Shown here one piece after another: positions 1-64,000 of a stretch of DNA of 64,000 nt. The notes under the pieces are model-generated. The model saw only the letters and a list, made by a program, of their open reading frames with translations. It made no database searches and was not told the origin of the DNA. Positions within the stretch are counted from its first letter, which is position 1; each line of letters opens with the position of its first letter. The stretch covers positions 186,001 through 250,000 of the forward strand of contig JAJQRF010000001.1 in NCBI GenBank assembly GCA_021228405.1. Direction: 5' to 3'. Origin of the DNA: Pyrinomonadaceae bacterium. Its GTDB lineage: Bacteria; Acidobacteriota; Blastocatellia; Pyrinomonadales; Pyrinomonadaceae. The translations under genes were made by a program, and so were the position numbers.

Positions 1-1
1 A

Positions 2-913
2 ACTGCGGCTTACCGCGTCACCGATTACAGGCGTTTTGTTAATACGCTCGAAGCCGATTATCAATTCAACAATGCGGTCGCGGCACACGCGGGTTATCGT
101 TTTACGAGCCGCCGCGCTGAAATTACGGGCTACAATTTCAACAAATTAACCGCTGTTAATGCAACCAACCCCGCATTCATCACGGAAGAGGAAGACAATC
201 AAACGAACACTTTGATCGCCGGAATGAAGATCAAACCGATCAAAAACTGGGTCATCTTCTGGGATGTCGAACGCGGTTCGGCGGACAACGTTTTCACGCG
301 TGTCGAGAATTACAAATTTATCAATTTCCGCGTCCGCAGTCGTTTGACGTTCGATAAATTCGGCTTGAGCGTTTCGGCGATCTCGAAGGACAACACGAAC
401 CCGACCGTCTCGGACGAAATTCCGCCGCGGCAGTTCGGTGCGGACATCAACAACCGCATTTACACGGGCAGTTTCGACTGGAATCCGATTTCGGAATTAT
501 CGTTCAGCACGGGCTACACCTATCAGCACCTGACGAGCGAAACGGCGATTCTTTACCCGTTGGGAACGGTCAGATTGCTCGGCATCAGCAAATTCTTCGT
601 GCGCGATCATTACGCGTTCGTCGATGTCGCGGCGCGTCCCGTCAATCGCCTTGCGATCTTTGCGAGCTACCGCATCAGCAAGGACAACGGGCAGAACGAA
701 TTTTCCTCCCTTCCGCAGAACTTCTTTACCTCGTATCCGATCGATTTCCGTTCGCCCGAAGTCCGCGTTGCCTTCCGCATCACGCGCAACATCGACTGGA
801 ATTTCGGCTACCAGTATTACAATTACAAGGAAAAATTCCAGACGCTCCAAAACTACCGAGCGCATTTGCCATACACCTCATTGAAAATCTACTTCGGCGG
901 CGGAGAACGTTAA
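2..913 (+). CDS. Outer-membrane beta-barrel protein, 5'-truncated
   Basis: The frame is open from base 2, so the gene begins upstream of the window and only its last 303 codons are seen. The protein has no long hydrophobic helix. It is built of short alternating polar/aromatic stretches typical of transmembrane beta-strands and turns, and it ends in an aromatic-rich strand (TSLKIYFGG). This supports an integral outer-membrane barrel. The nearby multihaem cytochromes make an MtrB/PioB-like porin sheath for electron transfer possible, but I see no diagnostic motif, and a TonB-type or porin barrel is equally possible. The transcript ends at the strong terminator at 937-981. Confidence 0.6.
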   Translation, partial: TAAYRVTDYRRFVNTLEADYQFNNAVAAHAGYRFTSRRAEITGYNFNKLTAVNATNPAFITEEEDNQTNTLIAGMKIKPIKNWVIFWDVERGSADNVFTRVENYKFINFRVRSRLTFDKFGLSVSAISKDNTNPTVSDEIPPRQFGADINNRIYTGSFDWNPISELSFSTGYTYQHLTSETAILYPLGTVRLLGISKFFVRDHYAFVDVAARPVNRLAIFASYRISKDNGQNEFSSLPQNFFTSYPIDFRSPEVRVAFRITRNIDWNFGYQYYNYKEKFQTLQNYRAHLPYTSLKIYFGGGER

Positions 914-936
914 GAACTTCTTCCCGAAGCACACCC

Positions 937-981
937 AAACCGAAGGGCTGAGAGTTTTCAATTCTCAGCCCTTCGGTTTTG
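937..981 (+). terminator. Rho-independent terminator of the barrel gene
   Basis: A perfect 16-bp stem (937-952 pairs with 964-979) with an 11-base loop is followed by a short T-run. It lies 24 bases after the stop codon at 911-913. Confidence 0.85.
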
Positions 982-990
982 TAACAAATG

Positions 991-1049
991 TCCAACAAAC
1001 TTCAGTTTGTTGCTTATTGTGGCGAAACAACAAACTGAAGTTTGTTGGA
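991..1049. repeat. Dispersed paired palindrome, copy 1
   Basis: A perfect 22-bp inverted repeat (991-1012 and 1028-1049, 15-base loop). Each arm is itself a near-palindrome around CAAACTTCAGTTTG. The same core recurs as inverted pairs at 50233-50314, 55859-55940 and 61431-61512, and a variant core (CAAACTAAAGTTTG) occurs at 1948-2003. All copies lie between genes, as expected for a REP/MITE-like non-autonomous element. Confidence 0.8.
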
Positions 1050-1087
1050 CACGCCTATCGATTTTAAAATCCGTAATTGGTAATTGG

Positions 1088-1744
1088 CTAACCCGTCACG
1101 GTCGCGCTGACGGTTTCGCTCCAAGGGCTCGCCGATTCGTCGCGCAAACGCCAGCGGAGCATATAATGCACCATTTTGCCGACATCTTCCGCGTCGAACT
1201 CCCAGGTGTAGGGCGATTTCGTGTCCAGACCGCGAAACAGACATTCGTGAAAATCGGTCGGCGCACTGCCGCCGATCTTTTGATAAATCTCGCAACCCAA
1301 CACACCGCGCGGCAGACGCTTCGATTCGGGCGCGGCTTCGTCGGCAAATTTGATCGTGTGAAAAAACCGCTGACTCGTATCGACCGTGCCCGTCGGACGC
1401 GTCGCCGTCGCGGGCAACGCCGACGAACCTTCAACCGGCACGCCCATCGCCGCGATATTTTCATCCGAAACATTGTTCAATTTCGCCTGTTTTACCAAAA
1501 ACCGTATCAACTCTTCGAGCGCGCCGCGCCCTGCCTCCTTCGCCTGCGTCTTGCTCCGCGCCTCCGCCTGCGCCGCCAAATGCGCCGTCAAACCGTCGGA
1601 AAATTCATCGGTCTTCACCCGCAGATCGTTCGCCTGATCCGCCGTCGCCCCGAAAGCCGTCGGCGAAGCATTCACGACGTTATACATCTGCTCGGCTTTA
1701 TCCGCTAACTCGCTGTCGGTTAATTTATCTAAAAAATCCGCCAT
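1088..1744 (-). CDS. Hypothetical protein with FN3-like C-terminus
   Basis: 218 residues, not recognised as a named family. The N-terminal 100 residues are alpha-helical, Ala/Glu/Lys-rich and free of signal peptide or membrane segment. The C-terminal part is beta-rich and ends in a segment (YMLRWRLRDESASPWSETV) resembling the last strands of a fibronectin type III or similar Ig-like sandwich. The start is the ATG at 1744, preceded by AGAGGAAAAAAAT on the minus strand. It stands alone: a repeat pair lies beyond its stop and a long repeat-rich gap lies upstream. Function unknown. Confidence 0.65.
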   Translation of the reverse strand: MADFLDKLTDSELADKAEQMYNVVNASPTAFGATADQANDLRVKTDEFSDGLTAHLAAQAEARSKTQAKEAGRGALEELIRFLVKQAKLNNVSDENIAAMGVPVEGSSALPATATRPTGTVDTSQRFFHTIKFADEAAPESKRLPRGVLGCEIYQKIGGSAPTDFHECLFRGLDTKSPYTWEFDAEDVGKMVHYMLRWRLRDESASPWSETVSATVTG

Positions 1745-1947
1745 ATTTTTTTCCTCTTTTAAATTTAAGATATGAAGAAAAATCTGGAAATGAGATTCAA
1801 AATTTTTCTTGCAATTTTATGACAGAAATCAACAAAAAATTTTGCGAATATTTTATAAATTAATTTCAAAGACTCTCAACCGTAATCAGACTTCAAAAAA
1901 GTGTTCAGAATTCAAAAGGCTTTCCTCGTTTGAATATCTTCAGCAAA

Positions 1948-2003
1948 ATTCAAACTAAAGTTTGAACTCTAAACGCGCTCAGAGTTCAAACTTTAGTTTG
2001 AAT
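1948..2003. repeat. Dispersed paired palindrome, variant copy 2
   Basis: Perfect 23-bp inverted repeat (1948-1970 and 1981-2003, 10-base loop). Each arm contains the palindromic core CAAACTAAAGTTTG, a two-base variant of the core at 991-1049. It lies in the gene-free stretch 1745-2482; apart from this element, the array at 2124-2349 and a terminator, I see only AT-rich sequence there. Confidence 0.75.
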
Positions 2004-2123
2004 CAACCAAAAGCTGATTTAAGATAAATCCTGCGCGGCGAAACTCGATTTCATTCCTTAAATTAAACTAAAACTCAATAAACATCGACATTTTAACCAA
2101 TCTGACATTTTGTCGCACTTTTT

Positions 2124-2349
2124 GCAGAAAACTTTTCTGCTGATGCAGAAATGATTTCTGCGACAGACAGAAACATTTCTGCGACCGCAAAAGTCTTCTC
2201 TGCAAATGCAGAAAACATTTCTGCAACTGACAGAAACATTTCTGCGACCGCAAAAAATAATTCTGCGACTGCAAAAACCATTTCTGCATCGGCAGAAAAC
2301 TTTTCGGCGACGCAGAAAACTTTTCTGCACCTGCAAAAAACATTTCTGC
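2124..2349. repeat. 21-bp-period array of 17-bp palindromes (array 1)
   Basis: Eleven units of 17 bp, of type GCAGAAAACTTTTCTGC (G-C-A-G-A-A-A, three variable bases, T-T-T-C-T-G-C), are separated by 4-bp spacers. Unit ends fall at 2140, 2161, 2182, 2203, 2224, 2245, 2266, 2287, 2308, 2328 and 2349: exact 21-bp spacing except one 20-bp step. Units 3-5 and 6-8 form a 63-bp higher-order repeat. Because 21 is a multiple of three and the unit lacks stops, several frames on both strands stay open, giving Ala/Ser/Glu-rich heptads. I treat this as structured DNA/RNA rather than a gene. It resembles array 2 at 58524-58770 in geometry but not in sequence. Confidence 0.9.
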
Positions 2350-2433
2350 GAACCGTTTCAATTCCTAATCACTAAAAAAACAACTGCCGAAGGTGCATTT
2401 CATTTATTTCGTAAGATCATTGAGAAAAAGATA

Positions 2434-2466
2434 AAAGGCTTTGACCGAAATCGAACGAAGCCTTTC
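2434..2466 (-). terminator. Terminator downstream of mazF-like gene
   Basis: AAAGGCTT (2434-2441) pairs with AAGCCTTT (2458-2465). Read on the minus strand the stem is followed by a T-rich tract. It lies just after the minus-strand stop at 2483. Confidence 0.7.
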
Positions 2467-2482
2467 TCATTGAGTTGAAAAA

Positions 2483-2797
2483 TTATAAACCGAGCCAAAA
2501 GCGCACTTTTTCTTCTACTTCAAGCATTTGTAAATCTGTTAATGTGCCGAGTTTGCGAATTAGTTTGGCGTGTGGAATCGTGACGAGGTTTTGTGCGTCG
2601 AAGCCGCCTTTTCGTAAAAAGCGGATGTTTGATTCGACCTCAAAACGTGATTGGCGCAACGCCGTCGTATGCGGAACGAGTGTCGCAAGGGCACGGTCTT
2701 CGTCGTTCGCAGGAATGCTCAAAACCAAACACGGACGCACTTTGGCAGCATATCCCAAATCGACCAGCCAAACTTCGCCGCGATCAGGATTCGCCAT
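2483..2797 (-). CDS. MazF/PemK-family endoribonuclease toxin
   Basis: 104 residues, the usual MazF size. It shows the family N-terminus (GEVWLVDLG), the RPCLVLSIP strand that carries the catalytic Arg region, and the C-terminal pattern with LGTLTDLQMLEVEEKVRFWLGL. Members are sequence-specific mRNA interferases held inactive by a co-encoded antitoxin. The start overlaps the upstream antitoxin gene by 14 bp, which indicates translational coupling. Its own terminator follows at 2434-2466. The family call is firm; target sequence and activity cannot be read from the DNA. Confidence 0.85.
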   Translation of the reverse strand: MANPDRGEVWLVDLGYAAKVRPCLVLSIPANDEDRALATLVPHTTALRQSRFEVESNIRFLRKGGFDAQNLVTIPHAKLIRKLGTLTDLQMLEVEEKVRFWLGL

Positions 2798-2981
2798 TTC
2801 CAGCCTCGCGCCGGTCGAGTTCTAAAAACAGTTCTTCGGCATTAAAAACCAATTCTTCATCCGACATTTCGGGCGTTTCGATGTCGAGCGATTCGCGCAA
2901 AAGTGCCGAAATCACTTTTCGCTTTTCGGCAATCGGCAATTGCACATATTGATTCAAAACGTCTTGAGCCGTTGTCATCAT
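2784..2981 (-). CDS. Antitoxin of the MazF-like toxin
   Basis: 65 residues, acidic and helical (MTTAQDVLNQYVQLPIAEKRKVISALLRE... style), without a recognisable AbrB or ribbon-helix-helix signature. It lies directly upstream of and overlaps the MazF-like toxin, the standard antitoxin-first order. Two start codons are adjacent (ATGATG at 2976-2981 on the minus strand); either would serve. The role is inferred from position, size and charge, as the sequence itself is not one I can assign to a named antitoxin family. Confidence 0.7.
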   Translation of the reverse strand: MMTTAQDVLNQYVQLPIAEKRKVISALLRESLDIETPEMSDEELVFNAEELFLELDRREAGNGES

Positions 2982-3067
2982 AAAAATTACCTCACCGATA
3001 TTTTAGCCCAACTCCGAAATTTACCAAAGAAAAACTATAAATGTATTCTTGCCCTTGTTTTTTGAAC

Positions 3068-3193
3068 TTATCTTGCAAAAATCATATTCCAAAACCAAAT
3101 TGCCAAAATACAGATCAACCCGACCGCCGGAAAAAACAGGCTGAATATTAATATCCAATTGACTTCCGATTTAAAGGTGAATTTATTTTTCAT
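3068..3193 (-). CDS. Small single-span membrane peptide
   Basis: An ATG-started frame of 41 codons, with a charged N-terminus of about 10 residues and then a hydrophobic helix (WILIFSLFFPAVGLICILAI) followed by WFW and a terminal Arg. A GGAT element lies about 7 bases before the ATG. It sits between the antitoxin gene and the terminator at 3294-3328. Its composition is that of an inner-membrane peptide; no function can be given. It could be chance, but a clean membrane segment with a charged flank argues for a real small gene. Confidence 0.4.
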   Translation of the reverse strand: MKNKFTFKSEVNWILIFSLFFPAVGLICILAIWFWNMIFAR

Positions 3194-3293
3194 AAGCTTA
3201 TCCGAAATCGATTTAAAGACGTGTTTACTCTGCCGATTTTAACATAAAAGACATTGCGGACAAATCAAAAATTTTCCAACAATCAAGAATATC

Positions 3294-3328
3294 AAAAAGG
3301 CTTCGTTCATATTTGAGCGAAGCCTTTT
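3294..3328 (-). terminator. Terminator of the cytochrome operon
   Basis: AAAAGGCTTCG (3295-3305) pairs perfectly with CGAAGCCTTTT (3318-3328), 12-base loop, with T-runs on both strands, so it can act bidirectionally. It lies 20 bases beyond the stop of the octahaem cytochrome gene on the minus strand. Confidence 0.85.
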
Positions 3329-3347
3329 GTTTTAATGCGGATTCGAT

Positions 3348-4967
3348 TTAATTCGTTTTGAATTTCGTTTCTTTGTGACATTCCGAGCATTGGAAACGTG
3401 AAATGTCGCCTAAGTTTAGCGGGTGTTTGAAGGCTTGGTTGCCTTTGTGACACGAAGCGCATTGCCACGCGCCTTTGTCGCCTAAGTTTAGCGGGTGACT
3501 GAAATTTCCGTCCGTCGAAGTGATCGTTTTTCCGCCGAACGTCTGATCGAGCGTCGTGTGGCAGACGTTGCATTCGTTGCGGATAACTTGCCCGTCCTTG
3601 CTGAAATGCTGTCCGTCGTGACAGCGGAAACAGCCCTGCACGGTCAGATGCCCGATGTTGTTCGGATGCGCGCGCCAATCGGTTTTCATTTCGGGGAAGA
3701 AATATGTTTGATAAATGCGCTGTGTTTCGGTCACGGCGAAATCGACCGATGCCTTTTTCGCGGCGTAAACGTCGGGATAAGCGGTTTTGTAATATTCGTC
3801 GATTCCCTTTGCGATCGCCGCGACCGCTTCCGCGTTCGTCGCATAATTTCCCGATAAAACTTCGACCGCCTTCGATTTGATGAACGGAAGCGACAGATCG
3901 AGCCGACCCGCTTCGAGCGATTTATCGACGGCTTCGTTCGGCGAAAGATAGACGTGCGTCGGGCGGTTGTGACAATCGATGCAGTCCATCTTGCGTTGCG
4001 CCGCTTTTTCGATCTCACCTTGCGGCATCTTCGTTTCGCGGTCGTAATATTCGACGACTTTGCCGTTCATATCCTTCATCCGAATATAGGCGATGTCCTG
4101 ACGGCGTTCGTCGGACGAAACGAAGGTAATTTCATTGCCGAGATTCATATGCCAATGAATGCCCGCGACGGGTCCCGTTTCGGGATTTCCCCCGCCGACC
4201 TTGATGAGCAGACGCGTTTGATTGAGCGTGTTTTTCTCGTCGTAGCCGTAATGATTGAAAACTTTGATCTGGTCGCCGTGAAATTTTTCCGTCCAATGAC
4301 ATTTCCCGCACGTTTCCGAAGCCGCCCGCATATTGTGAACGGGCGTTTTGATCGGTCGGTCGTAGCTGTCCGTGATGACGCGGTAAAGCTGCCGCACGCC
4401 GCCCATTTTGGCGCGGACGTAACTTTCCGCACCGCTTCCGACGTGACATTCGACGCAACGCACACGCGCGTGCGGCGAAACGTTATACGCCGTAAATTCG
4501 GGATTCATCACGGTGTGACAGGTTTGCCCGCAAAACGTGACCGATTCGGAAAATTCATAAGCGCGAAAACTGCCGAACGCGCTCATAAAAATAAAGATCA
4601 CGGTCGCCGTCAGAAAGACGAAAAAGATTCGGCGGCGGCGCGGACCGTTCAGATCGAGGATCGGGTAAGCCAGAATTTCTTCGGGACTCATCTTGCGCCG
4701 TTTCCGCCGTTCCCAGATGCCGCCGAGCAAAATAATTGCTATTCCGAACAGCATCACGCCCGGAAGCATTATGTAAATGAGAATTCCGAGATAAGGTTTT
4801 TCGTCGTCGCTCGTCAGTTCGAGCAGGAACAGCAAAACGATGCTGACCAGGCTCGTAACGGCGAGCGCGGCTCCGACGAGGCTGATATAATTCCGAAAAA
4901 CGCTCGGCATTTTCGGCTTTTCGCCGGTTTCTTCGCGCGAAACAACGATTTCTTCTTTGTCACTCAT
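3348..4967 (-). CDS. NapC/NirT-type membrane multihaem cytochrome c (8 haem motifs)
   Basis: 539 residues. Three hydrophobic segments (about 25-50, 60-85 and 112-132) precede a periplasmic domain. Haem sites in order: a CX3CH motif (CGQTCH, followed by TVMNPE), then CVECH, CGKCH, CIDCH, CFRCH, CNVCH, CASCH and CSECH. The first half resembles NapC/NirT/CymA quinol-dehydrogenase cytochromes, which pass electrons from the quinol pool to periplasmic acceptors; the last haems sit in a repeated HPLNLGD...C-C-H module. Last gene of a minus-strand run of cytochrome genes, so quinol oxidation coupled to the downstream haem proteins is the likely role. The substrate is not evident. Confidence 0.8.
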   Translation of the reverse strand: MSDKEEIVVSREETGEKPKMPSVFRNYISLVGAALAVTSLVSIVLLFLLELTSDDEKPYLGILIYIMLPGVMLFGIAIILLGGIWERRKRRKMSPEEILAYPILDLNGPRRRRIFFVFLTATVIFIFMSAFGSFRAYEFSESVTFCGQTCHTVMNPEFTAYNVSPHARVRCVECHVGSGAESYVRAKMGGVRQLYRVITDSYDRPIKTPVHNMRAASETCGKCHWTEKFHGDQIKVFNHYGYDEKNTLNQTRLLIKVGGGNPETGPVAGIHWHMNLGNEITFVSSDERRQDIAYIRMKDMNGKVVEYYDRETKMPQGEIEKAAQRKMDCIDCHNRPTHVYLSPNEAVDKSLEAGRLDLSLPFIKSKAVEVLSGNYATNAEAVAAIAKGIDEYYKTAYPDVYAAKKASVDFAVTETQRIYQTYFFPEMKTDWRAHPNNIGHLTVQGCFRCHDGQHFSKDGQVIRNECNVCHTTLDQTFGGKTITSTDGNFSHPLNLGDKGAWQCASCHKGNQAFKHPLNLGDISRFQCSECHKETKFKTN

Positions 4968-5006
4968 AATCTTGCGGATTCATCGAACGGTGTGACGATC
5001 TTTGGG

Positions 5007-5043
5007 AAAAATACGGCAGGCAAAAATTCGTCTGCCGTATTTT
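5007..5043 (-). terminator. Terminator/attenuator between two cytochrome genes
   Basis: AAAATACGGCAG (5007-5018) pairs with CTGCCGTATTTT (5032-5043). On the minus strand the stem ends in TTTT, 16 bases after the dihaem cytochrome stop at 5059. Partial read-through would set a lower level for the octahaem gene. Confidence 0.75.
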
Positions 5044-5058
5044 CAAAATCTGATCGGA

Positions 5059-5661
5059 TTACTGTTTCAAAGATTTCATATACGCAACCAAAGCTGACGC
5101 TTTTTCGTTCGTCATTCCCTTTGAAGTATATTCGGGCATATTCGGCGGTTTTTCGCCTTTTTTGCCGGTCATCACGACATTTACGAGCACGTCGTCCGCT
5201 TTCGTCGCGTCGAACGATTTGTTTGCCGTCGCGCCGTGACATCCGATGCAGGTTTTTTTGTAAAAAGCGGCAGTTTCGTCGTCAAGCGCGGCGGGAATCG
5301 TCGCGGCAGTTGCCGTCGAAGCCGAAGGCGGCGTTGCCGTCCGCAAACTCTGCATATATTCGGCAAGGGCTTTCGCCTGCGCTTCCGTCATTCCCTTTGC
5401 TTCATAACCAGGCATATTCGGCGGTTTCGCGGCGGTTTTTCCCTTCAAAATAATCTGAACGTGTTCCGCTTCCGTTTTCGCCGGATCGTAATTCTTCGCG
5501 GCGGCGGCACCGTGACAGGCGATACATTTCGACTTGTATTCGGCGGCAACGTCGCCGTCGGCACTGACGGTCATCACGACTTTGTTCTGAAAACTCAAAA
5601 TTGTCACGACGGCGACCGCAAAAACTGCTAAAACTGAAAGTTTGATTTGTTTGGTGTTCAT
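5059..5661 (-). CDS. Dihaem cytochrome c, two class I domains
   Basis: 200 residues: a signal peptide/anchor (about 7-25) and two tandem cytochrome c domains. Each has a CXXCH (CIACHG, then CIGCHG) and a distal Met in a PPNMP loop (PPNMPGY, PPNMPEY), giving His/Met-ligated haems. A Ser/Thr/Ala-rich linker joins the domains. This is a soluble or membrane-tethered periplasmic electron shuttle. It lies between the 15-haem and 8-haem genes on the same strand, with a hairpin in the leader at 5679-5698 and CAGGAG 8 bases before the ATG. Confidence 0.85.
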   Translation of the reverse strand: MNTKQIKLSVLAVFAVAVVTILSFQNKVVMTVSADGDVAAEYKSKCIACHGAAAAKNYDPAKTEAEHVQIILKGKTAAKPPNMPGYEAKGMTEAQAKALAEYMQSLRTATPPSASTATAATIPAALDDETAAFYKKTCIGCHGATANKSFDATKADDVLVNVVMTGKKGEKPPNMPEYTSKGMTNEKASALVAYMKSLKQ

Positions 5662-5678
5662 TTTCTTTACTCCTGCTC

Positions 5679-5698
5679 AAGCTCTTCTCGAAGAGCTT
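5679..5698 (-). promoter_or_regulatory. Leader hairpin upstream of the dihaem cytochrome
   Basis: AAGCTCTTC and GAAGAGCTT form a perfect 9-bp stem with a 2-base loop. It stands just before the Shine-Dalgarno sequence of the gene starting at 5661, in the gap after the 15-haem gene. It has no T-tract, so a role in mRNA processing or stability is more likely than termination. Confidence 0.5.
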
Positions 5699-5770
5699 CT
5701 CTGCTTAATTCATAAAAATCCGGGGAAAGATTGCCGTAAATCAGAATTTGCAGACGCAAACTCCGAAAAT

Positions 5771-7084
5771 CTATTTATTATTAAAATTGCTGTTCGTATG
5801 ACATTTCTTACAATCTGCAAAACTTTCGCCGAAAGCCATTTCGTTGTTATGACAGTTCGCACAACTGAATCCCGCTTTTGTTTGCTTGTGCATTGCCACG
5901 GTCGGCGCGCTCATTTGTCCGCGTGTCGATGTGTGACAAGCATCGCAATCTAAAAACGTGTGTTTTGAATGGCTGAAATTACCGCCGATAAACTGCGGCG
6001 AAGGTTTTATATCGTTCCTGCCGCCAACCTGATGGCAAGTAAAACATTTCCCGCTCGTAAATCCGCCGCCGTTGTCTTTCATCGGCTGATGGCATTGGAA
6101 ACAAGTGTTATGTGCGTTTTGCCCGTTCGGAACGGTAAAACTAATGCCTTTGCCGCCCGCTTTATGGCAGGTCGCACAATCCTTTTTGCGGTGGTCGGCG
6201 TGGCTGAATCTGATTCCGAAACTGACCGTGTTCGCTACTTCCTGATGACATTTGCGGCAATCCGAAAAAGCGTTTGCGCCGAAGGCTTTCTGCCCGTTGT
6301 GGCAAGCCGCGCAACCGTTCGCATTGCCCGAGTGCATCGAAACATCGATCGCCGCCATATTGTTTCCGCCCGCCGGACTGTGACAGCTTTGGCAATTCTG
6401 ACTGCTGTGGCGCGAATGGCTGAAATTAAAACCGACATTCACGGTTTCCGCCGAAATGCGGTTCGGTTTGCCTTGCTGATGGCACGTCGAACACGAACCG
6501 AGATTTTTCTCGCCGATCTTTTTGTCGGACGTGTGACATTGAACACAGGTCACGTGCGCGTTCACGCCCGAAGGAATCGTCATACTCGCGCCTTGCGTCT
6601 GATGACACGTCGTGCAGTTCGTTTCCTTGAAATGCGCCGTATGATTGAATTCCATTCTGAAGGTTTTCAGCGAAGGAAACGCTTTCATCTCGCCCGTTTC
6701 GGCGTTCGTGTGGCAGATCGTGCAAATATCGTGCGTTTTTTCCTTGAATTGCTGAACGTGACAACCCGCACAAGTCTGATGCGAAGCAAATTTCGGTTTC
6801 GGCGACTCTTCATTCGGTTGGTGACACAGCAAACACGGAACGGTCGCGTGCCGTCCTTCGTTGTGTTTGAATGTTTTGAAATCGAGATTCGACATATCAC
6901 CAAAATATTGTTCGGGTTCAAGCGGCTTAAACGCGCTTTCGGGTTCGTTGATTTCCCGGACATTTTTCGTGCAGGAAATCAAAAAATAGACGGAGAAGAT
7001 AAAAACACCGAGCAAAACAATCAATTCACGCAAATGCTTTGAGCTTAAGGTAATTTTTTTGTTTTGCTGTCCGTGCGTTTTCAT
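5771..7084 (-). CDS. Fifteen-haem cytochrome c, predicted lipoprotein
   Basis: 437 residues from the ATG at 7084, chosen over an upstream in-frame start at 7174 because it has AAAGG 5 bases before it and does not overlap the preceding gene. A hydrophobic N-terminal segment ends in LISC, an acceptable lipobox. Fifteen CXXCH motifs follow (CLLCH to CKKCH), with recurring FSH/FNH-x-x-H patterns that supply distal His ligands. The haem triplets repeat in the manner of cytochrome c7-like domains. It is likely an envelope-anchored electron conduit between the 9-haem protein and inner-membrane partners. The terminal acceptor is unknown. Confidence 0.8.
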   Translation of the reverse strand: MKTHGQQNKKITLSSKHLRELIVLLGVFIFSVYFLISCTKNVREINEPESAFKPLEPEQYFGDMSNLDFKTFKHNEGRHATVPCLLCHQPNEESPKPKFASHQTCAGCHVQQFKEKTHDICTICHTNAETGEMKAFPSLKTFRMEFNHTAHFKETNCTTCHQTQGASMTIPSGVNAHVTCVQCHTSDKKIGEKNLGSCSTCHQQGKPNRISAETVNVGFNFSHSRHSSQNCQSCHSPAGGNNMAAIDVSMHSGNANGCAACHNGQKAFGANAFSDCRKCHQEVANTVSFGIRFSHADHRKKDCATCHKAGGKGISFTVPNGQNAHNTCFQCHQPMKDNGGGFTSGKCFTCHQVGGRNDIKPSPQFIGGNFSHSKHTFLDCDACHTSTRGQMSAPTVAMHKQTKAGFSCANCHNNEMAFGESFADCKKCHTNSNFNNK

Positions 7085-7095
7085 CTGCCTTTCGT

Positions 7096-8328
7096 TTAAT
7101 CGCTTTTTGCCGCGTCCGTCACGGCTTTGAGATGCGAATCGGGGATTGCCGATCTGCCGTATGAAATGTGGCATTTAACGCATTCAAATTTCGCGTTCTT
7201 CTTCCGCTCATCGATCTCGTAATTCAAAATTCCGCCGTCGTCTGAAGTCGCCGTGATGTGACACATATTGCACGAAGAGATCGCAACCTTTTCGGTTTTA
7301 TAATCCGTCGTGACGATCGTATTCACGTTGTGGCAAATCGAACAGCTCAGGTCGGCGTGGCTTTCAAATTCGTGTCGAAACTTCCCTGCCGAAGTCCGCG
7401 TTCTCCATCCGTCGAGCATTACCTTGTCCAAAATACCCATTTTTTCAGCCGATTTCGGATCGAAGTCCGTCAGTGGTAATGCTTTTTTCAATTTATGACA
7501 AGTTCCGCAATCCTTCTGAGCGGGAAGTATTCCGGTGTCTTCCGAATGACAGGTGAAGCAAGCGGTATGCCCGAGCGGAACGGATTTGAAAGTTCCCTTC
7601 TTCAACCAGTAACCGTCACCGAGGTTTTTCGGCGGCGCGGTCACGTATTCATCGTTCGATTTTCCCTGCGGTTGATAGGTTTGATGACAAACAGAACAGC
7701 TTTCTTCGGCACGGCGCATACCCGCACGCACGAAAAAAACGCCGTTTCCGTCAGTTTTTAGCGGGTTTTCAGTTTGGCTCACGATGTCGATGTGTTTGTC
7801 GTGCGGAAAAGCGACTTCAAAGACTGAAACGGCGTTTTTTCCTTTCGGAGAAACATCGAAAAGCTCGCGCGGATTGGCGAACGGATGACGCGAACTGTCG
7901 GTCGGAGAAGGATTTACGTGACAGTTCGAGCAAATCGCGGGCGGTTTTCCGCTGAAAAATTGTTCGCGGTGACAATCGAGGCAGGATTCGTGTTTCGGAT
8001 AATCGGTCACGTCCGGAAAAGCCGCGTCTTTGCTTCTGACCTTGTCGAAATTGGCGGTCGGAAATTTATGACAAGCGGCGCAATCGAGTTCCATTTGCGC
8101 GACGTGCGTTTCGTGCGTAAATTTCGCATATTTCGATTTATTTTCGCCCGGTTCAGCCGCTTTTTTCTGAGCTTTTTTTGTGCGCGGTGTCGGTGTCGGC
8201 TGCGGGTTTTGATTGAAGGTTTCAGCAGATGTTTTCGGATAGAAAAAACCGCCGATTGCCGCTGAAATAAATATCAGCAATGCAATCGTGCGAACGCGGG
8301 AATTTCGATTTTTTTGCCCCTGTGTCAT
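7096..8328 (-). CDS. Nine-haem cytochrome c
   Basis: 410 residues from the ATG at 8328; an in-frame TTG at 8358 is a possible alternative, and neither has a good ribosome-binding site. An N-terminal hydrophobic segment (IALLIFISAAIGGFF) is followed by a Pro/Lys-rich linker, then nine CXXCH motifs (CAACH, CLDCH, CSNCH, CSVCH, CFTCH, CGTCH, CSICH, CNMCH, CVKCH). Several haems are preceded by H-x-x-H patterns (FTHETH, FPHDKH). It is the first gene of the cytochrome run, 11 bp upstream of the 15-haem gene, so the two are surely cotranscribed and probably form one complex. Confidence 0.8.
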   Translation of the reverse strand: MTQGQKNRNSRVRTIALLIFISAAIGGFFYPKTSAETFNQNPQPTPTPRTKKAQKKAAEPGENKSKYAKFTHETHVAQMELDCAACHKFPTANFDKVRSKDAAFPDVTDYPKHESCLDCHREQFFSGKPPAICSNCHVNPSPTDSSRHPFANPRELFDVSPKGKNAVSVFEVAFPHDKHIDIVSQTENPLKTDGNGVFFVRAGMRRAEESCSVCHQTYQPQGKSNDEYVTAPPKNLGDGYWLKKGTFKSVPLGHTACFTCHSEDTGILPAQKDCGTCHKLKKALPLTDFDPKSAEKMGILDKVMLDGWRTRTSAGKFRHEFESHADLSCSICHNVNTIVTTDYKTEKVAISSCNMCHITATSDDGGILNYEIDERKKNAKFECVKCHISYGRSAIPDSHLKAVTDAAKSD

Positions 8329-8397
8329 GTAAAGTGATGATGTTTGTAAAATAAACAAATCATTGAAATCATCTTAAATGACGCTTGACCAGCCGGC

Positions 8398-8413
8398 TGT
8401 GACTCTCATCACA
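8398..8413. promoter_or_regulatory. CRP/FNR-family operator
   Basis: TGTGACTCTCATCACA matches the CRP consensus TGTGA-N6-TCACA exactly. It lies between the divergent cytochrome operon (start 8328) and cytochrome c maturation operon (start 8666), 70 bp and 253 bp from the two starts. A cAMP-CRP-like or FNR-superfamily regulator probably controls one or both. The rest of 8329-8665 is AT-rich with no gene. Confidence 0.6.
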
Positions 8414-8665
8414 TCCGAAAATTTTTTTGAAACACACCCTTTTTGAGTAACAAAACACTTACCAAAACCGCGTCAACTGCGAAATAATCCGTAGCCGTCT
8501 GCGAAAATTTCCGAACATAGATTACTAATTTGTCACATTTCAAACCTTTCCGATCTTTTATTTCGGCAGTTTAGAAATATTAGCCGAATGGCATAAGTTT
8601 TGCCCTTTTTGCCGTTCGAGATTACTTTCCCGCTTCAATCGGAAAATGGAGAAACAATAAATTTT

Positions 8666-10162
8666 ATGACGGTCATGGAAAAAACAGGGACGGATTTGCA
8701 AGTCGATTTGCCAGTAAAAAATCCTTCCAAAGTTTCTTTTTTCACACAATTCATCGATCTGATAAGTTCGGTCAGATTCGGCATCATCGTTTTAATATTG
8801 GTAACTCTGGGATGCCTGATCGGAATGCTGATAATGCAGGAAAACGTGCAGGGTTTCGAGCGATATTACGCCGAACTCACACCGTCGCAAAAGATGGTTT
8901 ACGGCACGCTCGACCTTTTCGATATTTATCACTCTTGGTATTTCAACACGCTTTTATTCATTCTTTCCTTAAATATCGTTCTTTCTTCGATCGACCGTTT
9001 CCCGAAAACCTGGACGTTCGTTTCCAAACCGAAGCTCGACGCTTCCGTCAAATGGCTGAAAAGACAAAGGCGATCTGCTGAACTCGAGTTTTCGGGCGAA
9101 AAGGAAGCGGTCACTAAAAGAATCGAAAACGCCGCAAAAGCATCGGGCTGGAAAAAAACGATTGTCACCGAAAAGAAAGGAAAAACCTTCGTTTTCGCGC
9201 AGTCGGGCGTTTGGAATCGGCTCGGCGCGTATCCCGTTCACATCGGGCTTTTGACGATCATCGCGGGTGCATTTCTGACGACGCAGATGGGACAAACAGG
9301 GCAAATGGTTCTCACGCCGGGACAGACCGCCAACAAAATGTCCGAAACGGTTTTCGATCTCGACCGCGTGAAGGAAGTCACAAAGGTTTTGCCGTTTGAG
9401 GTTTATTGCTCGGACATTCAGCAGAAACTTATCAAAAACGATGAATCGCTTTCGGCGATGAATACCATCGACTGGATGACGCGCATCACCATCAAAGACG
9501 AAACGGGAACGCACGATGCCGTCGTGCAGATGAATAAACCGCTCGATTATCGCGGTTATCGATTTTTCCAATCGAGTTTCGTGCCGATCGGTCGGGCGCG
9601 TTCGATCACGATTCGCGCCACGCCCGCCAACGGCGGAACGGCGCAGGACATCACAATTCCGCGTGATGGAACGGCAAATTTAGCAGACGGAACGTTGATA
9701 AAATTTAAGGAATTTCGCGGAAATTTTTCGCTTGCGCAGGAAGACCCGAACGAAGACACGAGCAATTATCCGAATCCGGCGGCGATCTTACAGGTCGCAC
9801 CGCCGAACAGTCAGGCGCAAACAGCGTATGCCTTCGGCGAAAAAATGAAAGGAATCCCGATCTCCGAAAAAGCAGTCGCGGGCTATACGTTTCAGCTTTT
9901 GAACTTTGAAAAAGTCGGCGATCAGCATATTTTGTCGATCCAAAACGATCCCGGCGCAACGGTCGTTTATGTCGGATTCATTATTTTGTGCGTCACGCTC
10001 GTTGCGGTGTTTTTCTTTTCGCACCAACGCGTTTGGGCGGCAATCGAAGAAGTTGCGGACAATAAATTCATAGTCACTTTAGGCGGAAATACAAATCGAA
10101 ATCAATCCGCCTTCGATGAAAGATTCAAATTATTTACCAAAAATCTAAGCATTCATAAATAA
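8666..10162 (+). CDS. resB: ResB/CcsB-family cytochrome c biogenesis protein
   Basis: 498 residues from the ATG at 8666; an in-frame TTG at 8600 is unlikely and an ATG at 8675 is possible. There are two hydrophobic segments near the N-terminus (RFGIIVLILVTLGCLIGMLI; WYFNTLLFILSLNIVLSSI), one after a soluble stretch (AYPVHIGLLTIIAGAFL), a long periplasmic domain and a C-terminal membrane span. That is the ResB layout. ResB with CcsA forms the System II haem-transport and ligation complex that attaches haem to CXXCH motifs. It is followed 15 bp later by ccsA, and the position opposite the cytochrome genes fits this job. Confidence 0.85.
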   Translation: MTVMEKTGTDLQVDLPVKNPSKVSFFTQFIDLISSVRFGIIVLILVTLGCLIGMLIMQENVQGFERYYAELTPSQKMVYGTLDLFDIYHSWYFNTLLFILSLNIVLSSIDRFPKTWTFVSKPKLDASVKWLKRQRRSAELEFSGEKEAVTKRIENAAKASGWKKTIVTEKKGKTFVFAQSGVWNRLGAYPVHIGLLTIIAGAFLTTQMGQTGQMVLTPGQTANKMSETVFDLDRVKEVTKVLPFEVYCSDIQQKLIKNDESLSAMNTIDWMTRITIKDETGTHDAVVQMNKPLDYRGYRFFQSSFVPIGRARSITIRATPANGGTAQDITIPRDGTANLADGTLIKFKEFRGNFSLAQEDPNEDTSNYPNPAAILQVAPPNSQAQTAYAFGEKMKGIPISEKAVAGYTFQLLNFEKVGDQHILSIQNDPGATVVYVGFIILCVTLVAVFFFSHQRVWAAIEEVADNKFIVTLGGNTNRNQSAFDERFKLFTKNLSIHK

Positions 10163-10177
10163 GGAGTCAAAGGTTTT

Positions 10178-11797
10178 ATGAGTCAGAACATTCTAAAACA
10201 ACCGATCATAATTTCGCACGATGAAACGACGGAAAAGACCGTTTCGGCGTGGCAATCATACTTGCCTTTTGCAGGCGTTATCATTTCGGCGATCGTCATT
10301 ACAATTTTCAGAGCCAAGCTCGGCGCGACGGGTTTTCCGTCTGACGGCGGGTTGATGATGATCGCGCTCGCGCTTTATTTAACGGCGGCGATCTTTTATT
10401 TGATGAATTTTTACGCGCCGTCGAACGTTGCCGAAAAGCTCGGAATGTGGGGTGCGAGTCTCGGCGTATTTTTCAATTTCGCAAGCTGGCTTTTCCGTTG
10501 GGTTGCCGACTACGAACGCGAACTCGACATTTTCATCAAACAGGGACGCGATCTGGCTGAAATGCCTTGGGCGTTTCGCTACGTTCCGTTCGCTAATTTA
10601 TACGATCTGAGTCTGGCGTTTGCGTTCGGCGCGGGCATTTCGACTTTGCTCGTAATGCGACGTGAACAGTTTCGCATCATCGCGGCTTTCACTTTGCCGC
10701 TTGCCGCGATCATTCTGACATTGGCGCGTTTTATCGGCGGAGAATTTATGGATTTGCCGCCCGTGCTCGATTCATACTGGCGACCGATTCACGTCGGCGT
10801 TGCTTCTTTGAGTTACGGGACTGCGCTCGTTACGTTCGTCGTCGCCGCGCTTTATTTGTTGAAGGATAATTTAAAGGTTGAAACGATGGCGATCTGGACG
10901 AGCCTTTTCGCGCTCGCCGTGATCGGTTCGATCGGCAAATTCAGCGTTTTTTCGCCTTCGACCTTCGGAACTTATTCGTCGTCGGTTTTCGCGGGCACGT
11001 CGAAAATGTCGCTCGCGCTTCGTGCCGAGCTTCCATACGTCGGATATTTTCTCGCCGCCGCCGGAATTTTGCTCTTCGGAGTGATTATTTCTTACCTGAT
11101 TTACCTGAACAAAGCAGACGAAAAAGCGAAAATTATCGGCAGACGATTACTGCAAATCGCTCTGATCGTGCAAGCGGTCGGAATCGGGGTTATGGTTTAT
11201 CAGATCGAAAACACGACGAACGTTGTCAGCCGCATCGATCAGGCGCAATATCAAACCTTCGCCGTCTGGATGCTTCAACAGCAAGACGTGCCGCAAGCAC
11301 AGATCGCGCAAATGGGTTCGCAGCAGCTTTACGATATGGCAAACAAATGGATAACTCAAAACGGCGCGCAGTTACGCCTCAGTTTGAAATCCAATCCCGT
11401 CGAACTCGCTTCTTTGATTACGGCTTTTACGGGAACGTTTTTTATCGTTCTGCTCGGTTTCAAAACCGAAAAGATTCGCCTCGCGCTTCCGTCCGCCGAA
11501 ACTCTGGACGGATTGATGTATAAACTCGGCGGCGTGACGTTCGCGGGTCTTGCATTATTGCTCATTACGGGCGCGGTTTGGGCAAATGAATCGTGGGGCA
11601 GATATTGGGGTTGGGACGCAAAAGAAGTCGGCGCACTGGTCGCGTGGATGACTTACGCCGGATTCTTACACGCCCGCATCACACACGGCTGGCAAGGTCG
11701 CCGTTCGGCATATTTCGCGCTCGTCGCCTTTTTATTTGTTATATTCACCTATTTGGGAGTAAGTTATTTATTACCCGGTTTACATTCATACGCATAA
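10178..11797 (+). CDS. ccsA: CcsA/ResC haem lyase subunit
   Basis: 539 residues with many transmembrane helices. The C-terminal part holds the conserved haem-handling WWD-type segment (SWGRYWGWDAKEVGALVAW) and downstream His residues. Preceded by AAGGAG 12 bases before the ATG. It carries a long hydrophilic insert (about 300-400), longer than in compact CcsA proteins. With ResB it moves haem across the membrane and ligates it to apocytochromes. Middle gene of the ResB-CcsA-TPR operon. Confidence 0.9.
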   Translation: MSQNILKQPIIISHDETTEKTVSAWQSYLPFAGVIISAIVITIFRAKLGATGFPSDGGLMMIALALYLTAAIFYLMNFYAPSNVAEKLGMWGASLGVFFNFASWLFRWVADYERELDIFIKQGRDLAEMPWAFRYVPFANLYDLSLAFAFGAGISTLLVMRREQFRIIAAFTLPLAAIILTLARFIGGEFMDLPPVLDSYWRPIHVGVASLSYGTALVTFVVAALYLLKDNLKVETMAIWTSLFALAVIGSIGKFSVFSPSTFGTYSSSVFAGTSKMSLALRAELPYVGYFLAAAGILLFGVIISYLIYLNKADEKAKIIGRRLLQIALIVQAVGIGVMVYQIENTTNVVSRIDQAQYQTFAVWMLQQQDVPQAQIAQMGSQQLYDMANKWITQNGAQLRLSLKSNPVELASLITAFTGTFFIVLLGFKTEKIRLALPSAETLDGLMYKLGGVTFAGLALLLITGAVWANESWGRYWGWDAKEVGALVAWMTYAGFLHARITHGWQGRRSAYFALVAFLFVIFTYLGVSYLLPGLHSYA

Positions 11798-11805
11798 GGA
11801 TTTTT

Positions 11806-12519
11806 ATGAACAAAGAGAACGTATTATTTGGAATTGTCGGTTTGCTTTTAGGTTTGATCGTCGGGTTTATGTTTGCCAATTCGGTCAATAAAACCAGCTC
11901 GCTTGCGGTCGGAAACGTGCCGCCTTCGGCAATGAACGCGCAAAACGGTCAGATGCCCGAAGGACATCCGCAGGTTCCCGGCGGAATGCCGCAAGGCGCG
12001 TCGATGCAGGAAGTCCAAGCCGCCGTCGAAAAGGCGAAAGCCGAACCCGACAACTTCGACGCGCAGATAAAAGCCGCCGATCTTTACAATCAGGTCGGCA
12101 AATATGACGATTCGATCACTTATCTGAAAAACGCCAACAAGCTCAAACCTGACGATTACGAAACCATCGTCAATCTCGGAAACGTCAGCTTCGACGGCGA
12201 AAAATTTGAAGAAGCCGAAAAATGGTATACGCAGGCTTTGGCGAAAAAACCCGACAACGTCGATGTCCGCACCGATCTCGGTCTGACTTACATTTTCCGC
12301 CAGTCGCCGAACTACGACCGCGCCATCGAAGAATTTGAAAGGTCGCTCAAAACAGATGCGAGCCATATTCAAACTCTGCAAAACCTGACGGTCGCCTACA
12401 CCAAAAAAGGCGATGCCGCGAAAGCCAAGGAAACCGTCGCCAAACTCGAAGCGGTCGAACCGACAAACTCGGCAATTACGAAGTTAAAGGATGAGATCAA
12501 AAAGATTGAATCAAAGTAA
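11806..12519 (+). CDS. Membrane-anchored TPR protein (CcmI-like)
   Basis: 237 residues from the ATG at 11806, with AAGGA 5 bases before it; an in-frame extension overlapping ccsA is not used. One N-terminal transmembrane helix, a Gly/Pro/Met-rich linker, then about four tetratricopeptide repeats. TPR proteins next to cytochrome c maturation genes (CcmI/NrfG type) hold apocytochromes for the lyase, and this position, 8 bp after ccsA, suggests the same. The repeats alone do not prove it. Confidence 0.7.
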   Translation: MNKENVLFGIVGLLLGLIVGFMFANSVNKTSSLAVGNVPPSAMNAQNGQMPEGHPQVPGGMPQGASMQEVQAAVEKAKAEPDNFDAQIKAADLYNQVGKYDDSITYLKNANKLKPDDYETIVNLGNVSFDGEKFEEAEKWYTQALAKKPDNVDVRTDLGLTYIFRQSPNYDRAIEEFERSLKTDASHIQTLQNLTVAYTKKGDAAKAKETVAKLEAVEPTNSAITKLKDEIKKIESK

Positions 12520-12539
12520 AAATTGATTCAGCAACAGAA

Positions 12540-12571
12540 AAGAAGCGGTAAGTTTTGCCGCTTCTTTTTTT
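12540..12571. terminator. Terminator between convergent genes
   Basis: AAGAAGCGG (12540-12548) pairs with CCGCTTCTT (12558-12566), then a run of seven T. It ends the ccsA operon; on the other strand it abuts the HAD gene's stop at 12570. Confidence 0.85.
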
Positions 12572-13226
12572 ACACCAATAATTCCTTTATTGCGGTAAAG
12601 TCTTCGATCAGAAAATCAGCCTTTGCTTTTTCGAGTTCAACGCGCCCGCGAAAACCGAAAACACAGCCGCAGGTTTTGATATTTGCATTCTTTCCCGCTT
12701 CGATGTCGATGCGGCTGTCGCCGATCATCAAACATTCGGCAGGCGAAAAACCGAGCTTTTCGGCAGTTTTAAGAAGCGGAACGGGCGAAGGTTTGCGTTC
12801 AGGAAAACTGTCGCCGCCGGAAATACTTTGAAAATATTGCAAAACCCCGAGCGCATCGAGAATTTTCTCGCTGAAATCGTGCGGTTTGTTCGTAATGACC
12901 GCTTTTTTGAAATCCTTCAATTCTTCGAGCGTTTCTTTTACGCCGTCGTAAAGCTTCGTTTTCACCAGGCAATTTTCATCGTAAATTCCGCTAAAAATCT
13001 CCACGCCGCGATTTGTAAATTCTTCCGTCGAAGCTTGTTTCACACTCGTTGAAATTGAACGGTCAAGCAGATTGAAAACTCCCTCGCCGATGAAATTATA
13101 GATCGTTTCAGACGGCAAGTTTTCCAGCTTCATTTCCGTAAGCGTCAGATTTACCGAATCAGCCAGATCGTCACGCGAATCGATCAAGGTTCCGTCAAGG
13201 TCGAAGAGCAGTAGTTTAAATTTCAT
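12570..13226 (-). CDS. HAD-superfamily hydrolase, phosphoglycolate phosphatase-like
   Basis: 218 residues with all four HAD motifs: FDLDGTL (nucleophile Asp near residue 9), ITN (motif II), a Lys in the ERKPSP segment (motif III) and GDSRID (motif IV). The helical cap between motifs I and II is that of the Gph/PGMB group. Such enzymes remove phosphate from 2-phosphoglycolate or related small metabolites; the substrate cannot be fixed from sequence. It stands alone, convergent with the ccsA operon. Confidence 0.85.
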   Translation of the reverse strand: MKFKLLLFDLDGTLIDSRDDLADSVNLTLTEMKLENLPSETIYNFIGEGVFNLLDRSISTSVKQASTEEFTNRGVEIFSGIYDENCLVKTKLYDGVKETLEELKDFKKAVITNKPHDFSEKILDALGVLQYFQSISGGDSFPERKPSPVPLLKTAEKLGFSPAECLMIGDSRIDIEAGKNANIKTCGCVFGFRGRVELEKAKADFLIEDFTAIKELLV

Positions 13227-13550
13227 AAATAGTTCCGCTTTTTACTTTATCCGAATTCGGATTTCAGCCGCAAAACGTCCGTATCCGTCGTGCCGAACAT
13301 TATCGCCATCTGCTTGGGCTTTGAAAAACTTCGAGTAAATCAGCCGAACAGGTTTTTTCGTCTTTATCTTTGCCCTGTGTAAATTTCCGCACTTTCGCGA
13401 AATATTTCACGGATTTTTTACGATTTCGCGATCAAAATTCAACAAACTGTCTTTATTTACGCAAACCCGTCAAGTGGAATGATACTTGCACTTGCTTGTG
13501 AAAGTATTCGCAAAGTTTTTAATTGCGTCATACATTTCGGTTTTTCATTT

Positions 13551-13583
13551 GTTGAATCGGCATTTACCGAATGCCGATTCAAC
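13551..13583. other. Hairpin in a long intergenic gap
   Basis: GTTGAATCGGCAT and ATGCCGATTCAAC form a perfect 13-bp stem with a 7-base loop and no T-tract, 68 bp before the outer-membrane gene at 13651. The gap 13227-13650 is otherwise AT-rich with no convincing gene. The hairpin could shape the 5' leader of that gene. Confidence 0.5.
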
Positions 13584-13650
13584 TCATAACAAACTACATA
13601 TCGATATTTTTCAAAACCTATAAATCAAAAAATATTTGGAGGTCATTATA

Positions 13651-14541
13651 ATGTCCGAAACTATTTCAATTATAAGCAGATACAAATTCGTTTTGTTTCT
13701 GCTCGCCGCTTTTTTGTTCGTTCCGCAATTTGCCGTTCGCGCGCAGGGCTTAAACTGGGAAGGACAAACGGGAGCTTTTATTACGCCTTTTGCCTACACG
13801 AGTCCGTCTGAAAAGAACAAATTCGGAAAACCTCAGATCGCATTTCACTATCTGAATGCGGGAAGCGTCATCGGAAATCATTATCAGGCATCAATCACGG
13901 TCGGCGCGGCAAAACGCGTCGAATTCGGTTACACACGCAATTTTTCAAATCCGGGAAACACGGCAGTCAGCCCTTTGTTTGAAAACGGATTCAACATCAT
14001 TCACGGAAAGGTGAACGTCGTGGCTGAAAATGCCGGAAAAACAAAATGGGTTCCGGCAATTTCGGCGGGATTCGTCGCCCGCACGAACGTTAAACGCGTC
14101 GGCGGAGTTATCAATAACAAATCCGAAACGAACGGTGATATTTACGTCGTGGCGACAAAAACCGTGACGCAAATCAAAGATTTGCCGCTTCTCTTCAACG
14201 TCGGCGTGAAGGCGACCAACGCTTCGATCATGGGCGTGGCGGGAAATTCGCCCGAATGGAAACCGGCATTTTTTGCCGCCGTTGCCGCCGTCGTGAAAGG
14301 ACCCGCGAAAAGTACACTCGTTTTCGGTTCGGAGATCGCCCAAAATCCGAAATTTATCAAAGGCTTGCCGGGACCGACCGTTCCGCCGTCGCTGACATAT
14401 TTCGTCCGCGTCGTGCCGAAAGCCGAAACGCCGCTGGCGATAGATTTCGGCGTGGCACAGCTCGCCGGAAAAATCACGCCAGGCGTTGATCTGAAAGCAC
14501 GACACCAATTTGCGATGGGAATTTCTTACGCTTTCAAATAA
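13651..14541 (+). CDS. Predicted outer-membrane protein (DUF3034-like)
   Basis: 296 residues from the ATG at 13651, with GGAGG 8 bases upstream; a TTG at 13636 is rejected for that reason. A signal peptide (hydrophobic core KFVLFLLAAFLFV, cleavage near VRAQG) precedes a Gly/aromatic-rich beta-barrel ending in AMGISYAFK. The pattern of a conserved GxxxxPFAY start and repeated VEFGYTRNF strands reminds me of DUF3034 outer-membrane proteins. Single gene with its own terminator at 14599-14638. The pseudogene at 22445-23170 is of similar kind. Confidence 0.6.
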   Translation: MSETISIISRYKFVLFLLAAFLFVPQFAVRAQGLNWEGQTGAFITPFAYTSPSEKNKFGKPQIAFHYLNAGSVIGNHYQASITVGAAKRVEFGYTRNFSNPGNTAVSPLFENGFNIIHGKVNVVAENAGKTKWVPAISAGFVARTNVKRVGGVINNKSETNGDIYVVATKTVTQIKDLPLLFNVGVKATNASIMGVAGNSPEWKPAFFAAVAAVVKGPAKSTLVFGSEIAQNPKFIKGLPGPTVPPSLTYFVRVVPKAETPLAIDFGVAQLAGKITPGVDLKARHQFAMGISYAFK

Positions 14542-14598
14542 AATTTAATAAAAATTAGAGTCGATCTAAGGAAAGGGGACAAATCGGCTCTATCAAAA

Positions 14599-14638
14599 GA
14601 AACGGGCTGAAATCTCTTCGCAGCCCGTTTCTTTCTTT
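14599..14638 (+). terminator. Rho-independent terminator
   Basis: GAAACGGGCTG (14599-14609) pairs with CAGCCCGTTTC (14621-14631), followed by TTTCTTTT. It serves the outer-membrane gene ending at 14541. Confidence 0.85.
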
Positions 14639-14713
14639 TGTTCGGATAATTGTGTGAATTATCAGACTCACCGTTTCAATCTCCGACAGTTCTTCAAATC
14701 GGGGTCAATTGGT

Positions 14714-15736
14714 TTATTGCTTGAGCATTTGAAAAATGCCTTGCGGGATTTGCTGAAGCGGGATGATTTCGTCAACGCCGCCGGCTTTGATGGCTTCCTT
14801 CGGCATTCCGAAAACGACACACGAATCTTCGTCCTGCGCAATCGTTTTCGCACCCGTTTCGTGCATTTGAAACATTCCCGCCGCGCCGTCCGCGCCCATT
14901 CCCGTCAAAATCACTCCAACCGCGTTTCTGCCCGCGTTGCGCGCGACGGATTGAAACATCACGTCAACGCTCGGACGCTGGAAATGCACCGCCGGACCGT
15001 TTTTCAGCACGACCGAATAACTCGCGCCGCTTCTTTGCAGGAGCAAGTGATAATTGCCGGGTGCAATGAGCGCAACGCCCGGCGCGACCGAATCCCCGTT
15101 TCGCGCTTCGCGAACTTCGATCTTGCAAATCTTGTTGAGCCTGTCGGCAAAGCTCGCCGTAAATCCGGCAGGCATATGCTGGACAACGATCGTGCCGGGC
15201 GAATTTGCGGGAAACTGTGTGAGAACCTTTTCGACCGCCTGTGTTCCGCCCGTCGATGCGCCGATGGCAATGATCTTGTGCGTCGTTTCAAGCTGTGGTT
15301 TGAAATTTACGGTTTTTTCTTCGATTTTGTCCTTACGCACGAAAACCCGCGCCTTTGCCGCCGTCCGAATAGCACGGACGAGTTCTTTTTGAACGTCCGG
15401 CGCGGAAAACTGCGAGCCGGGTTTGCTGACAATATCGACCGCACCGAGCGAAAGTGCACGCAGAGCGTTTGCGCTGTTTTCGGGCGCGAGCGAGCTGACG
15501 ACGACGACCGGAAGCGGAAAATGCTTCATCAGTTTATCGAGAAACGACAAACCGTCCATCCGCGGCATTTCAATGTCGAGCGTTAAGACATCAGGACGAA
15601 GCTGGGCGATCTTTTCCCGCGCCATATACGGATCGATCGCACCGCCGACCACTTCGATGTCCTCAAATTTCGATAATTCTTCCGTGATGATGCGGCGCAC
15701 GACCGCCGAATCATCTACCACCAATACGCGAATCAT
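14714..15736 (-). CDS. cheB: Chemotaxis methylesterase/deamidase CheB
   Basis: 340 residues: an N-terminal receiver domain (acidic pair DD at 8-9, phospho-acceptor Asp near 54 in TLDIEMP, Lys in SKP) and a C-terminal methylesterase domain. The domain has Ser in GASTGG (about 161), His in VVQHMP (about 187) and Asp in GMGADG (about 283). CheB removes methyl groups from, and deamidates, chemoreceptors when phosphorylated by CheA. It is the last gene of the cheR-cheD-cheY-cheX-cheB run. Confidence 0.95.
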   Translation of the reverse strand: MIRVLVVDDSAVVRRIITEELSKFEDIEVVGGAIDPYMAREKIAQLRPDVLTLDIEMPRMDGLSFLDKLMKHFPLPVVVVSSLAPENSANALRALSLGAVDIVSKPGSQFSAPDVQKELVRAIRTAAKARVFVRKDKIEEKTVNFKPQLETTHKIIAIGASTGGTQAVEKVLTQFPANSPGTIVVQHMPAGFTASFADRLNKICKIEVREARNGDSVAPGVALIAPGNYHLLLQRSGASYSVVLKNGPAVHFQRPSVDVMFQSVARNAGRNAVGVILTGMGADGAAGMFQMHETGAKTIAQDEDSCVVFGMPKEAIKAGGVDEIIPLQQIPQGIFQMLKQ

Positions 15737-15771
15737 AATATTTTTTAAATGTCAGTAGTCCGACGGTTAAA

Positions 15772-16197
15772 TCAGTTGACGTAGAGGCGGACGTTGGCGC
15801 GTCCTTCGTCGAGTTGGAGGCGGGCTTCCGCCGAGGGGTTTTCGTCGGAATCGAATCTAACGACGATCTGCGGCGGTTGAAGTCTGAAGATTTTCTGCTT
15901 TCCCGCAATCGACGGCAGAGCGTTGCCGCAAATGACGTTGGCAAATTCGCCGAGCACGTCGCTCATTAAATCTTCCTCCGGCGATTCGTCAACGCCGAGC
16001 ATATTTGCGGCAAGAACGGGCAAAACGCTATTTTCGACCTGCAAAACGAGTCTGCCCGAAATCGTCCCGTCAAAATCGACGGATACGTTTACGCTCGCCG
16101 AGTTTTCGAGTTCCGCGCCGTCATTGTTTTCGACGGGAAACATAAATCCGAGCTCCTCAAAAGTCAAAATTGCCGCCCGATAAAGTGCTTGTTCCAT
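15772..16197 (-). CDS. cheX: CheX-type CheY-P phosphatase (copy 1)
   Basis: 141 residues. The helix GEFANVICGNALPSI carries the E-x2-N signature of CheC/CheX/FliY phosphatases, in the single-copy form of CheX. CheX dephosphorylates CheY-P. Its start lies 41 bp inside the 3' end of the upstream cheY, a strong sign of co-translation with its substrate. A second family member is at 26520-27044; no cheZ is seen. Confidence 0.8.
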   Translation of the reverse strand: MEQALYRAAILTFEELGFMFPVENNDGAELENSASVNVSVDFDGTISGRLVLQVENSVLPVLAANMLGVDESPEEDLMSDVLGEFANVICGNALPSIAGKQKIFRLQPPQIVVRFDSDENPSAEARLQLDEGRANVRLYVN

Positions 16198-16573
16198 TTT
16201 CCACTCCCGTTAATTGAAATACCGTTTCGCGTAAAGTTTCCGGCGCGAACGGTTTGTGAATGAATTCGACATCTTTGGCGCGAAGCTGGGTGATTCTGGC
16301 TTCGCTCGATTCGGTCGAAACGACTACGATCGGCAAATCCGCCAGATCGGGATTTTCCCTGACGTGATTTATCAGGGTTTCGCCGTCCATCACCGGCATA
16401 TTGATGTCTACAAGTGCGAGGTCAACCCAATTTTCTTCCAACATCTGCAAGGCTTCCGCGCCGTTTTTCGCCTGATAAACGTTTTCAAGCTCCAAACCGC
16501 TGATATGCAGAGTTTTCTGAATGATCGAACGCATTGCCGCGCTGTCGTCCACAATTAAAATATTCAGTGCCAT
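16157..16573 (-). CDS. cheY: CheY-type single-domain response regulator
   Basis: 138 residues: one receiver domain (DD at 9-10, phospho-Asp near 56 in LVDINMP, Thr/Ser switch in VVVSTES, Lys in HKPF) with a short Ser/Gly-rich tail. CheY-P binds FliM at the motor or acts as a phosphate sink. Flanked by cheD and cheX. Another CheY-like protein is encoded at 27073-27585 and the division of labour between them is not evident. Confidence 0.9.
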   Translation of the reverse strand: MALNILIVDDSAAMRSIIQKTLHISGLELENVYQAKNGAEALQMLEENWVDLALVDINMPVMDGETLINHVRENPDLADLPIVVVSTESSEARITQLRAKDVEFIHKPFAPETLRETVFQLTGVENGTSTLSGGNFDF

Positions 16574-16623
16574 ATTTCCTCTTATGTTGACGCTTTCGTT
16601 TTATCGTCCGCGTTCCCTTCTGT

Positions 16624-17106
16624 CTATAACCTCGTTTCCTTGTTATTTATCCTCAAAACCACTTCTCCGGTCGCCATATCGAGCGACATCGTGCGCGAAT
16701 AGTTTTCGCCGACATCGAAGGAATTGATGAGGACATTGTTTTTCCACAGTAATTTTCTGAGCATTATAAAATTACGTTTGCCGATCTGAAACTGGTCTTT
16801 GTCAGCGTTGTTCTGCAAAGACGCGCCGCCCGCAACCTTGACCACCATTCTTTCCTTTTTTGCTCCGGCTTTGTAGCAAGCCTTGAAAAGTTCGGGCACG
16901 CCCGTATCCACGAACATCATCGGATTATCCGCCGCCTTTGCGGGATTGACGGTTGAAACAGGCAGCATCACATGAAGCAATCCGCCCACTTTCGCAACTT
17001 CGTCATAAACCGCGATTCCCAGACAACTGCCGAGCGCGTATGTTATCAGCACGTCGTCGGGCTGTTTGGAAACTTTCATATCTGCAATTCCTATTATCTG
17101 TTTCAT
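16624..17106 (-). CDS. cheD: Chemoreceptor glutamine deamidase CheD
   Basis: 160 residues. It has the catalytic Cys in YALGSCLGI (about 28) and His in LLHVMLP (about 45), plus the conserved GGA(S)-containing and GERN-like segments of CheD. CheD deamidates receptor glutamines and in many species is regulated by CheC or CheX. The ATG overlaps the cheR stop by 4 bp, indicating translational coupling. Confidence 0.92.
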   Translation of the reverse strand: MKQIIGIADMKVSKQPDDVLITYALGSCLGIAVYDEVAKVGGLLHVMLPVSTVNPAKAADNPMMFVDTGVPELFKACYKAGAKKERMVVKVAGGASLQNNADKDQFQIGKRNFIMLRKLLWKNNVLINSFDVGENYSRTMSLDMATGEVVLRINNKETRL

Positions 17107-17918
17107 TTTTGATAAGTTGCGGGCTGAATGTATTTATACCGATGATTTGCTCCGGTCAGGCTTTCCGAGTGACCGACGAAAAGATAACCGCCCGGGGCAA
17201 GCAATTCGTAAAATTTGCCGACCAGATTTTCCTGTGTCGGACGGTCGAAATAGATCATCGCATTGCGGCAGAAAATTATGTCGAAAGGTCCTTTCATCGG
17301 AAATCTGTCCATAAAATTCAAACGTCCGAAACGAACCAGCCGGCACAGTTCGGGAACAATGCGGTAGGTCATTTTCGCTTCGTCGGCGGGAACAAAATAT
17401 TTCTTCCGCCAGGCGGGTGGAATCGGTTCGAGCAGATCGGCTGAATAAACCGCCTGATTTGCCGCTTCCAAAACCTTTGTGCAAATATCCGTTGCCAGTA
17501 TGCGGATGTCCCAACTCTGAAAATTAGGCAACGATTCGGCAAGCATCATCGTGATCGAATACGGCTCTTCGCCCGACGAGCAAGCCGCACTCCAGATTCT
17601 CAGCTTTTTTTCCCTGAGATTCGGCAAAATGCGGTCGCGCAGAAACTCGAAATGCCGGATTTCGCGAAAAAAACTGGTTTTATTCGTCGTCAGCGCATCG
17701 ATCATCCAGATGACCTCTTTTCCTTCACGGTCATTGTCGAGATAATGGAAATACTGTTCAAAAGTATCCATTTTCAATGCGCTTAAACGTTTGTTCAAAC
17801 GAGAGTGGACCAGCTCTTCTTTTCCTGTTTTCAAGTTGATTCCGCAAAGATCGTAAACTCTGCGGCAGAGTTTCTCGAACTGCTGCGGGGACATTTGGGG
17901 AGGTTTGTTTATTACCAT
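17103..17918 (-). CDS. cheR: Chemoreceptor methyltransferase CheR
   Basis: 271 residues from the ATG at 17918. An in-frame TTG extension to 18017 exists but reads into the promoter's transcribed leader and lacks homology-like content. N-terminal helical CheR_N domain, then an SAM-binding Rossmann domain with WSAACSSGEEPYSI (SAM motif) and FDIIFCRNAMIYF. It methylates receptor glutamates. First gene of the operon, preceded by the sigma-28 promoter at 18036-18062. Confidence 0.93.
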   Translation of the reverse strand: MVINKPPQMSPQQFEKLCRRVYDLCGINLKTGKEELVHSRLNKRLSALKMDTFEQYFHYLDNDREGKEVIWMIDALTTNKTSFFREIRHFEFLRDRILPNLREKKLRIWSAACSSGEEPYSITMMLAESLPNFQSWDIRILATDICTKVLEAANQAVYSADLLEPIPPAWRKKYFVPADEAKMTYRIVPELCRLVRFGRLNFMDRFPMKGPFDIIFCRNAMIYFDRPTQENLVGKFYELLAPGGYLFVGHSESLTGANHRYKYIQPATYQK

Positions 17919-18035
17919 TTTTTCTTTTGTCACAAATCCCGGACGACGATCATCTTCGTATCCGAAATTTGTTGATCTGAGATTTTCTTTGATACTGCAC
18001 CGATATTGCGGGGGCAAATGCTAATATCAAACTAC

Positions 18036-18062
18036 TTATCGGCAAGGCGGTGAAATTATTTA
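18036..18062 (-). promoter_or_regulatory. Sigma-28 (FliA) promoter of the cheR operon
   Basis: Read on the minus strand: TAAA (18059-18062), 15 bases, GCCGATAA (18036-18043). This is the exact enteric sigma-28 consensus and spacing, about 110 bases before the cheR ATG. It places cheR-cheD-cheY-cheX-cheB in the late flagellar regulon. Confidence 0.85.
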
Positions 18063-18122
18063 ATACTTTTTTAAATCGCGGTATTTCCGTTCGTGAGTTA
18101 AATATCAAACTTTTGAAATTTC

Positions 18123-20132
18123 TTAATTTGCAAAGGTTGAAATCGAAATTTCTGAATTCGATCTGTGAGCCGCGAGATTTTCAGCCGCATTCGTCAGTTT
18201 ATAAGAACCGATCAAACCGAGCATTTCCTGCGATTGCCCGGCTAACTCTTCCGCCGCGCTTGCCGATTCTTCCGAATTTGCCGCCGTTTGCTGGGTGACG
18301 ATGTTCATTTGTTCGACGGCAATATTCAATTGTTCCAAACCTTCGCTCTGCTGTTCGGTTGCGGCGGCTATCTCGGCGTTCACGCTCGAAACTTTTTCGA
18401 CTTCGACCATTATCGCCTCTAAATCTTTAGAAACACGGTTATTGATTCCCGCGCCCTTTTCGGTATTTTCAACCCACTCATTTATCAATTTCGAGGTAAT
18501 TTTTGCCGCGTCAGCCGAGCGCATTGCGAGATTGCGAACTTCTTCGGCGACGACCGCAAAACCTTTTCCTGCATCTCCGGCGCGTGCGGCTTCGACGGCG
18601 GCATTGAGCGCGAGCAGATTCGTCTGAAAAGCGATTTCTTCGATCGTTTTTACTACTTTGACGGTCGAGCCGGACGATTCCCTGATCTTTTCGACTGCTT
18701 CGTTCAAACTGTTCATCGAAGAAATTCCTTCGTGTGTGATGCGCCGCGCGTTTTCCGCCAGAATCCGCGCTTCGTTTGAATTTCCGGCGTTTTGCCGTGT
18801 CATCGCCGCGATTTCGTGCAGTGAACTCGAAACTTCTTCCAACGTCGAAGCCTGTTCCGACGAGCTTTGCGCCAAATGTGCGCTTCCGTCGCTGATCTGT
18901 CCAGCCGCCGCCGCCACCTCTTCCGCACCGCTCGAAATCTGCTTCATTCCTTCATCGAGATTTTCAAATGCCGTATTCAGCGATTCCTTGATCTTGGCAA
19001 ATTCGCCCTTGTAACCGCCTTGCATTTTTACGGTCAGATCGCGTTTGGCGGCTCTTTCGAGACAATTTGAAGCCTCGACTATCGGTTCGGCGACTGCATC
19101 TATAACGTGATTTATGCCGCCGATAAGTTCTGCATACGCGCCTTCAAATTTAAGCACGTCGCCGCGTTTTGAAAGTTCTCCGGCTTTCACCGATTCGATT
19201 AAAAATTGTGTTTCACGATTCAGATTTTTGAGAGATTCACTGACTTTTATGAAGTTTTTCGTCAATTCGTCCTTTTCGGATTTCGGTTCGAGCCGGATGA
19301 ATTCCAGATCGCCTTGGCTGATAAATTCGGCGGCGCGGGCAATGTCTCTGGTATGGACGATTGAGCTTCGCAAGGAATCGGCTAAAACCCCGATCTCGTC
19401 CTTTGAACGATATTCAATTGTTTGCTCGATGTTTCCGACTGCCAGTTTTGAAGCAACTTCCGACATTTCACGCATCGGATTCAGTAACGAACGGGCGACC
19501 AAAATATTAATAATTACTGAAACGATGAAACTTACAAGTAATACGAACAGCAATTTCCAGGTTGCCCAAACTACTGTTTGATTGGAAGATTCGATGCTTT
19601 TATTGGAGTGAGTTTCGATAATATCGCCGAGATTGTCGAGTTTCACTTCCAATTCGACAAAAGTTTTATGAAACTCGGGTAGCAATTGTTTAGCCTGCTC
19701 CGGTTGTCCTGAAAAGGAAAGATTCGTCAATTTATCGGCTGATTCGAGATAGCTATTTATGTAAGGCTCAACTTCATTTATCGCGGCTTTTGCTTCGCTG
19801 TCCAGAGCGAGTTTGCTCAATTTGGTAAAGTTTGTCCGCATTTCCGATAAATATTCGGCGGTTTCCTCTTTCGTTTCGTTTATTTTCGCCTGATCTTTTT
19901 CTTCGGCATAGATTATCGATTTGTAAACGAGCAAGCTCACGCCATCGTGATACATATCCGTAATCGTAATGTGACGAATCGCCGGAAGCTGTGTTGCTCC
20001 GAGATCACTCTGTGCCGAATCCATATCGCGGATGGTCAGGTAGGAAACCAAACTAACAAAAATCAATGAAGCAAATAAAATCCCGCTCAGTAAACCTAAT
20101 TTCTTGCCGATCGTTAAATCTTTTATAGTCAT
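18123..20132 (-). CDS. Methyl-accepting chemotaxis protein 1
   Basis: 669 residues from the ATG at 20132, with AGGAAAA upstream; an in-frame extension to 20228 crosses the terminator stem and is rejected. First transmembrane helix about 12-34, a helical periplasmic sensor domain of some 150 residues (four-helix-bundle type), second transmembrane helix, HAMP region (a second HAMP-like stretch follows), and the MCP signalling hairpin with its nearly invariant tip ([20 protein letters not shown]). No CheR-tethering pentapeptide is seen at the C-terminus. The ligand is unknown. Confidence 0.9.
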
Positions 20133-20196
20133 ATTTTTTTTCCTGAAAAACCCTGATTTCTTACTAAATAGCGAGAATTCAAGCGTTTGATTTTTC

Positions 20197-20231
20197 AAAG
20201 TGCGGATAAAACACCGTTTCATCCGCACTTT
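20197..20231 (-). terminator. Terminator between the two receptor genes
   Basis: AAAGTGCGGAT (20197-20207) pairs perfectly with ATCCGCACTTT (20221-20231). On the minus strand it is followed by TTGAAAAATC rather than a clean U-run, so it may be leaky and reduce expression of the distal receptor. Confidence 0.6.
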
Positions 20232-20239
20232 CCGGTTCG

Positions 20240-22399
20240 TTAAAATTCGGAAAAGACCGAATCGTTCATATCGTCAAACGGAATGAAGTCTTCCAGATTC
20301 GAGCCGGAATCGATCTTCGGTGTTCTGTTCATCTTGACGCTTGTTTTTTTGGTTGCGCTCGAAACGGTTTTCGCTTGTTTCATCCCGTTACCGGTAACGG
20401 TTTTCGCTTTTCCGAAATTATAGGTAGAATTGGCGTAATTTCCCTGCGAATTGCTCAGTTTGTAGCGTGAGATCAGGCTCATCATTTCCTGCGACTGGCT
20501 CGACAGTTCTTCCGCTGCGCTGGCTGATTCTTCCGAATTTGCCGCCGTTTGCTGGGTTACGCCGTTCATTTGCTCGATGGCGGTGTTGATTTGGACAACG
20601 CCCTGGTTCTGCTGATCCGAAGCCGCCGCAATTTCCGAAACGACGACCGATACTTTTTCAATTTGCTCGTTGATCTCAGCGAGGTTTTTCTTGACTTCAT
20701 CATTTAAGGTTACTCCGTGATTTGTATTCGTGACGGCTTCATCGATCAATTGCGCCGTCGTTTTTGCCGCTTCCGCCGAACGCATCGCGAGATTCCTGAC
20801 TTCTTCGGCGACAACCGCAAAACCTTTTCCCGCATCTCCGGCGCGCGCCGCTTCGACGGCGGCATTCAGCGCGAGCAGATTCGTCTGAAAAGCGATCTCT
20901 TCGATGGTTTTGACGATCTTCGCGGTCGAATCGGACGATTCCTTGATCTTGCCGATGGCATTGGAAAGCTGATCCATACTGTGCATTCCGCGTTCAGTGC
21001 TGATTCGCGCATTATCCGAAAGCGAACGTGCTTCTTTTGAATTCGTCGCATTTTGCTGTGTCATCGAGGAAATTTCCTGCAAACTGCTCGAAACTTCTTC
21101 GATGGTCGAAGCCTGTTCTGACGCACCCTGCGCCAAAGACTGGCTTCCGCTGCTGATCTCCATCGCCGCCGAAGCAACCTGTGAAGCACTGTAGGAAACC
21201 TGCTGAAATCCTTCATCGAGATTTGCCGCCGCGAGATTTAACGATTCCCTGATCTTTGCAAAATCGCCTTTGTAATTGCCTTCGACCTTTGCGGTCAAAT
21301 CACGGTTGGCAACTTTTTCCAATACTTCCGAGGCTTCATTGATCGGAGTCGTGACCGCATTCAGCATTTGATTAAACCCGCCGACCAATTCCGAATAGGC
21401 ACCTTTGAATTTTGCTTCGTTGCCGCGTTCCCTGAGATTTCCGTTTTTCGCGGCTTCGATCAATTTGTTCGTTTCATCGATCAGCTCGTGAAGCGAATCG
21501 ACCGTCTGTGTGACATTTTTGGCAAGCATATCCTTGTCCGAACGCATCGCAATCTTTGCCGACAGATCGCCGTTGCCGAGCAGATCGACCGAATTTGAAA
21601 CTTCCCTGATGTAACTGCTCAGATCGCGAAAGGCTTCCGCCAGCGCGCCGATTTCGTCTTCCGATCTGTATTCACAACTTTGATTCGTGTCACCGAGCGA
21701 AATGGCTTTCAGTTTATTCACGACCTCGCTCAAAGGCGACACGATGATATTGGTCATAAACAATCCGAGCAACAAACAAATAACCAGATTTACGACACCG
21801 AATGCAATCAATAAAACCGTTCGGAAAGTTATCGACGAAGCGGTTTCGGCTTCTACTTTTGCATTTTCGTCGTCATTTATTTTCGAGATTTGTTCTAAAA
21901 TTTTCGTCTGTTCGTTATATGCCTGCATCAAAACCGTATCGTTGATTTCCGACACTTTTTTCTTGTCGCCGCTTAATGCCGCCGGAATAAATTCATTGTC
22001 ACAGATGTTGATGAATTCTTCGGCAGCTTGGTCGGCTTTCGTGGTCAGCAAAGTTTTAATTTCACCTTCAGGCAATTTTTCTTTCCATCGCTGAAAGGCT
22101 TCCTTGTATGCCCGATTCCTTTTTTGAAGCTCGCCGACCAAAGTTTTAATATGCACAGGGTCTTCTTCGGCTTCGACTCTTAAAGCCCAGAAATAACTCT
22201 GCTGAAGCCACAGATCAGCCGGATGCGTATCGCTTTGAAAATCCATCTGGCGTTCGATCACCTTGAAATTTTCGCCGTTTATCTTAAAACTGTTCAATGT
22301 GCTGTAAGAAAAAACCCCGAAGAAAAGAAAGCCGACGCAAAAGATCGCGATGAGTAAAGAAATTTTTGATTTGATTGATAAATTTTTCAGAAAAGACAT
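20240..22399 (-). CDS. Methyl-accepting chemotaxis protein 2
   Basis: 719 residues; ATG at 22399 with GAGGATAT just before it. Same architecture as the neighbouring receptor: transmembrane helix about 13-33, helical sensor domain of roughly 150 residues, second helix near 190-212, HAMP repeats, signalling hairpin almost identical to receptor 1. The C-terminal tail is longer (about 60 residues, Lys/Thr-rich, ending in acidic/Phe residues). The pair is a tandem duplication with diverged sensor domains, so two different cues are likely. Confidence 0.9.
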
Positions 22400-22444
22400 A
22401 TATCCTCGATAAAGGTGTAAAGTGAAATCGTGAAACAGACCGCG

Positions 22445-23170
22445 TTAAGGAAGGCTGAAACCGATATTTGCGAAAACGTAATGATTGCCCTGCTTAAATC
22501 CCGCATTCCCGATCGAATAACCGACGTAGCTGACCGAACGTTTGGTCGGTCTGAAATAAATTCCGACGGTCGCGTAACCCGCGTCGTGTTTGCCTGTGAT
22601 CCAATCCGCCGCCGCACCGAAACGGTCGTTGATCGGTTGTTCGACCCCGAACATTCCACCCGCACGGCTCGCTTTTTCGGCAACGACATTTTTCGTGAAC
22701 CAGTAACTTCCGCTCGTCACGCTGGTTCCGGTTTTGGCAAAGGTTTTGGTCGCTTGTAGATAAAGTTGATTGCCGAAATTGAAGGATTTGTTTCTGACCG
22801 GGATAAAAACATTGTCGCCGACCGCGACGCTCACGCCGTGTTTTTCGTTTCGATAAAGACGATATTTGAACATCGGCGAGATAATTGTCGCGTCCGAACC
22901 CGGCTGAATATTGCCGAGCATCGTCACACCGACTTCAAAATCCCGCGTCACGCCGTAAGCGACACGCGGCAGAAACGAACTAAAACGGCGGTTTTCACCC
23001 TAATTGTTCGGTTTGAAAACCGAACCGAATTCGAGGTAAGTTTCGCCTTCGGCAAGCGTTTCGGTCGCCAGAACGTTAAACTGCGCATTCGCCGTTAACG
23101 CAAAAAGCGTAAATGCGAAGAAGCTCGTAAAAATTAATTGAAATCGTTGAAAGGGAGAATCGTTTTTCAT
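22445..23170 (-). pseudogene. Outer-membrane protein gene with internal amber stop
   Basis: Translation from the ATG at 23170 gives a signal peptide (LIFTSFFAFTLFALTANAQ), then ETLAEGETYLEFGSVFKPNN, then TAG at codon 57 (23000-23002), after which the same frame continues without interruption to 22445 as a Gly/aromatic-rich beta-barrel. The single nonsense codon is the only lesion: frame, signal and barrel are otherwise intact. It may be a recent pseudogene, a sequencing error, or a read-through codon. It lies between cheW and a receptor gene on the same strand. Confidence 0.75.
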
Positions 23171-23185
23171 AGTTTCCTCATAGAA

Positions 23186-23698
23186 TCAAGCGACCGATGC
23201 CGCCACATTATGCAGTTCGGCGGCTTCTTTCACCGTCAGAATGCGGTCAATATCCAAAAGTAAACGCACACGCCCGTTGGTGTTGCCGATACCGAGGAGA
23301 TAATCGGTGCTGACTTCTGTGCCGAACGAGGGAACGTCCTCGATCTCGGCGGCGGAAATGTCCAGAACTTCCGAAACCTTGTCAACGATCACGCCGATCT
23401 CCAAACCCGACGTTTCAACGACGATGATGCAGGTTTCCGCCGTTTCTTCACGTTCTTCCATCCCGAATTTACTGCGCAGTTCCGTGACGGGAATGATCTT
23501 TCCGCGCAGATTGATAACGCCGCGCATATATTCGGGCGTGCGCGGAACCCGCGTGATCGGCAAAAGTCCGATAATTTCCTGCACCTTTAAAATCTCGATC
23601 CCGTATTCCTCCTGTTTGAGAAAAAAGCTGAGAAATTTTCCGGCGTGACGGTTTTTGATTTCTGTTTTGGCTTGCTGTGCCGTTGCTTCGTTAGTCAT
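23186..23698 (-). CDS. cheW: Chemotaxis coupling protein CheW
   Basis: 170 residues forming one CheW domain, with the family segments FFLKQEEYGIEILKVQEII, the RG(V/I)INLRG motif (MRGVINLRGKIIPV) and a GVIVDKVSEVL strand. It links CheA to receptors. It lies 25 bp downstream of cheA on the same strand. Confidence 0.95.
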   Translation of the reverse strand: MTNEATAQQAKTEIKNRHAGKFLSFFLKQEEYGIEILKVQEIIGLLPITRVPRTPEYMRGVINLRGKIIPVTELRSKFGMEEREETAETCIIVVETSGLEIGVIVDKVSEVLDISAAEIEDVPSFGTEVSTDYLLGIGNTNGRVRLLLDIDRILTVKEAAELHNVAASVA

Positions 23699-23723
23699 TT
23701 ATTTTTCTCCTGAAATGTTTTTC

Positions 23724-26378
23724 TTATGCGGCTTGCTGAATCAAATCTTCCTTGCGGTCAACTGCGCTCGTGTTCTGACGCGCCAGCGCGACGATCTCAG
23801 CCGTGTCGAGAATCAATCCCACACAGCCGTCACCGAGAATCGCGCCGCCCGAAACGCCGTTGATCTTACCGATTCCCTGCCCGAGTGTTTTCGTCACGAC
23901 CTGCTGTTGTCCGAGCAATTCGTCAACCAGCAAAGCGCAACGCCTTCTGCCGTCGGCAACGATCATCAATAAGCCTTTGGTCGGGTCTTCGATGGCGTTT
24001 TGCACGTCGAAAAGCTCGTGAACGCGGAAAATCGGCATCAATTCACCGCGCAGGCTGACAAGTTCACCGCGTCCGTTGACGCTCGAAAGCATTTTCTGAT
24101 TCGGCTGAAAGCTCATCTGAATATTTACCGTCGGAACGATATATTTTTCCGCGCCGACGCGAATCAGCATTCCGTCCGTGATAGCAAGCGTCAAAGGCAG
24201 TCGAATCGTGAAAACCGAACCTTTGCCTTTTTCCGAATTTATCTCGATACGTCCGCGCATCGCTTCGATATTCCGGCGCACAACATCCATTCCGACACCG
24301 CGTCCCGAAACGTCGGTGAGGATTTCGGCAGTTGAAAATCCGGGCGCGAAAATGAGTTTGAAAATTTCGCTTTCCGACATTCCTTTGTCCGATTCGATCA
24401 AATTTTTGGCAATTGCCTTGGCGACCAGTTTTTCCGCGTCCAAACCCGCGCCGTCGTCGGTTAATTCGACCACGACATCGCCGCCGGCGTGATATGCCGA
24501 AAGCCGCACCGTTCCCATTGCCGATTTACCTTTTTCCTGCCGGATGCCGGGTCTTTCGATGCCGTGATCGACCGCGTTGCGCACCATATGAACGAGCGGA
24601 TCGGAAATAAAATCAACCATATTGCGGTCGATCTCCGTGTCTTCGCCTTCGGTCACGAATTCGACTTGCTTACCGCATTTTTTCGCCACGTCGCGCACGA
24701 GCCGCGCCATTTTCTGAAAGGTATTTTTGAGCGGGATCATCCGCATTCCCATACTCAAATCCTGTAATTCGCGGACGATCTTTCCGGCGTGCGAGATTTT
24801 ACGGCTGAGTTCGTGATGAATTCCCTGCACGACGGTCGCATCCTGCGCAAGCATCGATTGCGCGATCACCAGTTCGCCGACCATATCGATCAAACGGTCG
24901 AGCCGATCCGTCCGAACGCGAACCGACGAATCCGACCCGCTTGCCGCGGCTTTTTTGGTTTGAGATTTTTCCTGATTTAATAGATTTTCAGCATCTTCTT
25001 CGCGCAAAACGGCGATTTCCTTGCTGAATTCTGCCGCTTTGCTCGGCTCGTAAGCTTCCGTCCGTTCGTCTGCTTTGCCTTCTTCGACCGCTTCTGCGAC
25101 TTCTTCTTTTTGAACTTTGACGGTTTCCGAATTTGCAGAAACGGCGGGTTGAAAATCCGTTTTTCCGTCAACGCCGTTTGCTTCCGGGTCTTTCAAAATT
25201 GCGAGCAAATTTCCGTAACCGGCGGGCAAAGACATCGCCGTTTCAACCTTTGCACCTTCGACCGCGTCGAGCATTTCCTTCAAAACGTCGAGCGAACGAA
25301 GCGCAAGATTGGCGTATCCGCCCGTGCAATTGATCTCGCGGTCGCGGATTCGGCTCAAAAGCGATTCGGCGTGATGCGCCAGCTCGGTCAGACGCTTCAA
25401 ACCGAGATATGCTGCCGTTCCCTTGATCGTGTGAAACGCACGAAAAACCGTATTGACGTTTTCGATGTCGTTCGGGTCTGTTTCGAGCGCAAGCAGTGCA
25501 CTTTCGCCCGCTTCGAGCATTTCGCGGCTTTCCATCACAAATTCGGAAACCAAGCCCGCGTCCATATCGGAAGCCAGAATATCGCCTTCCAATTTTTCAC
25601 CGGAAACGGCTGTTGCTTTTGAATTTTCGTTTGTTTTTACCGATTTTTCGGCGGGAATTTCGTTTTGCAGTTCGGCGGTTTCAGGGTCGGAAACGACGGC
25701 TTGCGCCTTTTCCTGAATGGAATTAACTGAAATCTCGGCAGGTTCATCGGCTGAATTTACCTGATCGATCAGTTCGCCCACTAAATTGAATGTTTCAAAT
25801 GCGTCCGAGGTTTTGCCGTTGACGATGCGCGTCAGTTCGCGGGCTGATTTTACGAGCAGTTTGCGTTTTTCGACGACTTTTTCTTCCGCCGAAATCTTTT
25901 TTATCGCCTCGCAGATCGCGGCTATTTCGGTTTTGTCTTCGGCTTCGGTTTGGACGAGCCACGATGCAATATCGTTAAGCGTCAGCACTTTCGCTTTTTC
26001 GATGGCTTTAACGTTTTCGGCGGCGGTTGATTTGTTTTCCAATTCCGCTTTTAATTTTTGTTCGCCTTGTTTGAGGAGCATTTCCGAGATCGGATTCGGC
26101 GGCGCACCGAGAGCTTGTTCGACCGCTACCAGATTTGCGGTCACGGCTTTGAGCAATTTTTCAAAATCGGCATATCCGCCCTGATAGATCGTCTGCAAAG
26201 CGTGAAGGCAAAGCGTCACGGCTTCGATCGCGCTCCGGCAGTTTTCTGGGATTTCGTGAATGACCGCTTCGAGGCTCGCCCCGGCTTGAATGATCGTATC
26301 TTTGTCTTCCGGTTGTAAAATGCTGAGTTGATTTCTCGTTTGATTTAAGGCAGCAATTACGTGTCTTTCTGTTTGCAT
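23724..26378 (-). CDS. cheA: Chemotaxis histidine kinase CheA
   Basis: 884 residues, longer than the usual 650-700. The extra is an N-terminal helical region of about 250 residues with no catalytic His that I can see, possibly a decayed second Hpt or docking domain. Hpt domain with phospho-His near 316 (AFHTIKGTAAYLG), a low-complexity linker, dimerisation helices (RLDRLIDMVGELVIAQ), HATPase domain with N-box (HMVRNAVDHG) and G-boxes (DDGAGLD, GRGVGMDVV), and a C-terminal CheW-like domain. There is no separate P2 domain that I can recognise. Confidence 0.93.
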   Translation of the reverse strand: MQTERHVIAALNQTRNQLSILQPEDKDTIIQAGASLEAVIHEIPENCRSAIEAVTLCLHALQTIYQGGYADFEKLLKAVTANLVAVEQALGAPPNPISEMLLKQGEQKLKAELENKSTAAENVKAIEKAKVLTLNDIASWLVQTEAEDKTEIAAICEAIKKISAEEKVVEKRKLLVKSARELTRIVNGKTSDAFETFNLVGELIDQVNSADEPAEISVNSIQEKAQAVVSDPETAELQNEIPAEKSVKTNENSKATAVSGEKLEGDILASDMDAGLVSEFVMESREMLEAGESALLALETDPNDIENVNTVFRAFHTIKGTAAYLGLKRLTELAHHAESLLSRIRDREINCTGGYANLALRSLDVLKEMLDAVEGAKVETAMSLPAGYGNLLAILKDPEANGVDGKTDFQPAVSANSETVKVQKEEVAEAVEEGKADERTEAYEPSKAAEFSKEIAVLREEDAENLLNQEKSQTKKAAASGSDSSVRVRTDRLDRLIDMVGELVIAQSMLAQDATVVQGIHHELSRKISHAGKIVRELQDLSMGMRMIPLKNTFQKMARLVRDVAKKCGKQVEFVTEGEDTEIDRNMVDFISDPLVHMVRNAVDHGIERPGIRQEKGKSAMGTVRLSAYHAGGDVVVELTDDGAGLDAEKLVAKAIAKNLIESDKGMSESEIFKLIFAPGFSTAEILTDVSGRGVGMDVVRRNIEAMRGRIEINSEKGKGSVFTIRLPLTLAITDGMLIRVGAEKYIVPTVNIQMSFQPNQKMLSSVNGRGELVSLRGELMPIFRVHELFDVQNAIEDPTKGLLMIVADGRRRCALLVDELLGQQQVVTKTLGQGIGKINGVSGGAILGDGCVGLILDTAEIVALARQNTSAVDRKEDLIQQAA

Positions 26379-26519
26379 ATGAGCAATTTCGTGAATTTAT
26401 TTGGATTAAAAGTTAAAATGAAAAAAAAACAACCCGCCTTGAACTAAAACCCTTGACCTGATTTTCAAAAGAACTTGACGAGCAGTTTTGCTCAAAATTT
26501 TCGGTGTTTGAATGAAGAT

Positions 26520-27044
26520 TTACCGGTGTTTTGCCACGATGAGCCTAATCATAAAATCGTATTCGCCGACTGCAAAATGACTTTGATGAGTCAGCAAACT
26601 TTCCGAGGTCAAAAACTCGAAATCGCTTCCGCGTGTGACGGTCGGCAACGACATTTGCGAACGTATCCCGGCATCTTCCAGATTTCCGCACAAAACTCCG
26701 GCGAGCACATTGGTCAATTCGCCGACCACGTCGCCCATATCTTCACTCTCGAACGGAATATCGAAACCGGCAAATTTCTTCGCCATCATTTCCGCCGAAT
26801 CGTGCGGCAAAACCATAATGAGCGACCACGTCAGATCGCCGACGAACGAAATTATGCCGTCGATCTTCATACAATGCGTAAGATCAACTTCGTCGTCTTC
26901 GAGTATTGAAATTTCGCCGCAGATTTTAGTGAAAGATTCGACCGTCGATCTTTCCGTTTCTTCGATAAGCACGAAAGGAACCTGATTGTCTTCTTCAAAC
27001 GCCCAGGTCTTGCCGTGCGCTGTTTGAGGTTCTGAAATTAACAT
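26520..27044 (-). CDS. cheX: CheX/CheC-type phosphatase (copy 2)
   Basis: 174 residues. The helix DVVGELTNVLAGVLCGNL holds the E-x2-N phosphatase signature and following Gly. It lies between cheY and cheA, so it probably acts on the adjacent CheY-like protein. It is about 30 residues longer than copy 1 at the N-terminus. The 141-bp gap to cheA contains a small GAGCA/TGCTC hairpin but no gene. Confidence 0.75.
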   Translation of the reverse strand: MLISEPQTAHGKTWAFEEDNQVPFVLIEETERSTVESFTKICGEISILEDDEVDLTHCMKIDGIISFVGDLTWSLIMVLPHDSAEMMAKKFAGFDIPFESEDMGDVVGELTNVLAGVLCGNLEDAGIRSQMSLPTVTRGSDFEFLTSESLLTHQSHFAVGEYDFMIRLIVAKHR

Positions 27045-27072
27045 AATTTTATTGGGTTAATAATGATGGATT

Positions 27073-27585
27073 TTATCCGAGCAGTTTTGTAAAAAACCCG
27101 CCGCCCGGTTTCGACGGCGGCGGCGCGGCGGTTTTGACGGGAGCCGGAGCCGGAGCCGCTGATTTTTCTTTTTTGCGTTTGAATTCTTCGATGACCGGAA
27201 CGACCTTTTCGCGAATGTCTTCGACCGTAAAAGGTTTGGTGATATAGCAAGTGATGCGCGCTTTGTCGTATGCGTTTTGCTGTTTTTCCGAACCCGATTC
27301 GCTCGTTATCATCACGACCGGAATATGACTCGCCCAACTCATTGCACGAATTTCGCGGGCAAACTCGATGCCGTTCATTCCGGGCATATTCCAGTCAACA
27401 AAAATTATGTCGGTTTTATCCGCGTCGAATTTTGAAATTGCTTCCGAACCGCTTCCCGCCTCGGTAAATTCAAATTCAGCCATTTCGGACTGTCGAAGTG
27501 TCTGCATCACCATATTTCGCATCACACGCGAATCGTCAATTACAAGTGCTCTGAGCGGTATGAGCTGATTTTCTGTTTCTGCCAC
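27073..27585 (-). CDS. cheY: CheY-like response regulator with Pro/Ala-rich tail
   Basis: 170 residues: a complete receiver domain (DDS near 17-19, phospho-Asp in FVDWNMPGMNG, Thr/Ser in VMITSES, Lys in TKPF) followed by about 40 extra residues, Lys-rich and then Ala/Pro repeats ending in GGGFFTKLLG. The tail is unusual for CheY and may be a flexible tether with a terminal binding peptide. First gene of the cheY-cheX-cheA-cheW operon, behind the sigma-28 promoter at 27659-27685. Confidence 0.85.
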   Translation of the reverse strand: MAETENQLIPLRALVIDDSRVMRNMVMQTLRQSEMAEFEFTEAGSGSEAISKFDADKTDIIFVDWNMPGMNGIEFAREIRAMSWASHIPVVMITSESGSEKQQNAYDKARITCYITKPFTVEDIREKVVPVIEEFKRKKEKSAAPAPAPVKTAAPPPSKPGGGFFTKLLG

Positions 27586-27658
27586 TTTTTATAATTCCTT
27601 TTTAAGATGTAGTTTTTTATCCGATGAAATACGCAAATATCTCATCAAGCACTTCATC

Positions 27659-27685
27659 CTATCGGCTTTTTTCACTGAAACTTTA
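27659..27685 (-). promoter_or_regulatory. Sigma-28 promoter of the cheY-cheA operon
   Basis: On the minus strand: TAAAGTTT (27678-27685), 11 bases, GCCGATAG (27659-27666). It matches the extended consensus TAAAGTTT-N11-GCCGATAA at 15 of 16 positions. It lies 74 bp upstream of the ATG at 27585. Confidence 0.85.
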
Positions 27686-27769
27686 AATTTATTAAGATAA
27701 TTTTTCCCCGTAAAACTCTGGATATTTACAGATTTATTCGATTTTCACGACAAAATTTCAAATAAAATT

Positions 27770-27808
27770 TCCAATAAAAAAAGAGCCTCAATTTTCATTG
27801 AAACTCTT
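27770..27808 (-). terminator. Terminator of the primase-helicase unit
   Basis: On the minus strand AAGAGTTTCAAT pairs with ATTGAGGCTCTT (two wobble pairs, 4-base loop), followed by a run of T. It lies just after the primase stop at 27837 and separates the replicon module from the chemotaxis promoter. Confidence 0.75.
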
Positions 27809-27836
27809 CTTTTCGATTAGTGTATTTGTCGAACGG

Positions 27837-28964
27837 TCAGAACGCGCCGACTTCGGAAAAACTTTTTCCGGCATACATTTCACGCAAATCCGCAAAAACT
27901 TTGAGCGGCATACAGTTGACAACGAACTGGTAAGCTTCCGTTCGCCCGCTTTCGTAGAGCTTGACCGCTTCGCAGAAACGTTCTTCGTTTGAAAGATTTT
28001 CGGCAAACGGTCTTAAAAATTCCGAAAGTTTTTCGACTCCTATCTCTTCTAAAACTTCCGCCCAATCCTTCGCCGTGCGCGGTCTGAGCCGATAGGTTTT
28101 CGCACCGCGTGCGAGCATCTGATTTTGCAGATTGAAAGCCGCTTTGTCGCCGGCAAGGTCGGCATCGGTTGCGATCAAAACCTGTTTGAAGCTGAATTTC
28201 AAACCTAACCAATCCGGCGAACCCGTGCCGATCAGCGCAATTGCCGGAATTCCGCACATTTCAAGAGCCAAAGCATCGATCGGTGCTTCGCAGATTGCGA
28301 CGATTCCCGAATTAAAAATATCCTTTCGGGTCGCAAAAATTCCGTCCGATTTATTTCCGCGTGTGATCTTCGACGAATTGATATGCTCGTCGTTGATCGC
28401 CCGCGTGTGAAGCGCGACCAATTTCCTGTCGCGATTGTAAACAGGAAAAATCACGCGTTCGTCCGTTCCCTTGAACCTCCATTTCTCGCCGTCCTTCTCC
28501 CAATGTTCCCACTTCGGCGCGTAACCGCAACCCGTCCGAATCGCAATTTCCGACGAGATGCCGCGCTTTGAAAGATACGATTCGGCGGGCGAACCCGAAA
28601 AATTCTTTTGGAAATCGCTCATTTTGTCCGCCAGATTCTCTTCCTTTTCGAGATCGCCGGCAGATTTTTGCTGTTTGTAATCAACCGTTTCGAGCGAAAA
28701 ATGCGAAATCAGTTTCTGTCGCGCCCGCGTTTTTTTCGGAATTTGCACGCGTTCTTCCCAAAACTCCTTCAAACGTCCTTTCGACTGGCATCGATGACAG
28801 AAAAACGCGCCGTTTTCCGTGTTGACCGCCAAAGAACGATGCGCCGCATCTTTCGGTTTCGCCGCACCGCAACGCGGACAACAAAACCGTCTTTCCTTTC
28901 CACGCGACGAACTGCGTGAATCGAAGTTTTCCAACTCATTTAAAGACAAAAACTCTTCGTGCAT
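27837..28964 (-). CDS. DnaG/gp4-type primase: zinc finger plus Toprim
   Basis: 375 residues. An N-terminal zinc-binding domain has Cys at about 29, 32, 56 and 59 (CPRCG...CHRC). A central region is followed by a Toprim domain with its acidic Glu (VAICEAPIDALALE) and DxD (IATDADLAGDK). The layout matches the primase half of phage T7 gp4-like proteins and plasmid/phage primases, shorter than chromosomal DnaG (about 600) and lacking a DnaB-binding C-domain. It lies 29 bp downstream of a DnaB-like helicase gene on the same strand. It would make primers at the replicon's origin. Confidence 0.8.
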   Translation of the reverse strand: MHEEFLSLNELENFDSRSSSRGKERRFCCPRCGAAKPKDAAHRSLAVNTENGAFFCHRCQSKGRLKEFWEERVQIPKKTRARQKLISHFSLETVDYKQQKSAGDLEKEENLADKMSDFQKNFSGSPAESYLSKRGISSEIAIRTGCGYAPKWEHWEKDGEKWRFKGTDERVIFPVYNRDRKLVALHTRAINDEHINSSKITRGNKSDGIFATRKDIFNSGIVAICEAPIDALALEMCGIPAIALIGTGSPDWLGLKFSFKQVLIATDADLAGDKAAFNLQNQMLARGAKTYRLRPRTAKDWAEVLEEIGVEKLSEFLRPFAENLSNEERFCEAVKLYESGRTEAYQFVVNCMPLKVFADLREMYAGKSFSEVGAF

Positions 28965-28993
28965 ATTTTTATAAATCTCCTTTGCCGAACAAA

Positions 28994-29896
28994 TTACCAG
29001 GCTTCCTGAAATCTCTGGATTCTGCCGCTGAATTTTAACGGAATCGCAATGCCCGGAACTCCGTGACGATTTTTCAATAAATTCAAGACGACTTCGACCT
29101 CGCCGTTTTGATTCGGCTGTTCCTCTTTCCTCGTAAGGTCGATCACCGACTCCGCCATATATTCGACTTCGCCGCTTCCTTTTGCAGAATGAAGGCTCGC
29201 CGTGCCGTTCTTATTTCCGACTCGATTTCTGTGAGAAATTGCCAAAACCGGACAATTCAGATCGGTCGCAAGTGCCGAAAGCGCGGAAATTCCGGCGTTT
29301 ATCAATTCATATTCGCTTGCACCGACGAAATCGGCATCAACTCCGCGCACCGATTTTGCCCACATCTGCACCGAATCTATCACAACCAGAACCTGCCCCG
29401 CCTTCGCACGTTCCTTTAATGCTTGTGCGACATCCAAAATCTGGCGCGGCGAAGCATAAGCGTTCGTTCCGTCGAGAAGTGCCATACAAGGAAGTCTTTC
29501 GACGGTTGCCAGCGCAAGCCGCATCGCTTCCTTCGCGCCGATCTCACCGCTTTTCAGTTTTCCCAGATAAGTTTCGGTTTCGCGGGCAATCAAACGTCTG
29601 AACAATTCTAAAATTCCCATTTCGGTCGTTATATATAAGGAAGGAAATCGGCACATTGCCGCAATTTGCAAAGAAAAAGCCGATTTTCCTGCTCCGGGCG
29701 CGGCTTGCAAGATGTGTAAACCGGTCGCCAGATAACCTCCGAGAGCTTCATCCAAACGCGGCAAACTCGTCACGGGTCCACGCGGTTTTCCCGATTCCAG
29801 TGCTTTTTGGGCGGCTTCCGTATCAGCTACCAATTCGCCGACAAGATCACTTAACAGTGTTAATCTCGGAATTTTTTCTGTCATTACTGCTTTCAT
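28994..29896 (-). CDS. DnaB/gp4-like RecA-fold helicase
   Basis: 300 residues: a single RecA-type ATPase core with Walker A (APGAGKS, Lys near 71), Walker B (VLVVIDSV) and a C-terminal R-finger-like region (NRHGVPG). It resembles the DnaB_C domain without the N-terminal primase-binding domain of DnaB. AGGTGA lies 8 bases before the ATG; an in-frame ATG four codons in is an alternative. With the downstream primase it forms a split T7 gp4-like pair. The neighbouring iterons (30081-30576) suggest it is loaded at that origin. A RadA/KaiC-like role is less likely. Confidence 0.75.
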   Translation of the reverse strand: MKAVMTEKIPRLTLLSDLVGELVADTEAAQKALESGKPRGPVTSLPRLDEALGGYLATGLHILQAAPGAGKSAFSLQIAAMCRFPSLYITTEMGILELFRRLIARETETYLGKLKSGEIGAKEAMRLALATVERLPCMALLDGTNAYASPRQILDVAQALKERAKAGQVLVVIDSVQMWAKSVRGVDADFVGASEYELINAGISALSALATDLNCPVLAISHRNRVGNKNGTASLHSAKGSGEVEYMAESVIDLTRKEEQPNQNGEVEVVLNLLKNRHGVPGIAIPLKFSGRIQRFQEAW

Positions 29897-30080
29897 AATT
29901 TTTCACCTGATGTTTAACGAATTATTTTCGGCAGGCGGCGCGTGCGCGGCGTGCGTCACGGAAAATTTTACACTCGGCTGAGAAAGCGACAGCTTTATTC
30001 AGCCGTGTTAATATAATTATTATCATTGAGATTTTAAAAGCGAGTTAAGTACATATATTGCAATACTTAGAAATAGTAAA

Positions 30081-30576
30081 TGCACTGTCTGATAACGACT
30101 CCTGCACAAGATAGTCCCGACCTTTGCACTATTCAGTAACGACAAATATTATTCAGAAAAAAACTTCAAGACGTTTCTTAAGCAGATTTTCATAAGTTAT
30201 TCTAATTTCAAGAGATATTTCGACATTGAATAATGCACACGATAACCGCGGCTTTTATTCAGTCAAAGCTCAGGATAATTTTTAAACTATTAATAATTGA
30301 GAAGTTAAGAGAAATATTTAATATTTTGCACGAGATAACCGCGGCTTTTATTCAAAATTCAAAAATCTTTCTTCAAACCCGAAAGCAGATTGAATAAATG
30401 CACATATCGATAGCGGCATTTATTCAATCAAGAATATTCACTTTATTGTCATAATATGGAAAAATCAGAGGAAATTTCTGAATAATGCACAGGATAATCG
30501 CGGCTTTTATTCAAAGCTGAATTGCAACAGGCTGAATTTAGTTAAAGTGCACTCAATAGTAACGACTTTTATTCAG
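30081..30576. repeat. Iteron-like repeats, candidate replication origin
   Basis: Eight degenerate copies in the same orientation start at 30081, 30103, 30125, 30234, 30327, 30399, 30486 and 30548. The pattern is TGCAC, about 4 bases, GATAACCGCGGC, then TTTTATTCA; the copies at 30234, 30327 and 30486 are the closest to each other, and the first three are partial. The spacer DNA is very AT-rich. The block fills the gene-free interval between the putative Rep gene and the helicase gene, where a plasmid origin is expected; the last copy overlaps the Rep stop codon. No clear DnaA box was identified by eye. Confidence 0.75.
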
Positions 30577-32470
30577 GTTTTACCGATTTCTCGGAAGTTT
30601 CCATTAACCACTGAATAATTTTTTGTTTTTCCTCGTGCGAAACTTTGCGCCCGGCTTCGATGCGGGATAGTGTCGGTTGCGAAAGCTCGAGAAGCTCGGC
30701 AAGCTGCATCTGGGTTAATTTTAATGCTTTACGTTTAGCCTTGGTTTGAATTGAAATTTCGGCTTCATTGCGTGGCGGCGAGTTTGTAAAATCCAATTTC
30801 GGTTGTAAAGTCTGCTTTTCAGCCGTCGCGGTTATGGTTTCGTATGAGTCACGAATAAAATCAGGCGGTTCGATCGCAATTCTCGAAGCCAGCCATTCTT
30901 TTATCCAGCCGTGCTTGTTCGTATTTGACCAGTCCCAATCAAGATACTGCCAACCCGTGATCAAACCGTCCGTTTGCATTCGGTCGAGGGCTTTTTCCAA
31001 TCTTTCTACCGCCCTGTTTGAATTGCGGCTCGGCACTTTGATTCCGGCTTCTTTGATAAGCGTATTTGCTTCATACGGTTGAAGATAGGATGCCGATTTG
31101 GAACGGATTCGCCATTGCCAGCTAAGATAACGGACAAGCCGTTTTTCAACGGCTTCGGTGCGAACGTTATAACGCAGGGCTTGAGCCGCAAGGAGCGCAG
31201 ATTGTCTACCTTCGGTTAGTAAATATCTGGCAAAAATACTTCCCGGACGAAAAACGAACCACATCACGTCGAGAGTTCCGTCAATTCTCATCTGACCGCC
31301 CCGGTCGGTGACGGCAATCGCGCGGCTTTGAATAAAATCCGTTTTGCTCGTCTTCCCTCTTTTGACCTTTTCAGTGATTTCAAACCAAATGTTTTCAAGG
31401 TCCTGGATAGCTTCGGAGATTTCGTCGCGCTGTTCTTTCGTATAACCTCCCCGTCTTCCGCTGCCGCCCAGATGCGGTTTCAAACCGCGCAGTTTTAATA
31501 CGTCGTCAGCCGTAATGACCGCACGGCTTTCGTCGGAAGTTGCCTGTACGATCCAGGTCGCGCACATCGCGTCTATCACATCAACGTGCAGGTCTGATAA
31601 TTGTTCGCGTTTACGCCACATCGAGGCTTCGAGTTCCTTTAATTTTTCTCCGTAAACAGCCTCAGTTTGCAAAGGCGTAAGTTGAATTTTCCCTTTGATC
31701 GAGGATTTTTCCACGTAAGCGGTCGGATAAGGCGATTCGACATCTTTATTGAATTTCTTTAATGCCACGGCTTCGCGCATAGCTTGATAACTTGCACTAC
31801 TGCTGACGGGAAGAAAATCTTTTTTTAACAAGGCTTCGGTCGCGATACCCGAAGTTCTCTGATTTTCCGCGTTTGGATCGGTTTCCTGAAGCTTTCCCGT
31901 TTCTGTTTTGTTTAATTTTTTCTCAATATCGAGAATGATCGTCAGAATTTCAAGCTGTTCGGCGAGCATTTCACCGATCTTTAATTGATTTGGAACTACG
32001 GCTTTTGCATCCGTTGCGCTTCCGTTATTAGTTTCCATAATCAAAACACGGGAACGAATCGCGATCTCTTCGGCAAAACTCTCTAATCCGGTTATATTTT
32101 CAAATGGATTTTCGTTATCTTTTATCGTTTTTAATCTCGGATTTTCCGTTAATTTTCTAACTTCTCTTTCTAAACTTTGATTATTCAGCAATAAATGAAG
32201 ATTGCCCAAAGCATCTATCCATTCAGTTCTCTCTTCGATAGTTGTCGATCTCCCGACGGTTAAAGACTCGTCGCTGGAAATGTCCGGCGGAAACATCAGT
32301 GCGGTCGTTCCAAAAACAGACATCAATTTTTCCAATGTTAACGGGGGTTTTATTTCTATTTTTGCTGACACTCGTTCCAGTGCCTCATACATTTGTTTTT
32401 TTCCCTCTTTGGTGCGAAAGAAGTTAGCAGTATCTTTTATTAATGGCTTGCTTTGGGTTAAATTATTCAT
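30569..32470 (-). CDS. Putative plasmid replication initiator
   Basis: 633 residues, not a Rep family I can name. The central/C-terminal part looks winged-helix-like (RLVRYLSWQWRIRSKSASYL ... NRAVERLEKALDRMQTDGLI). Residues about 580-625 form an XRE-type helix-turn-helix (LTQMQLAELLELSQPTLSRIEAG). The gene lies between iteron-like repeats and a parA operon, which is the main reason for the Rep call. Base composition is visibly more AT-rich than the flagellar genes. It could instead be a regulator or mobile-element protein; confidence in a role in replication is moderate. Confidence 0.5.
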   Translation of the reverse strand: MNNLTQSKPLIKDTANFFRTKEGKKQMYEALERVSAKIEIKPPLTLEKLMSVFGTTALMFPPDISSDESLTVGRSTTIEERTEWIDALGNLHLLLNNQSLEREVRKLTENPRLKTIKDNENPFENITGLESFAEEIAIRSRVLIMETNNGSATDAKAVVPNQLKIGEMLAEQLEILTIILDIEKKLNKTETGKLQETDPNAENQRTSGIATEALLKKDFLPVSSSASYQAMREAVALKKFNKDVESPYPTAYVEKSSIKGKIQLTPLQTEAVYGEKLKELEASMWRKREQLSDLHVDVIDAMCATWIVQATSDESRAVITADDVLKLRGLKPHLGGSGRRGGYTKEQRDEISEAIQDLENIWFEITEKVKRGKTSKTDFIQSRAIAVTDRGGQMRIDGTLDVMWFVFRPGSIFARYLLTEGRQSALLAAQALRYNVRTEAVEKRLVRYLSWQWRIRSKSASYLQPYEANTLIKEAGIKVPSRNSNRAVERLEKALDRMQTDGLITGWQYLDWDWSNTNKHGWIKEWLASRIAIEPPDFIRDSYETITATAEKQTLQPKLDFTNSPPRNEAEISIQTKAKRKALKLTQMQLAELLELSQPTLSRIEAGRKVSHEEKQKIIQWLMETSEKSVKPE

Positions 32471-32553
32471 AAATTAAGATCATTATTTGGTATTTAGCTA
32501 TTATATTTTATCCTTGATTTAATTCAATCTTAGTTTCATATCATTAATTACAA

Positions 32554-32877
32554 CTCACAGTGGTCTGTGTCCTCTGTTATTACTGACCAGACTGCACAGA
32601 CCACTGTGAGCACATATTCTATATGGAAACAAGATTGAGCACTAAGACCGCTTTATTTGCACATACCGAACATAGCACACATACTGCTCAGACCGCTTAC
32701 AGTAAAAATAGCAACCTATGCGGTCTGAGCAGTATGTGTGCTAATTCTACTAAAGCCACTCATACTAAACATTGCGCAATGACCGCGCAATGTGCTATAA
32801 CTGCAAAGTCTGGTAATAGTGCTGAAAGCAAACAGAGCGCATAAACCAAACAGGGCGAAGAAACTGCACAGACCACT
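32554..32877. repeat. Palindrome cluster between rep and parA, candidate centromere/operator
   Basis: Three perfect inverted repeats: a 16-bp pair (32554-32569 / 32595-32610), a 23-bp pair (32674-32696 / 32720-32742, 23-base loop) and a 9-bp pair (32769-32777 / 32785-32793). A 15-bp direct repeat, ACTGCACAGACCACT, occurs at 32591-32605 and again at 32863-32877, 11 bases before the parA start. Between them runs a weak 9-bp periodicity (pattern near AACTGCACA/GACCGCTTA). This fits a parS-like centromere that doubles as parA operator. The rest of 32471-32888 has no convincing gene. Confidence 0.65.
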
Positions 32878-32888
32878 TAAAGCGGAAA

Positions 32889-33725
32889 ATGAAAACAAAA
32901 ATAATTGCAATTGCGAATCAGAAAGGCGGGGTCGGAAAAAGTACGATAACGAGAGAATTAGCTTCGGCGTGCGCATTAAACGGATATAAAGTATTGATGA
33001 TTGATGCTGACCCGCAAGGGAATTTGACAAATTCCTGGTTGGAAAATTTAGAAGAAGTAAATCCGGTAACTCTGGCGCACGTATTGATACGTCCTGCTAA
33101 TACGGCAAAAGAAGAAATGCAGTCGTTGAAGTCGGCAATGGTAACAACGGCAGTCCCGAATCTTGATCTGGTCGGAACCGATTATAAATTGGTTGCAATC
33201 GAAAAAGAGCCGCCTTCAACTGTATACAGATTAAAAAGGGAAATTGAAAAGAATGCGGCAGAGTATGACTTCGTTTTTATCGATTGTCCGCCGCATTTCG
33301 GAAACGCATTGGAGTCAGCCTTGACAGCGGCAAATTATTTATTGATTCCCTGTGCCGCAACTGCAATGGGATTAGAAGGTTTATCGCAGTTGGTTTATAC
33401 CGCAGAAAGAGTCACGATGGACGTAAATCCCGATCTGGAAATTTTGGGAGCATTGGTGAATTTATTCAAATCGAGGCGAGTTTTGGCGGAAGAGGCTTAC
33501 AAAGCAGTCGAATCGAGAAGCGATATTGTGCCTTATGTTTTCAAACAAGTAGTAAATGATTATGCAGAAATAGCAGAAGCACCATCATATCAGCTCCCGG
33601 TTTTATTGACAGCCGCAAATTCAAAGGCGGCGGAACAAATAAGAAATTTAACCGAAGAATTTTTTAAGAGATTGGATATGCCTTTGAAGAAGAAACGCGA
33701 AAGCAAAAAAAAGGCAAGTAAATAA
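32889..33725 (+). CDS. parA: ParA-family partition ATPase
   Basis: 278 residues. Deviant Walker A (KGGVGKST) at the N-terminus, A' motif ([10 protein letters not shown]) and Walker B (FVFIDCPP). There is no N-terminal helix-turn-helix, as in type Ib plasmid ParA or chromosomal Soj. The basic tail ([12 protein letters not shown]) may help nucleoid binding. It would segregate the replicon with the product of the next gene, 20 bp downstream. Divergent from the putative rep gene across the palindrome cluster. Confidence 0.9.
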
Positions 33726-33745
33726 ATTCAAAGGAGAAAAAATCG

Positions 33746-34267
33746 ATGAAAAGAAAATTGAATTTAGTATTGCGTGACCCGGTAAAGTTACATAAAACGA
33801 GTCAGGATGTTGCGGAACTTCCTTCACCGTTCGATAAAAAGGAAGTCGAATCGAAAATCGGTTCGGATTTAACGACCGAAAAGCCGATTTCTAAGAATCC
33901 CGCAATCAAAGAAAAGAAAAATCTGCAAGCAAAGCCGAAAAAGCAATCGGATGAAGAGTTTAAAAAAGAAATCGAAGACGTGAGAAAAACTATGTCTTTA
34001 AGAATAATGCAGGTTTGGGAATATTTTTGTAAAAAAGCAAATGCGGATAATGAACTAAAAAATAGCTTTACGGTAACGCGCGCAGAGGTAATGCGAGAAG
34101 CGGGGATCGGTTCGACAAACACATACCGCGACGCTTTAAAAAGAATGCAGAGTTTAGGTTTGATAAGAATCGAATTGCGACCCGGCGTGAACGCAGGAAG
34201 CGTATTTTATTTGACCGGGGAAGGACTCGCGCAGGCTGAATTGGTTTTAGAAAAAAATAAACAGTAA
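33746..34267 (+). CDS. Winged-helix protein, putative partition partner of ParA
   Basis: 173 residues; AAGGAG about 11 bases upstream. The N-terminal 75 residues are charged and disordered-looking. The C-terminal half is a helix-turn-helix/winged-helix domain (SFTVTRAEVMREAGIGSTNTYRDALKRMQSLGLIRI). No ParB N-terminal CTPase motif is seen, so this is not a canonical ParB. Its place directly after parA suggests a centromere-binding adaptor, as in type Ib or III plasmid partition systems. A replication-control wHTH protein is the alternative. Confidence 0.6.
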   Translation: MKRKLNLVLRDPVKLHKTSQDVAELPSPFDKKEVESKIGSDLTTEKPISKNPAIKEKKNLQAKPKKQSDEEFKKEIEDVRKTMSLRIMQVWEYFCKKANADNELKNSFTVTRAEVMREAGIGSTNTYRDALKRMQSLGLIRIELRPGVNAGSVFYLTGEGLAQAELVLEKNKQ

Positions 34268-34274
34268 TATTTTA

Positions 34275-34288
34275 CGGCACTAAAATTG
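34275..34288 (+). promoter_or_regulatory. Candidate sigma-54 promoter of flhA
   Basis: CGGCACTAAAATTGCT carries the invariant GG (34275-34276) and GC (34287-34288) ten bases apart and fits (T)GGCAC-N5-TTGC. It lies 60 bp before the flhA ATG and just after the partition genes, so flhA expression is independent of the replicon module. Confidence 0.65.
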
Positions 34289-34348
34289 CTGAAAACGTGA
34301 ACCGAGCCTCAAAAGGCATAAACGAATTCAAAAATTACCTAGTGCAAA

Positions 34349-36427
34349 ATGAAAAATTCAGCCGCCGAAAGAGTTATAAACCAAGTCGGAAATTTCTCGC
34401 ATTTGACAGTGCCGATCGCGGCAGTCGTCATACTTTTGGTCTTGCTCGTGCCGTTACCGTCATTTTTGCTGGATGTTTTAATCAGCTTCAATTTGATGAT
34501 TTCGGTCGTTGTTTTATTGGTTTCGATGTATATTATGGAGCCGGTAAAATTCACTTCGTTTCCCAATCTTTTATTACTTACGACACTTTTCAGACTCGCC
34601 TTGAACGTCGCGACTTCGCGTTTGATTCTGAGCGAGGGAAACACCGGCGAAGCCGCCGCCGGAAATGTCATTAAAGCATTTGGTGAATTCGTGATCGGCG
34701 GAAATTACGTCGTCGGAATAGTGATATTTTTGATTCTTTTAGTGATTCAGTTTCTCGTGGTCAACCACGGCGCAGTGCGTTCAAGTGAAGTAACAGCAAG
34801 GTTTACGCTTGACGCGATGCCCGGAAAACAGATGGCGGTCGATGCTGATCTGGCGGCGGGAATGATCGATGAAAACGAAGCGCGGCAAAGGCGTAAAGAC
34901 ATCAACCAGGCATCCGAGTTTCACGGCGCGATGGACGGCGCAATTCGCTTCACACAGCGCGACGCGGTCGCTTCGATAATCATCGTGGCGGTCAATATCG
35001 GCGCAGGTTTTCTGATCGGCGTGATTCAGCACGGACTGACGTTGGCTGAGGCTCTAAAAAACTACACGACCCTGACGGTCGGCGACGGAGTTGCGGCGGC
35101 AGTTCCGTCGCTTTTTATTTCGGTTGCGGCGGCGATCGTAACGACAAGAGCGGCAACGGAAACGAGTATGGGTTCGGAAATGAGCGTTCAGCTTTTGACT
35201 AATCCGCGACCGTTATTTATTGCAGGTGCAGTGCTTGCGTTTCTCGGTATCTTACCGGGGATGCCGCATTTTGCGTTTCTTTCACTGGCGGTTGCAACGG
35301 GCGGAATAGGCTATATTTCACAATCGCAATTGAAAAAAGCCGCCGAGCAAACCGAACAGGACAAAGCCGCCGAACAAAAGGCAGAAAACACGAAACTACC
35401 CGAAAAGATCGAGAATTTATTAAAGATCGACGCGCTCGCTTTGGAAGTCGGCTACGGGTTGATCGGGCTGGTCAGCGCGGAAGATTCTTTCCTTAACAGA
35501 ATTCGTGAAATTCGCCGCCAAGCGGCTGTTGAATTAGGGATAATTGTTCCCTCCGTTCACGTTACGGATAATTTACAGCTTTCACCGCGTGAATATGCGA
35601 TCTTGCTGAAAGGCGAAAAGGTGGCGACGGGAGAGATTCATCCCGAAGGTTATCTGGCGATCGATCCGGGCGTTGTGCGTGAGAAAATTCACGGGATTGA
35701 AACGACCGATCCGGCGTTTGGAATGCCTGCCGTTTGGATTCGCCGGAGCGAAGACCGCGACCGCGCCGTAACTGCCGGTTACACCGTCGTTGACCCGACA
35801 ACTGTTGTCTGCACACATCTTGCGGAGATCATCAAACGCTTCGCACACGAACTTTTAGGCAGACAGGAAACGCGCCAATTGCTCGATAATCTGGCGGAAA
35901 GCCATCCGAAAACCGTCGAAGAAGCAACGCCTAAGGTTTTGTCGCTCGGCGAAACGCAGAGAGTTTTGCAAAATCTGCTTCGTGAACGCGTGCCGATTCG
36001 TGATCTGGCGACGATTCTCGAAACCATCACAGATGTCGGAGTTGTGACGCGTGATGTCAATGCTTTGACAGAAGCGGCGCGCGGTTCGCTGGCGCGGACT
36101 ATCTCATCAAGCCTTGCAAATGAAAGCGGTGAATTGTCGGTTTTGACGCTCGATCCGCGCCTTGAAACGCAGATCGCGGAAAGGCTCGGCTTGCTCGGAG
36201 GCGCGCAGAATCAAGTTATCGAACCGGATTTCGGCAGACAATTGCTCGAAAAGATCGAAACCGCCTGCCGTGCCGCCGTGATGTCGCAACCCGTCGTTTT
36301 GTGCTCTTCGATGGTTCGCCCGCATCTCCGAAAACTTACGGAACGGTTCTTGCCTGAACTGGTTGTGATCGCCCACGGCGAAGTCGCGGCAAACGTCAGG
36401 CTGGTTTCGATGGGAATGGTCAATTAA
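34349..36427 (+). CDS. flhA: Flagellar type III export protein FlhA
   Basis: 692 residues: about eight transmembrane helices in the first 320, including the conserved FHIPEP-type segment (KFTSFPNLLLLTTLFRLALNVATSRLIL), then a large cytoplasmic domain that docks substrates and chaperones. FlhA forms the nonameric export gate ring. In most genomes flhB lies next to it; here the neighbours upstream are parA and its partner. No clear ribosome-binding site precedes the ATG. Confidence 0.95.
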   Translation: MKNSAAERVINQVGNFSHLTVPIAAVVILLVLLVPLPSFLLDVLISFNLMISVVVLLVSMYIMEPVKFTSFPNLLLLTTLFRLALNVATSRLILSEGNTGEAAAGNVIKAFGEFVIGGNYVVGIVIFLILLVIQFLVVNHGAVRSSEVTARFTLDAMPGKQMAVDADLAAGMIDENEARQRRKDINQASEFHGAMDGAIRFTQRDAVASIIIVAVNIGAGFLIGVIQHGLTLAEALKNYTTLTVGDGVAAAVPSLFISVAAAIVTTRAATETSMGSEMSVQLLTNPRPLFIAGAVLAFLGILPGMPHFAFLSLAVATGGIGYISQSQLKKAAEQTEQDKAAEQKAENTKLPEKIENLLKIDALALEVGYGLIGLVSAEDSFLNRIREIRRQAAVELGIIVPSVHVTDNLQLSPREYAILLKGEKVATGEIHPEGYLAIDPGVVREKIHGIETTDPAFGMPAVWIRRSEDRDRAVTAGYTVVDPTTVVCTHLAEIIKRFAHELLGRQETRQLLDNLAESHPKTVEEATPKVLSLGETQRVLQNLLRERVPIRDLATILETITDVGVVTRDVNALTEAARGSLARTISSSLANESGELSVLTLDPRLETQIAERLGLLGGAQNQVIEPDFGRQLLEKIETACRAAVMSQPVVLCSSMVRPHLRKLTERFLPELVVIAHGEVAANVRLVSMGMVN

Positions 36428-36549
36428 CAAAAAATCTTTTGAAAACAAATCAGTTTCTCCCACGAAAATCTGAGGTCAAAATCTTCAATAAATTTTTTCC
36501 CGCCGATTTCACTTTCGAGAAACTTCTGAAACAAAAAATCGAAAAATTT

Positions 36550-38022
36550 ATGATGCAGGTTAAAAAATACAGAGGCTCGACAGCGCGCGAAGCATTAGAA
36601 AAGATCAAACAGGAATTAGGCGAAAATGCTTTCGTGCTCGAAACGAAGCGCGTTCAGACCAAAGGTTTTTTAGGTTTCGGTGCGGAAACGCAGATCGAGA
36701 TCAGCGCGGCGGCTTCGGGCGCAAATGCGAAAAACAACGAAGTCAAAAAAGATAACGGTTCGCTTTTAACGACGCTGAAATTAAATTTTACGGAAAACAC
36801 GCCTGCCGCACCTCAACCTGCGGAAAAAGCCGTTGAGAAAAAGGCGGAGTTCGGAAAGGAAGAAATGCTTCAAGCTTTGAAGCTCCGCGCCGCTTCAGCA
36901 AACGAATTCGATGAAGAAGTTTCGGCTTTGTCGAAGAAGAGGGAAGTCGAAGCGAAACCGATCGAACGTGTTGAGATCGCGCAAACCGCGCCGAAGGTCG
37001 TGCATCGCCGCAAGGAAGTCGCCCGTCAGGTTTTGACCGAAACGCCGTCGCTCGGTTTGAACCTTTCCGAAACGCCGTCGCAGAGCACGACAAGCCGCGA
37101 ACTCGAACTTTTACGCGCCGAGCTTCGTGAAGTCAAATTTTCGATCAGCGCGTTCGTCAATCGTCAAAACGTGCTTCCGTGGCAGAACGGTATGGATTTG
37201 GAAATGTTCGACGAAATTTTCGAGTCGCCGTTTTACGAGGCGTATCTGGATTTATCGGCAACGGGAATTTCGACCGAACTCGCGCATAAAGTTATCGCCG
37301 ACATCATTCCGCTCTATCGCAAAGGTTTGGTCAGAACCGAAAATCTCGCACAAACCGCGCTTTTGAAATCTCTCGCATCGTTCGTCAAATTTGAATCAAA
37401 CCCGTTACAGGACGGCAAACCCTCGGTTTTGGCGGTCGTCGGTGCAACGGGAGTCGGCAAAACGACGACGGTTGCAAAGCTTGCCGCGCGCACCGCGCTC
37501 CACGAACGCCGCCGTGTCGAACTCGTCACTTTAGATACATACCGCATCGCCGCCGTCGAACAATTGAAAACTTATGCCGAAATCATCGGCGCAGGTTGCA
37601 GTGTAGTGCGCTCGGTTTTGGAATTAGACGCAGTTTTAAGACGTTTTCCGGCGGACGCGACGGTTTTGATAGATACGACGGGAAAAAACCCGCACGACCT
37701 CGCAGATCAATATGAATTAGCCGAATATCTGCGTGCCAGCGACGAAATCCGCAAATGTCTGACGATTCAGGCAACGACGAATGCCAACGACGCGGGCGCG
37801 ACGATCAAAAAATTTGAAATGTATGGCGCGGATTGTCTGGCGATCACCAAGCTCGACGAAACGACCCAACCCGGCGCGATGGTCGAACTTGCGGCGCAGA
37901 GCAACTTGCCGCTCGTTTATCTTTGTATGGGACAGCGCGTTCCCGAAGATTTAGAAACGGCAACACCCGATGCTTTCGTTAACGGGATATTTCGCGCAAA
38001 TTCACAGAAAGCAGTCATTTAA
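36550..38022 (+). CDS. flhF: SRP-like GTPase FlhF
   Basis: 490 residues from the ATG at 36550, where the typical FlhF start MQVKKYRG begins one codon later; an in-frame TTG extension to 36439 is rejected. N-terminal B domain, a variable linker, then NG domain with GATGVGKTTT (G1), DTYRIAAVEQL, LIDTTG and ITKLDE. FlhF sets where and how many flagella form. It follows flhA and precedes flhG, the common order. The 122-bp gap before it shares a TTTCTCCCAC string with the gap after fliC. Confidence 0.95.
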   Translation: MMQVKKYRGSTAREALEKIKQELGENAFVLETKRVQTKGFLGFGAETQIEISAAASGANAKNNEVKKDNGSLLTTLKLNFTENTPAAPQPAEKAVEKKAEFGKEEMLQALKLRAASANEFDEEVSALSKKREVEAKPIERVEIAQTAPKVVHRRKEVARQVLTETPSLGLNLSETPSQSTTSRELELLRAELREVKFSISAFVNRQNVLPWQNGMDLEMFDEIFESPFYEAYLDLSATGISTELAHKVIADIIPLYRKGLVRTENLAQTALLKSLASFVKFESNPLQDGKPSVLAVVGATGVGKTTTVAKLAARTALHERRRVELVTLDTYRIAAVEQLKTYAEIIGAGCSVVRSVLELDAVLRRFPADATVLIDTTGKNPHDLADQYELAEYLRASDEIRKCLTIQATTNANDAGATIKKFEMYGADCLAITKLDETTQPGAMVELAAQSNLPLVYLCMGQRVPEDLETATPDAFVNGIFRANSQKAVI

Positions 38023-38059
38023 TCGGATTTAATTAAAAGTGAAATTGTGAAACGCGTTC

Positions 38060-38116
38060 AGAGTCCCTGCATTAGCAGGCTTTCATTAGATAATCGCCGC
38101 CTGAAGGCAGGACTCT
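38060..38116. repeat. Intergenic inverted repeat between flhF and flhG
   Basis: AGAGTCCCTGC (38060-38070) pairs with GCAGGACTCT (38107-38116) with one bulged base. The internal sequence contains further short arms (GCAGGC, GCCTGAAGGC). It is one of several different hairpin families found between the flagellar genes. Confidence 0.65.
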
Positions 38117-38171
38117 AAACTAAAAATTTATTTTTGCTGACTTACCTTTCAAAAATTTCAAGGGAGAGAGA

Positions 38172-39083
38172 ATGAACGATCAAGCATCAACTTTAAGGAC
38201 TATGGCTTCAAACACAATGCCGATGGAGATTTCGGCGGAAAAACAACGCTTACAATCAGGAATTTTCGGAAAAACGCAAACCGGCACACGCTGTATCGCC
38301 GTCACGGGCGGAAAAGGCGGAATCGGCAAATCGAACCTTGCCGTCAATTTATCGCTCGAATTGGGTGCGCTCGGCAATCGCGTCACGCTTTTGGACGCGG
38401 ATTTCGGTTTGGCGAATGCCGATATTTTGTGCGGACTTGCACCGAAATATCATCTCGGACATGTCTTCGCGGGAATCAAAGGCTTGGACGAAGTTGTCGT
38501 AAATATTTCGGACAAAGTAAGCCTGATTCCGGGCGGAAGCGGTATCGAAGATTTGGCGAATATTTCCGGCAATGCCCGCGAATATATTTTTGCAGAATTG
38601 CAGTTAATGGAAGAAAACACGGATTTTATGCTGATCGACACGGCGGCGGGAATTGCCGAAAACGTGCTCGGCGTTTTGCTTTCCGCGAGCGAAGTCGTCG
38701 TCGTTGCCACACCCGAACCGACGTGTCTGGTCGATGCCTACGCGACGATCAAAGTCATTCTGCGACACGCGCCGACCAAACCGATCTCGCTGGTCGTCAA
38801 CAATTTCGTCGGAATGGCGGAAGCGAAACAGGTTTATCAGCAACTCAATTCGGCGGTTTATTGTTTTCTGAGTTCGCAGATCGAATTTCTGGGAATGATT
38901 CCGCACGATTCGATGTTGTCGGAAGCGGTTCGCGAACAGGTTCCGGTCGTGCAGTATGCGCCCGATTGTCCCGCGAGCCGTGCAATTAGGCTGGTCGCGA
39001 AACAATTTAATCAGCAAAAACAGAAGGATAGAGATTCGCGAATCCAGCTTCAATCATTCTGGGAAACATTGGCGAACAGTTAG
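38172..39083 (+). CDS. flhG: MinD-like flagellar number regulator FlhG
   Basis: 303 residues. Deviant Walker A (GGKGGIGKSN), LLDADFGLANADIL and Walker B (FMLIDTAAG) of the FlhG/FleN/YlxH group of MinD ATPases. It counters FlhF to limit flagellar number and may contact FliM/FliN and FleQ-type activators. GGGAGAGAG lies before the ATG. Between flhF and fliA, as usual. Confidence 0.93.
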   Translation: MNDQASTLRTMASNTMPMEISAEKQRLQSGIFGKTQTGTRCIAVTGGKGGIGKSNLAVNLSLELGALGNRVTLLDADFGLANADILCGLAPKYHLGHVFAGIKGLDEVVVNISDKVSLIPGGSGIEDLANISGNAREYIFAELQLMEENTDFMLIDTAAGIAENVLGVLLSASEVVVVATPEPTCLVDAYATIKVILRHAPTKPISLVVNNFVGMAEAKQVYQQLNSAVYCFLSSQIEFLGMIPHDSMLSEAVREQVPVVQYAPDCPASRAIRLVAKQFNQQKQKDRDSRIQLQSFWETLANS

Positions 39084-39151
39084 CCGCCAATGGAGTTTAA
39101 TTAATCGCAGACCTCACCGCCATAAAATTACCCGTTATTTCACGTAAAAAA

Positions 39152-39904
39152 ATGCTACAAGTGACAGCTCCCCAAAATTTTCAAAAATTGGCGCAGTATA
39201 AATCCGTTGCACAAATGGAGATTGACCGCGAAACGCTGATAATGACGCATCTTTCAAAAGTCAAATATATTGCAGACAGAATCGCCGCCAAACTTCCGTC
39301 ATCGGTCGAACGCGACGATCTTTACGGCGCGGGCGTGATCGGATTGATTGACGCGGTCGAACGCTATGACCCGTCGCGCGGCGTGGCGTTTACGACATTT
39401 GCGGAAATGCGCGTGCGCGGCGCGATCTTGGACAATCTCCGCTCGCTCGATTGGGCTTCGCGAACCGTTCGCCGCCGCGCCAGGGAAGTGCAGAATGCTT
39501 ACGGGCAGATCGAAAAACTGAAAGGCGCGCCCGCGACCGAAGAGGAAGTTGCGCTTCACCTGCGGATGCCGCTCAAGGAATTGCACAATATTTTGCGCGA
39601 AATCAGCGGGTTGAACATTACCGATCTGGACGAACAGGACGAAAAAACCGGCTTGAGCCTGATGGATACGATCTACGACACGGGCGCGTCGCCGTTCGAG
39701 GCTTACGAAGATTCAGAACGCCGTCAGCGTCTGAGCGAAGTGGTCGACAAACTTCCCGAACGTGAACGCCAGGTCATCGCGCTTTACTACGTTGAAGAAT
39801 TGAATATGAAGGAAATCGGGGCGGTTTTAGGCATTACCGAATCACGCGTTTCACAGCTTCGCACCCAAGCCGTCGTGCGGATGCGCGCCAATCTTGCCAA
39901 ATAA
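39152..39904 (+). CDS. fliA: Flagellar sigma factor FliA (sigma-28)
   Basis: 250 residues with sigma regions 2 (DLYGAGVIGLIDAVERYDPSRG, RVRGAILDNLRSLDWASR), 3 and 4 (LPERERQVIALYYVEELNMKEIGAVLGITESRVSQL). It directs late flagellar and chemotaxis promoters; candidate targets in this window are at 18036, 27659, 47939, 53561 and 57493. Its anti-sigma factor FlgM is encoded at 48008. Confidence 0.95.
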   Translation: MLQVTAPQNFQKLAQYKSVAQMEIDRETLIMTHLSKVKYIADRIAAKLPSSVERDDLYGAGVIGLIDAVERYDPSRGVAFTTFAEMRVRGAILDNLRSLDWASRTVRRRAREVQNAYGQIEKLKGAPATEEEVALHLRMPLKELHNILREISGLNITDLDEQDEKTGLSLMDTIYDTGASPFEAYEDSERRQRLSEVVDKLPERERQVIALYYVEELNMKEIGAVLGITESRVSQLRTQAVVRMRANLAK

Positions 39905-39915
39905 ATTTTTTTGAA

Positions 39916-40896
39916 ATGAACAAAAGCGAATTACTTTCAAACGAAGAAATGTCGGCACTTTTGCCCGAAGTCGACCTCGCGAACAGCGAGCGCGACAAAC
40001 GCAACCGGGTTTTGCCGTATAATTTCCGCCGTCCCGACCGTTTATCGAAAGAACAGGTTCGTTCGCTTTATCTGCTTCACGATCTGTTTGCGAACGGGCT
40101 TTCGTCGGGCTTGCCGCTGTTTCTGCGGACGTTTTGCGAAGCGAATCTGATCTCGGTCGAACAGCAATCTTACAGCGAATACTTGAAAGGCTTGACCGAT
40201 CCGACAACGATCTTTCCCGTTTCGGTTCAGCAATTGAAAGGCGTTTTCGCCATTGAGATTAATAATTCCATCGCGTTTCCGCTGATCGACAAAATGCTCG
40301 GCGGCGAAGGAAAACCGACAAACGAACTTCGCGCCGCAAGCGAACTGGAATTAAGCATTCTCGAAGCATTTGTGACGGTCGTGGTCGATACATACAAGGA
40401 AGTCTGGAAACCGGTAATTGAGTTGACGGCAGAAGTTACGGCACACGAAACGCGTCCGCAACTGTTGCAGATCGTCGCGCCGAACGAAGTCGTCGCCGCC
40501 GCGATTTATCAGCTCCAGATCGGTGAAGCGAAAGGTTCGATGAGTCTTTGTTTGCCCGTCGGAATGCTCGAACCCGTCATCGACCAGTTCAGCCAATCGG
40601 CAAATTCGACGAGCAAAACGACCGCACCCGAAGCGACCGCATCACTTTTGAAAACGCTTTCGACCGTGAATTTTCCCGTTGCCGCCGAACTCGATAAGAT
40701 CGCCGCCGCTGTTTCCGATCTGATGTCGCTCGAAAAAGGCGACGTTTTGCGGACAAATCATCGGGTCGAAAAACCCGTCAACATCAGCGTCGGAAACACG
40801 AACAAATTTTACGGCAAACTTGCCGCACTCGAAAACAGAATCGTCGTCCAGGTTTCCGAATTAAAGGAAGAAATGACATCACAGGCAGCCGCCTGA
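39916..40896 (+). CDS. fliM: Flagellar switch protein FliM
   Basis: 326 residues. The N-terminal peptide LLSNEEMSALLPE replaces the usual LSQ(D/E)EIDALL that binds CheY-P. The middle CheC-like domain and C-terminal SpoA domain follow. FliM forms most of the C-ring and receives the CheY signal. It begins 11 bp after fliA. Confidence 0.92.
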   Translation: MNKSELLSNEEMSALLPEVDLANSERDKRNRVLPYNFRRPDRLSKEQVRSLYLLHDLFANGLSSGLPLFLRTFCEANLISVEQQSYSEYLKGLTDPTTIFPVSVQQLKGVFAIEINNSIAFPLIDKMLGGEGKPTNELRAASELELSILEAFVTVVVDTYKEVWKPVIELTAEVTAHETRPQLLQIVAPNEVVAAAIYQLQIGEAKGSMSLCLPVGMLEPVIDQFSQSANSTSKTTAPEATASLLKTLSTVNFPVAAELDKIAAAVSDLMSLEKGDVLRTNHRVEKPVNISVGNTNKFYGKLAALENRIVVQVSELKEEMTSQAAA

Positions 40897-40899
40897 AAT

Positions 40900-40980
40900 T
40901 GTAAGCAGAAAGTTTTGAGTTCCGTCTTAAGGCGGTGAACGCCAACCGAAGCCTGCTTAAGCAGAAAATCAAAACTCAGG
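40900..40980. repeat. Intergenic repeat before fliN
   Basis: AAGCAGAAA occurs twice in direct orientation, and AGTTTTGA (left) pairs with TCAAAACT (right). CCGTCTTAAGGCGG sits in between. This structure ends at the fliN Shine-Dalgarno sequence and resembles, but is not identical to, the element at 38060-38116. Confidence 0.5.
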
Positions 40981-40987
40981 AGTAGAA

Positions 40988-41479
40988 ATGCCGGAAAATG
41001 AAGAATTGAACGAAGAACAGTTTGAAACCGCCGAACCCGAAATGACGGAAACGAAGGAATTTACGGATGAATTTGACGAACCCGAATCGGCGATGGAGCG
41101 CGAAATTGCGAACGCAAAAGCCGAATTCGAGGCAAGCAAAGCGGAAATCGGCGAACAGCCTTTCAAATTTCCGACCGTTGCGAAAAACGAAAATAAAAGC
41201 GACGCGTCGAAAAATATCGAACGTCTTCTGGATGTTGAAATGAACGTCACGGTGCGTTTCGGTTTAACCGAAATGCCGCTTCGCGAAGTCGTCAAATTCG
41301 GCATTGGAACAATGATCGAACTCAATCGGACGATCGATGAACCCGTTGAGTTATTGGTCAATAATTATCCGTTCGCACGCGGCGAAGTTGTTGTCATAGA
41401 TGGCTATTACGGCGTTCGCGTGACCGACATCGGCACACAGGAAGAACGTTCGCGTACGCTTCTTTCAAACACGAATTAG
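40988..41479 (+). CDS. fliN: Flagellar switch protein FliN
   Basis: 163 residues: an acidic, flexible N-terminal 75 residues, then one SpoA domain (LLDVEMNVTVRFGLTEMPLREVVKFGIGTMIEL ... GEVVVIDGYYGVRVTDI). It forms the base of the C-ring with FliM. CAGGAG lies 6 bases before the ATG. There is no CheC-like part, so it is FliN rather than FliY. Confidence 0.93.
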   Translation: MPENEELNEEQFETAEPEMTETKEFTDEFDEPESAMEREIANAKAEFEASKAEIGEQPFKFPTVAKNENKSDASKNIERLLDVEMNVTVRFGLTEMPLREVVKFGIGTMIELNRTIDEPVELLVNNYPFARGEVVVIDGYYGVRVTDIGTQEERSRTLLSNTN

Positions 41480-41490
41480 AAATCGGAAGC

Positions 41491-41510
41491 CCACGCGTAA
41501 GCACGGGCGG
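41491..41510. repeat. GCCC-CGCGT-GGGC hairpin repeat
   Basis: GCCCACGCGTAAGCACGGGC forms a short hairpin (GCCC/GGGC outer pair). A second copy, CCCGCGCGTCAGCAAGGG, lies at 51248-51265 between flgL and fliW. Both are just after a stop codon in a short gap. Confidence 0.6.
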
Positions 41511-41531
41511 AACACAAAAAACAAAGGAGAA

Positions 41532-41990
41532 ATGATGAATTTAGAATTACAGATTTCAACCGCTTCGGCATTAGTTGCTTTGGTCAGTTTTGCGTTCGCA
41601 TTTTTTTGCTGGAAAAAGTTAAATAATCACCGCGAACTTCTCGAATTTAACGCCAAACAAACGGAAGAACTCGAAAAATCCCTGGCAAACAGTAAAGAAC
41701 TGCTCGAAATGAGCCGCCAGAAAGTCAACGATCAGGCACGTCGCGTTGCGTGGCTCGAAACGCGCATTCGTCAGCCGAAGCTAGCGAAAAAAGACGTGAT
41801 CGAAGAACAGGAAGTCGAGATAATCGAAGAAAAAACCGCTGTGAACAAAGCAAACATCACCGAACGCCGTCATCGCGTTTTGACGCTTGCCTCACGCGGA
41901 CAATCGCCTGAAATAATCGCTTCGACGCTCGGAATGATGCCCGGCGAAGTCGAACTCATCATCAATCTCAACCGCGCAATCGCAGCATAA
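41532..41990 (+). CDS. Membrane-anchored coiled-coil protein, SwrB/DUF2802-like
   Basis: 152 residues; AAAGGAG 5 bases before the first of two adjacent ATGs. N-terminal transmembrane helix (about 9-28), a coiled coil of about 60 residues, an acidic linker, then a C-terminal helix-turn-helix-like segment (RVLTLASRGQSPEIIASTLGMMPGEVELIINL). This layout, in a flagellar cluster next to fliM/fliN, matches SwrB of Bacillus and DUF2802 proteins of proteobacteria, which aid assembly or activation of the export apparatus. The assignment rests on architecture. Confidence 0.65.
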   Translation: MMNLELQISTASALVALVSFAFAFFCWKKLNNHRELLEFNAKQTEELEKSLANSKELLEMSRQKVNDQARRVAWLETRIRQPKLAKKDVIEEQEVEIIEEKTAVNKANITERRHRVLTLASRGQSPEIIASTLGMMPGEVELIINLNRAIAA

Positions 41991-42002
41991 AAAAGAATTT
42001 TC

Positions 42003-42109
42003 ATCCACAGATGAACACAGATAAACACGGATAAATTATGAAAATTTCACAAAAAAATCCTGACAAAATCTCCTATCAAATCTGCGTTCATCCGTGTTCA
42101 TCTGTGGAT
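42003..42109. repeat. Inverted repeat ending at the flgF start
   Basis: ATCCACAGATGAACAC (42003-42018) is perfectly repeated in inverse at 42094-42109; inner arms (ACACGGAT and ATCCGTG) extend the pairing around a loop of about 60 bases. It stops 10 bp before the flgF ATG, which has no Shine-Dalgarno sequence. Confidence 0.75.
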
Positions 42110-42119
42110 AAATAAAAAT

Positions 42120-42854
42120 ATGAATTACGGACTTTACACAGCTTTTCTCGGAATGCGCGCACGTCAGCGGACGCTCGAAGTGCAGGCAAATAACATCGCC
42201 AACGCTTCGACGACCGGATTTAAAGCCGAACGTTTGAATTACGCCGCCATCGAAGCCGACAGAAAAAGCGGAATCAGCACGCAAAATCTGGTCGCGGGCG
42301 TTTCGACCGCCAGCCGTTTCGAGTTTTCCGAAGGAACGATTCAGCAAACGGGCAGAAGTCTGGACGTGGCAATCGAAGGCGACGCTTTTATACAGATTCA
42401 AACACCGCGCGGAACGCGTTACACACGCGCCGGAAATCTGACCTTGAACAACGCCGGACAGCTCGTAAATCATCAGGGTGATCTCGTCATCGGCGAACGC
42501 GGCGCGATCACCGTTCCGAACGATAAGGGCGAAATTTCCATTGGCGAAGACGGAAGTCTGGCGATCGGAAATCAGCAATTCGACGGTTTAAAGCTCGTTC
42601 GTTTCAACAATCCGGCGGCGGCTTTGACCAAAGAAGGCGACACGATGTTTATGTTGACGGGCGCGGAACAGCCGCAACAAGCCGTAAATTCCCGCGTCAT
42701 TCAAGGTTCGCTCGAATCTTCAAATATCAATTCGATCACGGAAATGGTTGCAATGATAAACAACCAGCGCGAATTTGAAAATCTGCAAAAAAACGTTTCG
42801 CTTCTGATGAACGATCTCGGACGTAAAATTGCAGGAGAAATCGGAAAATTGTAA
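42120..42854 (+). CDS. flgF: Flagellar proximal rod protein FlgF
   Basis: 244 residues of the flagellar rod/hook family: N-terminal ANNIANASTTGFKAERL, a short variable beta domain, and the C-terminal SLESSNINSITEMVAMINNQREFENLQKN signature. Shorter than FlgG and placed directly before it, so FlgF. Exported through the flagellar type III system. Confidence 0.9.
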   Translation: MNYGLYTAFLGMRARQRTLEVQANNIANASTTGFKAERLNYAAIEADRKSGISTQNLVAGVSTASRFEFSEGTIQQTGRSLDVAIEGDAFIQIQTPRGTRYTRAGNLTLNNAGQLVNHQGDLVIGERGAITVPNDKGEISIGEDGSLAIGNQQFDGLKLVRFNNPAAALTKEGDTMFMLTGAEQPQQAVNSRVIQGSLESSNINSITEMVAMINNQREFENLQKNVSLLMNDLGRKIAGEIGKL

Positions 42855-42871
42855 TTAGTTCGTAGTTAGTT

Positions 42872-42920
42872 GTTGGTTGTTCGTTGTAAAACAAGAATCG
42901 GCGAACGACGAACAACCAAC
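42872..42920. repeat. Inverted repeat between flgF and flgG
   Basis: GTTGGTTGTTCGT (42872-42884) pairs perfectly with ACGAACAACCAAC (42908-42920). GTAGTTAGTT flanks the left arm and AACTAC the right, extending it imperfectly. An SD (AAGGAG) lies downstream. Confidence 0.7.
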
Positions 42921-42940
42921 TACGATCAAAGGAGTAATTT

Positions 42941-43732
42941 ATGCCAAGCAGAGCACTTTTAACGGCTGCGACCGGAATGCAGGTTCAGCAGCAAAACGTT
43001 GACAACATCGCCAACAATCTGGCGAACGCCTCGACCGTCGGGTTCAAACGCACACGGCTCGAATTTCAGGATTTGCTTTATCAAAATATGCGGGCGGCGG
43101 GCGGCGCGGCAAACGCGCAGACGAATTTGCCCGTCGGCTTGCAGATCGGACTCGGTGCGCGAACCATCGCTTCCGAAAAAATCTTTATGCAGGGCGATTT
43201 CAAACAGACCGAAAATCCGCTCGATATGGTCATCGAAGGCAGTGGTTTTTTTCAGGTTCGACAGGCAAACGGCGATCTTGCATACACGCGTTCGGGGCAG
43301 TTTCACCTGAATAATCAAGGTCAGGTCGTGACCGCGACGGGCGAAACCATCGAACCTGCGATCACGATCCCGACCGAAGCGACTTCGATCACGGTCGGCG
43401 AAGACGGAACGGTTTCCGTGACTTTGCCGGGACAAAACACGGCGCAAAACGTCGGACAAATCCAGCTTGCGATCTTTGCAAACCCGGCAGGTTTGGAAGC
43501 ACTCGGACGCAATCTTTTCCGTGAAACGGGCGCAAGCGGCAACGCGATTGCGGGTTCGCCGAACACGAACGGTATCGGTCGCGTCAATCAGGGCTACGTC
43601 GAAGGCTCGAACGTCAATGTCGTCGAAGAATTGGTCAATATGATCTCGGCGCAGAGAGTTTACGAAACGAATTCAAAAGTGATTTCAACGGCTGATAGAA
43701 TGCTCGGAACGATCAATCAAGCCGTTTCATAA
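42941..43732 (+). CDS. flgG: Flagellar distal rod protein FlgG
   Basis: 263 residues, the usual FlgG length. N-terminal GMQVQQQNVDNIANNLANASTVGFKRTR, central D1 domain with TDNPLD-like FKQTENPLDMVIEG, and C-terminal QGYVEGSNVNVVEELVNMISAQRVYE. AAAGGAG 9 bases before the ATG. It polymerises into the distal rod beneath the hook. Confidence 0.95.
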   Translation: MPSRALLTAATGMQVQQQNVDNIANNLANASTVGFKRTRLEFQDLLYQNMRAAGGAANAQTNLPVGLQIGLGARTIASEKIFMQGDFKQTENPLDMVIEGSGFFQVRQANGDLAYTRSGQFHLNNQGQVVTATGETIEPAITIPTEATSITVGEDGTVSVTLPGQNTAQNVGQIQLAIFANPAGLEALGRNLFRETGASGNAIAGSPNTNGIGRVNQGYVEGSNVNVVEELVNMISAQRVYETNSKVISTADRMLGTINQAVS

Positions 43733-43752
43733 AATTTAAGTTCAACTGAAGG

Positions 43753-43819
43753 AACGCAGAGGAAATATGAAAAGAACGAAACCCCGAAAAACGCTTTTTT
43801 TCCTTATTTCCTCTGCGTT
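43753..43819 (+). promoter_or_regulatory. Hairpin enclosing the flgA ribosome-binding site and start
   Basis: AACGCAGAGGAAAT (43753-43766) is an exact inverse of 43806-43819. The left arm contains the Shine-Dalgarno sequence and ends at the base before the flgA ATG; the right arm lies in the signal-peptide codons. In mRNA the 14-bp stem would bury the ribosome-binding site. Confidence 0.65.
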
Positions 43820-44756
43820 TTTATCTATTTTTTTTGTGTCGCTGAATGTTTCTGCGCAAACCAAAACGCAGATTCGGCTCGCGTCCGAAACGACCGTTAC
43901 GGATGAATATATCAAGCTCGGAAACATCGCCGAAATAACGGGCGAAGAAGTAAAAACGAATCGCTTAAAGCAAATTTCGCTCGGTTACGCGCCGAAAGCG
44001 GGAATGTTTCGAGAAATCAGACGCGAACAGATTACGCTTTTGATCGCGGCGGCGGGATTTTCGGAAAATGAAGTTTTGCTCGACGCGCCGACGCAGATTT
44101 TGATTCGGCGCGCTTCGCAAAATCTGAACGAAAATCTCTTGAAACAAGCCGTCGAAACGGAAGTTTTGAAAAATTTTCAATCCGAAAACGTCAACGCAAA
44201 GCTTGTTCGGCTCGATCTTCCGTCGAATGTTGCGCTTCCGTCGGGTGAAATTTCCGTCAAAGCCGATGCGAAAAACGTCCGCAATTTCTTCACGCCGTTT
44301 TCGGTTTCAATCGAAATCCGCGTCGATAATGTCGTTTCCAGAAGATTTTCCGCTACCGCCCAAGTCGAGGCTTTCGGCGATATTCTCGTCGCAAATCGAA
44401 ATCTGATTTCAAATGAAAAAATCTCTGAAACGGATGTCCGCATCGAAAAACGGCGTTTGGAAAAGCCTTTGACGAGTTATTTTCAAAAATTCGATAAGCT
44501 TCGCGGCGCAGTTTCACTCAAAAATATTGCTGAAGGAACGGAATTGACGAGCGATTCTTTCGCCGCCGGAGTTGTCGTCAGAAACGGCGACCTCGTGAAG
44601 ATCGAAGGCGTTTCGGGAAAAATAAAGATCATCGTCAGCGGCGAAGCACGCGCTTCGGGCAAGATCGGCGACCGTATTTCGGTTAAAAATTCGCAATCCT
44701 GCGCGATTCTGCAAGCGACCGTCATCGACCAAGGTTTGGTCAGGATAAATTTCTGA
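43767..44756 (+). CDS. flgA: P-ring assembly chaperone FlgA
   Basis: 329 residues, longer than the 220 typical of enterics. Signal peptide (TLFFLISSAFLSIFFVSLNVSAQ), then an N-terminal region of beta domains and a C-terminal SAF/FlgA domain (VVRNGDLVKIEGVSGKIKIIVSGEARASGKIGDRISVKNSQS). It acts in the periplasm to help FlgI form the P-ring. Its start lies inside a 14-bp hairpin. Confidence 0.9.
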   Translation: MKRTKPRKTLFFLISSAFLSIFFVSLNVSAQTKTQIRLASETTVTDEYIKLGNIAEITGEEVKTNRLKQISLGYAPKAGMFREIRREQITLLIAAAGFSENEVLLDAPTQILIRRASQNLNENLLKQAVETEVLKNFQSENVNAKLVRLDLPSNVALPSGEISVKADAKNVRNFFTPFSVSIEIRVDNVVSRRFSATAQVEAFGDILVANRNLISNEKISETDVRIEKRRLEKPLTSYFQKFDKLRGAVSLKNIAEGTELTSDSFAAGVVVRNGDLVKIEGVSGKIKIIVSGEARASGKIGDRISVKNSQSCAILQATVIDQGLVRINF

Positions 44757-44772
44757 AATTTCAACTAACAAT

Positions 44773-45570
44773 ATGAAAAAGATTTTAATTGCATTGCTCG
44801 TTACAAGCATTTTCACGACAGTTTCCGTTTTTGCGCAAAAGGAAACCAAAGAAAAAAAAAAAGCGCGAAAAGCGGCTGAAAAACAACTGAAAAAGGAACG
44901 CGAAGAAGCCGAAAAATTTCAAAATGCAGGTCCGAAAATGACGGTCGTGCAGGTCAAAGGCGCGGTTCCGCGCGACAGCGAAACACTCGAAACGCTGTCT
45001 GCGCCCGTTGCAAAACCTGCCAACGGTTCGCTTTTCACCGACGGCGCGGTAAACGGGAATCTGCTCGTCGATTTCAAAGCGAGGCGCATCGGCGATCTGG
45101 TTTTCGTCGATGTCGTCGAAGAAAATACGGCGACGGTTTCTTCGGGCGCGAAACGGAACCGCGATTCGGGAACGCTCGGCGGACTTGCGCCGCTAATCAG
45201 CGCATTGCCGATCAATGGCGCGGAAACCGCCGGCTCGGTCGTCAGCGGACTCGGAAACCGCAAATTTGAAGGCGCGGGTTCGACGCAGAGAAAAAGCAAC
45301 GTGCAGGCGCGGATAACGGCGCGTGTCGTTGAAGTTTTGCCGAACGGCGATCTGCGAATCGAAGCCGTGAAGCTCGTCAAGATCAATAAGGAAACAGAAA
45401 AACTCGGTTTGTCGGGCATCGTGCGCCAAGCCGATCTTGCCAACGACAATTCGATCGAAACGAATTTTATCGGCGATCTGCGCGTCGAATTTAATGGCAA
45501 GGGAATTGCATCGGCAGATAATGCACCGGGTTGGTTGTCTCGGTTATTCGAGAAAGTTTCACCTTTCTAG
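44773..45570 (+). CDS. flgH: L-ring protein FlgH, without lipobox
   Basis: 265 residues. The FlgH core is clear: GSLFTDGAVNGNLLVDFKARRIGDLVFVDVVEENTATVSSGAKR and GDLRIEAVKLVKINKETEKLGLSGIVRQADL. Most FlgH proteins are lipoproteins; this one has a plain signal peptide (ALLVTSIFTTVSVFAQ) with no Cys after it, then a Lys/Glu-rich stretch of about 30 residues. It forms the outer-membrane L-ring and so marks a diderm cell. Confidence 0.93.
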   Translation: MKKILIALLVTSIFTTVSVFAQKETKEKKKARKAAEKQLKKEREEAEKFQNAGPKMTVVQVKGAVPRDSETLETLSAPVAKPANGSLFTDGAVNGNLLVDFKARRIGDLVFVDVVEENTATVSSGAKRNRDSGTLGGLAPLISALPINGAETAGSVVSGLGNRKFEGAGSTQRKSNVQARITARVVEVLPNGDLRIEAVKLVKINKETEKLGLSGIVRQADLANDNSIETNFIGDLRVEFNGKGIASADNAPGWLSRLFEKVSPF

Positions 45571-45587
45571 CCCGTAAATGAACCTTT

Positions 45588-45614
45588 GTTTAGCCGTTTC
45601 CCGAACGGCTAAAC
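45588..45614. repeat. Hairpin between flgH and flgI
   Basis: GTTTAGCCGTT (45588-45598) and AACGGCTAAAC (45604-45614) form a perfect 11-bp stem with a 5-base loop and no T-tract. It ends 12 bp before the flgI ATG. Confidence 0.7.
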
Positions 45615-45626
45615 AATCCGAAAAAA

Positions 45627-46802
45627 ATGCAGAAACTCAATGAATATCAAGGTTTGGTTAAAATGCTCGGCAAGCAATTCGCGCAATTGCTTCCGGCATT
45701 TGCATTTATATTCGTCATTATTCCGGCAGTTGTTTACTGTCAACAAACGGACGCGGATTTGAGCGTGCGTGTCAAAGATTTGGCGGACATCGAAGGCGTT
45801 CGCGGAAATCAGCTGATCGGTTACGGTCTGGTCGTCGGTCTGAACCGAACGGGCGACAAAGTTCAGCAAAATTTATATGCGCGGCAGACGTTGCAAAATC
45901 TGCTCGAAAGAATGGGAATTTCAGCGCAAGCGTCTGCCTTGAAGCCTGAAAATATCGCGACGGTTCTCGTCACGGCAAATCTTCCGCCGTTTTCGCGGCA
46001 AGGTTCAAAATTGGATTTGACGGTTTCATCCATCGGCGACGCAAAATCTCTGCAAGGTGGAACTTTGATCTTAACGCCTTTAAAGGGAATCGACGGGCAG
46101 GTTTACGCCGTCGGGCAAGGTTCGGTTTCGATCGGCGGAATTTCGGCGGGAAACGCGGGAAATTCGGTCGAGATAAATCATCCGACCGTCGGGCGCGTTC
46201 CGAACGGCGCAACGGTGGAAAGAAGCGTTCCGACCGAGCTTGCCGCAAATAATCAACTTACATTAGTTTTGCGAAACGACGATTTTTCGACCGCCGCCAA
46301 ACTCAACAAGCTTATCAACGCAAAATTCGGAATGGGAACGTCAAAGGCTCTGGACGCGAGAAATCTGGAAATCAAGCTGCCGCAAAATTATGAAGATAAC
46401 CGCGTCGGGTTCATCGCCGAACTCGAAACTTTACGCTTAACGCCCGAAAAAATTGCCAAAATCATCATCAACGAACGCACGGGAACAATCATTATGGGAC
46501 GCGAAGTGCGCATTTCCGGCGTTGCTATTTCGCAGGGCGGCGTGACGGTCAGGATCGGCACGGAATACGAAGTTTATCAACCCGCGCCGCTCACAAACGT
46601 TCAGAATAATACGGTTGTGCCGACGACGACGGTTGACGTAAAGGAAAAGAAACCCGAATCGATCATTTTGCCCGACGGCGCGACCATCGACGAAGTTGTG
46701 CGCGGACTAAGAACGATCGGCGTTTCCGCCCGCGACATTATCAGCATTCTACAGGCAATAAAATCCGCCGGAGCAATGAACGCCGAACTTGAAATGCAAT
46801 AA
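45627..46802 (+). CDS. flgI: P-ring protein FlgI
   Basis: 391 residues: a signal peptide (hydrophobic LLPAFAFIFVIIPAVVYC) and the highly conserved FlgI start VKDLADIEGVRGNQLIGYGLVVGLNRTGDK; C-terminal LPDGATIDEVVRGLRTIGVSARDIISILQAIKSAGAMNAEL. An ATG at 45663 is an alternative start. No Shine-Dalgarno sequence is seen. It forms the peptidoglycan-level ring of the basal body. Confidence 0.95.
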   Translation: MQKLNEYQGLVKMLGKQFAQLLPAFAFIFVIIPAVVYCQQTDADLSVRVKDLADIEGVRGNQLIGYGLVVGLNRTGDKVQQNLYARQTLQNLLERMGISAQASALKPENIATVLVTANLPPFSRQGSKLDLTVSSIGDAKSLQGGTLILTPLKGIDGQVYAVGQGSVSIGGISAGNAGNSVEINHPTVGRVPNGATVERSVPTELAANNQLTLVLRNDDFSTAAKLNKLINAKFGMGTSKALDARNLEIKLPQNYEDNRVGFIAELETLRLTPEKIAKIIINERTGTIIMGREVRISGVAISQGGVTVRIGTEYEVYQPAPLTNVQNNTVVPTTTVDVKEKKPESIILPDGATIDEVVRGLRTIGVSARDIISILQAIKSAGAMNAELEMQ

Positions 46803-46810
46803 AAAATTAA

Positions 46811-46872
46811 TCTTCGGTCTTCGGTTTTGAAATTTAACCCGAAGTCCAAAGACCAAAAACCAAAGTCCAAAG
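46811..46872. repeat. Heptamer-repeat inverted element before flgJ
   Basis: The right half repeats a 7-base unit near AAGTCCA four times; the left half carries its diverged inverse (CTTCGGTCTTCGG). It ends 2 bases before the flgJ ATG. Related heptamer elements lie at 57371-57447, 60883-60975 and 61851-61965. Confidence 0.65.
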
Positions 46873-46874
46873 TT

Positions 46875-47969
46875 ATGAACTTAGCACCGCTCGAACAAAT
46901 CAATAATCTCGTCGCTGAGAATAAGACGGCGAAAAATTCGCAGTCGCCCGAAGAGTTGCGGAAAGCGGCGATGCAGTTTGAAGCGGTTTTGCTGATGCAG
47001 TTGACCTCGATCTTGAATAATACAAGCCTTGATGAAGAAGATTCGCTTTTCGGCGGCGACGGCGGAACCGATCTGGCGAAAAAGATGTTTTCCGAACAGC
47101 TTGCAACCACAATGTCGGAATCGGGCGGAATCGGTCTGGCTGACAATATTCTTCAGCAATTCGGCATCAATCCGAACAAGGTTGCCGCATCGAAAAACGC
47201 GAATTTATCGAAACCGTTGGCGGCGATGCGCGAGATCAAACAAGCACGAGTTTCGCAAAATTCGGTTTCGCAAAACGATTACCGCCCCGAAAACGGCGCG
47301 CCGCCAGTTATCAATCGTTCGGGAAGGATCGCTCCCGTCAATACTTTGGAATATTCGGGAAACGGCGAAGCGGAAATCATTTCGACTTATGAAAACGAAG
47401 CGCGAAGCGAAGGAATCGAAGCGTCACAGCAAAATCTGATTCTCGACGGAAAGCTCGTCAACACGACCCGCGCCCGCATCGTTCCGAACGTTTCTGCGAC
47501 CGAAAACACGCAAATCGTTTCAGATGATGAAATCACGCTTGTGCCGATCAACGCGTCGGTAAATTATCAGTTTCCCGTTTCGGGCAGAATTTCCTCGAAT
47601 TTCGGGACGCGTTTTCATCCCGTCGATAAAAAAGTGAAGTTTCACGGCGGAATGGACATTGCCGCACCGAAGGGAACGCCGATCGGTGCAACGGCTGACG
47701 GCGAAGTTTCGTTTGCGGGCTGGAAAGGCGGTTACGGAAACGTCGTCATCATTCAGCATCCTGACGGACGCGAATCGCGTTACGGTCACACAGAAAAGAT
47801 TTTTGTCCAGCAAGGCGATAAAGTTTCCGCCGGACAAACGATTGCCGCAGTCGGTTCGACGGGAAAATCGACCGGACCGCATCTGCATTTTGAAATCCGT
47901 GAAAACGGTGAACTTGTGAACCCACAGAAAATTTTGTCTAATGTTTTAGCAAACCGCGCCGATAGGTAG
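46875..47969 (+). CDS. flgJ: FlgJ rod-cap domain fused to M23 peptidase
   Basis: 364 residues from the ATG at 46875; an in-frame extension to 46827 encodes only the repeat element. Residues about 20-95 are the FlgJ rod-binding domain (LRKAAMQFEAVLLMQLTSIL ... GIGLADNILQQF). A linker of about 110 residues follows, then an M23/LytM endopeptidase domain with metal ligands in FHGGMD and HLHFE. In enterics the second domain is a GH73 glucosaminidase; here a peptidoglycan endopeptidase takes its place. It opens the wall for the rod. Confidence 0.88.
   Translation: MNLAPLEQINNLVAENKTAKNSQSPEELRKAAMQFEAVLLMQLTSILNNTSLDEEDSLFGGDGGTDLAKKMFSEQLATTMSESGGIGLADNILQQFGINPNKVAASKNANLSKPLAAMREIKQARVSQNSVSQNDYRPENGAPPVINRSGRIAPVNTLEYSGNGEAEIISTYENEARSEGIEASQQNLILDGKLVNTTRARIVPNVSATENTQIVSDDEITLVPINASVNYQFPVSGRISSNFGTRFHPVDKKVKFHGGMDIAAPKGTPIGATADGEVSFAGWKGGYGNVVIIQHPDGRESRYGHTEKIFVQQGDKVSAGQTIAAVGSTGKSTGPHLHFEIRENGELVNPQKILSNVLANRADR
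47939..47965 (+). promoter_or_regulatory. Candidate sigma-28 promoter of flgM
   Basis: TAAT (47939-47942), 15 bases, GCCGATAG (47958-47965). It lies in the 3' end of flgJ, 42 bp before the flgM ATG. Two mismatches to TAAA-N15-GCCGATAA. It would drive flgM-flgN-flgK-flgL, a set commonly under sigma-28. Confidence 0.6.
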
Positions 47970-48007
47970 AATGGTGTAAACCGGAAACTTATTAAGGTGG
48001 GAAAAAT

Positions 48008-48307
48008 ATGAGTATAAACATTAACAAAACCAATAGTTTCGATTCTGTAAATAATGTTCAGCAGAAGGAAACCAAGCGCACGGGCGAAGAAGCCCTAAAG
48101 GTCGACGGAAAGCCTTCCGTCGTCAGCGAAGACAAGATAGAGCTTTCGGGAAAGATTTCCGAAGCCGGAAAATACGTTGAAAAATTGAAGGAATTACCCG
48201 ATGTCCGCAATGATCTGGTCGGTTTTTTACGCGACAAGATTTCGACCGGCGATTATTCGCCGTCGAGCGGTCAGATCGCCGATGCCATTATCAAAAATGA
48301 GCGTTAA
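48008..48307 (+). CDS. flgM: Anti-sigma-28 factor FlgM
   Basis: 99 residues: disordered N-terminal half, then SEDKIELSGKISEAGKYVEKLKELPDVRNDLVGFLRDKISTGDYSPSSGQIADAIIKN, the conserved FliA-binding helices. It holds FliA until the hook is complete and FlgM is exported. GGTGGGA precedes the ATG. Confidence 0.9.
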   Translation: MSININKTNSFDSVNNVQQKETKRTGEEALKVDGKPSVVSEDKIELSGKISEAGKYVEKLKELPDVRNDLVGFLRDKISTGDYSPSSGQIADAIIKNER

Positions 48308-48318
48308 ATTAAAGCTAT

Positions 48319-48372
48319 GAGTCCGGCTTTAATTTGAAACGACGGCGGTTTATTCGGCTGAACGGCGGACTC
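48319..48372. repeat. Hairpin between flgM and flgN
   Basis: GAGTCCG (48319-48325) pairs with CGGACTC (48366-48372) across a 40-base loop. It ends 11 bases before the flgN ATG, which has no ribosome-binding site. Confidence 0.45.
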
Positions 48373-48383
48373 GTAACATTAAT

Positions 48384-48836
48384 ATGTATAACGATCTAGT
48401 CCGAAAAGTTGCCGAATTGATGGGCGAGCAAGCCGCCGCTTACCAGCGTTTAGATGCCGCAACGAATCAATTGACCGCCGCGCTCGTGCGCGGTGAACCG
48501 AACGGCATCGAAGCCTTGACCCGTGCGGGTGAATCGGAACTTTTGCGAATGCGTTCGCGGCTGGTCGAGATCACCTCGCTCTTAACGAAATTTACCGATA
48601 TGCGTGCTTCCGAGTCGGAAAAAACTCCGCTCGAAAGAGAAGTTCGCGAACAATTTGAAGCGCAGGCGCAAAAATTATTGGATTGCGCCCGCGAATTTAG
48701 GAAAATCGTCGCCAGAGCCGCAAATCTCGCGCTCGGCGGCGTTTCGTTTTCAAACGCTTGTATCCAGCAGTGCGGCGTTCCGCCGACAACTTACAATGCC
48801 CCGATTCTTAAAAACCACGAAGGAGCAGGAAGATGA
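48384..48836 (+). CDS. flgN: Hook-filament junction chaperone FlgN
   Basis: 150 residues, almost wholly helical, with the heptad-rich pattern of FlgN. It overlaps flgK by 4 bp (ATGA), the partner whose export it assists. It lies between flgM and flgK as in most flagellar clusters. Sequence identity across FlgN proteins is low, so the call leans on position. Confidence 0.8.
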   Translation: MYNDLVRKVAELMGEQAAAYQRLDAATNQLTAALVRGEPNGIEALTRAGESELLRMRSRLVEITSLLTKFTDMRASESEKTPLEREVREQFEAQAQKLLDCAREFRKIVARAANLALGGVSFSNACIQQCGVPPTTYNAPILKNHEGAGR

Positions 48837-50215
48837 GTATAAATTTTTCACCTTTTGAAATCGGTCGGCGTGCTTTAAACGCGCAACAGTTCGGCATCAC
48901 CGTCACAGGTCAAAATATCGCCAACGTCAACACGCCCGGCTATTCGCGCCAGCGTGTCGTTCTGGCTGAATCTCTGCCGCAAAACGCCTCGCGCTACGCG
49001 ATCGGAACGGGCGTTGACGTGAAAAGCGTGCAGGATTTCCGCGACCGTTTCATCGAATCGAGATTGCAAACCGAAGTCGGCATTTCGGGCACGTTGACAG
49101 GACGGCGCGATGTCGGGGCGAATATCGAAATCGCGTTGCAGGGAAGCGAATCGGGCGGTCTAAAGAACGCTCTGAACGGTTTTTTCGGCGCGTTTCGCGA
49201 TCTGGATGCAAATCCGAATTCCGTTCCGCTTCGTTCGATCGTCTCGCAGAAAGGCGCGGCTCTGGCGGGTTCGTTCAAGACGACACGCAGTCGTTTGGAA
49301 GAAATCCGCATCGGGGCAGATCAGGACATTCGCACGACGGTCGATTCGGTCAATTTATTGACGACAAAAATCGCCGCTCTGAACGGCGAAATCGCGGTTG
49401 CGGAAGGAATCGGCTCGAATGCTTCAGGCTTAAAAGATCAGCGCGGCGAGCTTGTCAGACAAGTGACGGAACTGACGGGCGCACGTTCGACTTTCAACTC
49501 GGACGGCACGATCAATCTCACGATCGGTGAAGGAAAAGCTCTGGTCAACGGCACTTTTTCGACCGAGTTGAGCGTTGAAAGCACGCCGCCGCTCGGACTC
49601 GGAATTATCAAGATCGGCAAAACCGCCGCAACTTTCGATGAAGGAAAAATCAAAGGTTTGCAGGATGCCATCGGCGAAACGTCGCGGCAGATAACTCTGC
49701 TCGACGGACTGGCGGGCGAAGTCGTCGCGCGGGTCAATAATCTGCACACTTCCGGAACCGATCTCGACGGCAACGCGGGCGTTGAATTTTTTGATACGAC
49801 CGTTCCCGTGACCGCTGCAAACATTCAGATAAACCCGTCAATTGCGGCAAATTCGCGGCTCGTCGTTTCATCGGCACTGACCCAGCCCGGACAGAGCGGA
49901 ACGGTGGCGGGCGCAATCTCCAATTTGCTGACCGATCAGAATTCAAGTGTCGGCGGGCGGACGGGTTCGTTCAGTTCGATCTACGGCACGATGCTTTCCG
50001 AAGCCGGACAATACGTTCGCAGTGCGGAAACCGATCTCGAAACGCAAGGCTACATCATCGCGCAGGTAACGGCGCAACGCGAAGCCGTTTCGGGAGTTTC
50101 GCTCGATGAGGAAGCGATCAATCTGATGCAGTATCAAAAGGCTTTTGAAGCGGCGGCAAAGTTCTTAAAAGTTGCCGACGAAATGACGCAGACGATTCTT
50201 TCGTTGGCAAACTAA
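48833..50215 (+). CDS. flgK: Hook-associated protein 1 FlgK
   Basis: 460 residues. N-terminal FEIGRRALNAQQFGITVTGQNIANVNTPGYSRQRV and C-terminal SGVSLDEEAINLMQYQKAFEAAAKFLKVADEM are the FlgK signatures. It forms the first hook-filament junction ring. Translationally coupled to flgN. Confidence 0.95.
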   Translation: MSINFSPFEIGRRALNAQQFGITVTGQNIANVNTPGYSRQRVVLAESLPQNASRYAIGTGVDVKSVQDFRDRFIESRLQTEVGISGTLTGRRDVGANIEIALQGSESGGLKNALNGFFGAFRDLDANPNSVPLRSIVSQKGAALAGSFKTTRSRLEEIRIGADQDIRTTVDSVNLLTTKIAALNGEIAVAEGIGSNASGLKDQRGELVRQVTELTGARSTFNSDGTINLTIGEGKALVNGTFSTELSVESTPPLGLGIIKIGKTAATFDEGKIKGLQDAIGETSRQITLLDGLAGEVVARVNNLHTSGTDLDGNAGVEFFDTTVPVTAANIQINPSIAANSRLVVSSALTQPGQSGTVAGAISNLLTDQNSSVGGRTGSFSSIYGTMLSEAGQYVRSAETDLETQGYIIAQVTAQREAVSGVSLDEEAINLMQYQKAFEAAAKFLKVADEMTQTILSLAN

Positions 50216-50232
50216 CTGATGACAATTTGTCA

Positions 50233-50314
50233 AACAAACTTCAGTTTGTTCACAGCCGTTTGATTAATTAAAAGATTTGCTTTAACGGAGCATTTGAACA
50301 AACTGAAGTTTGTT
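50233..50314. repeat. Dispersed paired palindrome, copy 3
   Basis: A 19-bp arm (50233-50251) is exactly inverted at 50296-50314, with core CAAACTTCAGTTTG as at 991-1049, across a 44-base AT-rich loop. It ends 16 bp before the flgL ATG. Confidence 0.8.
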
Positions 50315-50330
50315 CGGCAGGAAAAAAACG

Positions 50331-51236
50331 ATGGCTTTTAGAGTAGCGGACAGCACGACCAGAAATACGAACGTCGAACGCATCAACACGCAACGTGCGC
50401 GTTTAAGCGTTTTGCAGGAAAGAATCACGAGCGGAAAACGCATCAATCGCCCGTCGGACGACCCGAGCGGCGCGGCGGCGGTCATTCGCCTGAAAACGAA
50501 TCAGAGTGAGATCGAACAATTCAAACGCAGTGCAAATTTTGCGAATCAGCGGCTGACTGCCGCCGATGACGTTTTGAGCGGTTATGAAAACATTCTCGAA
50601 CGCGTCAAAACGCTCGTTTCGCAAGGTTTGAGCGACACGGCGACGCAGACCGCGAAAAATGCGCTCGCCACCGAACTCGAAGCGATGCGCGGACGAATTT
50701 TGAACGTCGCAAACACGAAATACGAGGATGAATATCTGTTCGGCGGTTCGCGCCAAGCCGCGCCGCCGTTCGACCCGACGACTTCCGCACCTAATCCGAA
50801 TCCTGCTGCACCGCAATATATCCAGATCGAACCGGGTGCAAACGCGATTCCCGTCGGCGTGACGAGCGACACGGTTTTTCGCGACGGAACTTCCGATATT
50901 TTCACCGATCTGACGAGTGCGATCACGGCGCTGCGCGGAACGGGAAACCCGGCAACCGACCGCACGACGCTCCAAAATTCGTTTGCGCGGCTCGAAACTT
51001 ACAAAAATCTCGTTTCGGTCGCGCATTCGCAGGTCGGAGGAAATATGAACATTACCGAAATGGCGCAATCGCGTTTGTCGGAAGATTCGCTTTCCTACGG
51101 CGCAAGGATCGATTCGATCGAAGGCGATGATTTCGCGTCTTCGGCGGTCGAGCTTGCCGAAACCCAAAGCGCGCTCGAAGCGACACTCCAGATCGTTGCC
51201 AAAGGTCGCCGCTCGCTCTTCGATTTCCTCGGTTAA
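50331..51236 (+). CDS. flgL: Hook-associated protein 3 FlgL
   Basis: 301 residues from the ATG at 50331 (GCAGGAAA upstream); an in-frame TTG at 50310 lies within the repeat. Flagellin-like N-terminus (RINTQRARLSVLQERITSGKRINRPSDDPSGAA) and C-terminus (AVELAETQSALEATLQIVAKGRRSLFDFL). It forms the second junction ring below the filament. Confidence 0.93.
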   Translation: MAFRVADSTTRNTNVERINTQRARLSVLQERITSGKRINRPSDDPSGAAAVIRLKTNQSEIEQFKRSANFANQRLTAADDVLSGYENILERVKTLVSQGLSDTATQTAKNALATELEAMRGRILNVANTKYEDEYLFGGSRQAAPPFDPTTSAPNPNPAAPQYIQIEPGANAIPVGVTSDTVFRDGTSDIFTDLTSAITALRGTGNPATDRTTLQNSFARLETYKNLVSVAHSQVGGNMNITEMAQSRLSEDSLSYGARIDSIEGDDFASSAVELAETQSALEATLQIVAKGRRSLFDFLG

Positions 51237-51291
51237 AAAGGCAGAAACCCGCGCGTCAGCAAGGGTGTAAAATCCTGTAAATTCCTAATTT

Positions 51292-51684
51292 ATGCCCAAA
51301 GTAACTATTTTCGGAAAAGAATATTCTTACGATGAATCGGAAGTTGTCAGCTTCAGCGAAGGTTTGATCGGTTTGCCGGAAATGCGCCGTGCGGCTTTGA
51401 TCCCGCTCGCGGATTATGAACCGTTTTTCTGGCTGGCTTCGCTCGATGACGAGAAAAACCGCTTCGTCGTCGTCGAACCGCAACGGATTTTCAGCGATTA
51501 CCAGCCGGAAATCCCGAATTCACCGACAATGATTTTGACGATCGTAAAAATTTCGTCGGAATGGGAAAAAACGACCGTCAATCTGCGTGCGCCGATCTTT
51601 ATCGACGAAGAAACGAAACGCGGCGCGCAATTCGTTTTGACGGATTCAAACTACGAACTCGCGGAAGCAATTCCGCAAAACTAA
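51292..51684 (+). CDS. fliW: Flagellar assembly factor FliW
   Basis: 130 residues with the FliW pattern VVSFSEGLIGLPEMRRAALIPL and the conserved FFWLASLDD and FVVVEP strands. FliW binds both flagellin and CsrA: when flagellin is low FliW sequesters CsrA's partner surface and tunes flagellin translation. It lies 4 bp before csrA. Confidence 0.93.
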   Translation: MPKVTIFGKEYSYDESEVVSFSEGLIGLPEMRRAALIPLADYEPFFWLASLDDEKNRFVVVEPQRIFSDYQPEIPNSPTMILTIVKISSEWEKTTVNLRAPIFIDEETKRGAQFVLTDSNYELAEAIPQN

Positions 51685-51688
51685 AGAA

Positions 51689-51970
51689 ATGCTTGTATTA
51701 ACACGCCGCGCAGGTGAAAAAATCGTCATCGGAAACGAAATCGTGATCGAAATTCTCTCGGTCAGCGGCGAAGGCGTGCGTTTGGGAATCACCGCCCCGC
51801 GCGAAACCTCCGTTCACAGATACGAGGTTTTCGCCGAAATTCAGGAAGCGAACCGCGCCGCCGAAGCCGTTTTGAACGAGCTTGGTGAAAATGCGCTCGA
51901 AAATCTTTCGGCACTCATTCGCAAAACGGAATTGACTGAAAAAAGCGGAGATTCCGAGGCATTAACTTAA
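51689..51970 (+). CDS. csrA: Translational regulator CsrA
   Basis: 93 residues: the full CsrA fold MLVLTRRAGEKIVIGNEI ... VRLGITAPRETSVHR, plus about 35 extra residues, helical and acidic, at the C-terminus. FliW-dependent CsrA proteins usually have an extended C-terminus, which fits. It represses mRNAs by binding ANGGA in leaders; the fliC leader has two ACGGA sites. Confidence 0.95.
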   Translation: MLVLTRRAGEKIVIGNEIVIEILSVSGEGVRLGITAPRETSVHRYEVFAEIQEANRAAEAVLNELGENALENLSALIRKTELTEKSGDSEALT

Positions 51971-52008
51971 AACCCGCCCGCTCCCGGAGGCGGTTCTGAC
52001 AACTCTCA

Positions 52009-52758
52009 ATGAAGCGTTTTGACTGGACAATCGGACTCGGCATCGTCGTTGGTTTTGCGACCATCGCGGTCGGTGCGTGGTTTGAAGGATTGAATCTGAC
52101 TTTTTTGTGGAATCCGACCGCGCTTTTGATCGTCGGCGGCGGAACGCTCGGCGCGATTCTGGTCAGACGCGGCGGCAGCGGTTTGCTCGAAGCCATGCGT
52201 GCCGTCTGGAATTTGCGCCACAAAGACAGCGAAGCCGAAGCGCACAAGCTTTTGCTCTCAAAGCTCGCCTGGCTGTCGCGCTCGGCGCAGAAAACGGGCG
52301 TGAAGGCGTATGAAAATTTTGCCGATTCGAGCCGCGACATTCTTATCAAACAAGGTTTAATGCTCGTTGCCGAAAATAATTCAAAGGAACAGGTCAAACA
52401 GGTTTTGATTCGCCGTCTGGACGAGGAAAACGAGAACGGTCTGCACGATTCGGCTTTGCTCGAAGCGGCGGGCGGATTTGCGCCGACGTTCGGCGTGCTC
52501 GGCGCAGTGCTCGGTCTGATCGGCGTGTTGCGTGTTCTGGATAAACCCGACGAGCTCGGCGGTGGAATTGCGACCGCGTTCGTCGCTACGATCTACGGCA
52601 TCGGCTTTGCCAATCTTCTGCTTTTTCCGATCGCGGCACGTCTGCGGGCGCGTCACGAATTGCGGATGAAACGCCGGGATGAAGTTGCCGAGGTCATTCT
52701 CGCGCTTGCCGAAAACGAAAGCTCGACGGCGATTATGAGCCGCTACAATCTCAAATGA
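52009..52758 (+). CDS. motA: Flagellar stator subunit MotA
   Basis: 249 residues, four transmembrane helices (about 8-28, 32-50, 160-180 and 190-210), with the conserved GGFAPTFGVLGAVLGLIGVL segment and cytoplasmic loop with charged residues. With MotB it forms the ion channel that turns the rotor. ATG overlaps nothing upstream and lacks a Shine-Dalgarno sequence; its stop overlaps motB by 4 bp. Confidence 0.93.
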   Translation: MKRFDWTIGLGIVVGFATIAVGAWFEGLNLTFLWNPTALLIVGGGTLGAILVRRGGSGLLEAMRAVWNLRHKDSEAEAHKLLLSKLAWLSRSAQKTGVKAYENFADSSRDILIKQGLMLVAENNSKEQVKQVLIRRLDEENENGLHDSALLEAAGGFAPTFGVLGAVLGLIGVLRVLDKPDELGGGIATAFVATIYGIGFANLLLFPIAARLRARHELRMKRRDEVAEVILALAENESSTAIMSRYNLK

Positions 52759-53393
52759 GAAAGAAAATTCCGTTACATACAGCGTCCGAAAGCGAAAGTA
52801 TGCGCGACCGTTGGATGATTTCCTACGCCGATCTCGTCACGCTTTTGCTTGCGCTTTTTATCGTGATGTATGCCGCGAGCGACCGCCAGCGGGCGAAAAT
52901 TATCGCGGACAGTTTTTCGACGCAGGCGACAGGCGGAAACGGCGTTTTGCCCGGCGGCGATACGGTCAGGGACGAAGCCAGACTTCTGGACAATCCGATT
53001 CTGACCGAACGCACGAAGATCAAACAAACCGAAAAAGGCTTGATCGTTTCGCTGGTCGAAGCGGGATTTTTCGCACCCGGCGAAGCGACCATCAGCCCCG
53101 AAGCCGAAACCGTCATCACGGCGTTGGCGGAATCATTAAAAAATGAATCAACGCCGATTCGCGTCGAAGGTCACACGGATTCAAAACCGATCTCGACCGC
53201 GAAATTTTCGTCCAATTGGGAACTCTCGACCGCGCGCGCCGCGTCGGTTCTGCAAATGCTGGTCGAAAAAGGAATCTCGCCGGAACGTCTTTCCGCCGCC
53301 GGTTACGGCGGTTTTCAACCCGTCGCCGACAACGAAACGCCCGAAGGACGCACGCAAAACCGCCGCGTTGACGTGGTCATTCTCAATCGTTAA
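52755..53393 (+). CDS. motB: Flagellar stator subunit MotB
   Basis: 212 residues. A short cytoplasmic tail, one transmembrane helix with the ion-carrying Asp near 26 (WMISYADLVTLLLALFIVMYA is the stretch), a plug/linker, and a C-terminal OmpA-like peptidoglycan-binding domain (VEGHTDSKPISTAKFSSNWELSTARA ... NRRVDV). It anchors the stator to the cell wall. Tyr after the Ser-x motif and the residues around the Asp do not settle H+ versus Na+ use. Confidence 0.93.
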   Translation: MRKKIPLHTASESESMRDRWMISYADLVTLLLALFIVMYAASDRQRAKIIADSFSTQATGGNGVLPGGDTVRDEARLLDNPILTERTKIKQTEKGLIVSLVEAGFFAPGEATISPEAETVITALAESLKNESTPIRVEGHTDSKPISTAKFSSNWELSTARAASVLQMLVEKGISPERLSAAGYGGFQPVADNETPEGRTQNRRVDVVILNR

Positions 53394-53560
53394 TAAAAAA
53401 TCTCTAAATCAGCAAACTAAATTTTTAATGCTGTTTCTTAAAAGCCTTCAAGAGTGCTCCGAAAGCTTTTGATACGACGTGAAACGAATTTGAGCGAACA
53501 CCCAGAACCACGATTGGAAAATGCCTTTGAAAAAAGTCGAAAAAAAATTTCAAAAGTCCC

Positions 53561-53588
53561 TAAAGTTTTCCATTGCGCCTTCCGATAA
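53561..53588 (+). promoter_or_regulatory. Sigma-28 promoter of fliC
   Basis: TAAAGTTT (53561-53568), 12 bases, TCCGATAA (53581-53588). It matches the extended sigma-28 consensus with one extra spacer base and one mismatch. It lies 123 bp before the fliC ATG; the gap 53394-53711 otherwise holds only the leader described next. Confidence 0.8.
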
Positions 53589-53658
53589 GTGGGTTACGGA
53601 GCGCGAAAGGCGTTTCAAATTTTAGAAAAAAAATCAAACTATAACGAAAGACCAAAGC

Positions 53659-53702
53659 ACGGATGCGGACGGTCGGACAAATAAAAAGTAGTTCACGGAG
53701 GA
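53659..53702 (+). promoter_or_regulatory. Candidate CsrA sites in the fliC leader
   Basis: ACGGA occurs at 53659-53663 and, within ACGGAGGA, at 53695-53699, the latter forming the ribosome-binding site of fliC (ATG 53712). Two GGA-core sites about 36 bases apart, one over the ribosome-binding site, match how CsrA controls flagellin in Bacillus. fliW and csrA lie 2 kb upstream. Confidence 0.5.
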
Positions 53703-53711
53703 ACAAATAAA

Positions 53712-55250
53712 ATGTCAAATTTTTCATTAGTCAACAACATCGGTTCAAACTCGGCACAGTCGAAATTATCGGCGACGAGCGGAAAACTCAACCAAACTTT
53801 ACAACGCTTGTCGTCAGGCTTGCGTATCAACAAATCGGGCGACGACGCGGCGGGTTTGGCAATCGCTAACGGATTCCGCAGCGACATCAGCATTTTGTCG
53901 CAGGGCGTTCGCAACGCAAACGACGGTCTGTCAACCTTGCAGATCATCGACGGCGGTTTGAACACGATCTCGGGCTTGCTCGATCGTGCCGCCTCACTCG
54001 CTTCACAATCGGCTTCGGGAACCTTCACGGGCGACCGCGACACTCTTCAGGCAGAACTCGGAAAGGTTTTCTCGGAAATCGACCGTCAGGCTCAAAACAT
54101 CGGTCTGGGCGGCGTTGACGGAACGGACGAAGGACGTTTCAACCGTGCGATCAACGTTTTCATCGGCGGCGGCGCAAACGCGACGGCGGCAGGAAACAGC
54201 GTTGCGGTCGATCTTTCAAACAGCCGCGTTGACCAGACGGGCTTGAGCCTGACCAATTTGAACATCGGACAGGGAACCGGAAACGTGACGGGCGCACAAG
54301 ACATCACGGGCGGCATCACGGCTGACGAAACCTTGACGTTCCAAACCATCGGCGCGAGCGGACAGATCGAAACCTTCGACGTTACCTTGTCGGCAGGCGC
54401 GACTGCTTCAAATGCCCTGGATACTTTGAATAATGATGCCAACTTCAAAAATGCGAAGCTCGAAGCATCACTCGATACGAACGGTAAATTGGTCCTGTCA
54501 TCGTCGGAATTCTTCGCGGTTTCATCGAGCGTTGCCGACGGCGCAGGTCAGACGGGCATCGCGGGCGCAGGTGCGGCGATCGACGACGTAGCAGTTACGG
54601 CGGCAGTCAACAAAGTTACGAAAACCTTGTCGGCAGGAACGGCTGGTTCGACTCAAACCCTGAGTTTTACGGGCGAAGAGATCGGTTATGCGAACACTTC
54701 AAAAGACGTTTCTTTCGCAACTTTCGCGGCAGTCAGTCAGGCTAATGCCGATACGGTTGTCGATTCGGTCAACGACGACACTTCATTGCGTGAAGCCGGA
54801 GTTTTTGCGGTTCGCACGAAAGCCGACGGTTCGGAAGTCAGTTTCGTTTCGCTGAAAAAATTCAACGCGGCTGTGACGAGCAGTGCGGGCGCAGCGAACG
54901 CGACGAACAACATCGATGCGTTGCAAACCCCGACCGCAGCAACGGGTGCGACGCTCACGGGCGGAGAAGCCGGTGCCAAACTCGCTCTCGACGCGATTCA
55001 GAAAGCGGTTTCAACACTCGGCGAAGTTCAGGGTAAAGTCGGTGCCGGACAAAACAACCTGAGTCAGGCAATCGATCTCGCAACCGCGCAGATCACGAAC
55101 TACCAGGCGGCTGAATCGGCTATTCGGGATGCCGACATCGCGGCTGAAGCTTCCAATCTCGCCCGTTTGAACACATTGCAGCAAGCCGGTGTTTCGGCTC
55201 TGGCGCAGGCAAATCAGTCGAGTCAGGCTCTTCTTTCATTACTCAGATAG
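53712..55250 (+). CDS. fliC: Flagellin
   Basis: 512 residues. Conserved D0/D1 N-terminus (LNQTLQRLSSGLRINKSGDDAAGLAIAN) and C-terminus (ESAIRDADIAAEASNLARLNTLQQAG...QALLSLLR). The middle, about 150-400, is a variable Thr/Ala/Gly-rich surface domain. It forms the filament and is exported with FliS. It is the only flagellin gene in the window. Strong SD (GGAGG) 10 bases before the ATG. Confidence 0.96.
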   Translation: MSNFSLVNNIGSNSAQSKLSATSGKLNQTLQRLSSGLRINKSGDDAAGLAIANGFRSDISILSQGVRNANDGLSTLQIIDGGLNTISGLLDRAASLASQSASGTFTGDRDTLQAELGKVFSEIDRQAQNIGLGGVDGTDEGRFNRAINVFIGGGANATAAGNSVAVDLSNSRVDQTGLSLTNLNIGQGTGNVTGAQDITGGITADETLTFQTIGASGQIETFDVTLSAGATASNALDTLNNDANFKNAKLEASLDTNGKLVLSSSEFFAVSSSVADGAGQTGIAGAGAAIDDVAVTAAVNKVTKTLSAGTAGSTQTLSFTGEEIGYANTSKDVSFATFAAVSQANADTVVDSVNDDTSLREAGVFAVRTKADGSEVSFVSLKKFNAAVTSSAGAANATNNIDALQTPTAATGATLTGGEAGAKLALDAIQKAVSTLGEVQGKVGAGQNNLSQAIDLATAQITNYQAAESAIRDADIAAEASNLARLNTLQQAGVSALAQANQSSQALLSLLR

Positions 55251-55260
55251 TTTTTGAAAA

Positions 55261-55360
55261 ATTGAAACTCCCACTTCAATGATTTGAAAATTTAACGAGA
55301 AATCAAAGAAAGTTTCTCCCACAAGATTTTGTAGGACACATTTGAATCTCCCGCTTCAAA
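55261..55360 (+). repeat. Two hairpins with the same loop after fliC
   Basis: ATTGAA-ACTCCCAC-TTCAAT at 55261-55280 and TTTGAA-TCTCCCGC-TTCAAA at 55341-55360: 6-bp stems, 8-base loops sharing CTCCC, 80 bp apart. TTTCTCCCAC also occurs between them. There is no T-run, so they are not ordinary terminators. Confidence 0.55.
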
Positions 55361-55410
55361 TTCTCCAGACTACAAAATGACGATTGATAAAAGCAACTTC
55401 CACTGTTCAG

Positions 55411-55445
55411 AGGCGAAGACACGCGAAACCCGCGTTGCTTCGCCT
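55411..55445 (+). other. Hairpin before flaG
   Basis: AGGCGAAG (55411-55418) pairs with CTTCGCCT (55438-55445), with an inner CGCG/CGCG pairing and a following TT. It may terminate the fliC transcript weakly; flaG starts 35 bp later with its own SD. Confidence 0.5.
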
Positions 55446-55480
55446 TTGGTCATTGGCGCAAGTTTCCAAGGAGGTCAGAA

Positions 55481-55831
55481 ATGCAAGTAAACACAGCCAA
55501 TCCGATTACCGAATTCAGTTCGCCCGTGCGTCAAAACGCCGAAAAGATCGCCGAAAATAAACCGCAGGACGAACAACCGAAAGTTAATGTAAAGATCGAA
55601 AACGAAGAAAACGCCCCGAAGGAAGAAAATCTGCAAAAGCTCAAGGACGTTTTTTCGGAAAGCAACATCACTTTGAAATACAGCCGCGACGACGAAACCA
55701 AAGCGTTGGTCGTCGAAATGGTTGACGGCACGACGGGCGAAGCGGTCTTGCAGATTCCGTCGGAAGTTTCGCTCAAGCTCGCCGCGCTTTTCGTCAAAAC
55801 GCAAGGTCAGTTTGTCGATGAAAAGAAATAG
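55481..55831 (+). CDS. flaG: FlaG-family flagellar protein
   Basis: 116 residues: a disordered, Glu/Lys-rich N-terminal half and the conserved FlaG core (ITLKYSRDDETKALVVEMVDGTTGEAVLQIPSEVSLKLAAL). FlaG affects filament length in several bacteria. Between fliC and fliD, the usual place. AAGGAGG 8 bases before the ATG. Confidence 0.85.
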   Translation: MQVNTANPITEFSSPVRQNAEKIAENKPQDEQPKVNVKIENEENAPKEENLQKLKDVFSESNITLKYSRDDETKALVVEMVDGTTGEAVLQIPSEVSLKLAALFVKTQGQFVDEKK

Positions 55832-55858
55832 TTAAGGAAAACTGCGGACAAAGTAAGG

Positions 55859-55940
55859 CAAACTTCAGTTTGTTTTTCCTTACGCCCGACGAACTCTTAG
55901 AATCAAGTGATTCGTTAAGTTGATGAACAAACTGAAGTTT
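55859..55940. repeat. Dispersed paired palindrome, copy 4
   Basis: CAAACTTCAGTTTGTT (55859-55874) and its inverse at 55926-55940 (last base changed) flank a loop holding a second hairpin (GAATCA/TGATTC, 55901-55914). It ends 26 bp before fliD. Confidence 0.7.
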
Positions 55941-55966
55941 ATTCTACCGTTTGAAGGAAAACAGCT

Positions 55967-57367
55967 ATGGCAACTACGACAAGTTTCAGCGGGCTCGGAA
56001 GCGGCATCGATTTCAACACGATCCGCGACGCGATTCTCGACCAAAAAGCGCGACCCGTCACGCTGATGCAGTCGAAGGCATCGAACATCAATTCGCGAAT
56101 CGAAGCCTTAAAACAATTAAACACATCGCTCGCGGCGTTGACGGCGGCTTCCGAAGGACTCACGAAACGTGATCTCGGAACGGGCAGAAGCACGACGACG
56201 GGCGATGCAAACGTCGTCACGGCAAGCGCGTCTGCAACGGCAAATCTCGGAAATTACGACATCGCCGTGTCGCGCCTGGCGAGCAACCTGACGCAGGCTT
56301 CGCGGTCTTTTACGTCGAAAACCGCGCCCGTTTTAGCCGGAAGCGCGACGACCGCAACTTTTGAACTCCGCAAAGGCGGCGCGGCGGAAGGCGTTTCTTT
56401 TACGATCGATTCGTCGAACAACACACTCGAAGGTTTACGCGACGCGATCAATTCAAAAAACGCGGGCATTACCGCCGCAATCGTTGACGTGACGGGCGAC
56501 GGCACGAATCAACAGCTTGTTCTGACTTCAAAGGAAACGGGCGCAAACGGCAGAGTCGAGCTGGTCGAAACGACTTCGACGGGAACTTTGACCGATCTGA
56601 ACGTGCGCGGAATCAATCCGCCCGACAGCAATTTCGCCAACCTCGACGCGGCTTTTACGGTCAACGGCTTGCCTTTGACGCGTTCGACCAACTCGGTTTC
56701 GGATGCCGTGACGGGCGTTACTTTGAATTTCAAAAAAGTCGGTTCGGCTTCGGTCGGCGTGATTCAATCGACCGACATCGAAACGAAATTGCGCGCCTTC
56801 GTCACCGCATATAATGCCGTGCAGGATTTTGCCGCCGCGCAATATAAAAAGGACGCGAAGGATCGCCCGACGGGAGTTTTGGCAGGAGATTCGACCTTGC
56901 GCGGAATTCAGCAACAACTCAAAGGCGCGATTCAAAGCGTTTCGGCAGACAACGGCGGCGCGTTCGATTCGCTGACGCAGATCGGCATCACGACTGGCAA
57001 CGACGGAAAATTGTCGTTCGATTCGACCGCTTTCAACGACAAATTGAAAACGAATCCCGACGACGTAAAGGCTTTACTTTTCGGCAAAACCGAAAGCCAA
57101 AGCGGACTTTTCCAAGCCTTTAATAAACTTTCGAGCGGCTTGAGCGACAGCGTGACGGGAAGCGTGCAGGTTGCCATCAAAGGCTACGAAAATTCCGTCA
57201 AGACGCTGAATTCGACGATTGCGAGCCGTCTGGAAGGTTTGAATCGTCTAAAAGATTCGCTGACGCGTCAATTTGCCGCCGCCGATGCCGCCATCGGACA
57301 ATTGAACGGACAGGGAACTGCGCTCACGAGCATTATCGATTCGCTCAACTCCGACAAGAACAAATAA
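55967..57367 (+). CDS. fliD: Filament cap protein FliD
   Basis: 466 residues. FliD N-terminal domain (GLGSGIDFNTIRDAILDQKARPVTLMQSKASNINSRIEALKQL) and C-terminal domain (LNRLKDSLTRQFAAADAAIGQLNGQGTALTSII). It caps the growing filament. GAAGGAAA upstream of the ATG. Confidence 0.94.
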   Translation: MATTTSFSGLGSGIDFNTIRDAILDQKARPVTLMQSKASNINSRIEALKQLNTSLAALTAASEGLTKRDLGTGRSTTTGDANVVTASASATANLGNYDIAVSRLASNLTQASRSFTSKTAPVLAGSATTATFELRKGGAAEGVSFTIDSSNNTLEGLRDAINSKNAGITAAIVDVTGDGTNQQLVLTSKETGANGRVELVETTSTGTLTDLNVRGINPPDSNFANLDAAFTVNGLPLTRSTNSVSDAVTGVTLNFKKVGSASVGVIQSTDIETKLRAFVTAYNAVQDFAAAQYKKDAKDRPTGVLAGDSTLRGIQQQLKGAIQSVSADNGGAFDSLTQIGITTGNDGKLSFDSTAFNDKLKTNPDDVKALLFGKTESQSGLFQAFNKLSSGLSDSVTGSVQVAIKGYENSVKTLNSTIASRLEGLNRLKDSLTRQFAAADAAIGQLNGQGTALTSIIDSLNSDKNK

Positions 57368-57370
57368 ACG

Positions 57371-57447
57371 AGATTTGGGATTTGGGATTTGGGATTGATT
57401 GTTAGCAAAGGTCAAATCCGCAATCTCAAATCCGCAATCCCAAATTC
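57371..57447. repeat. Heptamer-repeat inverted element before fliS
   Basis: The left arm repeats GATTTGG three times, then GATT; the right arm has five heptamers of the type CAAATCC/GCAATCC in inverse orientation, across a loop of about 20 bases. It lies downstream of fliD and 45 bp before the fliS sigma-28 promoter. Confidence 0.75.
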
Positions 57448-57492
57448 ATTAATCCGCGTTCAAAAAAATCTTCAAAAATCGCAAAATTCGCT

Positions 57493-57518
57493 TAAGTATT
57501 CGGGCAGTTCGCCGATAT
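57493..57518 (+). promoter_or_regulatory. Candidate sigma-28 promoter of fliS
   Basis: TAAG (57493-57496), 14 bases, GCCGATAT (57511-57518). The -10 is nearly perfect and the -35 has one mismatch with one base less spacing. It lies 44 bp before the fliS ATG. Confidence 0.6.
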
Positions 57519-57561
57519 GATTATCAGCTTATCTTAGAAGAAATAAAGGGAAAATCAATCA

Positions 57562-58005
57562 ATGTACGCACAACCGAAAGGACTCGCCAGATACGGCAGA
57601 ATCGCCAACACCGAAACCAACCCGCTGAAACAGATCGTGATGCTTTACGACGGCGCGATCAAATTTATCAACCTCACGGCGACCGACATCGAAAACAACG
57701 ATTTCACCGCCAAAGCCGAACATTCAAACCGTGCGCTCGACATTCTCAACTATTTACAATCGATCCTCGATTTTGAAAAAGGCGGCGAAGTTGCCGTCAG
57801 CCTCGACAATCTTTACCGCAGTATCACGGTTTTACTGCTCCGCGCCAGTGCCGAACTCGACGCTTCGCTGATGCGGAAAGCCGCCGAATTGCTCGTTCCC
57901 GTCCGCGATGCGTGGGAGATCAACGCGCAAAAACTTTCTACCCCAACCCCAACCTTTGCCTCCGCCCAAGCCGCCATCGACGCGATGAAATCCGTCGCGG
58001 TCTAG
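57562..58005 (+). CDS. fliS: Flagellin export chaperone FliS
   Basis: 147 residues. Typical FliS features: NPLKQIVMLYDGAIKFI and NRALDILNYLQSILDFEKGGEVAVSLDNLY, all-helical. It binds the flagellin C-terminus before export. Followed 8 bp later by a FliT-like gene. Confidence 0.93.
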   Translation: MYAQPKGLARYGRIANTETNPLKQIVMLYDGAIKFINLTATDIENNDFTAKAEHSNRALDILNYLQSILDFEKGGEVAVSLDNLYRSITVLLLRASAELDASLMRKAAELLVPVRDAWEINAQKLSTPTPTFASAQAAIDAMKSVAV

Positions 58006-58013
58006 GAAAATCA

Positions 58014-58454
58014 ATGATTATTGCCGAAACGATCAACGAAAAATCCGATTCGCTCATCGACCTTTTAACGGCGCAATGCGGCGATCTCGAAAAACTTCTC
58101 GCGCTGGCGCGTCAGGAAACCCGCGCCGCCGAGGAGAAGGATTTCGAGATGATTATGGAGATCGTTTCGGAACGTGAACTGCTTAGTCGGCGGCTTGAAA
58201 CCTTTCAACAGCAGATTTCCGAGCTTCGCGGAAAATTGACCGAAGCCGACGAACTTAACAAAACGAGAATGTCGGCAAGAGTCGTCGAGCTCGCTTCGCA
58301 AACACTCGCGCAGGATGCTACGACCAGAAAACTTTTAACTGCGTCACGGCTCGAAGCCTCGAATAAAATAATGAATCTTTCCAACACAAGACGCGGCGCA
58401 AACGCTTACATCGGCGAAAACAAACGCGGCTTGGCTTACGACCGTTGCGCCTGA
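58014..58454 (+). CDS. FliT/FlgN-like flagellar chaperone
   Basis: 146 residues from the ATG at 58014. Entirely helical with a long coiled coil (about 30-100) and a basic C-terminus. It is 8 bp after fliS, where fliT (chaperone of the cap protein FliD) usually lies. Sequence resembles FlgN about as much as FliT (both families are weakly conserved); since flgN is already present at 48384, FliT is the better guess. Confidence 0.65.
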   Translation: MIIAETINEKSDSLIDLLTAQCGDLEKLLALARQETRAAEEKDFEMIMEIVSERELLSRRLETFQQQISELRGKLTEADELNKTRMSARVVELASQTLAQDATTRKLLTASRLEASNKIMNLSNTRRGANAYIGENKRGLAYDRCA

Positions 58455-58523
58455 CAATTTGAAATTTGCCTCGAAACACATCAAAAAGACACTTTTTTGG
58501 GAAAAAAATTCTCACTTTTCGGG

Positions 58524-58770
58524 GAGTCTGGCTAGACTCCTGAGAGTTTTGCCAAAACTCCGACGAAAACTGCCGGGACTCCGAAGAGTTTTTGCACTGC
58601 TCTGAGGAAAGAAAAGAAAACTCTTTTCAGTCAATGCGGCACTCCTAGGAATTTGAATTTAACTTCTTCCAGTTCTGTAAAAACTCTGTCGGAAAACTCC
58701 AAGACTCTTGGGAAAGGTCGCAAAACTCCCGTCAGTTTCATATTTACTCTTAAGAGGGAGTTGAATCTTC
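58524..58770. repeat. 21-bp-period array of degenerate palindromes (array 2)
   Basis: Twelve 17-bp units with 4-bp spacers. The clearest unit is GAGTTTTGCCAAAACTC at 58544-58560; the first, at 58524-58539, is also a perfect dyad. Units end in (A)CTC at 58539, 58560, 58581, 58602, 58623, 58644, 58686, 58707, 58728 and 58749 (58665 and 58770 are diverged): an exact 21-bp period. Left arms are more diverged than right arms. It fills most of the 388-bp gap 58455-58842 between the fliT-like gene and the terminator. Same geometry as array 1 at 2124-2349. Confidence 0.85.
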
Positions 58771-58781
58771 ATTTCAAAAAA

Positions 58782-58811
58782 AAAAAGACTGAAGAATTCT
58801 TCAGTCTTTTT
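58782..58811. terminator. Bidirectional terminator between convergent genes
   Basis: AGACTGAAGAATTCTTCAGTCT is preceded by a long A-run and followed by TTTTTATTTTT, so it can end transcription from both the fliC-side genes and the regulator gene at 58843. The palindrome is perfect over 30 bases (58782-58811). Confidence 0.9.
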
Positions 58812-58842
58812 ATTTTTGTAATTCATAAAAATCCGCAATAAA

Positions 58843-60261
58843 TCAATCTTCGTTCACGGAAACGGTTTCCTTGTCTTCTTCTTCGACTTCGATGTTGAGG
58901 CGTTTGATCTTTTCGACGAGCGTGGTGCGTTTCATATTCAGCAATTTCGCCGCCTGCATTTTGTTGCCGCCCGTTTTTTCGAGCGTTTGAAGCAGTAATT
59001 CGCGTTCGACCTGCGAAACTACGCCCGAAAAATCGATTCCTTCGTCGGGAATATTGGTCGGAATCACGGTCGAAGTCGTCGGGATTTGGAAGAGATTCGT
59101 TTGATTTTTGATCTCTTCGGGAAAATGTTCGAGATTGACGGTCGGGCTGATGCCCGAAAAAACGGCGGCGCGTTCCATACAGTTTTGAAGCTGGCGCACG
59201 TTGCCGGGAAAATTATAGGAAATGAGCGAATGATGCGCTTCGTCGGCGATGACTTTTTCGGGCAGACCGACCGATCTACAGAATTTTTCGAGCAATCCCT
59301 GCGCGATCGGCATAATGTCGTCGGGACGTTCGCGCAGAGGCGGAACGCGCAAATGCACGACGTTCAGACGATGATAAAGGTCGGGACGAAAACTGCCGTC
59401 GGCGATCTTTTTGTCCAAATCCGCGCTCGTCGCCGCGACGACGCGGACATCGACCTTCAAAGTTTTCGACGAACCCAGTTTTTCAAATTCGCTTTCCTGC
59501 AAAACCCGTAAAAGTTTCGACTGCAAAGCCATATTCATATCGCCGATCTCGTCCAGAAACAGAGTTCCGCCGTCGGCTTGTTCAAAACGTCCTTTGCGGT
59601 CGGTCTGCGCGCCCGTGAACGCGCCTTTGACGTGTCCGAAAAGCTCGTCTTCGAGAAGCTGTTCGGGAACGGCGGCGCAGTTCAGCGCGATGAACGGCGC
59701 GTCGGCGCGCGGACTCGTAAAATGAATCGCTTTGGCGATCAACTCCTTTCCCGTTCCCGTTTCGCCCGTCACCAGAACGTTGATTTTATAAGGTGCGATC
59801 GTCTTGACCTGCTCTAATAAATTGAGCATCACGGTTGATTTTGCGATCAACGGCGAATTTGAAACCGTCATAATCGTAACGGGCGAAGGCGTTTGCTGTA
59901 TTTTTTCGACCGCAACCCGAATCGCACTTATCAAATCGCTCAAACCGACAGGCTTGCACAGAAAATCAGCCGCACCGAGTTTCATCGCCTGAACCGCCGT
60001 ATCGATCGTTCCGAAACCTGTCATCACCAGAATATAAGCGTTCGGATTTGCTTGCAGACAGTGCGGCAAAATCTCCAGACCGCTCTTACCCGGCAAATTC
60101 ACGTCGGTCAATAAAATATCGAATTTTTCTTCGCTTAGACGTTCAATGGCGGCTTCGGCGGAGCCTAAACCTTCGGGCGAGTGACCTTCGAGAGCGATCG
60201 ATTCGAGAAGTAATGAGCGAAGACGTGAATCATCTTCAACGACAAGAATTTTGGTTTTCAT
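58843..60261 (-). CDS. Sigma-54-dependent response regulator, FlrC/NtrC type
   Basis: 472 residues: receiver domain (EDD at 9-11, phospho-Asp near 53 in LLTDVNLPG, Lys in CKPV), AAA+ domain with Walker A (GETGTGKE), the sigma-54-contact loop GAFTGA, Walker B (GGTLFLDEIGDM) and R-fingers, then a Fis-type helix-turn-helix (GGNKMQAAKLLNMKRTTLVEKIKRL). Placed divergently from flgB behind a sigma-54 promoter, so it very likely activates middle flagellar genes. No partner histidine kinase gene is in the window. Confidence 0.9.
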   Translation of the reverse strand: MKTKILVVEDDSRLRSLLLESIALEGHSPEGLGSAEAAIERLSEEKFDILLTDVNLPGKSGLEILPHCLQANPNAYILVMTGFGTIDTAVQAMKLGAADFLCKPVGLSDLISAIRVAVEKIQQTPSPVTIMTVSNSPLIAKSTVMLNLLEQVKTIAPYKINVLVTGETGTGKELIAKAIHFTSPRADAPFIALNCAAVPEQLLEDELFGHVKGAFTGAQTDRKGRFEQADGGTLFLDEIGDMNMALQSKLLRVLQESEFEKLGSSKTLKVDVRVVAATSADLDKKIADGSFRPDLYHRLNVVHLRVPPLRERPDDIMPIAQGLLEKFCRSVGLPEKVIADEAHHSLISYNFPGNVRQLQNCMERAAVFSGISPTVNLEHFPEEIKNQTNLFQIPTTSTVIPTNIPDEGIDFSGVVSQVERELLLQTLEKTGGNKMQAAKLLNMKRTTLVEKIKRLNIEVEEEDKETVSVNED

Positions 60262-60451
60262 AACAAGCAGGAGTTTGCAATAAAAAAGAACGATGTAAGT
60301 TCCGATCCTATTGACAAAATAACCCTTTGAAACGAATTTTTCAAGACAATCGTCAAAAAATTGACAATCAGCCTGACGCTTGACACCTGGAAAGCAAGGA
60401 AATTTGACAGTATAATTTTAAAAATCACGCATTTTCAGGGCTTTTCGTTAC

Positions 60452-60465
60452 GGCACGGCGGTTGC
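60452..60465 (+). promoter_or_regulatory. Sigma-54 promoter of the flgB operon
   Basis: CGGCACGGCGGTTGCA has GG (60452-60453) and GC (60464-60465) ten bases apart and matches TGGCACG-N4-TTGCA at all but the first base. It lies 24 bp before the flgB ATG, which has GGAGG at 60479-60483, implying a leader of about 13 bases. Confidence 0.8.
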
Positions 60466-60489
60466 AAATCAGGCGGACGGAGGACAACG

Positions 60490-60879
60490 ATGCCTTTGAC
60501 ACCGACAGATAACATCACGAATTTATTGCAGAATTTTTTGGACGTGCAGAGCAAACGCGCACAGGTCATCGCCGGAAATATCGCCAACGCCGATACCGCT
60601 GGCTATGCCGCCAAAGAATTGAATTTCGACGATTATCTGAACGAAGCCGTCCGCCAGAGTTCTCTCCCACACTCCCAACAAAACGACCGTGCGCTCGAAA
60701 CCTACGAACCGCTCATCACGGAACAAACTCCGACGGTAATCGGTCTGGACGGAAATACGGTCGATGTCGGGCGCGAAATGGCGGATATGGCGCAAACCGG
60801 AACGAACTTTAATTTCGGCGCGAAAATGATTCAAACCAGATTCAAGCTGTTACGTGCCGCAATCCGCGAAGGCAGATAG
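60490..60879 (+). CDS. flgB: Flagellar rod protein FlgB
   Basis: 129 residues from the ATG at 60490, with GGAGG 6 bases before it; an upstream in-frame extension would cross the promoter. NIANADTAGYAAKELNF and a C-terminal segment ending MIQTRFKLLRAAIREGR are the FlgB signatures. It forms part of the proximal rod. First gene of flgB-flgC-fliE-fliF-fliG. Confidence 0.93.
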   Translation: MPLTPTDNITNLLQNFLDVQSKRAQVIAGNIANADTAGYAAKELNFDDYLNEAVRQSSLPHSQQNDRALETYEPLITEQTPTVIGLDGNTVDVGREMADMAQTGTNFNFGAKMIQTRFKLLRAAIREGR

Positions 60880-60882
60880 TTC

Positions 60883-60975
60883 GATTTGGGATTTGGAAAT
60901 GCAGATTTTAAGGTTTAGATTTTCAATCTCTTATCTGCATATCAATCCAAAATCCAAAATCCAAAATCCAAAATT
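60883..60975. repeat. Heptamer-repeat inverted element before flgC
   Basis: Left arm: two GATTTGG heptamers. Right arm: four AATCCAA heptamers. Inner arms (AATGCAGAT and ATCTGCAT) form a second stem. It ends 3 bases before the flgC ATG, which has no Shine-Dalgarno sequence. Confidence 0.75.
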
Positions 60976-60978
60976 GTT

Positions 60979-61431
60979 ATGTCTTTATTCACGATCTTCA
61001 AAATCTCATCGCAGGGAATGCAGTCGCAACGGGAACGCCTCGAAGCCGCGTCTGCAAACCTTGCCAACGCGAACACGACGCGCACGAGTTCGGGAAAACC
61101 TTATCAGCGGCGCGATGTCGTTTTTTCGACGCAGGAAGTTTCCGACAAATGGAACGAAAATGCGGCGGAAAGCGGGCTTTTACTCGACGATCAGGCATCG
61201 GTCGGCGTTCGTTCGGAAATTCAATTGGCGGACGAAAATCAATTCGTGATGCAGTATCAGCCCGGACATCCCGACGCGGACGCGAACGGATATGTGAAAT
61301 TGCCCGATGTCGATCCGCTCGAAGAAACGGTCAATATGATGTCGGCGGCGCGTTCGTTCGAGGCAAACGCGACGGTTTTCAATACTGCCAAAGAATTGGC
61401 GCGCATCAGCCTCAATCTCGGCGATGGGTAG
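60979..61431 (+). CDS. flgC: Flagellar rod protein FlgC
   Basis: 150 residues. N-terminal KISSQGMQSQRERLEAASANLANANTTRT and C-terminal GYVKLPDVDPLEETVNMMSAARSFEANATVFNTAKEL are typical of FlgC. Proximal rod component, exported early. Confidence 0.94.
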   Translation: MSLFTIFKISSQGMQSQRERLEAASANLANANTTRTSSGKPYQRRDVVFSTQEVSDKWNENAAESGLLLDDQASVGVRSEIQLADENQFVMQYQPGHPDADANGYVKLPDVDPLEETVNMMSAARSFEANATVFNTAKELARISLNLGDG

Positions 61432-61512
61432 AACAAACTTCAGTTTGTTTACTTGACGTTGCAAGAAAGAAATTTTGAAAACTAATCGTAATGAACAAAC
61501 TGAAGTTTGTTC
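61431..61512. repeat. Dispersed paired palindrome, copy 5
   Basis: GAACAAACTTCAGTTTGTT (61431-61449) and its inverse (61494-61512) flank a 44-base loop, the same loop length as in copy 3 at 50233-50314. The left arm begins on the last base of the flgC stop codon; the right arm ends 27 bp before fliE. Confidence 0.8.
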
Positions 61513-61539
61513 GACATTTTAATAACTGAAATTCTCCCG

Positions 61540-61848
61540 ATGAATATTAACGGCTTTAGTTCACCAACTCCGGTTTTACCGCTGACGCAGACAAAGGAAA
61601 CAGGCGCGACAGCTGATAAATCCTTTAACGGAGATTTCGGCTCGCTCGTCAAAGGCGCGGTCGAATCGATCGACGGAACGCAGAAAGGCGCGGAACAGGA
61701 AATCGCCAAAGCCGTCACGGGCGAATCGCCCGATCTGCACAAAACCATTATTTCATTGCAGTCAGCCGACCTGAAATTTCAACTCGGCTTGCAAGTCCGC
61801 AACAAGCTCATCGGCGCATACGAAGAAATAATGAGAATGCAAGTGTGA
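61540..61848 (+). CDS. fliE: MS-ring/rod junction protein FliE
   Basis: 102 residues from the ATG at 61540; an in-frame TTG at 61507 lies in the repeat. C-terminal SLQSADLKFQLGLQVRNKLIGAYEEIMRMQV is the FliE signature. It links the MS-ring to the proximal rod and is needed for export. Confidence 0.92.
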   Translation: MNINGFSSPTPVLPLTQTKETGATADKSFNGDFGSLVKGAVESIDGTQKGAEQEIAKAVTGESPDLHKTIISLQSADLKFQLGLQVRNKLIGAYEEIMRMQV

Positions 61849-61850
61849 CA

Positions 61851-61965
61851 ATTTTGGATTTTGGATTTTGGATTTTGGATTGATGAAACAATCGTGATCC
61901 GAAACAAATTGAAAATGTATTTATAACGGCAAATCCAAAATCCAAAATCCAAAATCCAAAATCAA
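61851..61965. repeat. Heptamer-repeat inverted element before fliF
   Basis: About four TTTTGGA heptamers on the left and four AATCCAA heptamers on the right form a long near-perfect inverted repeat across a 50-base loop. It ends 3 bases before the fliF ATG, which has no Shine-Dalgarno sequence. Confidence 0.8.
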
Positions 61966-61968
61966 CTT

Positions 61969-63726
61969 ATGTCTTCTCCTTTAGAACAAGTTAAAGAAAT
62001 CTGGACAAAACTGCCGTTGGCGGGTCGCATTTCGACGATTGCCGCGGCGGTTGCGACTCTCGCCATCATCGGCGCGCTCGTTTATTACGGGACGGCGACC
62101 GAATACGGCGTTTTGTTTTCCGATCTGAAAGCTGAAGACGCGCAGAAAATCGTCGAAAAACTGAAAGCCGCGAACGTTCCTTATTCTTTGACGACCAACG
62201 GCACGACGATTATGGTTCCGCCCGAAAAAATTACCGAACTCCGTCTGCAAATGGCGGGCGAAGGCATTATTTCAGGCGGTCACGTCGGTTTCGATCTGTT
62301 TGACAAAACGAATTTCGGCGCGACCGATTTTGCACAGCAGGTAAATTTCCGCCGCGCGATCGAAGGCGAGCTCGGCAAAACACTCGAAGGAATGGACGAG
62401 GTCGAAGGCGCGCGGGTTCACATCACACCGAAAAAAGAATCCGTTTTCACCGAAAAAGAAGAAGGCGCAAAGGCTTCGGTGATGTTGCGCGTGAAGCAGG
62501 GAAAAGAACTTTCCGCGGAAAGAACCGAAGCGATCGTTAATCTCGTTTCAAGCTCAGTCGAAGGCTTGGACGCGTCGAACGTTTCCGTGATGGACACGCG
62601 CGGTCGTTTGCTTTCGGCGGCAGGAAAAGGAAAAGCGGGCGGAATCGGCGATGCAGGAGTTTTCAACGCCCAACTCGAAGCGAAACAAAAATACGAAGCC
62701 GAAACTGCGGCACGGGTGATCGCTTTGCTCGAACCCGTCGTCGGCGAAAACCGCGTCAAGGCGGACATCGCGGCGGACGTTGATTTTTCGCAGGTCGAAC
62801 AAACCGAAGAACGCTATAACCCGCAATCGCAGGTTATCCGCTCACAGCAAACCGCGACCGAATCGCGCACGGCAAACGTGCAAAATCCGAACGGCGTGGT
62901 CGGTGCACGTGCCAACGATCCGACGCTTCCCGTTCAGCCGAATCAACCAACCCAGAATCAGGTCGGAAATAATGCGCGAAATTCGACGACGACAAATTTC
63001 GAGATCGACAAAACAACGCGCCGCACGGTCGGCGGCGGCGGTCGCGTCAATCGGATGACGGTTTCCGTCGTGGTCGATTACAAAACGGTCGAAGGCGTGG
63101 ACGTTGCGCGCACGAGCGAAGAAATTCAGCAGATTCAAAACCTGGTCGCGGCGGCGGTCGGCAGTGACCAAAACCGCGGCGATTCGGTCGTCGTGCAGAC
63201 GATGGCTTTCAATAAACCGCCGGCAGAAGCCGCCGTTGCCGCCGGCTGGCTGGATAAAAACAAAGCTCTGGTCGCGACCCTGATGAAATACGGTGCGCTG
63301 GTTCTGATCGCGCTTTTGATCTTTCTCTTCGTGATTCGTCCGGCACAAAAAGCTCTCAAAGCCGCCGCCGCGCCGCCCGTAATTGAGCAAGAACCGAAAC
63401 TTCTTGAAGCCGCCGAAGAATCTGCAGAAATTGCCGAAGAAAAACGGCTTGAAGATGCAAACGCGGAAGAATCCGCCAATCAACTGGAAAACGGCGAAAA
63501 TTTACCCGAACTCGAACCGGGAATGACGGTCGCCGAACTGGAGGCGAAAATGGATGCCGAAATGGAAGAAGAAAACGATATTTTGAACGCAAGCGAGATC
63601 GAAGGCGAGCCGGTCGGTGAAGAATTTCTTCGCGTCAACCGCATCAAGCAGGAAGTCATTTATCAAACGGTAAATGATACGGATTTGGTCGTCAGCACGC
63701 TTAGAAGCTGGCTCAGAGAAGATTAA
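61969..63726 (+). CDS. fliF: MS-ring protein FliF
   Basis: 585 residues: transmembrane helix about 22-42, periplasmic ring-building domains (SDLKAEDAQKIVEKLKAANVPYSLT; YPxTPKKESVF-like VHITPKKESVFTEKEEGAKASVML), a Gln/Asn/Pro-rich linker (about 280-350), second transmembrane helix about 440-460 and an acidic cytoplasmic tail that binds FliG. It is the base on which the whole flagellum is built. Confidence 0.95.
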   Translation: MSSPLEQVKEIWTKLPLAGRISTIAAAVATLAIIGALVYYGTATEYGVLFSDLKAEDAQKIVEKLKAANVPYSLTTNGTTIMVPPEKITELRLQMAGEGIISGGHVGFDLFDKTNFGATDFAQQVNFRRAIEGELGKTLEGMDEVEGARVHITPKKESVFTEKEEGAKASVMLRVKQGKELSAERTEAIVNLVSSSVEGLDASNVSVMDTRGRLLSAAGKGKAGGIGDAGVFNAQLEAKQKYEAETAARVIALLEPVVGENRVKADIAADVDFSQVEQTEERYNPQSQVIRSQQTATESRTANVQNPNGVVGARANDPTLPVQPNQPTQNQVGNNARNSTTTNFEIDKTTRRTVGGGGRVNRMTVSVVVDYKTVEGVDVARTSEEIQQIQNLVAAAVGSDQNRGDSVVVQTMAFNKPPAEAAVAAGWLDKNKALVATLMKYGALVLIALLIFLFVIRPAQKALKAAAAPPVIEQEPKLLEAAEESAEIAEEKRLEDANAEESANQLENGENLPELEPGMTVAELEAKMDAEMEEENDILNASEIEGEPVGEEFLRVNRIKQEVIYQTVNDTDLVVSTLRSWLRED

Positions 63727-63747
63727 ATTAAAGGATCGAAATATTTT

Positions 63748-64000
63748 ATGTCACCGTCTGTCGAAGAAACAATCGAAGCAATCGATCTTAAAGATGAACC
63801 GTCCGAAGCGTTGATGGTCGCGCCGCCGCGCGCGGAAATGTCGGGCGCGCGCAAAGCCGCGATTCTTTGCCTTTCACTCGGCGAAGATGCCGCTTCCGCG
63901 CTTTTCAGTCAACTCAGCGAAGAAGAAATTCAACAGCTTTCCAAAGAACTCGCACTTTTGCCCGAAATAAATTCGGAAACCGCAAATCACATTATCGAAG
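63748..64000 (+). CDS. fliG: Flagellar switch protein FliG, 3'-truncated
   Basis: 84 codons before the window ends. After an acidic lead of about 30 residues, SGARKAAILCLSLGEDAASALFSQLSEEEIQQLSKELALLPEI matches the FliG N-terminal domain that binds FliF. It follows fliF by 21 bp. AAAGGATCG precedes the ATG. Confidence 0.92.
   Translation, partial: MSPSVEETIEAIDLKDEPSEALMVAPPRAEMSGARKAAILCLSLGEDAASALFSQLSEEEIQQLSKELALLPEINSETANHIIE

Follow-up and report, generated by a model that had tools for sequence, protein, structure and literature searches.

Tandem operator and enhancer arrays, plasmid iterons and centromere repeats (parC, omega heptads) are all built of phased half-sites for a dimeric protein, and they occur as single loci, usually beside the gene of their own reader. 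The REP/BIME sequences have gyrase, IHF or Pol I as binding partners and show a bias toward 3' ends, and REPs are tied to RAYT transposases. In two published accounts, REPs are described as 20 to 40 bp long (PMC3733652) and as usually present in more than 100 copies per genome, with regularly spaced REPs of alternating orientation serving as protein-binding sites (PMC2817692). The window analyzed here, a 64,000-nt stretch of a Pyrinomonadaceae genome, carries an array of partly palindromic 21-bp units (array 2, Table 1) between a flgN/fliT-like gene and an ntrC-family gene. It belongs to a class of arrays that share a period of 20 to 22 bp across unrelated sequences. Judging from the sequences, we put at roughly 0.5 the probability that such arrays are dispersed elements that carry no cargo and serve as platforms on which a dimeric DNA-binding protein, probably a cooperative one, occupies phased half-sites.

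Array 2 and the copies of its element

Array 2 consists of 12 units of 21 bp (58521-58772) that lie inside a 388-bp intergenic gap. The preliminary description had reported twelve unit ends, ACTC or a variant, at exact 21-bp steps, and when the sequence is written in 21-bp rows (58532-58763) these are indeed found in a single column in 12 of 12 rows, with ACTC in nine of them and GCTC, ACTT and CTTC in one each. The gap holds 10 ACTC motifs in total, 9 of them sharing one 21-bp phase, compared to a maximum of 3 in 2,000 dinucleotide shuffles; the identity at lag 21 is 0.43, versus 0.32 or less at all other lags from 15 to 30, and was reached in none of 2,000 shuffles. The 17+4 geometry is correct for array 2, and both dyads (58524-58539 and 58544-58560, GAGTTTTGCCAAAACTC) are at the positions claimed, the first being longer than had been noted. 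The element is larger than the previously given bounds, 58524-58770, and extends from a head that starts at about 58458, the first ~20 nt of which are poorly conserved in array 2, to about 58772, where the periodic part ends. The region of the terminator-like hairpin that follows (58771-58822) has near copies elsewhere in the genome, such as C19:100430-100465 (92% over 36 bp).

Table 1. Features of the window discussed in the text
Feature	Coordinates	Strand	Remarks
Array 1	2123..2351	.	Same class as array 2; half-site GCAG/CTGC (GCAG-N9-CTGC)
flgN/fliT-like gene	58014..58454	+	3' end toward head; FliT E 2.9e-4, FlgN E 8.3e-4, neither reaching the Pfam cut-off
Conserved head of element	58458..58520	+	A/T-rich, CTCACTTTTC at end, then GGGG; common to 8 family-A copies
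First unit	58521..58541	+	Longer even-axis dyad GGAGTCTGGCTAGACTCC (58522-58539); arms co-vary between copies
Eleven further 21-bp units	58542..58772	+	Consensus GART-N9-AYTC + 4-bp spacer
Bidirectional terminator-like hairpin	58782..58811	.	Between convergent genes, just beyond array 2
NtrC-family regulator	58843..60261	-	3' end toward array tail; Response_reg, Sigma54_activat, HTH_8

DNA searches of the organism's own 5.72-Mb genome revealed eight copies of this element, referred to here as family A, each ~315 bp long and consisting of a ~60-nt head and about 12 to 13 units in a 21-bp register (in the L056 copy, the last unit is degenerate). A profile of the first 147 positions of the same eight copies (R1) recovered eight full heads at 98.9 to 110.5 bits, with the next match at 27.3 bits; as R1 was built from those copies, its search adds only that a ninth full copy was not found. 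A search with the family-A geometry pattern returned 80 sites, versus 9 for the reversed pattern. The pairwise identity of the copies across 12 units is 43 to 74%, and all of them can be written in fixed 21-bp rows with a single correction, one base at the head of L048 (MAFFT, applied to the first 148 columns, also places one base in the head of L058). Retention of the register between copies this diverged supports the earlier suggestion that function depends on spacing. Free local alignment introduces compensating 1-base gaps inside the pairs array 2/L049, L052/L048 and array 1/its paralogue, as well as a larger number of gaps in the pairs of L167 and L050/L051. When distant subgroups of family A are compared, the same-row identity in non-core columns is 0.39, versus 0.32 to 0.41 at other offsets, a weak excess, so that unit-by-unit descent is clear only within subgroups and position-by-position descent between the distant ones was dropped. 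In L048 and L052, the similarity extends past the array on both sides, over 364 aligned columns.

The family-A copies are found in diverse gene neighborhoods. Six of the eight occupy convergent gaps, versus a background of 77 of 460 gaps of at least 50 bp and 15 of 122 gaps of at least 300 bp. Among the 25 arrays with both neighbors known, 9 are in convergent, 12 in co-directional and 4 in divergent gaps; outside family A, 3 of 17 are convergent, which is about the background, so that the convergent excess lies entirely in family A. The flanking genes, 14 of 16 of which were scanned, are unrelated to each other and include no cargo gene: they are flagellar genes and genes for a periplasmic binding protein, an amylase, Omp85, a GGDEF protein, an M16 peptidase, alanine dehydrogenase, a VWA-domain protein and dnaK- and dnaJ-like proteins. 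The copy at L055:9978-10190 lies between the dnaK-like and dnaJ-like genes, which have the same orientation. A co-occurring DNA-binding gene, which the preliminary description had proposed to look for, did not emerge, as none is common to the eight copies in this set of 14 of 16 flanking genes, in which the ntrC gene beside array 2 is the sole regulator.

At the flgN-ntrC junction, the intergenic distance is 18, 36, 52, 89 and 333 bp in five relatives, and a lag scan detected no 21-bp array in any of them, so the element was either gained here or lost there. This comparison covered eight loci, five of which have a flgN-like gene (recognized by eye), two have another gene and in one none was found; the sister genome (L068) carries a different gene beside ntrC and therefore gives no empty site.

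These patterns bear on the main rival to the protein platform, a selfish non-autonomous mobile element whose units bind a transposition or replication protein and which has no function for the cell. Such an element would account for whole-element paralogues at unrelated loci (the eight family-A heads and copies of two further families), for a cargo-free array 2 at a junction where four of the five relatives have a short gap, and for the preference of family A for convergent gaps, where insertion does little harm. However, neither a target-site duplication nor a terminal inverted repeat was seen by eye in the family-A rows, the nine Y1/RAYT transposases of this genome are no more than are found in relatives with no such array in their 20-kb samples (up to 16), and the register held between diverged copies suggests constraint after insertion. 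A mobile cargo or a RAYT link was looked for and not found: there is no cargo gene among the 14 flanking genes scanned, and no Y1 match is at a family-A locus among the eight of nine own-genome matches listed. Array-2 DNA had no match in the plasmid and phage collections. A selfish origin is possible, if distinctly less probable than the protein platform, and the two could both be true.

Half-sites and arm pairing

The family-A unit can be written as GART-N9-AYTC plus 4 bp, and its core is well kept across 96 units (G in 88, A in 78, T in 91 and C in 92). Each copy thus offers ~24 half-sites of alternating orientation, whose centres are alternately 13 and 8 bp apart, which makes 21 bp for each pair. 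Of 30 arrays, among them two of the sister genome and one that lies within a predicted gene, 17 show more dyad symmetry than column-permuted controls (at 0.05 or below) and 13 do not.

Palindromic units could also form a transcribed structured RNA in which 17-nt hairpins follow one another. The predicted folds are more stable than those of shuffled sequences, with z of -3.2 and -2.4 for the two strands of array 2, -8.8 for L167 and -13.1 for array 1, and the arms of the first family-A unit do co-vary (54 of 64 pairs complementary, versus 45.2 +/- 2.1 in shuffles). Units 1-11 of family A behave differently: 341 of 616 pairs are complementary, versus 331.1 +/- 6.9 after shuffling of the right-hand letters between copies and 342.6 +/- 7.6 after shuffling between units (the even axis holds only for the first unit, the other units being tested on another axis). 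Pooling of 28 untrimmed arrays, with the axis set from column composition alone, gave 1187 complementary pairs versus 1211.4 +/- 12.4 (z -2.0). A 24-array version, with L051 and array 1 trimmed and without L056, L061, L209 and L210, all of which have positive z in the best-pairing-axis test, gave 1038 versus 1057.1 +/- 10.4 (z -1.8). The z of 4.4 obtained over the 28 arrays with a best-pairing axis is due to selection bias in the choice of that axis. Single arrays depart from independence both ways (L056, z 2.7; L158:1411, z 2.4; L158:14558, z -3.6; L209, z -3.9), and the negative pooled sum owes much to L158:14558, L167:9888 and L209, with unlike halves being preferred in the first two (z -3.6 and -2.7). 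The bias of G-T versus A-C mismatches, significant in some single arrays, also goes in both directions.

Compensatory changes of the kind expected of structured noncoding RNA are thus confined to the first family-A unit and, weakly, to single arrays. Furthermore, the 18 Rfam matches at E up to 1 are all below the gathering score, the surroundings of array 2 showed no promoter-like site, and hairpins do not need fixed spacing. Despite its good folding scores, the hairpin RNA was rejected on the failure of arm covariation in family-A units 1-11 and in the pooled arrays, and we regard it as unlikely. The two halves of a unit vary independently, unlike the arms of a hairpin and as expected of protein half-sites; the lack of arm coupling counts against pairing and is, taken alone, no proof of protein binding.

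A protein platform best fits the features seen together here: conserved spacing, half-sites that vary independently and alternate in orientation, and the lack of any cargo. On such a platform, the conserved head would be followed by ~12 units, each with two inverted half-sites, GART ... AYTC, on which a dimeric protein would assemble cooperatively, with two helical turns per pair. Proteins of the same class but of different specificity would read the other families that share this geometry, and by analogy with BIMEs the arrays in intergenic gaps would influence looping, insulation or the local topology of the DNA.

Arrays of period 20 to 22 bp in the genome and its relatives

The genome-wide scan that the preliminary description had called for was run as a search for tandem self-similarity at lags 8 to 45 in 858 kb (15% of the 5.72-Mb genome), part of which was picked for containing array matches. 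Of the 37 non-coding tandem arrays detected, 33 have a period of 20 to 22 bp or double: the best lag is 20 in five, 21 in 21, 22 in two, 41 in two and 42 in three, the remaining ones being 14 (two), 17 (one) and 25 (one). Nine further regions, of which four have lag 21, overlap predicted genes; the coding assignments are approximate because the gene calls come from a home-made codon-usage script. In the 454 kb least prone to selection bias, which leave out the window and the stretches known to cover informative earlier matches, 14 arrays with a period of 20 to 22 bp or double were found, which translates into an estimated total of roughly 180 arrays per genome, or ~1 per ~32 kb; this is likelier low than high, since three of the eight family-A copies (array 2, L049 and L056) are under the scan threshold. 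Outside family A, the number of units ranges from about 8 to 16 between arrays.

A class defined by spacing, as previously proposed, thus holds for a 20-22 bp geometry across unrelated sequences, but its period is not only 21 bp: seven of the 37 non-coding arrays have periods of 20 or 22 bp and would rotate round relaxed 10.5-bp DNA, so phasing on one face is not strict. Arrays of the same look include those of period 20 at L059:18781-19098, L149:8607-8888, L154:19603-19914, L155:7075-7371 and 19164-19481 and L159:4663-4865, and those of period 22 at L064:17124-17416 and L066:5260-5554. Array 1, which had been described as sharing the geometry of array 2, is real and has a different half-site, but it contains one 20-bp step; its sole paralogue at high similarity is at C19:308710 (79% over 231 bp). 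It adjoins a gene for a PemK/MazF-like toxin (2483-2797, minus strand; Pfam E 6e-12). The motifs of the unrelated families sharing the 20-22 bp geometry were recognized by eye: the L167 family, to which loci on contigs 11, 12 and 19 are similar, has TGATACTT/AAGTATCA mixed with CCACACTT/AAGTGTGG, the L158 family has GAGATTA/GAGCGTA mixtures, and in both L158 and L167 whole units are present in both orientations. L158:14558-14840 and L167:9888-10160 have two half-site flavors per unit and the same hetero-unit both ways within one array. A different repeat class, with a period of 7 or 14, is represented between flagellar genes of the window by heptanucleotide repeats (57372-57445, 60944-60974, 61851-61881 and 61931-61963; units GATTTGG, AATCCAA, ATTTTGG and AAATCCA), and repeats of like period and other sequence are found in relatives (loci L210 and L212).

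As 21 bp equal seven codons, the periodicity might reflect coding for heptad (coiled-coil) repeats. Indeed, 4 of 25 lag-21 regions overlap predicted genes by half or more, and 16 of 27 arrays, array 1 included, have at least one frame open throughout, although with a period of 21 bp this readily arises by chance. The other 21 of the 25 lag-21 regions are outside genes in the home-made prediction, 20- and 22-bp arrays would break the frame, and for array 2 the heptad reading is ruled out by stops in all six frames. Overall, we assign this explanation practically no weight.

Neutral minisatellites, functionless products of replication slippage, would explain the near-identical units of some arrays (L274 in the sister genome), and a free local alignment in which L050 and L053, of another family, differ by one whole 21-bp unit indicates that tandem duplication or loss does occur. 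Slippage fits poorly, however, with a single period window (20-22) across unrelated sequences and few arrays at other lags, with diverged units kept in register at about 12 to 13 units in eight family-A copies, and with the ntrC loci of mixed phyla, 781 kb in total, in which the scan at a threshold of 0.52 detected no array of such a lag (at the looser threshold of 0.50, three lag-21 loci that are one run of N and two G+C-rich non-array-like stretches). We consider it improbable, slightly more so than the hairpin RNA.

The closest ntrC relatives are Pyrinomonadaceae (best identity, 78%), and no other genome of the same genus is among the relatives listed. Period-21 arrays were detected in three other genera of the family, namely, g17 (genome G074: L209, L210 and L274; 225 kb sampled in g17), g13 (G012: L279 and L281; 117 kb) and g24 (G023: L289, L290 and L293; 91 kb), where the regions were counted without gene prediction; the 16-kb array of L279, the L289 array and L274 were brought in by profile search and the others independently. 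In 412 kb of other relatives, the single lag-21 region is coding-looking by eye. The half-site of the L289 array is, judged by eye, of the GCAG/CTGC type known from array 1, but its inner spacing differs. Array-2 DNA itself had no match in 59 relatives at E 0.001, and R1 produced weak matches (18.8 to 23.4 bits) in 5 of 98 other genomes of the family, those in G012, G023 and G074 falling on 20-21 bp arrays of other sequence and those in G005 and G094 not.

A more far-reaching proposal is that these arrays represent a new class in Pyrinomonadaceae, with on the order of 100 to 200 arrays per genome in many sequence families. An expanded family of DNA-binding proteins would supply a separate reader for each of them; the shared code would then lie in the geometry (about 12 dimers, each spanning two helical turns), and the sequence would act as the address. 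We regard it as speculative and rather doubtful, somewhat more so than a selfish origin.

Comparison with known systems

No description of such arrays was found in the literature at the level of titles and abstract openings. Similarly to CRISPR, the arrays are polar, a conserved head being followed by partly palindromic units set at regular intervals; unlike CRISPR, the units are 21 bp long and degenerate throughout, with no constant repeat alternating with variable spacers, the 4-bp spacers being too short for that. With bacterial minisatellites (VNTRs) they share intergenic head-to-tail repeats; they differ from them in a near-constant period across sequences (33 of 37 at 20-22 bp or double, instead of free variation of period and unit number) and, in family A, in a near-constant unit number with diverged units in register. 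The inverted half-sites, independent variation and fixed spacing seen in family A are those of tandem operator arrays; in contrast to operators and iterons, an estimated ~180 loci are dispersed here, and the search beside the copies examined revealed no reader gene.

The nearest described counterparts are the BIME/REP sequences of Enterobacteria and Pseudomonas, which likewise form dispersed extragenic arrays of palindromic units; here, too, the arrays lie between predicted genes and the units or half-sites alternate in orientation. The arrays are BIME-like in anatomy and in their probable role but lack two defining features of REPs, namely, high copy number (family A has eight copies and array 1 has one high-similarity paralogue) and a RAYT link (9 Y1 matches here, 0 to 16 in 39 relatives), and they comprise unrelated families that share only a 20-22 bp period rather than one high-copy family. 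If they are protein platforms, they would add a new layer of chromosome organization or regulation in a major phylum, Acidobacteriota, and the period of 20 to 22 bp offers a simple handle for finding such arrays elsewhere. To our knowledge, what defines the bacterial extragenic repeats described so far is their sequence; the arrays described here form a class of unrelated sequences held together by spacing.
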